Source: Antedon mediterranea (Eukaryota > Echinodermata > Crinoidea > Comatulida > Antedonidae). Taken from it: a DNA stretch of 64,000 nt. The stretch lies in the NCBI RefSeq assembly GCF_964355755.1, contig NC_092671.1, positions 2,832,501 to 2,896,500 on the forward strand. Reading direction: 5' to 3'. Positions 1 to 64,000 of the stretch are shown piece after piece (the stretch's first letter is position 1; every line of letters begins with the position of its first letter). The notes below the pieces were generated by a model that saw only the letters and a list, made by a program, of their open reading frames with translations, searched no databases and had not been told where the DNA came from. The position numbers and the translations under genes were made by a program.

Positions 1-1031
1 TCTGTTAATTACATGACAATTAGGCCTATGAATGGGTTCAGCTTGGGGGGGGGGGGGGGGCCTTCGTCTTGTTCAGTGGGCTTATAATGGCTGAAATGAT
101 TTTAATCATTTAGAAATGCTCTGTGCATGATAAAAACAAGGCAAGAACTTATACGTCATTTATGATTAAATTTAAATTAATTTAGGTCATTTTCAAAACA
201 ATAATGCTTTGAAGATGAATCATCGGTAATTCTGATTTTTTGTCCAATTACTTAGACGATCACGCTGACGTCACGTATCTGTAATTGAATTTTTCCCACC
301 TTGTGAAATCTTAATTGATTAACTAGGCCTAATCACCGAATGTAGCCAATTTAGTCGTCTTTAATTGCATTCTTTGATTTGATAAATAAAATTATTATTT
401 TCACGACTGGAAACAACTGATGTAATTATATTTGTCAGTGACAAAGGAATGAGACATAGTGGACGTGCACGCACAAACGCACCGATAATACCACGCGCGT
501 CAGTCGTGTTTCATGATGATGGCACACGAAACATGGTACAGTATATGGAAAAGCATACCGTATTGTTTACGTTATGTGTTACGTATTAATATGAATTATT
601 CGTTAATTGTTGTGCTGCTGCTGGTGTCTTGGCTTAGGCTGTGACGTACCCGGATGTTCATGAATATCTACACTCTATTTTCAGGTACAATGCAATATTT
701 ATAACGTATTGTACCGTATTTATGATAAAAAATATTTCTTTTCAATTAAACCTGTGACATTGCCAGAACCATTCAACGTCTACATTGAATTGACAGTATA
801 TCGCTGTACCTACAGTTGGATATCATTGTAGTCTCAGCTACAGTGAATTAAGGTACACCTACATAACTAACTTTCTAATGGACAAACAGACAAACTCTTC
901 AGTTGCATTATCATCTTTAAACTTAATAAGACGTATTTAGAAAAATAAATTATATTTGAAAATTTCTCGACAAAATCCATGTACTCCAAAATGGCCACTC
1001 AAAATCGTACTGGATGTTCAGCCAGTGTTAG

Positions 1032-1053
1032 CATGGAGGTATATACCTCCATG
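1032..1053. repeat. Perfect palindrome built on CATGGAGGTATA
   Basis: CATGGAGGTAT is followed directly by its inverted copy. A looser form (CATGGAGGTATA, short loop, TATACCTCCATG) is at about 49323-49355. This may be the fused ends of a small foldback element. Confidence 0.6.
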
Positions 1054-2100
1054 GTGTTAGTTACTACTGTTCCAACTCTGTCTAAACTTTATAATATGCG
1101 AAACCATTCTCGCGGCGCCGACATAGTACAACAGTCGAATACTGCATCAATATTGAAATGAATTTCCAATATCAGCTAGCATGGCTACAATTGACTTATG
1201 TTCATATTCTGTTATGAACTAAAACATCACGTGTCAAAGAATTAAATATTATCTGTTTATGAACGTTGATATTCATAATTGATAAAGAGAAATAAATACC
1301 ATGGAAATACTAATGTTTGACGTTTCTCTGCTGCTTGTCATATCGACTTATTCTTATCAATATTAAAACGCTATATGTGACGTAAGCAGAATAAACATCA
1401 CGTGGATACACTACATAATTAATATCGAATAAAATCAGCATTGACAGACTTTCGAAACTGCCACAAGGCAAACCACCTGTTGTTAACATAGATAATTATA
1501 CTGGTAGGTAAAATCATGGAGGATAATAATATACAATTCCGCCATGGTAAAATGTAGGCCTAATAAAATATTAAATTGTGTCGATAGCTAGCCTTCGGAG
1601 TCGCATGCCCTTGAAATACAAATGAGGTTAAAAATTAAACTTACAAGGACGGATTATATTTTAAAGTTGCTTTGTGACACCAAAGCAAAAATAAACATAA
1701 ATCCAGAATAAATCCATTTGTAGTGAAATAAAATAAACATTCTGATACCTCGGGGTACCTTGCTTATGATTGGCAGTTTCGATTGTAATATTGTAAGATT
1801 AATTCTGTAATTGTAATAAATGAAATAAAAATCCTGATTTCTTAATGATTGGTTCAGAATGAAACAACAACGTGGTTACTTTCGAAACAAGGTCATCTGT
1901 ATCTACATAATTAGTTTAATTAATATAAATATTTATATTAATATTAAGTTTGTTTTATCATCAGCCGACAAGTCAAAGACTATCTACTAAGGTCAGGCGT
2001 TGCCAAGGTTCGATGGCACTTGAAAAAATACAATATTATTAATCTAATTTTTATTCTAATTGAATTAATACTATTGTTTGGAGGGTAACAAGCAATTGAT

Positions 2101-2233
2101 AAGCTCTGCCTACAACTAGTTTGACAACAAAGTGTGATGTGGCCAAATATGGTAGTGATATGTCCAAATATCGTAGTGATATGACTTCATCATGTCCATA
2201 TATGGGCACATCACACTTTTTTGTCACATTCAA
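2101..2233. mobile_element. AAAGCTCTGTCTACAC-family MITE, right end lost
   Basis: The left end AAGCTCTGCCTAC and interior (two tandem AAATATGGTAGTGATAT-like pieces, GGGCACATCACACTTTTTTG) match the family. The right terminal inverted repeat is missing. Confidence 0.75.
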
Positions 2234-2339
2234 CCAACGACAAATTTTGGATCAATCGGACCAATAATTTAGAGAATGTTGCACTGCAGATATAGCCTAA
2301 ACCTTTAGTATTCGATTTTCCACCTAAAAACAGGCACTG

Positions 2340-2478
2340 TTATAAACGCAACGACGAGCCGCAACGCAAGTAACTTGACCAATCACAAGCGATGGATAAT
2401 TCGAACAGTCGCTTGTCATTGGTCAACTCGCTTGTGTTGCGCTTACGTCCTTGCGTTGCGTCCTATAATCACGCTTTA
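2340..2478. mobile_element. MITE, GACGCAACGCAAGGACGTAAG family
   Basis: A GC-rich palindromic element. The left arm (AACGCAACGACG, CGCAACGCAAG, TTGACCAATCACAAGCGATG) mirrors the right arm (TCGCTTGTCATTGGTCAAC, TTGTGTTGCGCTTACGTCC). Other copies: 5203-5368, 6284-6372 (half), 27836-28002, 28239-28394, 46160-46322, 46925-47066, 50192-50290, 52653-52812, 58603-58935. Confidence 0.8.
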
Positions 2479-3254
2479 GGCCTATCGTCTAGACTATACA
2501 GTTTTCAATATAACAAGCAGATGTTTTATCGTTTCGTTTCTGAATGTTGTTATTCTATGAGTTTCACTGGACCGTGATAACCTTTTAAATAGTGCGTTGA
2601 TTAGTATTGACGGCTGCCGAGAACATTCAACTAGTAGTTACTGTAGTAGGCCTAACATATCTATAACCTGCAATAAGCGCCATATAGGCCTACTGATAAC
2701 AGCGGTGGATCTAGGGGAGAATTTAGGACAAGAGCGGCATCGCGAGCAAAGAGAGGACCCAGGCTGGGGGAGAGTGGAAGTCATGGGCCCCAGTAGAAGT
2801 TTTGTCATTTGGGTCACGTACTATTAGGGGAACATTTGTTAGAAAAGCCCCAACGGTGTCCCAATAGAGAATGTATAGGCCTATTTATATTTAGTTTTCG
2901 TTCTGTTTTATTTGTTTTCTATGACAATATTGTAACGTACGGTGAGAGTCAATAAAGAATTGAATTGTAAACAAAACAGACATATTATTAGACCAATCAT
3001 CTGTTTAATAACTAAGAACCACATACAAGAAGCTTTAGAGAATCAGCTAGAACGAATATAAACGTAGTGAAATTCTAGAATTAATTATTAAATTCTTGGA
3101 AAGAAAAAGTCAACGTGTTTGTGATGTTATGCATTGCTGTGGTTACCGTTGCTTATTGTCACTACTTTTATTGACCACCCTTGTTTATCGACTGTTGCGA
3201 ATATTTGGATAATTAACCTAAAGAAAATAATTTGATTTTGGAATTGCGCAACTA

Positions 3255-4169
3255 AAGCTCAGTTCCCACCATCGGGTTTGTTCTTCCGTCTTCCAAAGGG
3301 ACTTGTATTGATTGATAGGACATCAGGAGAAGAGTGTTGCAATCCCACAGTCATTTCTTCACTTGGTCACTAATGACCTACTTTTTGAATAGAATGTCAT
3401 AAGCTTGCAATTTAGGGACACTCTTTGTATATTGTAGGTATTCAAGGATTGACCTTGTCAACCATTGTGTAAATACTTTCTCTGCTCTCTGCTTTGCTAT
3501 TCTATTTATCATTTAGAATTCAATTGTGATATTGTATATTCTTAATACAAATTGAAATGGATTTAGTGTTACTTTCGAAAGTTTTGATCATTTTGTGTAT
3601 GGTAAGAGAACTAAATAAACGCAAGCAGAAGAAAAAAACGATTGCAAAAGAAACGCAGTGTGTGGGTGAAACCATGGATACAGCGGCGAAAATCCCATGG
3701 AGCATACCATGATTTAATAAAGGAACTGGAAGTAGAAGACATAGAAAAATATAATAATTTTATCTATAATTATATATAAATATATAATATATTATGACTT
3801 TTAATAACACTTTATAATCTTTGTATTCCATTCAACTCCTAACTAAAGTTATTTCAGGTATCTATAATCAAAAGATATATAGTGAACTATATTATATCTC
3901 TCTGCTACAATATTCAGATGTTGATCCCTACCAAGCCAAATTCCTGCCCATCTGATTGGCTATTGGTGTAAAAAACTGGTGTCAGTTTCGTTAATAATAG
4001 GACATGCACTAAAACTTATAAGTCACTATTTTCTCTCTTTTATACACAAGGGAGCAGTTAAAATAATAGATTTGACCCTAAAGGTGACTGGAAACAGGCA
4101 CTTTCCATCAATCAATACAGTGTCCCTTTGGAAGACGGAAGAAAAAAACCGATCGTGGGAACTGAGCTT
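3255..4169. mobile_element. 915-bp TIR element, non-autonomous
   Basis: The left end AAGCTCAGTTCCCACCATCG and the next about 50 bases (TTCTTCCGTCTTCCAAAGGG, TGTATTGATTGAT) recur inverted at the right end (ATCAATCAATACA, CCCTTTGGAAGACGGAAGAA, CGTGGGAACTGAGCTT). The TIR is therefore about 65 bp. No transposase frame lies between. The target-site duplication is unclear. Confidence 0.85.
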
Positions 4170-4535
4170 AAGGATAGTATACGGTCGAAGGTACGTCAGT
4201 TCATCGATTTCTTAAGATTATTTTAGCAAAAAACTACATACTCTTTACCTAATCTAATCATTATCGTAGAGAACGTCCCGTTTAGTGGATCAAAACATGG
4301 ACGACACTATTAACAAAACAAACTTTATGGACCACCTACAAAGTACAAAAACAAGGCAGGCAAATGAACAAACAGAATAAAATACAAAACATCGAATTAT
4401 TAGGTTTACTGATTTCAGAAATTAAGAAAAAGACTAACTTGAGTTTGATACAAATATAAATCAATATCGCAAATGAAAGAAATTAATATAAAATATGTAT
4501 AAAATAATTGCGTAAAGACTAAATAATTCTCTCTT

Positions 4536-4664
4536 TAAAGGCTCTGTCTACACTATCAAACTAGTTTGACAAAAAGGTGTGATGTGCTCAAATATGGTAG
4601 TGATATGACGTCATGGGCACATCACATTTTTTGTCACAAAGTTTGATGGTGTACACAGAGCTAT
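4536..4664. mobile_element. AAAGCTCTGTCTACAC-family MITE
   Basis: The left end TAAAGGCTCTGTCTACACTA is mirrored by the right end GATGGTGTACACAGAGCTA. The centre carries TGATATGACGTCATGGGCAC, including a CRE-like TGACGTCA. Confidence 0.85.
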
Positions 4665-4908
4665 AGAATGACCCCACGCCCCAACATTTATCCTATTAAA
4701 AACATGAATCTGTTATCTTGTCAGTACTTTACTTGTTTTAAGCCTTATCTATCGCTAGGCCTACTTATCTTTATACTACTTAACTTTTCATCAATCATAA
4801 CAGTATGACAACAACAAGATTATGTTTCAGAGTTGACGATGATATTATAAACACTATATTATGATATAACAATCTTAACAGCAAATTGACAGAGTATGAA
4901 ATATGCCT

Positions 4909-5186
4909 AAGCCTGGTTTCCATAAAATCGCTACACCGTGTCGCCGACTGCTGTCGCCGACAGAGCGTAGCGATTCTATGGAAACGCTAGAATTTATCGG
5001 GGATCTAGTACGCGAGCGCTAAATATCCTTTGGTACACACGCGTATACGATTCATCGCCGGACAAAATCGGCAAAGTTGAACATGGTTGTTGAACTTTGC
5101 CGATTTGTCTGCGATGAATCGGGGAGAACTCCCCGATGCGCGTCGGCGACATCTGCGCGTGTAGCGATTTTATGGAAACCAGGCTT
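4909..5186. mobile_element. 278-bp MITE with TIR AAGCCTGGTTTCCATAAAAT
   Basis: The outer ends AAGCCTGGTTTCCATAAAAT plus CGCTACA are exact inverted matches. A second internal inverted pair surrounds AAATCGGCAAAGTTGAACAT and TTGAACTTTGCCGATTTG, so the element folds almost completely. Confidence 0.88.
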
Positions 5187-5202
5187 TATCCGTCTATTTA
5201 AG

Positions 5203-5368
5203 TTTGGGTTCATACTTGGACGCAACGCAACAAAATAAGGCGCAACGCAAGCGAATTGACCAATCACGAGCGACAGTTCGAATAATGATCCATCATTCTT
5301 GATTGGTCAATTCGCTTGCTTGGTTCCTATGGACGTAACGCAACGACGTAGGCGCAACGCAAAGTGAC
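5203..5368. mobile_element. MITE, GACGCAACGCAAGG family
   Basis: Palindromic copy with GGACGCAACGCAAC on the left and a mirrored TTGACCAATCACG and TTGATTGGTCAATTCG pair. The right arm is rearranged: it ends in direct rather than inverted GACGTAACGCAACGACGTAG. Confidence 0.75.
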
Positions 5369-6283
5369 AAGAGCTGAGTTCGGATTGGTCAAATTACTCA
5401 CGGCAGTGCAGTTAAGTTATTGCATGGTGTTAATGTTGCGTCAGTACGTTCCGGCAAGCGATCGCGAAACAAAAAAAGGACTGTTTATGCCCATTCCGTA
5501 TCTCACTTTTTTCAGGTATGCGAATACGCGCATAGAGTCATGTGAAAAACACATTCGGCATGTCAGTAAATACACGTAAATACGGCGAATTTATATCGTG
5601 ACACGCTAGACGATGAAACGCCAGTTGAGAATGAAACCTGATAGGTTCCGAAACGTACTGTAAGTTTGTTTACATTAATTTTTGGTTGTTCAAAAAGAAA
5701 TTTTATTTAATATCCTTACTTTTTTTATACACGTTGCAATAACATTACCAATACATAACTTTTCGTGAAATAAGCAAGAACAAATATCTATATACCTTTA
5801 GAATCAATACTTCTAAACGCTCTGTTCACTTAACGCAATAATCGTATTTACCTGACAGTTTTAATCCTCACTTACCCTTTTAGATTTAATCTCCTTATAC
5901 GCTAGCTTCAATCTCCTCGGAAAAATATTTTGATGAGAATTATAACGTATCAGCTCAATTGCATGAATCGAGTTCATCTTTAGTGAGACATAAATAAACG
6001 CTTCAACCTGTCATGATTGAAGCAAAACATGATGTTCATATTAATAGATGATGATATACAATAATAAAATGCGAATGAGAACATTTAGGCCCTGTGGCGT
6101 AGACGTGTTTGTATCGTTGGTTAGCGCTCACAGTAGGTTATCTTCGTAATAACATATATAATTTCATCTGCATAATTTTAGGCCTACTCTCGAGTCTCGG
6201 TTTCTATGTTTTCAACTCATTCCTCCGTTTGTCAGCGTCATCTGCGACGTTACTACGGACAATAGTTCTTCAATGAAGAACTA

Positions 6284-6372
6284 TTGTCAGATTCGTTGGT
6301 TCCCACTAGGACGCAACGCAAGGACGTAAGCCGTAACGCAAACGAATTGACCAGTCAAAAGCGATGGATTAT
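6284..6372. mobile_element. Half copy of the GACGCAACGCAAGG MITE
   Basis: Only the left arm is present (TTGGTTCCCACTAGGACGCA through TTGACCAGTC and GCGATGGATTATTC). Confidence 0.75.
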
Positions 6373-7194
6373 TCCAACTGTTAGTAGAAGACAAGCTTTA
6401 TTCCATAAATTCGTCACAATTTCAAATACTTGGTATAATAATTATGTATGTACACCGGGTCGTGAGTAAAAACCGTAGACCTACTATTAATTTACTTTCA
6501 GCGCGGCACTAATGGGCTTCCGTAAAACAGGCTTCAATCGTGACAGTGGCTTGGTTGATATAGTTTTCTTATTTATTGTGTTTTGCACATACCCCCGTAG
6601 GTTAGAAAAAATTGATGACGCAGCCATGGCATCTAGGTCTAATATTATTACAAAAAAACAAAACAGACTCGCAGCATGCAAGAGGATGACGCATGAAGAA
6701 AACGGGAGCAAACAAGTTCATGATTCACCAACAATTAGACTCTCGTAATAACATTGGTATTTACTTTTACAAATTATATTATTGCGAGAGTCTGGTTGTG
6801 TAGAATACCATGAATTAACACAATTTGATCCATCTGTTAAAAAACAGTTATCCCAGTTAGGCCATTATCGATTATGTCATGTCATTATGTATCTCTAAAT
6901 ATGCATCTGAGCGTAGACAACGTTTGATTTGGCCAACATGTTTTTCATTTTTAAGTTTTGTGTGTGTGGGGCGGAGAGAGAGAGGATTCATGTGTGGGAG
7001 TTATTCAATATTGTCCATTAAAACAATAATTACGCAAAAATACAGACTGAATATATTTAAAACATATGTTATTAATATTATACCAGGCTTATACAAAAAT
7101 AAATAATAATAGGCCTAATGCGAAAAATATTATTATTATTGAGGGGGTAAATTATTGAGGGCGCACTATACGTTGGTTGTTAGAAAAAAAAAAC

Positions 7195-11833
<4,639 letters not shown>

Positions 11834-12071
11834 ATGCTGGGATGAGAACAGGTGTAATGATATAGTGTGGTGTAATAGACATGGCTACCCTTCAGGGCTG
11901 TTGACACTATGCTGTAAAAAAGACATGGCTATTCTCAAGTGATATTGATATACAGATGTCCTTCCATGAGTGGTTAATGGTTTCTGCTTCAGAGGAAAGA
12001 GAGGCAGGAATTCAGGAATACTGAAGAATTTCAAAAAAGATCTATGAAATAGCATGAATGGTTATATTTAC

Positions 12072-12301
12072 TAAGGCTACTTTCACATTGCGCCCGGATT
12101 CAGTCTGGCGGCCTGAGAAAAATGTCGCGACCGTTGAGCATGCTTTCACATCGAGCTACGAATTCAGAGCCTGAATCAGGTACGAATTCAAATTGTACAA
12201 ATTTGGTGTGAACAATCCTATACTTTACCACTGAACCCATTTTCCACAATATTTTTCTCAGCGCAATGGACAAATCCGGACGCGATGTGAAAGCAGCTTT
12301 A
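12072..12301. mobile_element. MITE with TIR related to AAGCTGCTTTCACATCGCG
   Basis: The left end AAGGCTACTTTCACATTGCG is the inverted, slightly diverged match of the right end CGCGATGTGAAAGCAGCTTT. Both arms continue through CCGGA and a CTGAG/CTCAG segment. There is no coding capacity. It lies in the presumed RNF113A 3' UTR. Confidence 0.75.
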
Positions 12302-12964
12302 TGGTCATATTTTAGAATTCATATTAAGGCTAAATTTAAGAATTCTATCTATGTTAGTGAATACCACTTTACAGGAAATCCATTAATATGTATTGACTTA
12401 AGAAATTTGACTTGAAGTACTTAGTATGGGAAATATCTTACTTGATTGTGATTGGTGAATATTGTCACAGTACATATTTTACACATACAGTATATTATGC
12501 TAAGAAGTTCTGATAACTATACAATCAATTTCTCAGATTGATTATGATCAATATCAATAAATCAAAAAAGTGAACTCCAGTACATCTGGATTTAGATTAG
12601 AAACCAAATGGGAGGGAAAAAGGGAAATAACAGAACTGGAAAATAAAATATGTATACAGAATAATAATGTGAATTGAAATTCATTGTGCTGTAAATAAAT
12701 GTAGATTTTTTTACATAACTTTTGTTTTCTTTTTTTGTTGGAATTCTCTGAAATAAATGAAAAAATAATCACCTTCCTATTTATTCAACAAACACGAAGG
12801 AAAAAAAAGTTGTTAATTGAATTGCAAAAGGTGGGATAAACAAAAATAAACTGATGTTTGAATTAAATAAGTTATTTTTTACCGGGCCCACCGTGCGAAA
12901 AATTAGTATGACCGGCGGCGGTCTAGTCTCTGGGAATTCCACAAACCTCGTTTTCGTCACAAAG

Positions 12965-12972
12965 TGACGTCA
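12965..12972. promoter_or_regulatory. CRE/ATF palindrome TGACGTCA before TMEM245
   Basis: A perfect TGACGTCA lies just upstream of the first ATG of TMEM245, in a locally GC-rich, TATA-less stretch. Its position suggests the core promoter is here, which favours initiation at the second ATG (13016). A role is inferred from position only. Confidence 0.45.
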
Positions 12973-13015
12973 TTCAATGTTTTCAAAAACAAAGTTGAAA
13001 AGGGCATTCCCAAAA

Positions 13016-23478
<10,463 letters not shown>

Positions 23479-24430
23479 GCATTTTCTCTACTAGATAGGT
23501 CTTTGAATTATTAGCCAGGGTACTATGGAGGCAAAGTCAAAACACCATTCCATGATTACTCCCCTGAAGTAATTAAAGCAACGCTAAAATATGTACACTA
23601 ATTTAATTTCCGACAGACTATTCCATCATCCGTACCCCTCCCCTCTCATTTCCCACACCTCACAGGCCACACCACATCCCACACCTCCATCCCCTCCCCT
23701 CTCATTCCCCATACCTCACAGGCCACACCCCACACCTCCATTCTCCTCTCTTCCCATTCCCCACACCCCACATATCCATCCCCCTCTCCTCCCATTCCCC
23801 ACACCCCTATTCCCGTACCCCATTCCACACACGCATATTTAACTTTCTTTGTGCTGTCTAATAAAAATTTCTTTATAATGAAATGAAAATATAGAATTTC
23901 ACATTATTATTACAGTATTTCATTTCATTTTTCAATATAAAATAAATAGTCAATTGACTTAATATTATAATCCATATTTTACATAATAAATAACATAATT
24001 ATACAGAAGCTTGCTAATTATGTAAATTAAATTAAACCAAATTATTCGGTAGCATTTTTTCTATCAGTATATCGATGCATAATTATTTAACCGAACGTTC
24101 TATTTCCAATTTAATTCAGTAAAAAAAAAAATCTGTTTATCATTCAATAAAAAAAACTTTAATTTATACAGTAATCAGTATTCATCATCGGGAAAAATTA
24201 TGTCAAAATATCGTGTCTGATGACAATGGCGTATATTTAATTGCCTGTAGTGTATTATGGATGTTTCACTTTTTACAGTATTCATGTATGTGTATATTAA
24301 TACTCTATACCTTACATCACAACCAAAATTAACCCTCGAAATGAAACAATGTTTCCCTCATTAGGGGTTCGCGATAGTGTCAAAACATATTTAGTTATTA
24401 ACAATATTTTACAAAGGTGACACAATAATA

Positions 24431-24640
24431 GTCAAAAAGACTCCGTTGGGTCCCTGGGTATAATAGTCAAAAAGACTCCGTTGGGTCCCTGGGTATAATA
24501 GTCAAAAAGACTCCGTTGGGTCCCTGGGTATAATAGTCAAAAAGACTCCGTTGGGTCCCTGGGTATAATAGTCAAAAAGACTCCGTTGGGTCCCTGGGTA
24601 TAATAGTCAAAAAGACTCCGTTGGGTCCCTGGGTATAATA
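24431..24640. repeat. VNTR, six 35-bp units
   Basis: Six essentially identical head-to-tail units begin GTCAAAAAGACTCCGTTGGG at 24431, 24466, 24501, 24536, 24571 and 24606. The near-perfect identity indicates recent expansion. It sits inside a longer zone of diverged GTGTCCC/GAATAGG repeats (about 24352-24850). Confidence 0.95.
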
Positions 24641-24699
24641 GTACATTAAAAAAAATACATAAAAGTAACAATATAATAAATTCTCCTTTGTTCATTTTA

Positions 24700-24850
24700 C
24701 AGAAAAGTGTCCCTTTAATAGCCATTCCCCCTGAATAGGCAATTCCCCTGAATCATTGTGTGCCCTGAATAGGTGTGTCCCTTTAATAGGCGTGCCCCTG
24801 AATAGGTATTCCCCCATGAATAGGCGTTCCCCCTGCCAAAGGAGGGGTTT
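24700..24850. repeat. Degenerate GTGTCCCTTTAATAGGCG repeat
   Basis: Short units such as GTGTCCCTTTAATAGG and CCCCTGAATAGG repeat irregularly. Similar GTGTCCC/AATAGG sequence is scattered at about 14416-14575, 22925-23052, 43525-43700 and 47635-47715, so this is a dispersed family. Confidence 0.65.
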
Positions 24851-25197
24851 TACTATATGTCGAAAATTAAATGAATTTACGCTATGACAAACAAATAGTT
24901 AGTAGAAATGCTAATGTTTATAAACAGTGTCCATAATCTGTAGTAAACTACTATATAGTGAGTTATTGATAATACTAACTTATATGGGTCAGTATTTTGG
25001 GTCAGTATCGGTCACACAAGATTAAGGTCAATATTCATATTTGTAATGACCGATTTCTATCGAAATTCAGTCCATCCTTTTTCACCGCTTACCATTTTGT
25101 GAGTTAAAACATTACAAATTAGAAACATCTCAAATACATAAACAAAAAAAAATCATTTTTTAATTTTAAAACAAATATCTTTATTTTTGGTTTTCCT

Positions 25198-25374
25198 TAG
25201 CTCTGTCTACTCTATCAAATTTTATGTGACAAAAAATGTGATGTGCCCATATATAGACATGATGATGTCTTATCACTGCCATATTTGGGTATATCACTAC
25301 CACTATCATGCCCAAATTTTGGGAACATGACACTTTTTTTGTCAAACAAGTTTGATAGTGTAGACAGAGCTTTA
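25198..25374. mobile_element. AAAGCTCTGTCTACAC-family MITE
   Basis: The ends TAGCTCTGTCTACTCTATCA and GATAGTGTAGACAGAGCTTT are inverted. The interior is a longer palindrome than in other copies. Lies in the presumed last intron or 3' flank of TMEM245. Confidence 0.85.
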
Positions 25375-26075
25375 CAGTTCATAGAACATTTTCAGTGGTG
25401 TTCACAAAAATTGAGTCTATTTAAAAAAACTCAACTTTCTTTAATTTACAATCTTTCAACAACCTTTTCTTGAACTTTTTTTGTGTAAAATTCATTTAAA
25501 ATTGTCATTGTTTTTTTTTTTTTTAAACAGGAAATCTTTAAACCACTTTCACTTATTGTTTGCGGTCTTTCAAAGAAATTTTCAAATAACCGAGTTCGTT
25601 TCATGCATTTACTTTACATATATTACAATTTCTGATGGTTTATTCATTTTTGTTAAAGACATAACAAGATTATAATATTATTATTGTTATTGTAACTACC
25701 GTAATTATTTGAATAAATGATTTTTGAGGTTTTTATTGAGCATATAAATATTACAATAACAAATAATTAATATGCTAAACAATAGTTCTTAGAGCCAAAG
25801 CTAGATACAGATTGATATTGTTGTACCTTTTTATTTGTTTTTATTGCATTTAAAAAAATGTTATTTCAATTGAATTGTACAATACTTTTGTAAATACAAC
25901 GTTTTCAGTCATGCGGCTACTTGTAAGTTTTTATACCTGAACTAATAAATAAATTAAAAAAATGGGTCGGCTAATTTAAAAAATTTAAAATGGTAGCATA
26001 ATTATATATATATATGTCCCACCTTGAGGTGTCAATATCCAAATGATTTTGAACCATACTCTGAAAGTGGTCTAA

Positions 26076-26145
26076 TAGTAGTATGTTAGCATATCAAGCA
26101 GAAAATTCCAGGTTCGAATCTAGGTTGGAGCGGCTTTTTCTCATT
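26076..26145 (+). repeat. tRNA-derived SINE-like relic
   Basis: A B-box-like CAGGTTCGAATCTAGG lies about 40 bases after an A-box-like AGTATGTTAGCATA. The stems do not pair well, so this is a relic rather than a working tRNA gene. Confidence 0.4.
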
Positions 26146-27835
26146 CTCACAGAATTAATAAATTTTCATTATATTACTGGGAGACTTAAGGTTTCATTAT
26201 ATAGTCATATCTTGTATGTGATGTATATATATCTATTACATAGTACACAGAGTAGTTACATGAAATGAGTTTGAAATTGAAAATATCACCTAAATTAAAT
26301 CAATCACAGCCTACAGTTTATCATTATATATATTATTTTAGCCATTTGCTGCTTAACAGATTATAAATTTGTATGACAGATAAAATCAACTTGTCTATAA
26401 AATTCCGGGTTGGGGGCGACTGTGAATCATCATACGATACAAAGAACGTCATTAAGTGTTTATTTGGGCTTTAAATGTCGTAAACATGACCATATTTGTA
26501 TCGTCACTAACAGTTCAAATTTGTTTTAGATATTGTGTAAATATCTCAAACCCAATTGTTACGTGCAGTATGTAGCATGTCTACTTTACCAGATGTGATA
26601 AAAAATCTATCTCTCGTTCATTATAAAATAATATTTGCAGGTCAAAGGTTATTTGTACACTAATCAAAAGGTTAACTCTGGTTTGTGAGATTACCAAAGT
26701 ATTATAAGATTGGCTAATCTGAAAACTCTTTGGAAATTACATAACACTCGATATTCTATTGTAAAATGTTGATAATATTTCTATACAACTGTCAGTGGTT
26801 GATATTGATGAGTTTGTTTGTGATTCAATTCTGGGTCAATTCTAAAGTTTAATATGCTTTTTTTCTCTGGACCATAGGTCAGATACGATTACGTGAGAGG
26901 TATGGGATTACCATGACTACCAATACCAAATGATAGTGAATCTGATCATTAGAAGATAAAAAGATGGGAAAAGTATCAGTCAGGACTTTTTCTGCTAAAA
27001 ATAACTGACAACAGATGATTAAATATTAAACTATATTAATAAACAGTAATTAAAGTTTTTGCTGTGAAATATATTATTTATATTTATATTTTATATTAAT
27101 GGATAATTTTGATATAAATATATATTATAGTACTTTAATTTAAGAAGAATTTAAACAATTTGATTTTTAATATAATATTTCTTTTTAGCTTAGTAGTATT
27201 ATTGCTTACTCTCTTACTCAGGATTTTGTTTGACTAAAAAATGTATCATTTAAACAAATTAAAAGATTTTTTTAATAGAAATACCGCACGAGATTAGTTT
27301 TATATCCTAAATTTATTTTCGTTTTGAAACCCCTTTTTTAACATTTTCTATTCATTTGAAAGGTTATATTTATCTGGTATTAAAGATATAATATCTTTTC
27401 TCATTGCCAATCATAATTTGCATCATTTTTTTCAGTGTATTTTAATGAAAATAAAGTTATGGGCGTGTCGGACTTTTTAAGTTTGTAATTAATAAAATTA
27501 ATCAATTTAATTACAAAATACATATTCATTTCAATTTATTTCTTTTCAAACTCAAATAACGACGTCATCATTACGCCTAGGGCGTCATCCGCGTAAAGGT
27601 ACGCTTTCTATTATTTATCATTGCGTTTAATAGTCTTAATGATTTACCTTAAACCATTCGTATGATCAACGCCGTTACTACAGGCTACCATTAAATCTAA
27701 ATTAAATATGATATTTTCAACGTATAAGTTAAATTTAATATAATTGAGGTATTTGATCCAGTTATATTGTAAAGGTTAATATCGAGCGCAGCTAGACGAT
27801 TGCATTGGTTAAATTTAATCTTTCTGTAATTTCGG

Positions 27836-28002
27836 AAGACTGTAACGCAAGGACGTAAACGCAACGCAAGCGTTTTAACCAATGACAAGCGAAGTTATAG
27901 ACAGTTAGCAATCACAAGCGAATAAGCCATCGCTTGTGATTGGTCAATTCACTTGTGTTGCGTTACGTCCTTGTGTTGCGTCGCTAGTGGGAATCACGCT
28001 TA
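27836..28002. mobile_element. MITE, GACGCAACGCAAGG family
   Basis: The left arm (CTGTAACGCAAGGACGTAAA) and right arm (GCGTTACGTCCTTGTGTTGC) are inverted. The interior has CCAATGACAAGCG and a GTGATTGGTCAATTC mirror. Confidence 0.82.
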
Positions 28003-28238
28003 AGGAGAACACGTGTACATTCTCGGAACCAATCTTCCCAGATATAATCTCGGACTTAACGTTAAAATCGAAATGAAAAGACGATGTGGCATTAACCGCG
28101 AACGAAGAAAGCGAGTGAAATGGAGGAGGAATGTTAGTGGGTTAAAGAGAATCGCACGTGCGCAGTGAATATAGTAATTGTAATCGAATTTAGAAAAGCA
28201 AATAATTTTGAGTAGCACATCAAAGTAGGGCTTACATT

Positions 28239-28394
28239 AAAGCTTGGTTCTCACTAGTGACGCAACGCAAGGACGTACGCGCAACGCAAGGAGTTGACCA
28301 ATGACAAAATGTTCGAATAATCCATCGCTTGTGATTGGTCAACTCACTTACGTTGCGTTACGTCCTTGCGTCGCTAGTGCGAACCAAGCTTAAC
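28239..28394. mobile_element. MITE, GACGCAACGCAAGG family, best-preserved copy
   Basis: Complete ends: AAGCTTGGTTCTCACTAGTG on the left and CACTAG-containing CGCTAGTGCGAACCAAGCTT on the right, then GACGCAACGCAAGGACGTAC mirrored by TTACGTCCTTGCGTCGC. Inner TTGACCAATGAC faces GTGATTGGTCAAC. Confidence 0.88.
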
Positions 28395-30139
28395 GTATTG
28401 TTAACAGATACGGTATACAAAGGTTAGTCTGTGCTAGGGGTTGTTTTAGGCCTATTGTTGTATTGTTCGGAAACATTGTACAATAACAGACAAAGTTCAA
28501 TCGTAGGACTAAAGGATAATATAATTATGCTTTATGAACTTATACTGACCTTATGATAATTATTAGTCTAAATGTAAAGATTTGATGTACTTGATGGGAA
28601 TATCAAGTACCTCTTACGCGTCATTATAACTTTTATAACAAGTAAATACGTTATTTGTTTCGTGCTTCATCTGAAACAATTCCAAAGACAATTTTGAAAG
28701 GACAATTGAATCGTATATGTTTACCATTTCTTTTGATTGCATTGAAGAATTAAAGAGAAAAATGAAAGGTTCAAAATTTACATGCTACATGGATTTTTTC
28801 TTTAGAAAAATTTTCAAATATGTATTGATGTAACATGCGCAGACTACTGTATGCCAATTTTTGTAAAAAAAATGAAAGGGTCGAAAATTTGCAATTTTGC
28901 AATATTTCTTTTTTTTCGCAAAATATGTCCAAATATTGTTTAAAATACATATTGAGGTAATAATGCTCAAACCACATTATGTGATTATGCACATGCTAAT
29001 TTGTAAAAAATACAGGGGTTTCTCAAAATGTAAATAATATCGACTTTTAAAATGCAATTATTATGCAATAATATTGCCATAAATGCGCATATATTGCGTT
29101 ATCATCTTATAGAGTCATAGTAACCAGTTTTGTCAAAAAATAAAAGGGTCGAAATGTGGTCATTTAAAAAAAATTTCCCTGTACTATACTGCCCTGTCAT
29201 GAAAGAACGACTCAACTGACACATTTTTCAAAAATCACTTTTTTAGCTTTCAAAATTTTAAGTGTGTGTACTATTGTCACCAAAGACTAACTCAACTACA
29301 AATGCCCTGAAAGACTCACTCAAATGACATATTAACACCTATTATCATAGGAAACCCATTCAAGTGCACAACAATGGTGTTAATTGCGCAGCAAGCTGCG
29401 TAATGTTGTTGTTTTAAACATAAAATAATTTGGTACTGTCCTTTTGTAATTGTAAATAATTATTTTATTCAATACTCACTTAAACTTGTTTAGTTATTAT
29501 TAGAATATTAATTTTATTTCTGGAATATTTAGAATTAAATACCCCGGAGAGAGACTATGTGAACACCGTAATGATATTATTGAATATTCTCCCTTTAAAT
29601 TAAATTAATACAAGAAACATGAAAAAAAATTTAGAAAATTTCCCTGATTTTCAAAAAATGGCAATGTTTCGACCTGCGCATGTTTATTATGCTATAGTAA
29701 CCATTTATGTCAAAACTGGTTACTATAGCACAATTGACATGCGCAGAACCCATTATTCGTTCTGGGCATGTTTATTATGCAATAGTAACCATTTATGTCA
29801 AAAAATAAAAGGTTCGAAAATCGGCAATTTTTCGAAAATTTCCCTGTATTGCAGTACAGGGATTTTTAAAAAAATGGCAAATTTTCGACCTTTTTATTTT
29901 TCAATAAAACTGGTTACTATAGCACAATTGACATGCGCAGAACCCATTATTCGGCTCTGCGCATGTTTATTATGCTATAGTAACCATTTATGTCAAAACT
30001 ATGCTATAGTAACCATTTATGTCAAAAGTAACCACTTTTGACATAAATGGTTACTATAGCTAGTAACCATTTATGTCAAAAGTGGTTACTTTTGACATAA
30101 ATGGTTACTATAGTATAATAAACATGCGCAGAGTCGAAT

Positions 30140-30312
30140 AGTATACAAATAATGAATGTTTATGAGTGCAATGGTACAAATAATGGCACGAGGTGAATGA
30201 TGAAAGGTTATATCAACGAGGCAAAGCCGAGTTGATATAACCTTTCATCATTCACCAAGTGCCATTATTTGTACCATTACACGAATACAAAACATTCATT
30301 ATTTGTTTTATA
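30140..30312. mobile_element. Long hairpin (foldback) element nested in the array
   Basis: GAATGTTTATGAGTGCAATG and ACAAATAATGGCAC through GTTATATCAAC are mirrored, after a loop of about 10 bases, by GTTGATATAACC through GTGCCATTATTTGT and CATTCATTATTTGT. It is near-perfect over about 80 bp per arm and unlike the surrounding units, so it was probably inserted into them. Confidence 0.85.
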
Positions 30313-31299
30313 TAACATCTAAATAACAAACAAAAATGTTTCAAAAAGTACTATTTAACGATCGTTGAATAGTGCGTACTATTGCACGCCATGTGACCCA
30401 CATTCGTCCAATCAAATGACAGGAATTTATATAGGTGTTATATAAAACCCATTAGTCGACTCTGTGCCTGTTTATTATGCTATAGTAACCATTTATGTCA
30501 CACTTTTGACATAAATGGTTACTATAGCATAATAAACATGCGCAGAGTCGAATAATGGGTTCTGCACATGTCAAATGTGCTATAGTAACCATTTATGTCA
30601 AATATGGTTATGATAGCACAATTGACATGCGCAGAAGCCATTATTCGACTCTGCGCATGTTTATTATGCAATAGTAACCATTTACGTCAAAAAATAAAAG
30701 GGTCGAAAATCGGCTATTTTTCGAAAATTTCCTAATAGTACCAATTTTCGACCTTGTTATTTTTCGATAAAACTGGTTACTATAGCACAATTAACATGAG
30801 CAGAACCCATTAGTCGCCTCTGCGCATGTTTATTATGCTATACCTGTAGTAACCATTTATGTCAAAACTGGTTACTATAGCACAATTGACATGCGCAGAA
30901 CCCATTATTCGTCTCTGCGTATGTTTATTATGCAATAGTAACCATTTATGTAAAAAAATAAAAGGGTAGAAAATCGGCAATTTTTCGAAAGTTTCCCTGT
31001 ACTATAGTACAGAGATTTTTAAATAAAAATGGCAAATTTTCGACCTATTTATTTTTCGATAAAACTGGTTACTATAGCACAATTAACATGCGCAGAACCC
31101 ATTAGTCGACTCTGCGCATGTTTATTTTGCTATAGTAACCATTTATGTCAAAACTGGTTACTATAGCACATTTGACATGCGCAGAACCCATTATTCGTCT
31201 CTGCGCATGTTTATTATGCAATAGTAACCATTTATGTCAAAAAATAAAAGGGTCGAAAATCGGCAATTTTTCGAAAATTTTCCTGTACTATAAAACTGG

Positions 31300-32400
31300 T
31301 TACTATAGCACAATTAACATGCGCAGAACCCATTAGTCAACTCTGCGCATGTTTATTTTGCTATAGTAACCATTTATGTCAAAACTGGTTACTATAGCAC
31401 ATTTGACATGCGCAGAACCCATTATTCGTCTCTGCGCATGTTTATTATGCAATAGTAACGATTTATGTCAAAAAATAAAAGGGTCGAAAATCGGCAATTT
31501 TTCGAAAATTTCCCTGTACTATAAAACTGGTTACTATAGCACAATTGACATGCGCAGAACCTATTATTCGCCTCTGCGCATGTTTATTATGCTATAGTAA
31601 CCATTTATGTCAAAACTGGTTACTATAGCACAATTGACATGCGCAGAACCCATTATTCGTCTCTGCGCATGTTTATTATGCAATAGTAACCATTTATGTC
31701 AAAACTGGTTACTATAGCACAATTAGCATGGGCAGAACCCATTAGTCGACTCTGCGCATGTTTATTAATATGCTATAGTAACAATTTATATCAAAAAATA
31801 AAAGGGTCGAAAATCGGCAATTTTTCGAAAATTTCCCTGTACTATAAAACTGGTTACTATAGCACAATTAACATGCGCAGAACCCATTAGTCAACTCTGC
31901 GCATGTTTATTTTGCTATAGTAACCATTTATGTCAAAACTGGTTACTATAGCACATTTGACATGCGCAGAACCCATTATTCGTCTCTGCGCATGTTTATT
32001 ATGCAATAGTAACCATTTATGTCAAAAAATAAAAGGGTCGAAAATCGGCAATTTTTCGAAAATTTCCCTGTACTATAAAACTGGTTACTATAGCACAATT
32101 GACATGCGCAGAACCTATTATTCGCCTCTGCGCATGTTTATTATGCTATAGTAACCATTTATGTCAAAACTGGTTACTATAGCACAATTGACATGCGCAG
32201 AACCCATTATTCGTCTCTGCGCATGTTTATTATGCAATAGTAACCATTTATGTCAAAACTGGTTACTATAGCACAATTAGCATGGGCAGAACCCATTAGT
32301 CGACTCTGCGCATGTTTATTAATATGCTATAGTAACAATTTATATCAAAAAATAAAAGGGTCGAAAATCGGCAATTTTTCGAAAATTTCCCTGTACTATA
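31300..32400. repeat. 554-bp tandem block duplication inside the array
   Basis: Sequence from about 31290 recurs about 554 bases later, near-identical: matching landmarks pair at 31376 and 31930 and at 31696 and 32250. A shorter 231-base step relates 31145 to 31376. This shows the array grows by unequal exchange of multi-unit blocks. Confidence 0.85.
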
Positions 32401-34330
32401 CAGGGATTTTTTTTTTACTGTACAGGGATTTTTCAAAAGATAGCAAATTTTCAACCTTTTTATTTTTCGATAAAACTGGTAAATATAGCACAATTAACAT
32501 GCGCAGAACCCATTAGTCGACTCTGCGCCTGTTTATTATGCTATAGTAACCATTTATGTCAAAAGTAACCACTTTTGACATAAATGGTTACTATAGCTAG
32601 TAACCATTTATGTCAAAAGTGGTTACTTTTGACATAAATGGTTACTATAGCATAATAAACATTCGCAGAGTCGAATAGAACCCATTAGTCGACTCTGCGA
32701 ATGTTTATTATGCAATAGTAACCATTTACGTCAAAAAAAGAAAGGGTGGAAAATCGGCCATTTTTCGAAAAAAGGGATTTTTTCCAAAAAATGGCCAATT
32801 TTCGACCTTTTTATTTTTTGATAAAAGTGGTTAATATAGCACAATTAACATGCGCAGAACCTATTATTCGACTCTGCACATGTTTATTATGCTATAGTAA
32901 CCATTTATGTCAAAAGTAATCTGCGCATGTTTATTATGCTATAGTAACCATTTATGTCAAAACTGGTTACTATAGCACAATTGACATGCGCAGAACCCAT
33001 TATTCGTCTCTGCGCATGTTTATTATGCAATAGTAACCATTTATGTCAAAAAATAAATGGGTCGAAAATCGCCCATTTTTCCAAAATTTTTCTGTACTAT
33101 AGTACAGGGATTTTTTTTTTAAAATGGGAAATTATCGACCTTTTTATTTTTCGATAAAACTGGTTACTATAGCACAATCAACACGCGCAGAGTCGAATAA
33201 TGGGTTCTGCGCATTTCAATTGTGCTATAGTAACCATTTATGTCAAATATGGTTATGATAGCACAATTGACATTCGCAGAACCCATTATTCGACTCTGCG
33301 CATGTTTATTATGCAATCGAAAATCGTCCATTTTTCGAAAATTTCCCTGTACAGGGATTTTTTAAAAAATGGCAAATTTTCGACCTTTTTATTTTTCGGT
33401 AAAACTGGTTACTATAGCACAATTAGCATGCGCAGAACCCAGTAGTCGACTCTGCGCATGTTGATTAATATGCTATAGTAACCATTTATGTCAAAAGTAA
33501 CCACTTTTGACATAAATGGTTACTATAGCATAATACACATGCGCAGAGTCGAATAATGGGTTCTGCGCATTTCAATTGTGCTATAGTAGCCATTTATGTT
33601 AAATATGGTTATGATAGCACAATTGACATGCGCAGAACCCATTATTCGCCTCTGCGCATGTTTATTATGCTAATCAAAATAATATTATTATCTACACACG
33701 TGAAGAGCTAAAACAAGAACACGTTTTGTTGATTATCTCAAAACTTTGCTTTATGCAGTTGAGTCGTTCTTTCATGACGGGGCAGTATAGGCCTAGTACA
33801 GGAAAATTTAAAAAAAATGACAAAATTTCGACTTTTTAAAATTCAATTATTATGCAATAATATTGGCATAAATGCGCATATATGGCGTTATAATCATCTT
33901 ATAGAGTCATAGTAAGCAGTTTTGTCAAAAAATAAAACGGTCGAAATTTGGACATTTTTCGAAAATTTTCCTGTACTAATAGCACAGGGATTTTTTTCAA
34001 AAATGGCCAAACTATCGACTTTTTAAAATTCAATTATTTTGCAATAATATTGCCATAAATGCGTTATAATCATCTTATTCATTTACTTCGTTTTTCCAAA
34101 ATGTCCATGGGTAAATATCGACTGTTTAAAATATGTATTGAGGTAACATGTGCAGACCACCTAATGTGATTCTGCGCATGTCACATAATGATAAGTATAG
34201 TAACCAGTTTTGTAAAAAATTAAAGGGTCGAAATTTGGCCATTCTTCGAAAAAAACTGTCTGTACTGTTGGATATTTTTCGTGATTTTTTCGAGATATCG
34301 GCCTTACAAATTTCAAGTATACTATTATGA

Positions 34331-37120
34331 ACATGTTATCAACCTGAAAATCGCGTATGCCTAAGAAATCGTTCGTACACAGAAACAAATTATTCGTAGA
34401 AACTGTTTATGGTAGCCAACGGAAAATTAATTTTCTTTTATTGAGTTCATTGACTGAATAGTCAATGTAATTACATTATGTATACATTGTCATTTTAATT
34501 AATAATTATTCATAAAAAATCAGTTTAATTAGTATTGTGGTATCCCGGATGTAACTTCCTCTCTGAGTTTGTTTGAATAGTCGTTATGGAGACTATCATC
34601 ACACAACAAAGGCAAATACGTCTGCTCTCCGGGCAAAAGCGTTATTGGCTCTTTGGTCTTATAAAACGTAATAATCATAATTAGTAGACCGACAGACAGA
34701 CCGTACCTAAAATATATTTTAATATTATAAAGATAAGTGTTCTCGTACGTGGTCGAGTAGGCCTACTATATTTTACTCACTTTATCAATTCAATTCTTTA
34801 TTGACTTCATGACGCCACTGCCACTTCCCTCTTTCTTGTTTCCCTTTTAACATACTTGGGTTGGATATTTTGTGAACCGTGCGGATCACTCAAGCTTAAC
34901 ATATAAATCAGCTACGCTAATTAACGTTTAACAATAACACAAAGAACATTATTCTATAATATTATTCTTTCTGCGTATTATTCTTGGCAGTTATCGTGCG
35001 ATTGTTAAATACTGTCCTTGACCATGGACGCCTTAATCGAGTTCCTATGGATTTACAAGTATCCTTACATTGGGTGTAAACAAACCACTTGATCGATGAC
35101 AGAATATCAACTATCGGTGCGTATGACCTAGGTCCAAAATCAACAAAGAACACAATTGTGACAAGCTCGAAAAATAATTTGGAACGACAAAACGCGAGGA
35201 ACAAATCAAAAAATACTTCTGCATCTTCTTCACCTGTCCCACATGAGGGGAGGGGGGAAACAAGACAAGATACCATATGGGGAAATACCCGATGTTAACA
35301 GACCGGATCCTTGTTCCATTTCTCCTTTTTCATTGACACCTTTTCTTACCATCGTCCCCAACATGACTTTGTGTGCACAAGAGCGTGTATTTTTGGCTTC
35401 TTCCTTTTTTTGAAATTTTCACTCCCGCACAACTGGGTTCTCTTTTCTGACTTTCTTAGACTTTGATAGATTTTGTAATAAGACTTGATGCAATTTGTAA
35501 TGGGTCTTGATACTTTGTGATTGAAAATATAAGATTGGAATACATTTCTCTCGATACAACATAGAACACACAATGGGCTGTGGACTTGCTTAGAGTAAGG
35601 CCTATAATAAAGGATATGAAATTGTATTTGCTTGAGGTTATTGCTAGTCCTAGATTCGGCTTCATTAACATCAAGTTCGTTCAACCTACAGAAGCAAGTA
35701 AACAGTGTCTCGTAGGAACTGGCGTAATATAATTACATCTTAATTATTGAGTATCACTTTAATAATTTTTCACATATACTGTTTAATAGTACTTTGCAAG
35801 TGGGAGTCAACATTTCAAAACTATAGGATATTCCTATTTCTAATTTCCTGAAGTCAAAACAAATCATTCGTTTAAAACGACAATAAATAATCAATAAATT
35901 ATCTAGCTAAGTAATTCTAATAACACAGTTTTCATATTATTGTTTTTGAATAACGATGTCATCTCCGTATAAATAGACACGCCTTCGGATTATCGCCTTT
36001 TTTTTATTATGTGAATTCATCAACATTTAACAAAAAGCAAACATTTGGGCCGATCAATACAAATTTAGGTAAATTCATTTTGGTCGTGGAATCGCTTCAT
36101 AAATACCGTGAAACATGCTACACTATCCAAAGAGATTATACCACAGGGAGGGAAAGACGGTTGGGACCACTACTTTGAACTTTGAAATAAAAATGATATA
36201 GCTTGAGGTCCGGCTTAACACAGATAATAAGCTTTATTCATAAACAAGAAAACTATAGGAGTTGTTTTTCTACTAAACCTTACTGTCTGGTACATTTATA
36301 CAATATAAACACAGATTTTAACGAATATTAACAAAATGTTAGAATTATACTAAACCTTAACTAGTGCCTGGTACATTTATACAATATAAACACAGATTTT
36401 AACTAATATTAACAAAATGTTAGAATTGTACTAAACCTTAACTAGTGCCTGGTACTTTATACAATATAAACACAGATTTTAACTTAATATAGTGTAGGTT
36501 ATATTGTTAATTGTTTCACTACATTTTACATAAAGTGTCAATATAAAAGATTGTACTTAATAATTATGTTGGTAACACAGGAATGTAAAAACAATATAAT
36601 TATTCTTTGCTTATAATTTCTTTACATTTAATTTATAAGGATAAGGATATAGGATATTTAACACATGTTTATTAAATAGCAGTTATAAATAAGTTTAAAT
36701 AACATATTATATTCTAATACTGTAGTATACTAACTACATAAATTGCCTACTTAATTATTATTTTATAATTATTAATTTATAATATATTCCTTTGTTCTTT
36801 CGACTCAAATAAACTAAAAACTCAAAGACAAGTATGTTATTGATATTCTATTATTATATATTATTTGTTAAAAAATGTAATAATTAGAATTAAGTTGGAG
36901 TGAAAATTGTAAAGATTTTTCCAAACCATTATGGATTATTATTGCGATCTATTTTTAACTGTTTAATATCAAATTATTTGACATTAGTAGTTTGTTCACA
37001 AAATATCTATAGGAACAATTACTTTATATAATCATGGAGTAATAAATCTAATTATTACTCCATGATATAACGTCTATTCTTGTGCTTCTTAGTTTCATTA
37101 TTCTACAAAATCTCTTTCTT
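34331..37120. other. Gene-poor AT-rich stretch
   Basis: No exon convincingly recognised. Two minus-strand open frames (34962-35276, 104 codons; 35346-35684, 112 codons) match no family I know and lack a coding signature. A three-copy tandem repeat lies at 36272-36487. Confidence 0.5.
36272..36487. repeat. Three-copy tandem repeat, about 77-81 bp
   Basis: Units start ACTAAACCTT at 36272, 36349 and 36430 and share CAATATAAACACAGATTTTA and AACAAAATGTTAGAATT. Confidence 0.88.
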
Positions 37121-37912
37121 TCATCGATTTTCTAAATTCAGTAAGATGAAACCATTAACAATTGGATTGATAAATGCATTCACTATTGATAAAATAATTT
37201 GCATATTTTTTGGAATATCTGAGCAGTGCATAAAAATTCCAGAGAAATAAACAAAAATAACACACGTACGTGTTTGGTCCCCATGTGAGCACATACACTG
37301 AAATAATAATAGCAAATGTTTTAAACAATTTTTTAAACTCTTCAATATTATTGGTGCTTAAGTTTGTAGTAAGATTGTTGTACATTAAAATAGTTGCTAA
37401 CAATATTTTTTTTAAATGGTCAGAGAAAAGCAAAAAAAGAAACGGCTTCCATCAACAAGGTATATAATCAGCACATATATGAATGGAATTACTGCAATTG
37501 TAAATGCTACAAAAATGTAACGCTTAAGAGTTACAATAGCATGGTATCTGAGAGGTGCCCACCAGAGCAATGGAACGATCAACAGCTATTGCAGCAATTG
37601 TCAATTCAGAAGAAATCAGAAGACCATTTGAACTATAGGCAGTTATTTTTACAATTGCAGACTTATTGCCTTTTAGAGTCAGTGATGCCGGCATTATTAA
37701 CAAACTTGATGTTGCGTCAAAAATCGCTAGTAGGCCGATGAAAAAATTCTGAATTTTGTGTAATTTTTCATTGGTCAGGTGGCGTATGAAATAATTACAA
37801 GTAGGTTTCCAATGAAACATAATGAACTTATACAGTATAACACCAATCTGGCTTCATCCACAAGACTATACCACCAATGCACACCAGCAGTACAATTTTC
37901 TTCAATAGACAT
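37121..37912 (-). pseudogene. Rhodopsin-like (class A) GPCR, frameshifted
   Basis: Reading right to left from an ATG at 37912, receptor pieces appear in order but in changing frames. TM1 has GNLLVII. TM2 has FFIGLLAIFDA. TM3 ends VDRSIAL (DRS in place of DRY), followed by PLRYHAIVTLKR. TM4 and a loop follow. TM6 has VLTWGPNTYV (a CWxP-type motif). TM7 has NAFINPIVNGF (NPxxY-like). Breaks lie near 37790 (after TM1), 37556 (after the DRS motif), about 37435 (an A/T homopolymer in loop 3) and about 37260 (end of TM6), so no frame encodes the whole receptor. It has a single-exon structure, as in many expanded animal GPCR families. The ligand is unknown. Decay is the likeliest reading; indel errors in the assembly are an alternative, though the other genes here are intact. 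Confidence 0.85.
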
Positions 37913-39507
37913 ACCTAACGTTCCTTATCTCGTTGTCGGCAAATGTATAGGCCTAAAGTGCATTATATCTTTCTTTCAGTTTGAATAAAAGCAATTCGGA
38001 TGCTAACAATGTTTTTATTTAGTATGACATATAATTATTACTACTTAATTAGTTTCAATGCTATTTTGATTTGATTTTTAAACCCGCTGTCACGTACATC
38101 ATTAAACATCTACATTTTATCGATTCTACTTTAACTGCAAAACTATATTAGTGATGGAAATGTACGTATTTAGCTATTTACGTTATTTGATCTATAATAT
38201 AGATGACGGTACATTTTAAAAGACGAGTGCGTGCAAACATTAATCATTAATCGATCTATCTATCGAGTTTCCATTAGGCATAAGTATTATTATGATTTTT
38301 TAAATTGAAAATAAGCAAATAAAGAGTGAATAAATGAAATAGGTTCGACAAAACTAATTTTATTTTCAATGATTTAAAAAGTTAAACAATTTGTGTACAT
38401 TTAAACATATCTCAATTATGTCTGAATGTCATGCTGTAATTCAGCTTTTTTTCGCATTGTTTACCTGTTTTATTAACTATTATTATCTATTATTATTGTT
38501 GTTGCTTGACCTTACAAGGCCAGTGTACAATCTACTACCGGGTACCCGTCATATGCATTAATAACTAAACTTACAGTAAGGTCATATTTGTTATTGTTTG
38601 GTTTTGATAGGCCTCTTGTGAAACTAAAAATTACGGAATAAGTTGTCATATTGTGATATTATTATGGTGTACATGGTACTTAATGATGTACAGAAAGCTG
38701 GCGCATTCTCGTACCGAAATGCAGAGCCATTTAAAATAAGTTTCTGCCGAAATGCACCGCGCTTCACGCGCGCGTTAACTATAATCACCTTTGTGACGTC
38801 AATGACGAACAGTCGGAAAGTATTTATGTTATGATTTCTGGGAGCTATGTTATAAACTGAAACTAAAGCGATTACGCAATGTAAGCCTATGTAATGTTGG
38901 TTTACATATAGAATTGAATGATGTGTTTTGATTGTTTTCTTTTTAGATATCTCATCAAATGAACTCAAAGGCCATATTGCTGTTATGCACAAATACAATG
39001 AATAAAACATAAGTCCAGGTCCTCTAGATTACAAAGGCGATTATAATTATTACGTGTTTCGGTTTTCCTCCACCAACCATTCGTCGGAATCGTTGCTAGG
39101 CCGCTGGGAACCAATCATGTGGAGGCTACAAAAGGGCTTTAGAAATCGTTCGATGTCATTATATGCAAATTTGAAGACGTGTTTACAATACATAAATGGT
39201 CAGGATCAACAACTCAGTCGGTGGTAGCTTAAACATTTAATAGTGTCCATGAAAAGACTAAAAACAAAACGTCACAGATATCATTATCATGATAGATTTT
39301 AGGCAAGTGAGAATAGAGTTGATCCGATTTGAGAACGTCTACCCACATGCCACAAATTCTCATTGCAACAATAGTTTTTAAATAGGCCTCCTCAGAGTCA
39401 TTAATTAAGAAAGGGGTATTGAAGTACCACATTTCTGACACCAAACATTTATAGCAGGGGAAAATCTCTCGGCAATAATACAATGATAGACGTGGGGTAA
39501 TCACTCC

Positions 39508-39655
39508 GGAGAAAATCACACAAATGGGTATCTCACGGAAGAATTCACATCGTGTACCCCCGGAGAAATTCATACAAATGGGTATCTCCCGGAAGAATTC
39601 AGAAACGGGTGTCCCCTGGAGCAATTCACATAAATAGGGTATCCCCGTGACAAAT
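39508..39655. repeat. Tandem repeat with GGTATCTCNCGGAAGAATTC
   Basis: Two to three units of about 55-60 bp share CGGAGAAA, ACAAATGGGTATCTC and CGGAAGAATTCA. An open frame on the minus strand here simply translates the repeat. Confidence 0.75.
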
Positions 39656-39924
39656 TTCTCGATTAGCAAACCACCTGTAGGCGTGACGCAGTTATTGAGA
39701 AATACAACAATAATCAGTTTTTCACTTCCGTATTCTTTTTCTATTGTTATTCAGGAAGATATCACGCTACTCATGCAACCGCAATCTATTTTTTGGATTG
39801 CCAAAAACAAGGTCTTTCTATCGACGTAGTCGTGTGAATGTCTTAAAACGACGTAGCCTCAAATTGAAATATTCTATAAACGTCAAAACAGTCAAAGCAC
39901 TAGATAAAGACAATTCAATTTCAC

Positions 39925-40205
39925 GCGCGATCATGTTTGTACGCGCGCGTGTGTAGCACTGATAGTGTTTGTACGTGCGCGTTGTAATACTGATAATGTT
40001 TGTACGCGCGCGTTGTAATACTGATAGTGTTTGTAAGCGCGTTGTTATACTGATAGTATTTGTACGCGCGCGTTGTAATACTGATAGTGTTTGTGCACGT
40101 AGGTGTTAATACTGGCAGTGTGTGTACGCGCGAGTGTACTACTGATGGTGTTTGTACGCGCCTGTAATATCGATAGTGTTTGTACTCGCGCGTCCCTGTT
40201 ACTGA
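39925..40205. repeat. 31-bp minisatellite with alternating CG
   Basis: About eight units of TACTGATAGTGTTTGTACGC plus GCGCGTTGTAA, spacing 29-31 bp, diverging toward the right. Each carries a CGCGCG run, which is unusual in this AT-rich window. Confidence 0.88.
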
Positions 40206-41099
40206 ACATAAAACTATCTATCTATCCGCTTCAGGGTTGTATCCACTTTTATTCTGTTGTATCTTAGTATAAGCGTTTAAGTTTTTATTATTTTTTTCAA
40301 ATATACTATTTAATGACAATTGAATCTTATTTTGATTCATAAGATTATAATAAGTTAGGTATGGTCTGGTAAACTATATTAAAGGAAAAGGAAATAAATA
40401 CACTGGCGTCAAAAACTTATGTCTGTAAAGGCTTAGTAAAATAAGTATACAAAAGCAAGTCGCAACAATATATGTTTTAAAAATAGGCCTCTATATTGGC
40501 CCAAAAAAGCTTGAACATAAATACAGTATTTGTTTTAATAGTTTTACTTTTACTCTTAAATTCAATACTACGCCTATACTAAATAGCATAATTTATAATA
40601 CTGTATCTAATGTTTCTTTAAAAAAATTTAAGTTCTTCAATGGAGGATGTTTTGGTATTGTTATTTTGTGAAGATCAGGAATTGATTGATTGAATTTAAA
40701 TGGTGAATCTGTTTCTCTGTTAATTTTTGTTTACATTCTAAACATTAGCTGAAAAATTAAGTAGTCCATCCGTACAGATGGTTCAATTCAAGAACCACAA
40801 CAATGACGTCATAATCAATGTTTCCACTTGTTGTTTGTTTTCTCAAATACTGTTTAAGATGTCATTGTTTGAATTATGTTCCCATGCGGCCGGTCATAGA
40901 CCTCATATCGTCGCCTGTCACTATAATTGAGAAAGAACATTCGGATGAAAATGTTAACAATTAGGCCTATTTGAATTAAATAATAATGATTACGGTCAGT
41001 CACAAAATTGAAGTGAAGATTATTGTTATCATATTATTGTAAAAAACTCAACATTACATTAATGTCAGCTTCATTTCTTGATTTAAGCAATACCCCAAC

Positions 41100-41185
41100 C
41101 GCCAACCTTTCCCTATCAATCACGACCCCAACCCCACCAATCATGACCCCCACCCCACCAATCACGACCCCCCCCCCCCCCCCCA
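41100..41185. repeat. C-rich short repeat ending in poly-C
   Basis: ACCCCACCAATCACGACCCC-type units repeat about three times and end in a run of about 18 C. Confidence 0.85.
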
Positions 41186-41683
41186 ATTTAAAAATCATGG
41201 CCGTTGCTTCCTAGATTCCATGTTATATAGTTATGAAATAAATAACGACGAATATGCCTACTTAACATATCACAAAAAAATTAACTGGTGGTTTTGAGCA
41301 GAAATATCTATCACTAATTTTCACACGAAATAATCTTACGATAGAAAGAAAAACATCCATTATGAGTCCATACTGGTCCTAACTGGAAACCCATAATGAA
41401 CTATGTTGTAATACACACTAACCATGACGTCAATTGTTTGTACTGTACTTTCGTTTTATGTTATAAAACCTACCACGGAGTCTTCGATTAATATTAATTC
41501 AATTTAAAAAAAAATATTATTTTTAATCATTTATTATTCCAAATAATGTGTTATTCTATGTAATATAATATATATAATAATAATTGCATTTTCCCACTGT
41601 TATGTGGAGATGTTTATCCCCTATATCATAAACGCTTATATGAGAAGAGTTCAATCACCTTCGATTGCGTAACATATCGAAGC

Positions 41684-41690
41684 TATAAAA
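41684..41690 (+). promoter_or_regulatory. TATA box of the SLC16-like gene
   Basis: TATAAAA in the context AAGCTATAAAAGAGCC, 121 bases before the chosen ATG. Transcription would begin near 41715. Confidence 0.6.
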
Positions 41691-41810
41691 GAGCCAAACA
41701 GCTGATCGCGCTTTGTTTCTCGTTAGTCGGCTGTGGACCGCGTTAGGCCTAATAACTGTCAAAAGATTGCTGTCGAAAAGACTGATATTCTGCTGTCAAA
41801 CACCATCAAC

Positions 41811-44800
41811 ATGGGCCTACAACACGCGCTGTACAACAACTGGGGCTGGGTGCTGGTTATCTGCTCATTTGTCATCACCATTCCTCTTCATGGAATCGAA
41901 TACAGTTACAATTCGTTAATGGTCTGGTTTCAAGATGAATTCGGTACAAGCAAATCTGAAACAGGTACGAACACTTTTTCTAAGATTAGTAATAATTCAT
42001 ATTTTACTCATGTATTTCATCATTTAATTTTATATTTTAGTGTAAATATAGGTTAATAATTAATTATCATAAAAAATAGTTATGATAACTAATTAATGTT
42101 TATGTTAATTATTTTAGGTCTATAATGCATATTTTACTACGGTTAAACTTGGATTCTCTATTGTTTTATAAACCATTAAAAAAAAGTCTCCGAAGTCTCT
42201 CTAAAATGTTTTTATATTTTTAAAATATTCATTTTGTTATGTAGTAGGCCTACTGTATCATGCATTAGGCCTAACATTAAGACATTCATTCATATTCAAT
42301 TATTACTATACTACGTTTTGTTTTATAAACCATAAAAAGTCTCTCTAAAATGTTGTTAATTTTAAAAATATTCATTACAACATATTTCATTTTGTTATGT
42401 AATATCATGCAAATACCTAACATTATTAAGACATTACTACATCATTATACAGGATCGTATTAAAAAGATAATTGCCTTCCGTAATGTATCTTTTTTAAAG
42501 ACCATTGTCTAAGGACCTGAGTTAGACAAAGGCACCTGTAATAGAATATCTTAATTTTTTAAGCAAACACCATTACAGAGCCTTAATTTTGATGACCTAT
42601 AACATTTTAATTAATTTCTATACAGAGGGTTATTTAATTTTGATGTGGCTAGATTCATCCAGTTTTAGCCATCAAACTATTATTAAAGAATTCACATTCA
42701 GTTGATTACACCACATACATAGTCAGCATACACAAAGCATGGACATTTCGTCAAAAATTTCGCAATTCTTAGTAATTGTTATTAGGCCTATTAACCGTTT
42801 ATTTCACAATAGATCCTTTCAGAATAGAACTGGTAGAACTTCACATTTAAATGAGAAGTTCTAATCAGCCAATCAGATACGAATATTTTTTGTTACTAAG
42901 GGTTTTTTTTTCTCCTCTCCTTAAATTGCAATTTTTGACGCATTAAAAGGTTCGAAGTCCGAAGTCGAATCTATAATCTATTGTCAAGGTAAATTAATGT
43001 TACCAGGCTTGTTATTAATTAATCTAAAGCCATACCCGGCTGTTAAAAAAAGTCGTATAACTGTTACTAATTTTTATTATACCAGCTTATAATTTTGCCT
43101 GCCACCTAATCTTTAAACGTCTTACGATACGAGAGGCTTATATTGGCCTATTCCTAATTTGCATACGATTTTTTCTCGGTTCATGTTCTTGACCAATCAC
43201 TAACGTAATTTTCTTGTTGCTATGCTTGACCATGGATGAATACAATAGACCTAACAATGATTTTATTTTGTTTTGTGAGGAAGTAAAGAGGCCAGTGGTT
43301 AATGCATATTTCATTGTTAATTCAATATGCGGATAATTTGTTCTAATACGGTATTAATTATGTGATTCTCCTGCAAATTGATTTTATAAATGTCAGATTT
43401 TGAAAATTATTCCGGAAAAATCTATTGTCTTTAATATACTGAATATTCATTTTCTTAATCTTTATACAGTGTATATGTGTTTGATTCTCTTTATAAATGT
43501 CAAATTTTGAAAATCATTATACAGTAAACTTCAGGACATATTCGTGACACCTTCGGGACACCTTCGGGATCGACCTACAAAGTGTATATGGGCCGTTTTC
43601 ATTTTAGGCCTATGTTAAAACAAAAATGTATCATTCGTTCGTTTCACAGGAAAGTGTCCCGGGGTGTCCATTAAATGGTGGTGACCCGAAAGGGGACTTA
43701 GTGTCTAATTAAAAATAGTATTGCGTATACACATTGAAATTATTTTAGGCGATTATCTTTTTAATGATATGAATCTATGGAATTAATTTGTGATTCATCC
43801 AAATCAAAATTAGTAAAACGTTAAATTATTAAAGTTTGACCTATGGAACCATAACAAAGTGGATGGCCAAGGACACGAGCGGACACAAATAACTATTGTT
43901 GTCTTATGTTTATAACGATTGGTAGGCTAATTAACCTATCCAGGTAACCAGTGTATACGCATGCGCAATTAATTAGCATACAATCGTCTAATACATTGCC
44001 TATATTAGGCGAGTATACTTTGGATTGCCTTGGTAATTCGGTATTGTAAAGTAATTTAATGCTCTATAGGTTGCAAAGGGCTCACTAGCGCATCCTGACT
44101 TTCAGCACCACTTACAAGAATAACCAATACATGTTGGCTGTAATCTTTCGCAATGACATCCGCATATCCCGTTGTTTTCGTTAAAGGAAATACCAGCTAA
44201 TAATCTATTTTTACAATACAATAAATAACCTGGCTGCGACACATATTTGACAGTATATTGATCGTTTCGAAATATACACTTTATGTTGATCATTTTGATA
44301 AGAACATGAAACTGATAATGTGTCACGTGCTTGAAACATTATAAAGTGACATTAGTCATGTGAACATCACGTGGGCTCGTTATCACCTAATAAGATTATG
44401 ATGATCATCAAAACACCATTTTTAATAGGCCTTATACATAATGACACATTGTTAATGGAAGGTGGGAAGGGTGGGGAGGGGATAATTAATAATTTGGTTA
44501 TGACGAACCTATATAATACTTTGAGTATACAAAAAACTTAAAGTTTACAATAAACAACATAGGCTTACGTTTATTATAGTATCAATTTTAAAATATGTTT
44601 TTATAATTTTCTAATTAAAGACGCCGACTATATTTTAAAATTATGAAAACACTTTTTATCAACTTAATATCATTTTATATTTTTCAGGTTTGGCAGGAAC
44701 CATCGCGATTGGACTTTTGTCTTTGTCGTCACCGATCTCGTTCTACCTCATGGAATACTTTTCAACGCGTGCCATTGTCATGCTCGGCATGGCTATGTGT

Positions 44801-47800
44801 TCCGCTGGACTTTTCGCATCCTCATTCGTGACGTCACTCCCGTACCTGTACTTCACGTATGGCGTAATGTACGGAATGGGTTCAAACTTCGCACACGTAC
44901 CAGGTTTAGCGTTAATTATTAAATATTTTCCTAAGAAACACACCGTCAGTTCTACGTGCATTGCGCAACTCGGTGCAAGTGTTGGTAAGTAACCTTTCCT
45001 CCACACACACACGCACACCCACCCACCACCCCCCACCCACACACAACTACCACACGTCATTTGACTTTAAGACTAGGCCTACACGAAAAAAGATAAGCTC
45101 ATACGCTATCGCAGTTTCGCAGTAGCGTCAACCTTAACTGCGCCCAACACAAATGCATTATTTGGTCTATTTGGGAACTAATGACAATATCATGAATGAC
45201 AATGGATACAAGTTAGTGATTACAAGTAAACAATACGAGTACGATTTCATCCTAATTGTCCAAGCCTGCCAACTTCCTTAAAATTAATTGTACCTTATCA
45301 AACAGCATTTTTAATTGCGTGCTGAGTGACGGATGACTATACAACGTCATCAATTACCTCCCTAACTTAATGAATCGTTCACAATGAAATTAAACTATTA
45401 ACTTAACTAAAACCAATGAAGTTGAAAATGAAATAATTCCTATAAAAGAACAAAGTCAACAATTACAACCCCAACCCCCTCGGCCAAACATTGTGTAAGA
45501 AAAAACAACGTAAATATAATTGGTTAGGAATAGAATATCATGCTATAATACCTACAGTCTAGGTCCTAAACGGCGTTTTGGCTTAATTTTGGTAAAAATA
45601 TAAACATTTTGCCACATTTGGCGTTTCATACTTGTGGCACCTTTCGTAAAGAAATACAAAAAAGACAACACTTGGTCCACAATCTAAACGAAACAGTTTT
45701 GTATCAGACCTCCATCTTTAATACCATTATGATCGACGGTAGTTTCTTCTTTGTATTTACTTTATCGTTATATTTTCAATAGGTGTGATTGCACTGCCAG
45801 TAATCGTTGAGACAATGTTTGGTCAACTTGGATGGAGAGTTTCCCTAAGGATTTTTGCCGGAGTTCTACTGATGACGGGAACGCTGGGAATTGTGTTCGT
45901 ACCCCCATCAGCAGTCGATGAACGCCGAAATTCCAAAGAGATTGAATCTCTGAAAGACCCTGAAAAGGACAGAGCCATGCTGGAGAAACAAGGCCTAGAA
46001 AAAATTGAATTACCAAAGAAAAGTTTCGTCAAACGATACAAGGATTTTATGTCTCAAACTAAGTTCTGGGTGACAGAACTGCTATTCTTCACAATGGCAG
46101 TCGGAGTGACAATGAGTTTAACGAATATTGTAAGCATTAGAACGAAATATAACCATAACAAATGATTGAACGTCATGCGCAAGCGCTGGATTCAAATTTA
46201 CATTCACGATGGCGCGCGTAAGCACAACTCAAGTGAGTTCCGCCAATCAGGTCAGGTGAACTAACGCTTGACATTGGCGCGATCACGTCCTTGTATTGCT
46301 TCCAAATGGGAACCAAGCTTCATAGTTATTAGACAATGTTTCCGCAATTTTCTGAATTAAACAGAAATTATATTTTTGTTTTGCCAAAAGATAATTGTAA
46401 ATTTCCTAAAAACAGAATTATTTTGATATTATCGTAACTCGATTATAGGATATTATTGTAACTGATTATGTTTTCAACATGACGTGTGAACTTCATTCAA
46501 GCCAAACTAATTTGTGTCTTTGGTTTTTTTTCTTCTTCTAGGGAAGCTTTCTATCCGAGACGTCATTAAGCGAAGACATGCAGGTTTTGGTGTTAAGTGT
46601 GATGGGTACCGGTGATTTGGCTGCCCGATTGTTTGTCGCCATTTTTGTCGAGCGTCTTCCATTTTCTAGGACAACATATTTCAGTATTTCCTGCCTTATT
46701 GCTGGTGTTCCTTTCTTTTTCTTAGTTGCTGCGTCCGATTCAGTTCCACTTCTTATTGGACTATTAATTTGTAAGTTAATGTTATGATTAAATGTAGACC
46801 TATTAGTACTAATAAATTGAATAAGATTTCAACCATCCCAATTGACAAGTTAGACGATTGATTGAAACTGATGTTCTCCACTCTAGGCGAATCTATTCGC
46901 GCGAATAAACCATTCCTGCACTCAAAAGCTTTGTCCCCACTATAGGAGCCTTGCAACGTACGGAAGAACATACACAAGTATAATTTGACCAATCACAACG
47001 CGACGATGAATCTTATCTATCGCGTCGTCATTGGATCAAATTTACGTTGCGCTTACGTCTTTGCGCATTATTTTCGTGATAAAGTATATGAAATGAATAC
47101 GCATGCGCATAAACCAATGTTTTCTTTGAAAAACATTCTTCACTCGCAAATATGCTTTTGCTAAATGAAGTAAAAATTTTGATAATGGATGGTATGGATT
47201 AAAAACCAAACTTATTGGGCGGAAAAGATTCGTTTACATCCGATCGTTAAAATACTCTTAATCATGTTTTAAAAATCATGCGACGACCTAATCATATTCT
47301 CTACTTGGCACGATAATACAACCCACAGTTATTAATTTATATCATACTAATTGAATGTATTTTTTTTCTTTCTTGCAGTAATTAATTTTGGTAGAGGTAG
47401 CTTATTTGGTATGATTGTTTCTGTCGGCGTGGAGATTTTTGGCGCGGAAAATTCAGACGAGTCAACAACAAGCGTATTCTTTGCGTTTGGTCTCGGTGGT
47501 CTGCTCGCTGCTCCTGTCGGTGGTAAGTAAACAAAAATTTAAAATTGTTTCAACATCAAACAATGTTGACCTTTTTTATATAATAAAACAATAAATAGAA
47601 TCCAACATTTAGGACACCGGGATACAATATATTCATGGTATAACACTAAGACAGCCAACCCTCTACTCGAAGAGGGACACTGTCCCGAAAGTGTCCCCTT
47701 TATAGGGGTCCTAGTAATAGTATAATTTGTAAATTCAGCAAAAGTCAGCAAAAGGCATACCGTATTACGACAAAACAATGTAATGTCATATTTTTTCATC

Positions 47801-48104
47801 AACAACGACGTCCTAGATAACGACGACGGTACTGTTTGATATTTAAACAAAATGTTAAACATTTCGTTATTTTTTTTCTTTTTTAGGTGCAATTTCCGAT
47901 GCAACAGGAACATACATGGCAACTTTCTACTTTTGTGGTACATTGTGTGTGTTAGCGTTTGTAATTGCAACCATTCTTGCGAAGTTAAGACGGAATGCTA
48001 AGTACAAACTATACGAAGCTTCCACCGAATCACCGATCGTCTACGTTTTCCCGGGCGTAAGCAGCGGAGCTGAAGAATACGAAACGTATATCACGTCAGT
48101 TTAA
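41811..48104 (+). CDS. SLC16 / monocarboxylate-transporter-like membrane protein (6 exons)
   Basis: Exons: 41811-41964, 44688-44984, 45783-46129, 46542-46770, 47379-47522, 47887-48104. All borders are GT-AG and phases agree, giving 462 residues, typical for the MCT branch of the major facilitator superfamily (12 helices). Seen: TM1 after NNWGWVLV; the region YFPKKHTVSSTCIAQLGASVG, which fits the family's TM5 signature (YF-x-K-[KR]); a charged central loop between helices 6 and 7 (about residues 190-235, rich in E and K); DLAARLF and NFGRGSLFG in the second half; and a short C-tail ending YITSV. Family role: proton-coupled or facilitated transport of monocarboxylates or related small molecules at the plasma membrane. 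The substrate cannot be told. The start is the first ATG in the exon that leads directly into helix 1. I cannot assign a specific SLC16 number. Confidence 0.93.
44985..45055. repeat. CA/CCCA microsatellite after SLC16-like exon 2
   Basis: ACACACACGCACACCCACCC-type sequence begins about 15 bases inside intron 2, close to the donor site. Confidence 0.8.
46160..46322. mobile_element. MITE, GACGCAACGCAAGG family, diverged (SLC16-like intron 3)
   Basis: The right end CACGTCCTTGTATTGC and TGGGAACCAAGCTT matches the family. The left half is degraded, with CTCAAGTGAGTTCCGCCAAT. Confidence 0.65.
46925..47066. mobile_element. MITE, GACGCAACGCAAGG family (SLC16-like intron 4)
   Basis: AAAGCTTTGTCCCCACTATA on the left; inner TTTGACCAATCACAACGCGA faces TCGCGTCGTCATTGGATCAA; the right arm has TACGTTGCGCTTACGTC. 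Confidence 0.72.
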
Positions 48105-48196
48105 GTGGGCCTACAATCGAAACATATATCACGACAGTTTAAGTGTGCCTACAACCGAAACGTATAGGCCTATCACGTCCGTGGGCCTACAACCGC
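48081..48196. repeat. 38-bp tandem repeat across the SLC16-like stop codon
   Basis: Units start GAAACGTATATCACGTCAGT at 48081 and recur as GAAACATATATCACGACAGT (48119) and a diverged GAAACGTATAGGCCTATCAC (48157). The first unit encodes the last residues and the TAA. Confidence 0.88.
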
Positions 48197-48217
48197 GCCC
48201 TTATCGTCCAAACTCGC

Positions 48218-48223
48218 AATAAA
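48218..48223 (+). terminator. Poly(A) signal of the SLC16-like gene
   Basis: AATAAA 114 bases after the stop codon, followed by a second AAATAAAT. Another lies near 48440. Confidence 0.55.
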
Positions 48224-51200
48224 AATAAATGAACGTTATGTACACGCATTTATCATGTATATAGTTGTTAACTTATTCGCTTTATACCTCTTTTTATATT
48301 TTGTAAGAAGTGTAGATATTAGAAAGACAAAAACGCCGTTATTTTGTTATCGTCTTGCCAATAACAAAATTGTCAAAGAGCAATGAAAAATTGAAAATGA
48401 AAAGTGCGTATAATGATTAATATAAGAGCCTTGTAGTAAAATAAATTTTGAAATATGGAATAGTTTTTTTAGTAATACTATTTTTAATATAAAATTATTT
48501 TTACAATTGATTGATGCCGTGAACCAGTAGCAGAAATGTTACTATTTTTAAAGAATATTTTTTATATACTAAACTATGTTACTGTGTTTCCAATACACCT
48601 TTTATAATGTTGTTATTTTGTTAGTAGAAATGTAAAGAATTTCCTTCCGGTTATAATATAAAGACCAGCAATAACTTTACATTTCAAAAATTTAATATCA
48701 ATAATAAAAGGGTATTGACGTTATGTGCTAATTTGTTTGAAGTAATGTGTTAATTATTTATAAGACAAATATGGAAAAGTAAATCGTTGGATGTTTATTT
48801 AAATATAAACAGTGATATTAAATAATGAATAACAATCTACTATTGACACTACTGCAGTAAATGTCATGTTATGATCCAGTAACTTTCCATACAATATGTA
48901 TAGGATACTCTTTATTGAAATTGACGCATAAACGCTGCAAAAGCCATACAATTTCTGCAGACATTAATACATTTACTGCAGTAATAGTAGCGATTGTTTT
49001 GAAAACAGATTATTATTTTTTGTCTTGATTAGTTTTTAAAAGTTTGTCTACAATATTAAATATCTACACTGTGCATTCCTTTTTACAGTAAATTATCTTA
49101 GGTCTATTATTTGTGAATTAAAATAGATATATATTGTTATGTTGCCTACTGCCTTACACACATTGAAAGGCTTAAATTATCTATGAATTAACTGTACGTT
49201 TTTTTCTATATTTTAGACATTTTTGTATAATGATAACAGTCTTAAGTGATAGTATTTTATTGTAATCACTTTAAGAAACCTGTTATAAAATTAAATTTTG
49301 ACAGTTTATAGTATGTTTAATCATGGAGGTATAATATATATTTTATACCTCCATGGTTTAATCATAGAATGAACTATTATTATTAATAAAGTGACACGAC
49401 TACTAACTACAGTATTATTGTTGTTTATATGTGTTGCGTTACTATGCCGTTCCGTGATCTCAATACAACGACGACATGTTAGCTTAATTCAGAACTTAAT
49501 CACATTGATGGACTACTAATCAAGTACATAACATTCACTGACCCACCAGTACCAGCAATGAACCCCGGATACTAAGATTACAACGTATTTATTACCAGTG
49601 TGCATTACGTAACTAGTTTAAATTAATCACGCATAAAGCTACATTCACACTTGTTGCGTTTTACGGAACGGAAAACGGAACAATGGAAAATCATATTATA
49701 CAGAATTGAACGGCGTCGTCTTCCGTTCCGTGAAACGGATGAATTACGATGAGTTGAACTAGCGCCATCACAATTGTTAGGCCTATAAGTTATTGTTTTC
49801 AAATATTCTTAATAATAAAATAATTGTTTTTTTTTTCTTTCTATGAAACCTTCTTTTATAAAAAAAATGATCACAAAAATATAGGTAGAAAGAAATTGGC
49901 ATCCTTTAAGAGCATGTGTGTAAGAGCATGTGTGTAAGGAGCCTTATCGATAACAAAATTCAAATAATAAAATAATACAATATTTTGTGTGTACAGAAAA
50001 TGGAAGAAGAACTTAAAGACCTAGGCCTACTTAGTACTTGTTTTTTTTTTTTTTTTTTGCGCGCTTAATTTATATAAACTTAACAAAGTTAAGTCATTCG
50101 GCATGAGAGGGCGTACTACGATTTAATTACAACATACGGTAATAATAATACAAAAAATTGTATTATGGCGGTGTAACTTTAGTTGGCCTGAAGCATGGTT
50201 GGACGCAACGCTTCGACGTAGGCGCGCCTCAAGTGAGTTGACCAATCAGGTCCATCGAATCGTGATTGGTCAAGTCCAACCAAGCCGGAGGCTAATTAGC
50301 AATGACCGACAAAGATACATTGTAAAGAAACACAAATACAAACCCAAAACGTAGGCCTAATTTAGAACGAAGTCATTCCTTGATTAAATATGAATAATTA
50401 ATCTGTATGTGACTATTTCTGGAAATTAACATATTTCAGGCCATATTAATGGTTATATTAATATTGATATTATGAATTAACCTTTTCTGGGTAAATCTCA
50501 GTGGATTATTAATAAATACTTCATTGACTATGACAAATATAAGGTACTTTGCATTGTACACTGTAAAGCAAATTAAAAAGAATATTAATGCTTAAATTAT
50601 AAAGAAAGAAGGGATGGGAGGGAGTAAATTAATTAGTTAGAAGGAAGAACCGACTCGGTAATCTATGGATTAAGGTTATTTTGGCGGTCCACACATCGAT
50701 ACGTCATCAATGACGTCAAATGCATAATGACGAATCAACAGGGTATTACAATAAATATTCTTTCTTTGAATTTCAGTTTGGTTTGTGATATAAGATATAT
50801 TTAAAAATAATTTTTACAAATTTTCTTGATGAATATGCCACTTTAATGTCACATAATAGCTATTGACCTTGACCTAAATTTGGATCGAAAAAAAAAATTA
50901 TTTACTTGAACAAATTTAAAGCAAGAAATATTCAAATTGGTTTTTGGTTGAATTTAATACGGTAGTTTATTTTGTCTTTTTATAAACGAAAACATATTTT
51001 TTTGTAATTATTTTTTCTACGGAAGTGATTAACTTTATTAAACTATAAAATGGCCTATTCAGAGTCTTAAAAAAAAAAAAAATCTTCATTTTCATGTTTT
51101 TGGGGGACAATACATCTTTAACTAAAACAGTGGAAATTTGGATTAGGCCCACTCACAAACCCACGGCACACCCGACATTACAGCACCCATCCAGACCACC

Positions 51201-51279
51201 ACATCGGCAGACGACACCCTAACTCTTTTCGAATAGTGTACCATGAGAGGAACTAAATAATTCCTCCATAAAGTTCTAT

Positions 51280-51433
51280 AAAGCCCTGTCTACACTATAA
51301 AACTAGTTTGACAAAAATTTTGTAATGTGCCCAAATATGGTAGTGATATGCTTAAATATGACATCATCATGTCTATATATGGGCACATCACATTTTTTGT
51401 CACATACAATTTGATAGTGTAAACAGAGCTTTA
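51280..51433. mobile_element. AAAGCTCTGTCTACAC-family MITE
   Basis: The left end AAAGCCCTGTCTACACTATA is mirrored by GATAGTGTAAACAGAGCTTT on the right. The interior matches the other copies. Confidence 0.85.
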
Positions 51434-51749
51434 GATGACTACTACAATTGATTCAATATCCGTGAATGTACATCCGGTTCTGTATAATTAACCTATTGTT
51501 GTATATTTATAGCACTGCAAATATTTACAGTTACAATGTCGTAAATGCAAACATTCATTTAATTCAGACATTCATAAAGTGTGTTTATTGCGTAATAGTA
51601 GACCCTATTTATTTGTTAGAAGGGGATATGCTAGACAGACCTTTATTTATCATTTCAAACACATTTCAAACATTAAAATATTCATGCTATTAAAACTTAA
51701 TTAATTTTGATATCAGTCATTTAAACAGTCACACATTTTCAATCTCTAA

Positions 51750-52620
51750 GGTGGTTTTTAGTCGCGTGTACTCTCAGCTTACAATGTCGGTCGGTCGGTA
51801 AATACTAAGGTTGTGTTTATGAACATTTAAAGTATCTGGATATTCTAGAGGTCTCTCCTGACAAGGCTAAATCAAAATTCTCCCTACCGTTTACAGACTT
51901 CTAGTTATCCGGCTACTCATGGCCTTATTTTCAGCCTGATTTGCATGATTATCATTATTATTATAAAATACATTGTTTAATCCAGCAAGGTCGCCTTCAA
52001 CTCCCCTGTTTTAGCACGCGACTCCAGCCATGTATATGGCCTTGTGTTTTGCCTTGTGTTTTTGAACATTTATTTTATTTTATACGTATCCATCCAAACA
52101 GCGAGAAATTAGTCCATTACAGGATGGATAAGCCAATTTACACAGACGAGCGGTAACGGTATGGTTATTTCTTATGACCGTTTACACACAATGAGGAGCG
52201 GTTTCCACTCAGGATAGATAGTAGATTCTTTGTGGGTTAAGCTATTCGGTTTATAGTCGCGTGCAACTCTCAATATGTCGGTCGGTCACGTCGGTAAACA
52301 ATAACTTGAGCACGCGACTGCAGCCATGTATATGGCCTTGTTTCGCTTACCGTTACCGCTCGTCTGTGTAAATAGACAATCTGTAAGCACGCGACTGCAG
52401 CCATGTATATGGCCTTGTTTCGCTTACCGTTACCGCTCGTCTGTGTAAATAGACAAGCTGTAACGGTAATACAAATATAGAATCTATGTTATTCCTTACG
52501 TTATTCCAACGAGGAGCGGACGGGCGGTTTCTGCTGAGGATAAATACAGAATCTACGTGGGACAAGTTACGCGGTTTTTCGCTCTTACCGTTCCCGCTCG
52601 CCTGTGTAAAGTGGATAATA
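51750..52620. mobile_element. Nested MITE complex (two families)
   Basis: One family has ends TAGTCGCGTG and CACGCGACT, with ATGTCGGTCGGTC and CAGCCATGTATATGGCC inside (51756-52035 and 52250-52340). The other is the CAATTTACACAGACGAGCGG family (52133 onward, ending near 52612 with CCGCTCGCCTGTGTAAA). The piece GCACGCGACTGCAGCCATGT through TTACCGCTCGTCTGTGTAAA is duplicated in tandem at about 52311 and 52387. Confidence 0.7.
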
Positions 52621-52652
52621 ATATAATTGATCGTGACTCATTTGAGACTTAA

Positions 52653-52812
52653 GTTTGGTTCCCACTTGGCCGTAACGTAAGGACGAGGCATAACACAAGT
52701 GAGTTGACCAATCACACAGCGACAGTTTGTACGATCCATCGCGTCGTGATTGGTCAAATTACTTTCATTGCGCTTACGTTCGTGCGTTGCGTCCTAGATG
52801 GAGTTGAGCATA
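52653..52812. mobile_element. MITE, GACGCAACGCAAGG family
   Basis: TTAAGTTTGGTTCCCACTTG and CGTAACGTAAGGACG on the left. TTGACCAATCACACAGCGAC faces GTCGTGATTGGTCAAA. TACGTTCGTGCGTTGCGTCC on the right. Confidence 0.82.
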
Positions 52813-53159
52813 GTCGTGAGTTACAGCCCTGATACTAAGTTAAGAACTATAGACCTTGAGATTGGAAGGAAAGCACGCTTAAATACCAAGCTAGAACTCC
52901 ACTAAGTTAGACATTGACGTATTTCCCCACGCACTAAAACACCAATCATATTAGTAAAACAATAATTAGTCGAAATCCCACCAGAGCGATTTGCATGTTA
53001 ACTAATATAAGATGTTACTAAGTTTATGAATATTTTCATGAACTATTATTAAATCATATATACGAAATTAAATCGCCCTTAAGTGGAAATTAACTAGAAT
53101 AAATTGTATATTCATTTATTCAATAGCATTTACATTTATCTTTCCTTTAAATTTCCATT

Positions 53160-53169
53160 TATATAAAAG
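53160..53169 (+). promoter_or_regulatory. TATA box of peptide gene A
   Basis: TATATAAAAG, 54 bases before the ATG at 53223. Transcription would begin near 53190, leaving a short 5' leader. Confidence 0.65.
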
Positions 53170-53222
53170 AATGCACCGATCCGCAACTATCCAATATCAT
53201 CCCAGGACCACGGCCGTTCACA

Positions 53223-56200
53223 ATGCATTCGGAATTTAACGTATGTCTTCGTTGTATACTTTTCTTAACAGTTATTTCAATCTTAATCTTTCCAACAAGT
53301 AAGTATTTTCTGATTATTTTTTTTCTGATTTTTTTTTCTTATGATTTTTAAAAATTTTATTTTTAATAACGCTATAGTAATAACATTTCATTCGTGTTTC
53401 CAATATGTTCATTTGGTTTTTATTGTTTTTTTATTCATGTAAAACCAGAGAATGCAAAGTTGATTTGTTTGTATTATTGCACATTCCTCTACATAATCAC
53501 ATTTTAGAACCGCATGACTTGACTATTTAATATCTTGTATTTTGTCTAAAAAAATAAATCTTCGTGTTCTGTGAGAAGCATAAAAGTGCATGATCGCAAT
53601 CGTTAATAGTTCTAGTCTTTTTGAGTTTTATTTTATCAATATTTAATCAAATATTTACCTTTTTAGAGTTCGACATAATAGCTAATTGGAAATCCCCTTA
53701 AAAAACGTCAGACTTTTTATTTGGCCTAATAGGCCTCAAGACAGGTGTACTACAGTAGTGTTAAGATAATGTTGTGTAACTGTATGTGTATATTCTTAGT
53801 GTACCATATTTTAAACTTTTTAAACGATTGTTAATGTTTTGCATTAGGTACATTTTAGAGTATTTTAACGTATTTTATTTATTAAAATGTTTTCTATTTT
53901 TATGAGTGCGGCTCGTAAACAAATAAAAAATCCCGGATTGGGATAGGCCTAATAACATTAAATTAAATCTAAATTGTTTGTTCCACAGTACACAAATTTG
54001 TAGTTTCTTCAAAAATAATTTTTTATTTTCATCCAAAAATACTATATTAAGTTAGTGTTTTTTATTTCGTTTGTATTCGTTTTCCTTTCTGTCGAATTCT
54101 CTTTTCTTGTTTACACATTAGTATGCATTCACCTCAGGCTTGACGGTATTGTGTTACACTCCTTCCGTTAGTAATTAGAAACAAAATATGGCTGTTTGTT
54201 AAAAACGACAAAAAAAATGCAAGTCGTTGTCCATCTCCCGCGGCGAGTTACCATCTGAATTAAAGAGAGTAATACAGCAGCACGCGGGAATATTCCGACC
54301 AACAAGTGAACATGATATTGACAAAATACACCGATAGATAAAAATAATGCTTAATTTTAATTGCTCATGTTATAATATTTCACGTTTCATTTACAAACAT
54401 TTTAAATTAGAGAAGGATCCAATTTTCAAAGTCACAACTTTTTGTAAATTTAATTTAAATTTATTTAACTAACTCGATGAAAACCGCCACTAACAGGTTT
54501 GATAAACATAAAACAAGGTATAATAAAGAAACATTTTAACCAATAAATCGAAAACAGATCAATCAAATACAATAAATCATATTTCATTCTCTTGATTTTT
54601 TTAAACAAACATTTTAACATTTAGCATTAAGTGTAGCGAAAAGGTTTTTAGATACTATTATATTTGCAAGATAACAGCTTTTCTCTCAAGATTATAAATT
54701 ACAGATAAAGCCATCTCTATCCACTTCCTACCGACGAAATTAGTAGGACAACAATATTTCTTCTTTTTTATGAAACGAATGAATGCTGTTTGAGGACATA
54801 CCTTTACAATAGATACTACTTTATAGCAGAATTTTAAAATGAATTTTACAACACCCCAATGGATTATAATGACCAACCCGTAGGTCGACGTAACATTCAA
54901 CATACACTCCATACTTTTTCACCCACGAAGTGCACTATTGATACACATGCTAGCAAATAGACTAACTAATGACATTTTTTAACAAATCCCACCTAGGCAA
55001 CCGGTTATTTTCATCTACTACACTCGTGTCTTTCGTTTGTTGAATTGAATATATCAGAGCTGACAAATGCAAAAGATAGTAAACCAAGCACTAATAATAA
55101 CAAAGTTCGTTGCTCGTCTAAAGATGACATGTTTTTTTTTCTTATGATGTATCGTATACACAATTGTAGGCTGCGCTGATCATCTATATATAAATTTACG
55201 TAAGGGCAAAATAGGTAAATTTATAGACCCTTGGAGAATAAACAGAAATAGTATTGTAATGCTATACAATACTGCAAATAGGTATTAACCACTTTTGATC
55301 GCCATTTGAATCAAAAGTGTGTTGGTACTGTTAAATATAATATAAACAAATATACTAATAAACTTTATCACTGTGAGTGTGGGTAGCCCCTACTTTTAGA
55401 TTAAACACATAATAATATAATACTTTATTACTGTCGGTTGTTTCTCAACGTTTGTATTAATTAATAATTACAAAAATATAAACGTATTAGTGGTCTTTAA
55501 ATGTACTTTACTATTTCAATCGACCATGAGACAGTGACAGTTTTAATAAAGTATTAAATCGGAAATGTTTTACTCTATTTAGTGGTATATTATTTATAGG
55601 CCTATAAAAAATATTTCGTTACTGAGAGTGGATAATAAAGAAATATATTAAAGAACCATTTAATATAAAGAATATATTAAAAAATTGTTCCTCTTTGTAC
55701 CTATCCTCATCCCCAACGCTCAACTCTAATGTTAGATACAAAACCCTAAACTCTAATAGATACAAAATTGGGTTTGTTTAAATGAGTCCAAATAACAAAT
55801 TTGGACTAATTTGTGACAAGTTTCTAGGTGCTAATTTTGGTTGACTACATAAATCACTGTGTCTATTTATTTGTTTCTGTAAAAGACAATGTTTTATAGT
55901 CCTGCCGTACGTACATTTGAAATCGCCAGTTTTTTTACGCTGAAATTACTACCGGTATGTATTCGAGAACCATCTGTGGGCACGAACTAGATGGTACGCG
56001 AGCGAAGCGAGCGTACCATCTAGTCTATATATAAATTTACGTAAGGGCAAAATTCGGTAAATCGCGCCTTACTTCTAGAATTTTTACTCGATGGTATATA
56101 AAGTTGGTTCGTACTTTCGGTACTGATTTTAAACACCTGATGTAACCCTGTTTACTAATTAAATTAAGTTAGATAATTAGTTATTGACGATTAAAACGAA

Positions 56201-58116
56201 TTTAGGTTCAACGATTTGCCCCAAATAGGGGTGTTTCCGATCGTGGTATACACTGTCTAATGGATGTCCATCTTGAAACATACCCGCCACAAAAATGCGA
56301 GGAGGCTTCAAATTTTCCTATCTCCTCCTACGATAATTGTTTTTAATAGCTGAAAACCGGTTGAACAGCTAGAGTACAGCATCATAATGTTGAAGACAGG
56401 CCGATTTTCTTAAAAAAATACTATTTTGATAGATTTAATATACGATTATACAAATGTATTGATTTGCGATGAATGGAACATTCCAATCTCTGTTCGACAA
56501 GTTTCTCTCTGCTCCACAAGTGTCTATTCCCTCAGGCGTCGTAAAGGCAAGTACTGTATACTCATAACAGAAATTCGATCCATTTTTTTTTTCAATCTGT
56601 ACTGCCGAGGTTGGATATAGATTTTTTTAAACGGATAATGAGTTAGCGTTTTCAGTCGCCGTATATTATGTACAAATCTTTATTATTGCAGTTAAACCAC
56701 CCACATCATCACCCTTCCCTCACTGGCATGAGTAGTAGTAGTAACTAAGTTAAGTTAGATAATTTAATATTTATTGACGATTTAATCGAATTTATGATTT
56801 GCCCCGAATAGAGGTGGTTTTCACAAATTGTTTTACATTATATAAACATATACACGTCATAGTGATGTATCGTTACATGTACTGTACACTTTCAATCGAC
56901 TAGGACGGTGATAGTTTCAACAAAGTATTACATCGCAATGTTTTACTGTGTTTAGTGGTATATTATTTTTAATATTTCCTTACTAAATGGATAAAGAATA
57001 TATTTAAAAATTGTTCCTCCTTGCACCCATCCTCTTCCCCATCCCTCAACCCTAATGTTACATACAAAACACAACTTATTAAGTTTGTTTAAATTTGACT
57101 TAAACAATTTTAAACAGTTTCTCTTGCGGAAGGAATTCCCAGGGTGCTAATTTTAGTTGAGTACATAAATCAAAGTGTCTATTTATTCGTTCCTGCGGTA
57201 CGTACATTTGAAATCGCCAGTTTTTTAACGCTGAAATTATTATGTATTCAAGAACCATCTGTGGGCCCGACCTAGATGGTACGCGAGCGAAGCGAGCGTA
57301 CCATCTAGTTCTAATTCAATTTGCCTACTGCCTTAAAAAAGAAAGACGCGACATAGATGATTTTGACGTTAAACATGTCATATGGCCTAAGGAGACAGTA
57401 TATGAATTTAATTTAAGACTATAATTATTTTCAAATTATTTGTAATTAAATCATGTCAATACAATTTTTTAATTAAAATTTGTTCAAACAGCTTTAATAT
57501 TTGTATTTAATGAATGAATTTTATTTATTTGTTTAACCGCATGATGAGTTATAATATTTTTGTTTCATTTTTTTTTAAAGATGGTGGCAATAGGTGTAGT
57601 GATAGGTGCAGCGGATCCGACCAACAGTGTAGAAAAATCTGTTCTCAAATTGGCGGGAAACGTAAGGAAAACACATTTAAAAAAACAAATTTATAATTTG
57701 CAGATATATTTCAATAAAATAAAACATTATCAACATTGTACTTTTTTACTGAAAGTAATCATTACACAATATAGTTCTATAAAACCGTTTTGAGTGCGAA
57801 TATTTTCATTCAGTATTGATGGAAACTGCGGGGCGACCTAACGTATAATAATGTTGTTAAATGGTTTGCATGGAAACTAAACACACAAAGTTGGGTTTGT
57901 CAATCTGCACAGATTCAGAAACATTTGAGCACGCGCAACCTTTTTAGAATGAAAACACTTTTGGAACTTCGATTTAAACATTAAAACTCGTTTGTCTTCT
58001 TAGGTTCGGGAGTCACAGATTTACAAAGTTTAAATACAGACAAACAGGTTGGTATTGTTTGCTACTTCGTAACAATTACAATTACTACTTCGCAAGTAAA
58101 AGTTACCACTTCGTAA
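53223..58116 (+). CDS. Candidate cysteine-rich secreted peptide precursor, gene A
   Basis: Not a family I recognise. Proposed exons: 53223-53298, 57581-57661, 58004-58116. Exon 1 encodes a hydrophobic signal peptide (MHSEFNVCLRCILFLTVISI, then LIFPT) and ends in phase 1 at AA|GTAAGT. Exon 2, after a TTTTTTTTAAAG acceptor, gives the core CSDRCSGSDQQCRKIC, then SQIGGK; with exon 3 this forms GGKR, a typical amidation/dibasic cleavage site. Core spacing is C-x3-C-x6-C-x3-C. Exon 3 begins GTTC after TTGTCTTCTTAG. Read to the first stop (58116) the product has 89 residues with a fifth cysteine in the tail; alternatively a donor at 58048 splices onward and the 3' end is unknown. Phases and design match gene B 8 kb downstream. 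A TATA box lies at 53160. The 4.3-kb intron 1 contains two Helitron-like elements. Expected role: secretion and processing to a short disulfide-bonded peptide. This is inference. Confidence 0.6.
55183..56023 (+). mobile_element. Non-autonomous Helitron-like element, copy 1 (841 bp)
   Basis: Starts TCTATATATAAATTTACGTA directly after an A and ends CTAG after a perfect hairpin (GATGGTACGCGAGCG, AA, CGAGCGTACCATC region at 55990-56020). A 5' TC, a 3' CTRR and a subterminal hairpin are the Helitron hallmarks. No Rep/helicase frame. Inside peptide gene A intron 1. Confidence 0.85.
56024..57308 (+). mobile_element. Non-autonomous Helitron-like element, copy 2 (1285 bp), abutting copy 1
   Basis: Starts with the same TCTATATATAAATTTACGTA at the base after copy 1 ends and finishes with the same hairpin and CTAG at 57308, followed by T. 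Its 3' portion (about 56870-57308) aligns with 55490-56023 of copy 1. It also contains two diverged copies of an AAGTTAGATAATTTATTGACG / GATTTGCCCC segment (about 56160 and 56750). Confidence 0.85.
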
Positions 58117-59035
58117 GTAAAAGTTACTACTTCGTAACAGTTACTACTGCGAAAGTAACTGTTGCTACTTCGTAAGTGACAGTTACTACTTCGTAAGTAA
58201 CAGTTACTACTTTGTAAGTAACAGTTAGTACTTTGTAAGTAAAAGTTACTACTTCGTAACAGTTACTACTGCGAAAGTAACTGTTGCTACTTCGTAAGTA
58301 ACCGTTACTACTTCATAACAGTTACTACTTTGTAAGTAAACAGTTAGTACTTTGTAAGTAAAAGTTACTACTTCGTAACAGTTACTACTGCGAAAGTAAC
58401 TGTTGCTACTTCGTAAGTGACAGTTACTACTTCGTAAGTAACAGTTACTACTTTGTAGGTAACAGTTACTACTTCGGAAGTAACAGTTACTACTTCGTAA
58501 GTAACAGTTACTACTTCGTAAGTAACAGTTACTACTTCGGAACAGTTACTACTTTGGAAGTAACAGTTACTACTTCGGAACAGTTACTACTTAGTAAAAC
58601 TAGCGACGCAACGCAAGGACGCAACGCAACGTATAGCTTGGTTCCCACTAGAACGTGACGCAAGGACGTAAACGCAACGCAAGCGTTTACCAATGACAAG
58701 CGAAGTTATAGACAGTTAGCAATCACAAGCGAATAAGCCATGCCATCGCTTGTAATTGGTCAATTCATTTGCGTTGCGTTACGTCCTTGCGTTGCGTCGC
58801 TAGTGGGAACCACGCTTAAGTGATTTGACAAATCACAAGCGATGGATTATTTGAACTGTCGCTTGCCATTGGTCAACACGCTTGCGTTGCGCGTACGTCC
58901 TTGCGTTACGTCCTAGTGGGAACCACGCTTAAGTAACCGTTACTACTGTACTTCGTATAAGTAGCATTTACTACTTCGTAAGTAACAGTTACTAGGCTAC
59001 TTAGTAAAAGTTACTACTTAGTAACAGTTATTACT
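58070..59035. repeat. TTACTACTTCGTAAGTAACAG minisatellite, interrupted by MITEs
   Basis: Irregular units of about 20-24 bp (AACAGTTACTACTTCGTAAG and variants with TTTG or TGCGAAAG) run from about 58070 to 58598 and resume at about 58936-59035. A larger order of about 120 bp is visible (58130, 58250, 58370 repeat TTACTACTGCGAAAGTAACT). A MITE cluster separates the two parts. Confidence 0.9.
58603..58935. mobile_element. Cluster of GACGCAACGCAAGG MITEs inside the minisatellite
   Basis: A short fragment (CTAGCGACGCAACGCAAGGA), a full copy from TAGCTTGGTTCCCACTAGAA to AGTGGGAACCACGCTTAAG, and a second right half (TTGACAAATCACAAGCGATG to GTGGGAACCACGCTTAAG) lie in a row. Confidence 0.85.
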
Positions 59036-60929
59036 TCTCTAATTCGTAATAAAATTCATATTAAATAACGATGGTAAATATGCAATTAAAGCGTTATTAA
59101 TGAAGTTAATGTATTAACAACCAAAATGTTTTACTAGGCGACGCTCTTGTTAATGATTATCAAATTTATAATTTCTATATTAAACATACATGTGTCAACG
59201 TTCACAACTTTATAAGATCAAATTAATCTTTGTCATATAACAATTTTTATTATTTTACCTCTCTTTTACTTTTAAGCCATTAAGTTACAACTTACTTGAT
59301 AGTCGGCTACATTTGAATTCATTACGTCAAAAGAGAATTATTTTAGAGGTACGTATTAATTTAATTTAGCCAAATTTGGCAAAATTTTCACATAATGTTG
59401 CAACCTAATAATTCCTTTTACATTTATCATTTTAAACTCAGTTTACTGTTTGTAAATTTTCCAAAATTGTTGTTAAATATATTTCACAAATAAACACATC
59501 ACAGTTTATGTCATACATCATATTTTATTATTGTAAATGTTTTTATTTTGCAGGTTCTACGAAAACACAAAAAATGAGCTTATTTTTCCACAATTTCACA
59601 CAAAATTAGATGTACAGTACCCTCTGATGAATTACGTCACCACTAAAATTATCACCGAAACTGAAAATAATAGATAGAAATCTAAACCTATTTATTAATA
59701 TTAAAGAATTAAAAATAAGTCTAACAGTATCCATATTGGAAAATATAAAAAGACAAAATGCGTTCTATATATAAATGATTAATGCGCATGTGCAGTTTTG
59801 GTTTTAATGAAATCCCATAATTTAATGAATAAGTTATCTCTGTGTAAATAATTGCTAAAATTAGCCACCAGTCAACTTCAATCGGTCAGCAGACGTACAC
59901 ACTTTACAAGTATAATTCCACGTTTTAATTAGTGATACGCTGCTTTCACTGCCTTGAACTAGTTTCAGACTTCCGTAACTGATTGCTGGATTATTTAATT
60001 AATTAATCAATGACGTTAGCTTGTAAAATCTACCTGATTGTCAAATAAAGTCAGTGTTCATCATTCGACGACCTGGATCTAGGACTTAATGACAACGTAC
60101 ACGCCTAGGACTTCGGATTTTCCGACGACCAGGGCTAAACGGTAATCCTTGGTAGGTCTAAACCACCTGAGCCAGATTCGGGAAAATTGATTCCTTTACT
60201 AACTTTAACAAAGATAAATGAATGAAACACCGTGGCCAAATGACATCACTACATTCTCTAGCATCTGGTCGTCGAAAAATCGAAATGATGACGATTATGA
60301 TGATAATTTGTTGAATATTACGACTACATCATACAGGATGATGAATAAATATAATACTCAAATAAACATTTTAATCGATAAAAGCGATTGATTGATCAAT
60401 TAAATAAATGATTGATGAATAGTGTTTGTTTTTGACTAACTCACAAAGTACGCAAAAAAGACGTAGGTCTACAATCTGTTTTTGACTAATATAGGTAGGG
60501 GTCCGGGACCGTGACAGAACGAGAACGGATGGGGACCCTTTTTTGTTTTTTTTAATGCGCCTTGAGCACTCTTGAGTGGTATGTGCGCTATAAAAATCCT
60601 GTTATTATTATTATTATTAATATTATTGAAACTTCATTGATATTTCTCCAAATGACCGTCTAACTGATAAATCAGTACATTTGGTACTTTAATTAATTTT
60701 TTTGGTACTTTTTAACCTTATATACGATAAGGCCAAACCCACCTACAAGAACTAAGATTTCCCTGTATCATCGCTTATTGAAAACGATCTGATATTAATT
60801 ACTACAGTATAATGTAATCAAGTTATTCATTTAATTTTGTACTACGTATACGAGTATACTGTATGATAATAAACGCGCATTTTTTTAATATTGGTAATAT
60901 GAATTACGGATTAATTAATTTTCGATGGC
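59036..60929. other. Gap between peptide genes A and B
   Basis: A possible further exon of gene A begins at 59553 after TTTTATTTTGCAG, and AATAAA near 60044 could end its transcript; neither is certain. The L2/SINE-like 3' tail is at about 60535-60625. Otherwise AT-rich without recognised features. Confidence 0.45.
60535..60625 (+). repeat. LINE/SINE 3' tail with ATT microsatellite
   Basis: AATGCGCCTTGAGCACTCTT followed by TGTGCGCTATAAAAATCCTG and (TTA)n is the type of tail seen at the 3' end of L2/CR1-like LINEs and their SINEs. Only the tail is present. Confidence 0.6.
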
Positions 60930-60941
60930 TATAATAAAAGG
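60930..60941 (+). promoter_or_regulatory. TATA-like box of peptide gene B
   Basis: TATAATAAAAGG, about 170 bases before the ATG at 61108. Similar in form to the box of gene A. Confidence 0.5.
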
Positions 60942-61107
60942 ACGAGCATTGTAGTTCTGTTTAATTATAACATTGACTGAGTTTTATTGGTAGTACAAGA
61001 TTACAAAAGACCGATCAATGGTATTTACCATTAGATGAAATTTTGGTTTGTCAGTTGCTGGTTAAAGGAATAAAACATAAGACATAATATTGACAATCTT
61101 GTTCAAG

Positions 61108-63346
61108 ATGAATGTTGTCAGTGTTTTTATTTTGGCATTGATGTTGGCAGTATTTAGTATTAGCGATGCAATGTATATAAGAAAAAAAGGTAAGATTTGT
61201 ATCTTTAGTTCCCACCATTTTCCTCTATTATTTTATCTTCTTTTTCCGCATAGTATTCTTCCCATCTTATCACTTACTTCTTTTTTCTTATTTCCTCCTC
61301 CCTTCTTCTACCCATCTTTCACATTTCATTCTTATTAAGTATTTACTTACTAAGTTTTTTTCTCGTTTCTTCCCTTTCGACTTTGTAAATTTTACATCCT
61401 GTTTTAATTATCTTTTCTTCTCCATTCTTTTCTCCTGTTTTCGATTTGAATTTTCTTCTCATTTCTTTTTAATTCTTTCTTCTTCATCCTGTTCTGTCTT
61501 CATATATTTTTTATTTATTTTTCTTCTTTTTCCTTCAATCATCCTATTTTCATCTTGCTTATCTTTTATCCGATTTCTTATCGTCATACGTTCTTCTACT
61601 TTTTTTACCTTTCTTCGTTTCATTTCCATTATTCATACTATCTTCATCAAATTTCCTTAGCGTTGTACACTTAATTTTGTTTATAATTTTTGATATAAAG
61701 TCATATTTTAAGAACTACCTTTGAAATGGTAAACACAATTTGTCTTGAAATAGTATACTCAAATTGTCTTGGAGCATCAATACTTTTTCCTATAAAAGAT
61801 GGATTCAGTAAGCAATATTTGTCGATAAATGTCTGGGAACTAATACCAAATGTACTTTTTTTCTGCTCAGTATACCAATACAAATTGTAATTATCTAGAG
61901 CATTTGAAAAAAATTAAATTAATACAAAATATGGATTCAGTAAGATCGTTCATTAGTTCTTGACGAATGCCTGTCATATCAGCTATCATAATTACAGGAA
62001 GCAATACATAGGCCTATAATGAATAATATTGTTTACATTTGTTTTGTATTGAGGAACGACATGTGACAATTGCCGTGGTAGTGATAATATGTGCGCTTAT
62101 GCATGCAGTTCTGGTAGAAAAAGGGCTGATAGCATGATACAGGGTAAGATGGTATATTATACTAATAATATTAATTAATTAAATTGGTATTTTCTTCACA
62201 AAAAATAAGTAAGAACTTTGTCGGCCCAAAATAATTCCACTGACTTAGAATGAGCGTTCGGATTTGGTCGAAATTTGGTAAGTGGGAAGGAAAATGCTCT
62301 GGAAAACACTGGAAAATAAACCTGTTAAAACTGTTGACTAACTTTCTTTATTTTAAAAGTTTATACAACACAAGGCAGGCCTACACACAATTATGTATTT
62401 AAGATTACGTACGCTATGTTTTTTTGACAAATAATAATTGGTTCCAACGCTTGAATATCGAAACCGTTATCATTGTTGCTTTAACTTTTGGTAGTTCTTT
62501 ATCTTGAAGATTAGGAATTTTTGAAATAATTTTTTTCCTTCTACTTCATAAGTGTAAACATTTACATACAGGCAAAATTTAATATTCATTTGACCTAATT
62601 AATTGGCGTGATTTAAACAAAATATGCATTGAAATTCTGTGATGCGAGTAGTATCATCGGTTGTATCAATCAAAATCCATCCAAGATTTTAACACAAAAT
62701 AAAAAAATAACAATTAATTAATCAATTAAAATCAAAATGTTGTAACACATTTTTCTTTATCCTTTCTTAGGTTCATACGAGAGGGTAAGATGTATTTTGT
62801 ATTATTATTATTATTATTACCATGGCAATCTAATAAGACTGAGCTCCGGAGATCAAAGGGTTTATCAGTGACTGCGACGTGATGAGTTCCACGCCCTTTA
62901 ACAGACACCGCGCGATGCGGAGAATAATATTAGTATTTTTGGTATTTGTCGCAGCCGGACATAAGATCATATGACTGTTACGAGTTCCTATCTTGGCAAG
63001 GCGAGCTCAATCCTGTTGTTACAGGATTAACTTGCTCTTACAGACAACCTAACAACATAAAAATAATAATATATTAAGCCTACAAAATAATAATCAATTC
63101 ATTTTATAAAATCATAAATAAAATTGTATATTATATAAGGAAATAACACTGAAAGCAAATAAAGTACTGTAAACTCCGTTAAAAAAAGAATTAATAGAAA
63201 AACTAATATGTTACTAAAATGTGTATAATTAAGGTAATAATAGACAGTATTATATCTATAATTTATTTCAGAAAAATACCGCGAATGATTATGAAGAAGC
63301 ATTTCAAGCATGTTTATATAACTGGTATTTATATAATAGGAGATAA
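61108..63346 (+). CDS. Candidate cysteine-rich secreted peptide precursor, gene B
   Basis: Not a family I recognise. Exons: 61108-61189, 62054-62143, 62771-62784 (14-nt micro-exon), 63272-63346; phases 1, 1, 0; 86 residues to TAA. Exon 1: signal peptide MNVVSVFILALMLAVFSISD, then AMYIRKK. Exon 2: core CDNCRGSDNMCAYAC, then SSGRKR. So the segment between RKK and GRKR would be released as a 20-residue peptide, C-terminally amidated, with two disulfides. Core spacing is C-x2-C-x6-C-x3-C; GSD is shared with gene A. The last exon adds an acidic/aromatic tail with one more cysteine (EEAFQACLYNW). Skipping the micro-exon would shift exon 4 into an early TGA. Donors (AAAG|GTAAGA, CAGG|GTAAGA, GAGG|GTAAGA) are strong. 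The order of cysteine pairs recalls eclosion-hormone/ITP-type peptides, but a sixth cysteine is missing, so I do not assign it there. Confidence 0.65.
61200..61640. repeat. Polypyrimidine tract in gene B intron 1
   Basis: About 440 bases composed almost wholly of T and C in degenerate TTCTTTTCTCC units, beginning near the exon 1 donor. Confidence 0.85.
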
Positions 63347-64000
63347 TTCGTATTAAAGGTATTTTACAATTTATTTTATCAATTCTATTTATTGCGATAC
63401 AAAATTAATTAAAATGGAGAGAATATTTTCATTCGTTAGAATTTTTACTGTAGGATATTTACGCTTTCAACGAATCCAAAATAGTCATTATTTTACAGCT
63501 TACTGTTTTGAAGTAAACTTTAATTTATTTATGTTGAAAATTAAGCTTTTAAAATTCAGGGGTTTGGGTTTTAATCACCAACTATATATCCGTTATAGAC
63601 AGCGCAAACTCGTTAAATTTTGATCGATATTCACTAGCCTACAGTATCTGCTTCTCCGCCTCCAACACAATTTAAAAATATTTAGAAAAAGCTAAGCGTT
63701 CAATACTAAAGTAGTATTTTCAGCTGGGAGAAACTGTACGTGATACGAAACCAACCAATCATTCAATGATTTTTAGATTTTGCTTCAACGCTGAATATTA
63801 TACCGTCATGAAAGAGTGAAATATACTCAGATTGACAGATTGAGTTTCGGCCAATTCGTGGCCCACGTACCATATTGAAGCTTAACGCGAAATTGTATTC
63901 TATTTATCTATTTAGTGAGTGAGTGGCCGAGCGGTTAAGACAGTGGAATCGGCAGGGGTTCGAGGCTCACTCGCTCCACGGTTCTGGTGGTAGAACGAGT
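63347..64000. other. 3' flank of peptide gene B
   Basis: AT-rich, no exon recognised. It ends in a tRNA-like sequence. Confidence 0.5.
63911..64000 (+). repeat. tRNA-derived SINE head, cut by the window edge
   Basis: A perfect A box within GTGGCCGAGCGGTTAAGAC and a B-box GGTTCGAGGCTC lie closer than in a Ser or Leu tRNA, because the anticodon and variable arms are shortened. Unique-looking sequence follows. A tRNA pseudogene is the alternative. Confidence 0.6.

What the first reader, a model, noticed from the sequence alone, without database searches (positions are those of the whole stretch)
53223..63346. Two tandem genes for small disulfide-rich, probably amidated secreted peptides
Seen: two neighbouring same-strand genes, each with a TATA-like box, a phase-1 signal-peptide exon, and a second exon starting and ending in phase 1. 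Both encode C-x(2,3)-C-x6-C-x3-C with a shared GSD and a following G-(R)KR. The third exons both begin GTTC. This shared design is hard to get by chance and indicates paralogous precursors. Known: G followed by dibasic residues is the standard amidation/cleavage signal of neuropeptide precursors. Inference: a new echinoderm-type peptide hormone, neuropeptide or defence-peptide family. The spacing is loosely like cystine-stabilised-helix peptides, and the cysteine order loosely like EH/ITP hormones, but neither fit is good.
Basis: partly seen in the sequence, partly recalled or inferred. Interest (0 to 1): 0.88.

Follow-up and report, generated by a model that had tools for sequence, protein, structure and literature searches.

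The report
Feather-star precursors of four-cysteine amidated peptides
Two neighbouring genes in a feather-star genome each appear to encode a small secreted peptide, probably a hormone or neuropeptide, with two predicted internal bridges and a processing signal for an amide end; a related exon lies elsewhere on the same chromosome, and peptides of this general kind have already been predicted in feather stars.

Summary
The core observation holds. Two same-strand genes (53223-57696 and 61108-62178) each have a phase-1 signal-peptide exon and a second exon with C-x(2,3)-C-x6-C-x3-C, a shared GSD and G-[R]KR. Frame plus G-basic occurs twice here and in 0 of 100 simulated 64-kb sequences. A scan for phase-1 signal-peptide exons with strong donors returns only these two ATGs in the window, both strands. 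A related exon 8.9 Mb away on the same contig reads NNCDNCRREDMCAYACSSG-stop, with 7 synonymous codon differences from gene 2 against 2 replacements; no signal exon was found in 48 kb upstream of it.

Corrections: both genes read most simply as two-exon precursors of 63 and 68 residues. The proposed third exons are unsupported; three AG|GTTC sites occur where about one is expected.

The genome is a crinoid, probably Antedon: its vasopressin/oxytocin-type peptide is CFWRTCPVG and it encodes one printed A. mediterranea peptide exactly, though a second printed one gave no match. A published survey already predicts amidated four-cysteine crinoid precursors (PCNP6, PCNP7), whose sequences I could not read. 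Best reading: crinoid amidated bicyclic neuropeptides or hormones, possibly already listed.

The parts
53160..53169 (+). TATA-like box of gene 1 (TATATAAAAG)
   Evidence: consensus match only
53223..53298 (+). gene 1 exon 1: signal peptide MHSEFNVCLRCILFLTVISILIFPT, ends in phase 1 at donor CAA|GTAAGT
57581..57696 (+). gene 1 exon 2: NGGNRCSDRCSGSDQQCRKICSQIGGKR then KENTFKKTNL and stop; an alternative internal donor at 57661|57662 is not excluded
57713..57718 (+). AATAAA polyadenylation-type signal of gene 1
   Evidence: motif only
60930..60941 (+). TATA-like box of gene 2 (TATAATAAAAGG)
   Evidence: consensus match only
61108..61189 (+). gene 2 exon 1: signal peptide MNVVSVFILALMLAVFSISDA plus MYIRKK, ends in phase 1 at donor AAG|GTAAGA
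62054..62178 (+). gene 2 exon 2: GTTCDNCRGSDNMCAYACSSGRKR then ADSMIQGKMVYYTNNIN and stop; an alternative internal donor at 62143|62144 is not excluded
62315..62320 (+). AATAAA polyadenylation-type signal of gene 2
   Evidence: motif only

Best explanation
Two tandem paralogous genes of a feather star (probably Antedon) each encode a short secreted precursor that yields one small amidated peptide with two disulfide bridges. Inferred processing: the signal peptide is removed; in gene 2 prohormone convertase cuts after RKK and at RKR; in gene 1 the peptide follows the signal peptide directly and is cut at KR(K); basic residues are trimmed and the exposed glycine is turned into a C-terminal amide. 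Predicted products are GNRCSDRCSGSDQQCRKICSQIG-NH2 (gene 1, signal cleavage site guessed) and GTTCDNCRGSDNMCAYACSS-NH2 (gene 2). The C-x3-C half is probably a short helix that the conserved GSD caps, held by the N-terminal C-x(2,3)-C. Most likely use: a neuropeptide or peptide hormone acting on a membrane receptor. Shown by sequence: exons, phases, cysteine frame, processing sites, a third related exon. Inferred: splicing, processing, disulfides, fold, receptor, tissue.
For: Exon anatomy. Signal-exon scan at strict thresholds: 2 candidates on the + strand and 0 on the - strand of the window, the two being these ATGs (at looser thresholds 6 and 1); 0 on either strand of 40 kb downstream. The scan's design was set knowing the two genes. 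Motif rarity: 0 of 100 simulations. Genes 1 and 2 alike beyond their cysteines: 66 of 20000 cysteine-fixed shuffles reach the score, 82 of 20000 without the GKR tail; pairwise BLASTP E = 2e-04 for that single comparison. Third copy's exon C2:11760590 down to 11760529 (-): E 0.0528 genome-wide with the gene 2 query, 0.019 in the reverse direction; gene 2 against it, 0 of 20000 shuffles; from the first cysteine to the glycine, 7 synonymous codon differences, 2 replacements, 1 codon gap. Crinoid identity. Helix over C-x3-C in both low-confidence models.
Against: No transcript or peptide data were available. Gene 1 as a query found only itself genome-wide at E up to 10 and is not clearly like the third copy (2300 of 20000 shuffles reach its score). 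The third copy has no signal exon in 48,410 bases upstream at the criteria that find genes 1 and 2, so it may be a relic or have an unusual first exon; its two genome-wide E-values above are weak on their own. No Pfam family over its cut-off and no solved-structure match. The models are weak (mean pLDDT 61.6 and 63.7). No sister-species sequence could be searched. Nothing here shows expression in nerves.
Confidence: 0.7

Rival explanations
1. The genes are the Antedon copies of the already predicted crinoid precursors PCNP6 or PCNP7 (or close paralogues), so the family is in print as a prediction.
For: PMC9793003 section 36: AnjapPCNP6 and AmedPCNP7 each comprise a putative amidated peptide with four cysteines of differing spacing. 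The genome encodes one printed A. mediterranea peptide exactly.
Against: Their sequences are only in a figure and supplementary files that I could not read. The published text calls the two non-homologous, and no published sequence was compared. Another printed A. mediterranea peptide gave no match.
Confidence: 0.5
2. Secreted defence (antimicrobial) or venom-like peptides with a cystine-stabilised helix, rather than signalling peptides.
For: Small, four cysteines, C-x3-C helix in weak models, tandem divergent paralogues; gene 1 product has net side-chain charge +2.
Against: Gene 2 and third-copy products have net side-chain charge -1. Flanking basic sites with an amidation glycine are classical for regulatory peptides, though amidated toxins and antimicrobial peptides exist (recalled).
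Confidence: 0.2
3. Longer precursors with third and fourth exons, the extra exons giving an acidic spacer or a second peptide.
For: Donors at 57661|57662 and 62143|62144 match 7 of 9 letters; the acceptor before 62771 has 16 of 17 pyrimidines; a chain to the stop at 63344-63346 is open.
Against: In-frame stops follow both second exons shortly, with AATAAA near; the third copy's cysteine exon also ends in a stop, with AATAAA 73 bases on; GTTC starts are not rare; candidate third-exon products of the two genes show no likeness by eye.
Confidence: 0.2
4. Chance open frames or decayed remnants, not working genes.
For: AT-rich region with repeats; third copy without a found first exon; no known family over its cut-off.
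Against: (both anatomy and motif are rare by chance), and synonymous-biased change between gene 2 and the third copy.
Confidence: 0.06

Closest known systems
Predicted crinoid neuropeptide precursors PCNP6 (Anneissia japonica) and PCNP7 (Antedon mediterranea), PMC9793003
   Same: Crinoid; signal peptide; one amidated peptide with four cysteines, two predicted disulfides
   Different: Unknown: sequences and spacings are in figures and supplements that I could not read
Endothelin / sarafotoxin bicyclic peptides (letter pattern recalled)
   Same: Four cysteines over about 15 residues with C-x3-C at the end; gene 2 has cysteines at 1, 4, 11, 15 against the recalled 1, 3, 11, 15; predicted helix over C-x3-C
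   Different: First pair C-x(2,3)-C, not C-x-C; amidated by inference, whereas endothelins are non-amidated (PMC5627052); no Pfam match
Orexin-type peptides of echinoderms
   Same: Amidated, multi-disulfide
   Different: Six cysteines in echinoderm orexins, including A. mediterranea (PMC9793003); four here
Trissin (arthropod neuropeptide; pattern recalled)
   Same: C-D-x-C start and C-A-x-A-C look alike from memory
   Different: Trissin has six cysteines and shorter spacing (recalled); no trissin sequence was compared in any call
Eclosion hormone and ITP types
   Same: Secreted cysteine peptides; EH types are known in echinoderms
   Different: Six cysteines there, four here

Membership tests
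Amidated neuropeptide / peptide-hormone precursor (general kind) | N-terminal signal peptide | tested here: met
   Genes 1 and 2: hydropathy and exon scan; SignalP was not available. Third copy: none found
Amidated neuropeptide / peptide-hormone precursor (general kind) | Peptide bounded by basic cleavage site with C-terminal Gly | tested here: met
   GGKR(K) in gene 1; RKK before and G-RKR after the peptide in gene 2; third copy ends G-stop
Amidated neuropeptide / peptide-hormone precursor (general kind) | Transcribed, processed, neuronal or endocrine | not testable with these tools
   No RNA or peptide data
Crinoid PCNP6/PCNP7 | Sequence orthology and cysteine spacing | not testable with these tools
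   Text only; supplementary look-ups capped at 0
Endothelin/sarafotoxin | C-x-C-x7-C-x3-C spacing (recalled) | tested here: not met
   C-x(2,3)-C-x(5,6)-C-x3-C
Endothelin/sarafotoxin | Pfam family match | tested here: not met
   No endothelin family among matches up to E 10 (HMMER filters drop most weak matches)
Echinoderm orexin type | Six cysteines in the peptide | tested here: not met
   Four cysteines in each of the three copies; six stated
Eclosion hormone / ITP type | Six cysteines | tested here: not met
   Four cysteines; six stated
Trissin | Six cysteines, three disulfides (recalled) | tested here: not met
   Four cysteines
Trissin | Cognate trissin-type receptor in the genome | not tested
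   No receptor search was run

The most novel reading that the evidence does not exclude
A crinoid-restricted, previously unreported family of amidated bicyclic hormones whose cysteine frame and predicted C-x3-C helix converge on that of endothelins, kept as a tandem pair plus a distant third locus whose codons look to be under purifying selection.
Probability: 0.25. Interest if true: 0.5.

Novelty: new member of a known kind. Interest (0 to 1): 0.36.

Why it matters
Crinoids are the sister group of the other living echinoderms (PMC9793003 abstract), and many of their orphan peptides are only predictions. A genomic locus with paralogues, exon phases, predicted mature sequences and masses makes one such orphan family directly testable by mass spectrometry, in situ hybridisation and receptor screening. 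If the genes turn out to be PCNP6 or PCNP7, this adds gene structure and paralogues to a prediction already in print.

Tried and rejected
Chance: rejected. Known families: Pfam gave nothing for gene 1 and two hits under their cut-offs for gene 2 (FeoB_associated, E 0.044; Fungus-induced, E 0.081), judged unrelated; exon-2 products gave none (only 2 of 3 members long enough to scan). PDB sequences: none, two at E 1.8 and 4.2, one at E 8.6, all unconvincing. More copies: protein queries found three places in all; a loose cysteine-frame scan of 40 kb downstream gave 5 hits, with no CxGSD or GSDxxC, none convincing. A third cysteine-frame hit in the window at 18572-18619 has no GSD and no G-basic site; its frame is shown and I judge it chance, though the frame alone is expected only 0.08 times per window. 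Signal exon of the third copy: none in 48 kb at strict or looser phase-1 thresholds (first 18.4 kb); with any phase and weaker donors, 12 low-quality candidates within 18.4 kb, two of them in phase 1 with a 7-of-9 donor (one exon read from two ATGs), while the same settings give 116 on the + strand of the window, so they were not used. Published peptide strings: five typed strings searched 'anywhere' matched 4 papers, by the cancer-survivor acronym CAYACSs; sequences in figures are not covered by that search. AmedPCNP15 query: no match, which is against a simple A. mediterranea assignment, unless the peptide is split by an intron or has diverged. Fold searches were not run, because both models have mean pLDDT below 64. 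Own error mended: I first read the residue before NNCDNC in the third copy as S; the split codon is xTC (I, L, V or F). The wrong S was in the query (whose match began after it) and in the shuffles, which repeats without it (2300 instead of 2780 of 20000 for gene 1; 0 again for gene 2).
Full report
Observation. The window is C2:2832501-2896500 of a 354-Mb genome in 18 contigs. Gene 1 has a phase-1 exon 53223-53298 and a second exon from 57581; gene 2 has a phase-1 exon 61108-61189 and a second exon from 62054. Their second exons read NGGNRCSDRCSGSDQQCRKICSQIGGKR and GTTCDNCRGSDNMCAYACSSGRKR.

Chance. In 100 first-order Markov simulations of the window, the frame C-x(2,3)-C-x6-C-x3-C averaged 0.08 per 64 kb (observed 3, one of them the apparently unrelated hit at 18572). 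Both the frame followed by G-basic (observed 2) and CxGSDxxC (observed 2) were seen in 0 of 100. These patterns were written after seeing the sequences, so the figures overstate the surprise somewhat. A scan for ATG exons ending in phase 1 at a donor of at least 8 of 9 letters with a 10-residue hydropathy of at least 2.5 gave 2 on the + strand and 0 on the - strand, and both reported signal exons meet these thresholds, so they are the two; at looser thresholds there are 6 and 1. The strict scan gave 0 on both strands of the next 40 kb.

Gene ends. Reading on through exon 2, gene 1 stops at 57694-57696 (63-residue precursor) and gene 2 at 62176-62178 (68 residues), with AATAAA at 57713 and 62315. 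The third copy's exon also ends in a stop, directly after the would-be amidation glycine, with AATAAA 73 bases on. I therefore prefer two-exon genes. The chain to 63346 needs a 14-base micro-exon.

Relatives in the genome. With the gene 2 query a second place appears at C2:11760526-11760588 on the minus strand (E 0.0528); it reads NNCDNCRREDMCAYACSSG-stop behind a pyrimidine-rich acceptor in the same phase, the split first codon being xTC. Searching back from it finds gene 2 (E 0.019), and a hybrid query finds both (E 8.2e-7 and 0.0053). Between its first cysteine and the glycine, compared with gene 2, there are 7 synonymous codon differences, 2 replacements and one codon gap, with a serine kept as AGT in one and TCG in the other: the pattern of purifying selection, though one short pair gives no formal test. 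Against this, no signal exon was found in the 48,410 bases upstream. Gene 1 is the most distant: its query found only itself; its likeness to gene 2 beyond the cysteines is reached by 66 of 20000 shuffles, to the third copy by 2300 of 20000.

Organism. The single neurophysin exon found lies downstream, on the same strand, of a vasopressin/oxytocin-type CFWRTCPVGGKR. PMC9793003 (section read) states that Trp-Arg at positions 3 and 4, in the three crinoids studied, distinguishes their peptide from those of other echinoderms. A 17-residue peptide printed there for A. mediterranea (PCNP4) occurs with 100% identity, together with the GKR that I added to the query. Another printed A. mediterranea peptide (PCNP15) gave no match. 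I conclude a crinoid, probably Antedon, species not settled.

Mechanism. Gene 2 has basic residues on both sides of the peptide (MYIRKK before GTTC, RKR after SSG), giving GTTCDNCRGSDNMCAYACSS-NH2 by the standard convertase and amidation route (established knowledge, not tested). Gene 1's peptide follows the signal peptide directly. The two AlphaFold models are weak (mean pLDDT 61.6, from three aligned sequences, and 63.7, from one), but both place one helix over the C-x3-C half, beginning at the D of GSD or one residue after it; the gene 2 model also has two low-confidence strands in the tail. I infer that GSD is a helix cap. Disulfide pairing was not determined. Net side-chain charges are +2, -1 and -1, which does not favour a cationic membrane-active defence role for all three.

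Comparison. No Pfam family over its cut-off and no convincing PDB sequence relative. Four cysteines exclude the orexin (six in echinoderms), eclosion hormone and ITP (six) and, from recall, trissin patterns. The nearest shape is that of the endothelins (recalled spacing), but the first pair differs and endothelins are not amidated (PMC5627052 passages). The nearest description is in PMC9793003 section 36: AnjapPCNP6 and AmedPCNP7 are predicted amidated four-cysteine peptides. Their letters are not in the text, so identity stays open; I put it at about even odds. My literature searches for peptide strings and for Antedon neuropeptide papers (listing only) gave no sequence match, which does not cover figures or supplements.

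What I saw of papers: PMC9793003 outline with abstract and sections 7, 22 (parts 1-2 of 3), 30, 33, 36, 45 and one find; PMC4772807, PMC5627052, PMC6586643, PMC6668147 and PMC12002301 by passages only; the rest as search listings.

Verdict. A real pair of paralogous precursor genes by sequence evidence, ordinary in kind (amidated cysteine-bridged regulatory peptides), with corrected gene ends, a third relative and a crinoid assignment. Whether the family is new depends on PCNP6 and PCNP7.

Noticed in passing
L017 (G000:C3 about 158200-159230, minus strand): The peptide printed as the single one of A. mediterranea PCNP4 (GLFPTGGMDPLGASYFT-amide) is here the first of a long series in one 463-residue frame, followed by 16 copies of FPGSGGMDTLG-type peptides, mostly xFPGSGGMDTLGNGYFTGKR. 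With Phe near the start, Asp-Pro/Thr-Leu in the core and an aromatic near the end it fits the pedal peptide/orcokinin features that PMC9793003 gives, a precursor which that paper did not find in A. mediterranea. So PCNP4 may be a fragment of that missing precursor.
   Followed up: partly
58062-58597 and 58949-59036: Tandem array between genes 1 and 2, 21-base unit CTACTTCGTAAGTAACAGTTA in about 26 copies with a 122-base higher-order period.
   Followed up: no
55989-56023 and 57274-57308: Two identical copies of the inverted-repeat stretch AGATGGTACGCGAGCGAAGCGAGCGTACCATCTAG in intron 1 of gene 1; their flanks look alike by eye.
   Followed up: no
about 63917-64000: Looks by eye like a tRNA-derived repeat (begins GTGAGTGGCCGAGCGGTTAAGACAGTGG, later GGTTCGAGG); ARAGORN reports no tRNA gene in the window.
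   Followed up: no
whole window: TAGGCCTA (32 times, 0.47 expected) and words such as GCGCAGAA, CAGAACCC and GAACCCAT (19-20 times each) are strongly over-represented against the dinucleotide expectation, pointing to dispersed repeats.
   Followed up: no
44639-46162: Two exons of a major facilitator superfamily transporter upstream of gene 1 (Pfam MFS_1; one just over and one just under the cut-off).
   Followed up: no
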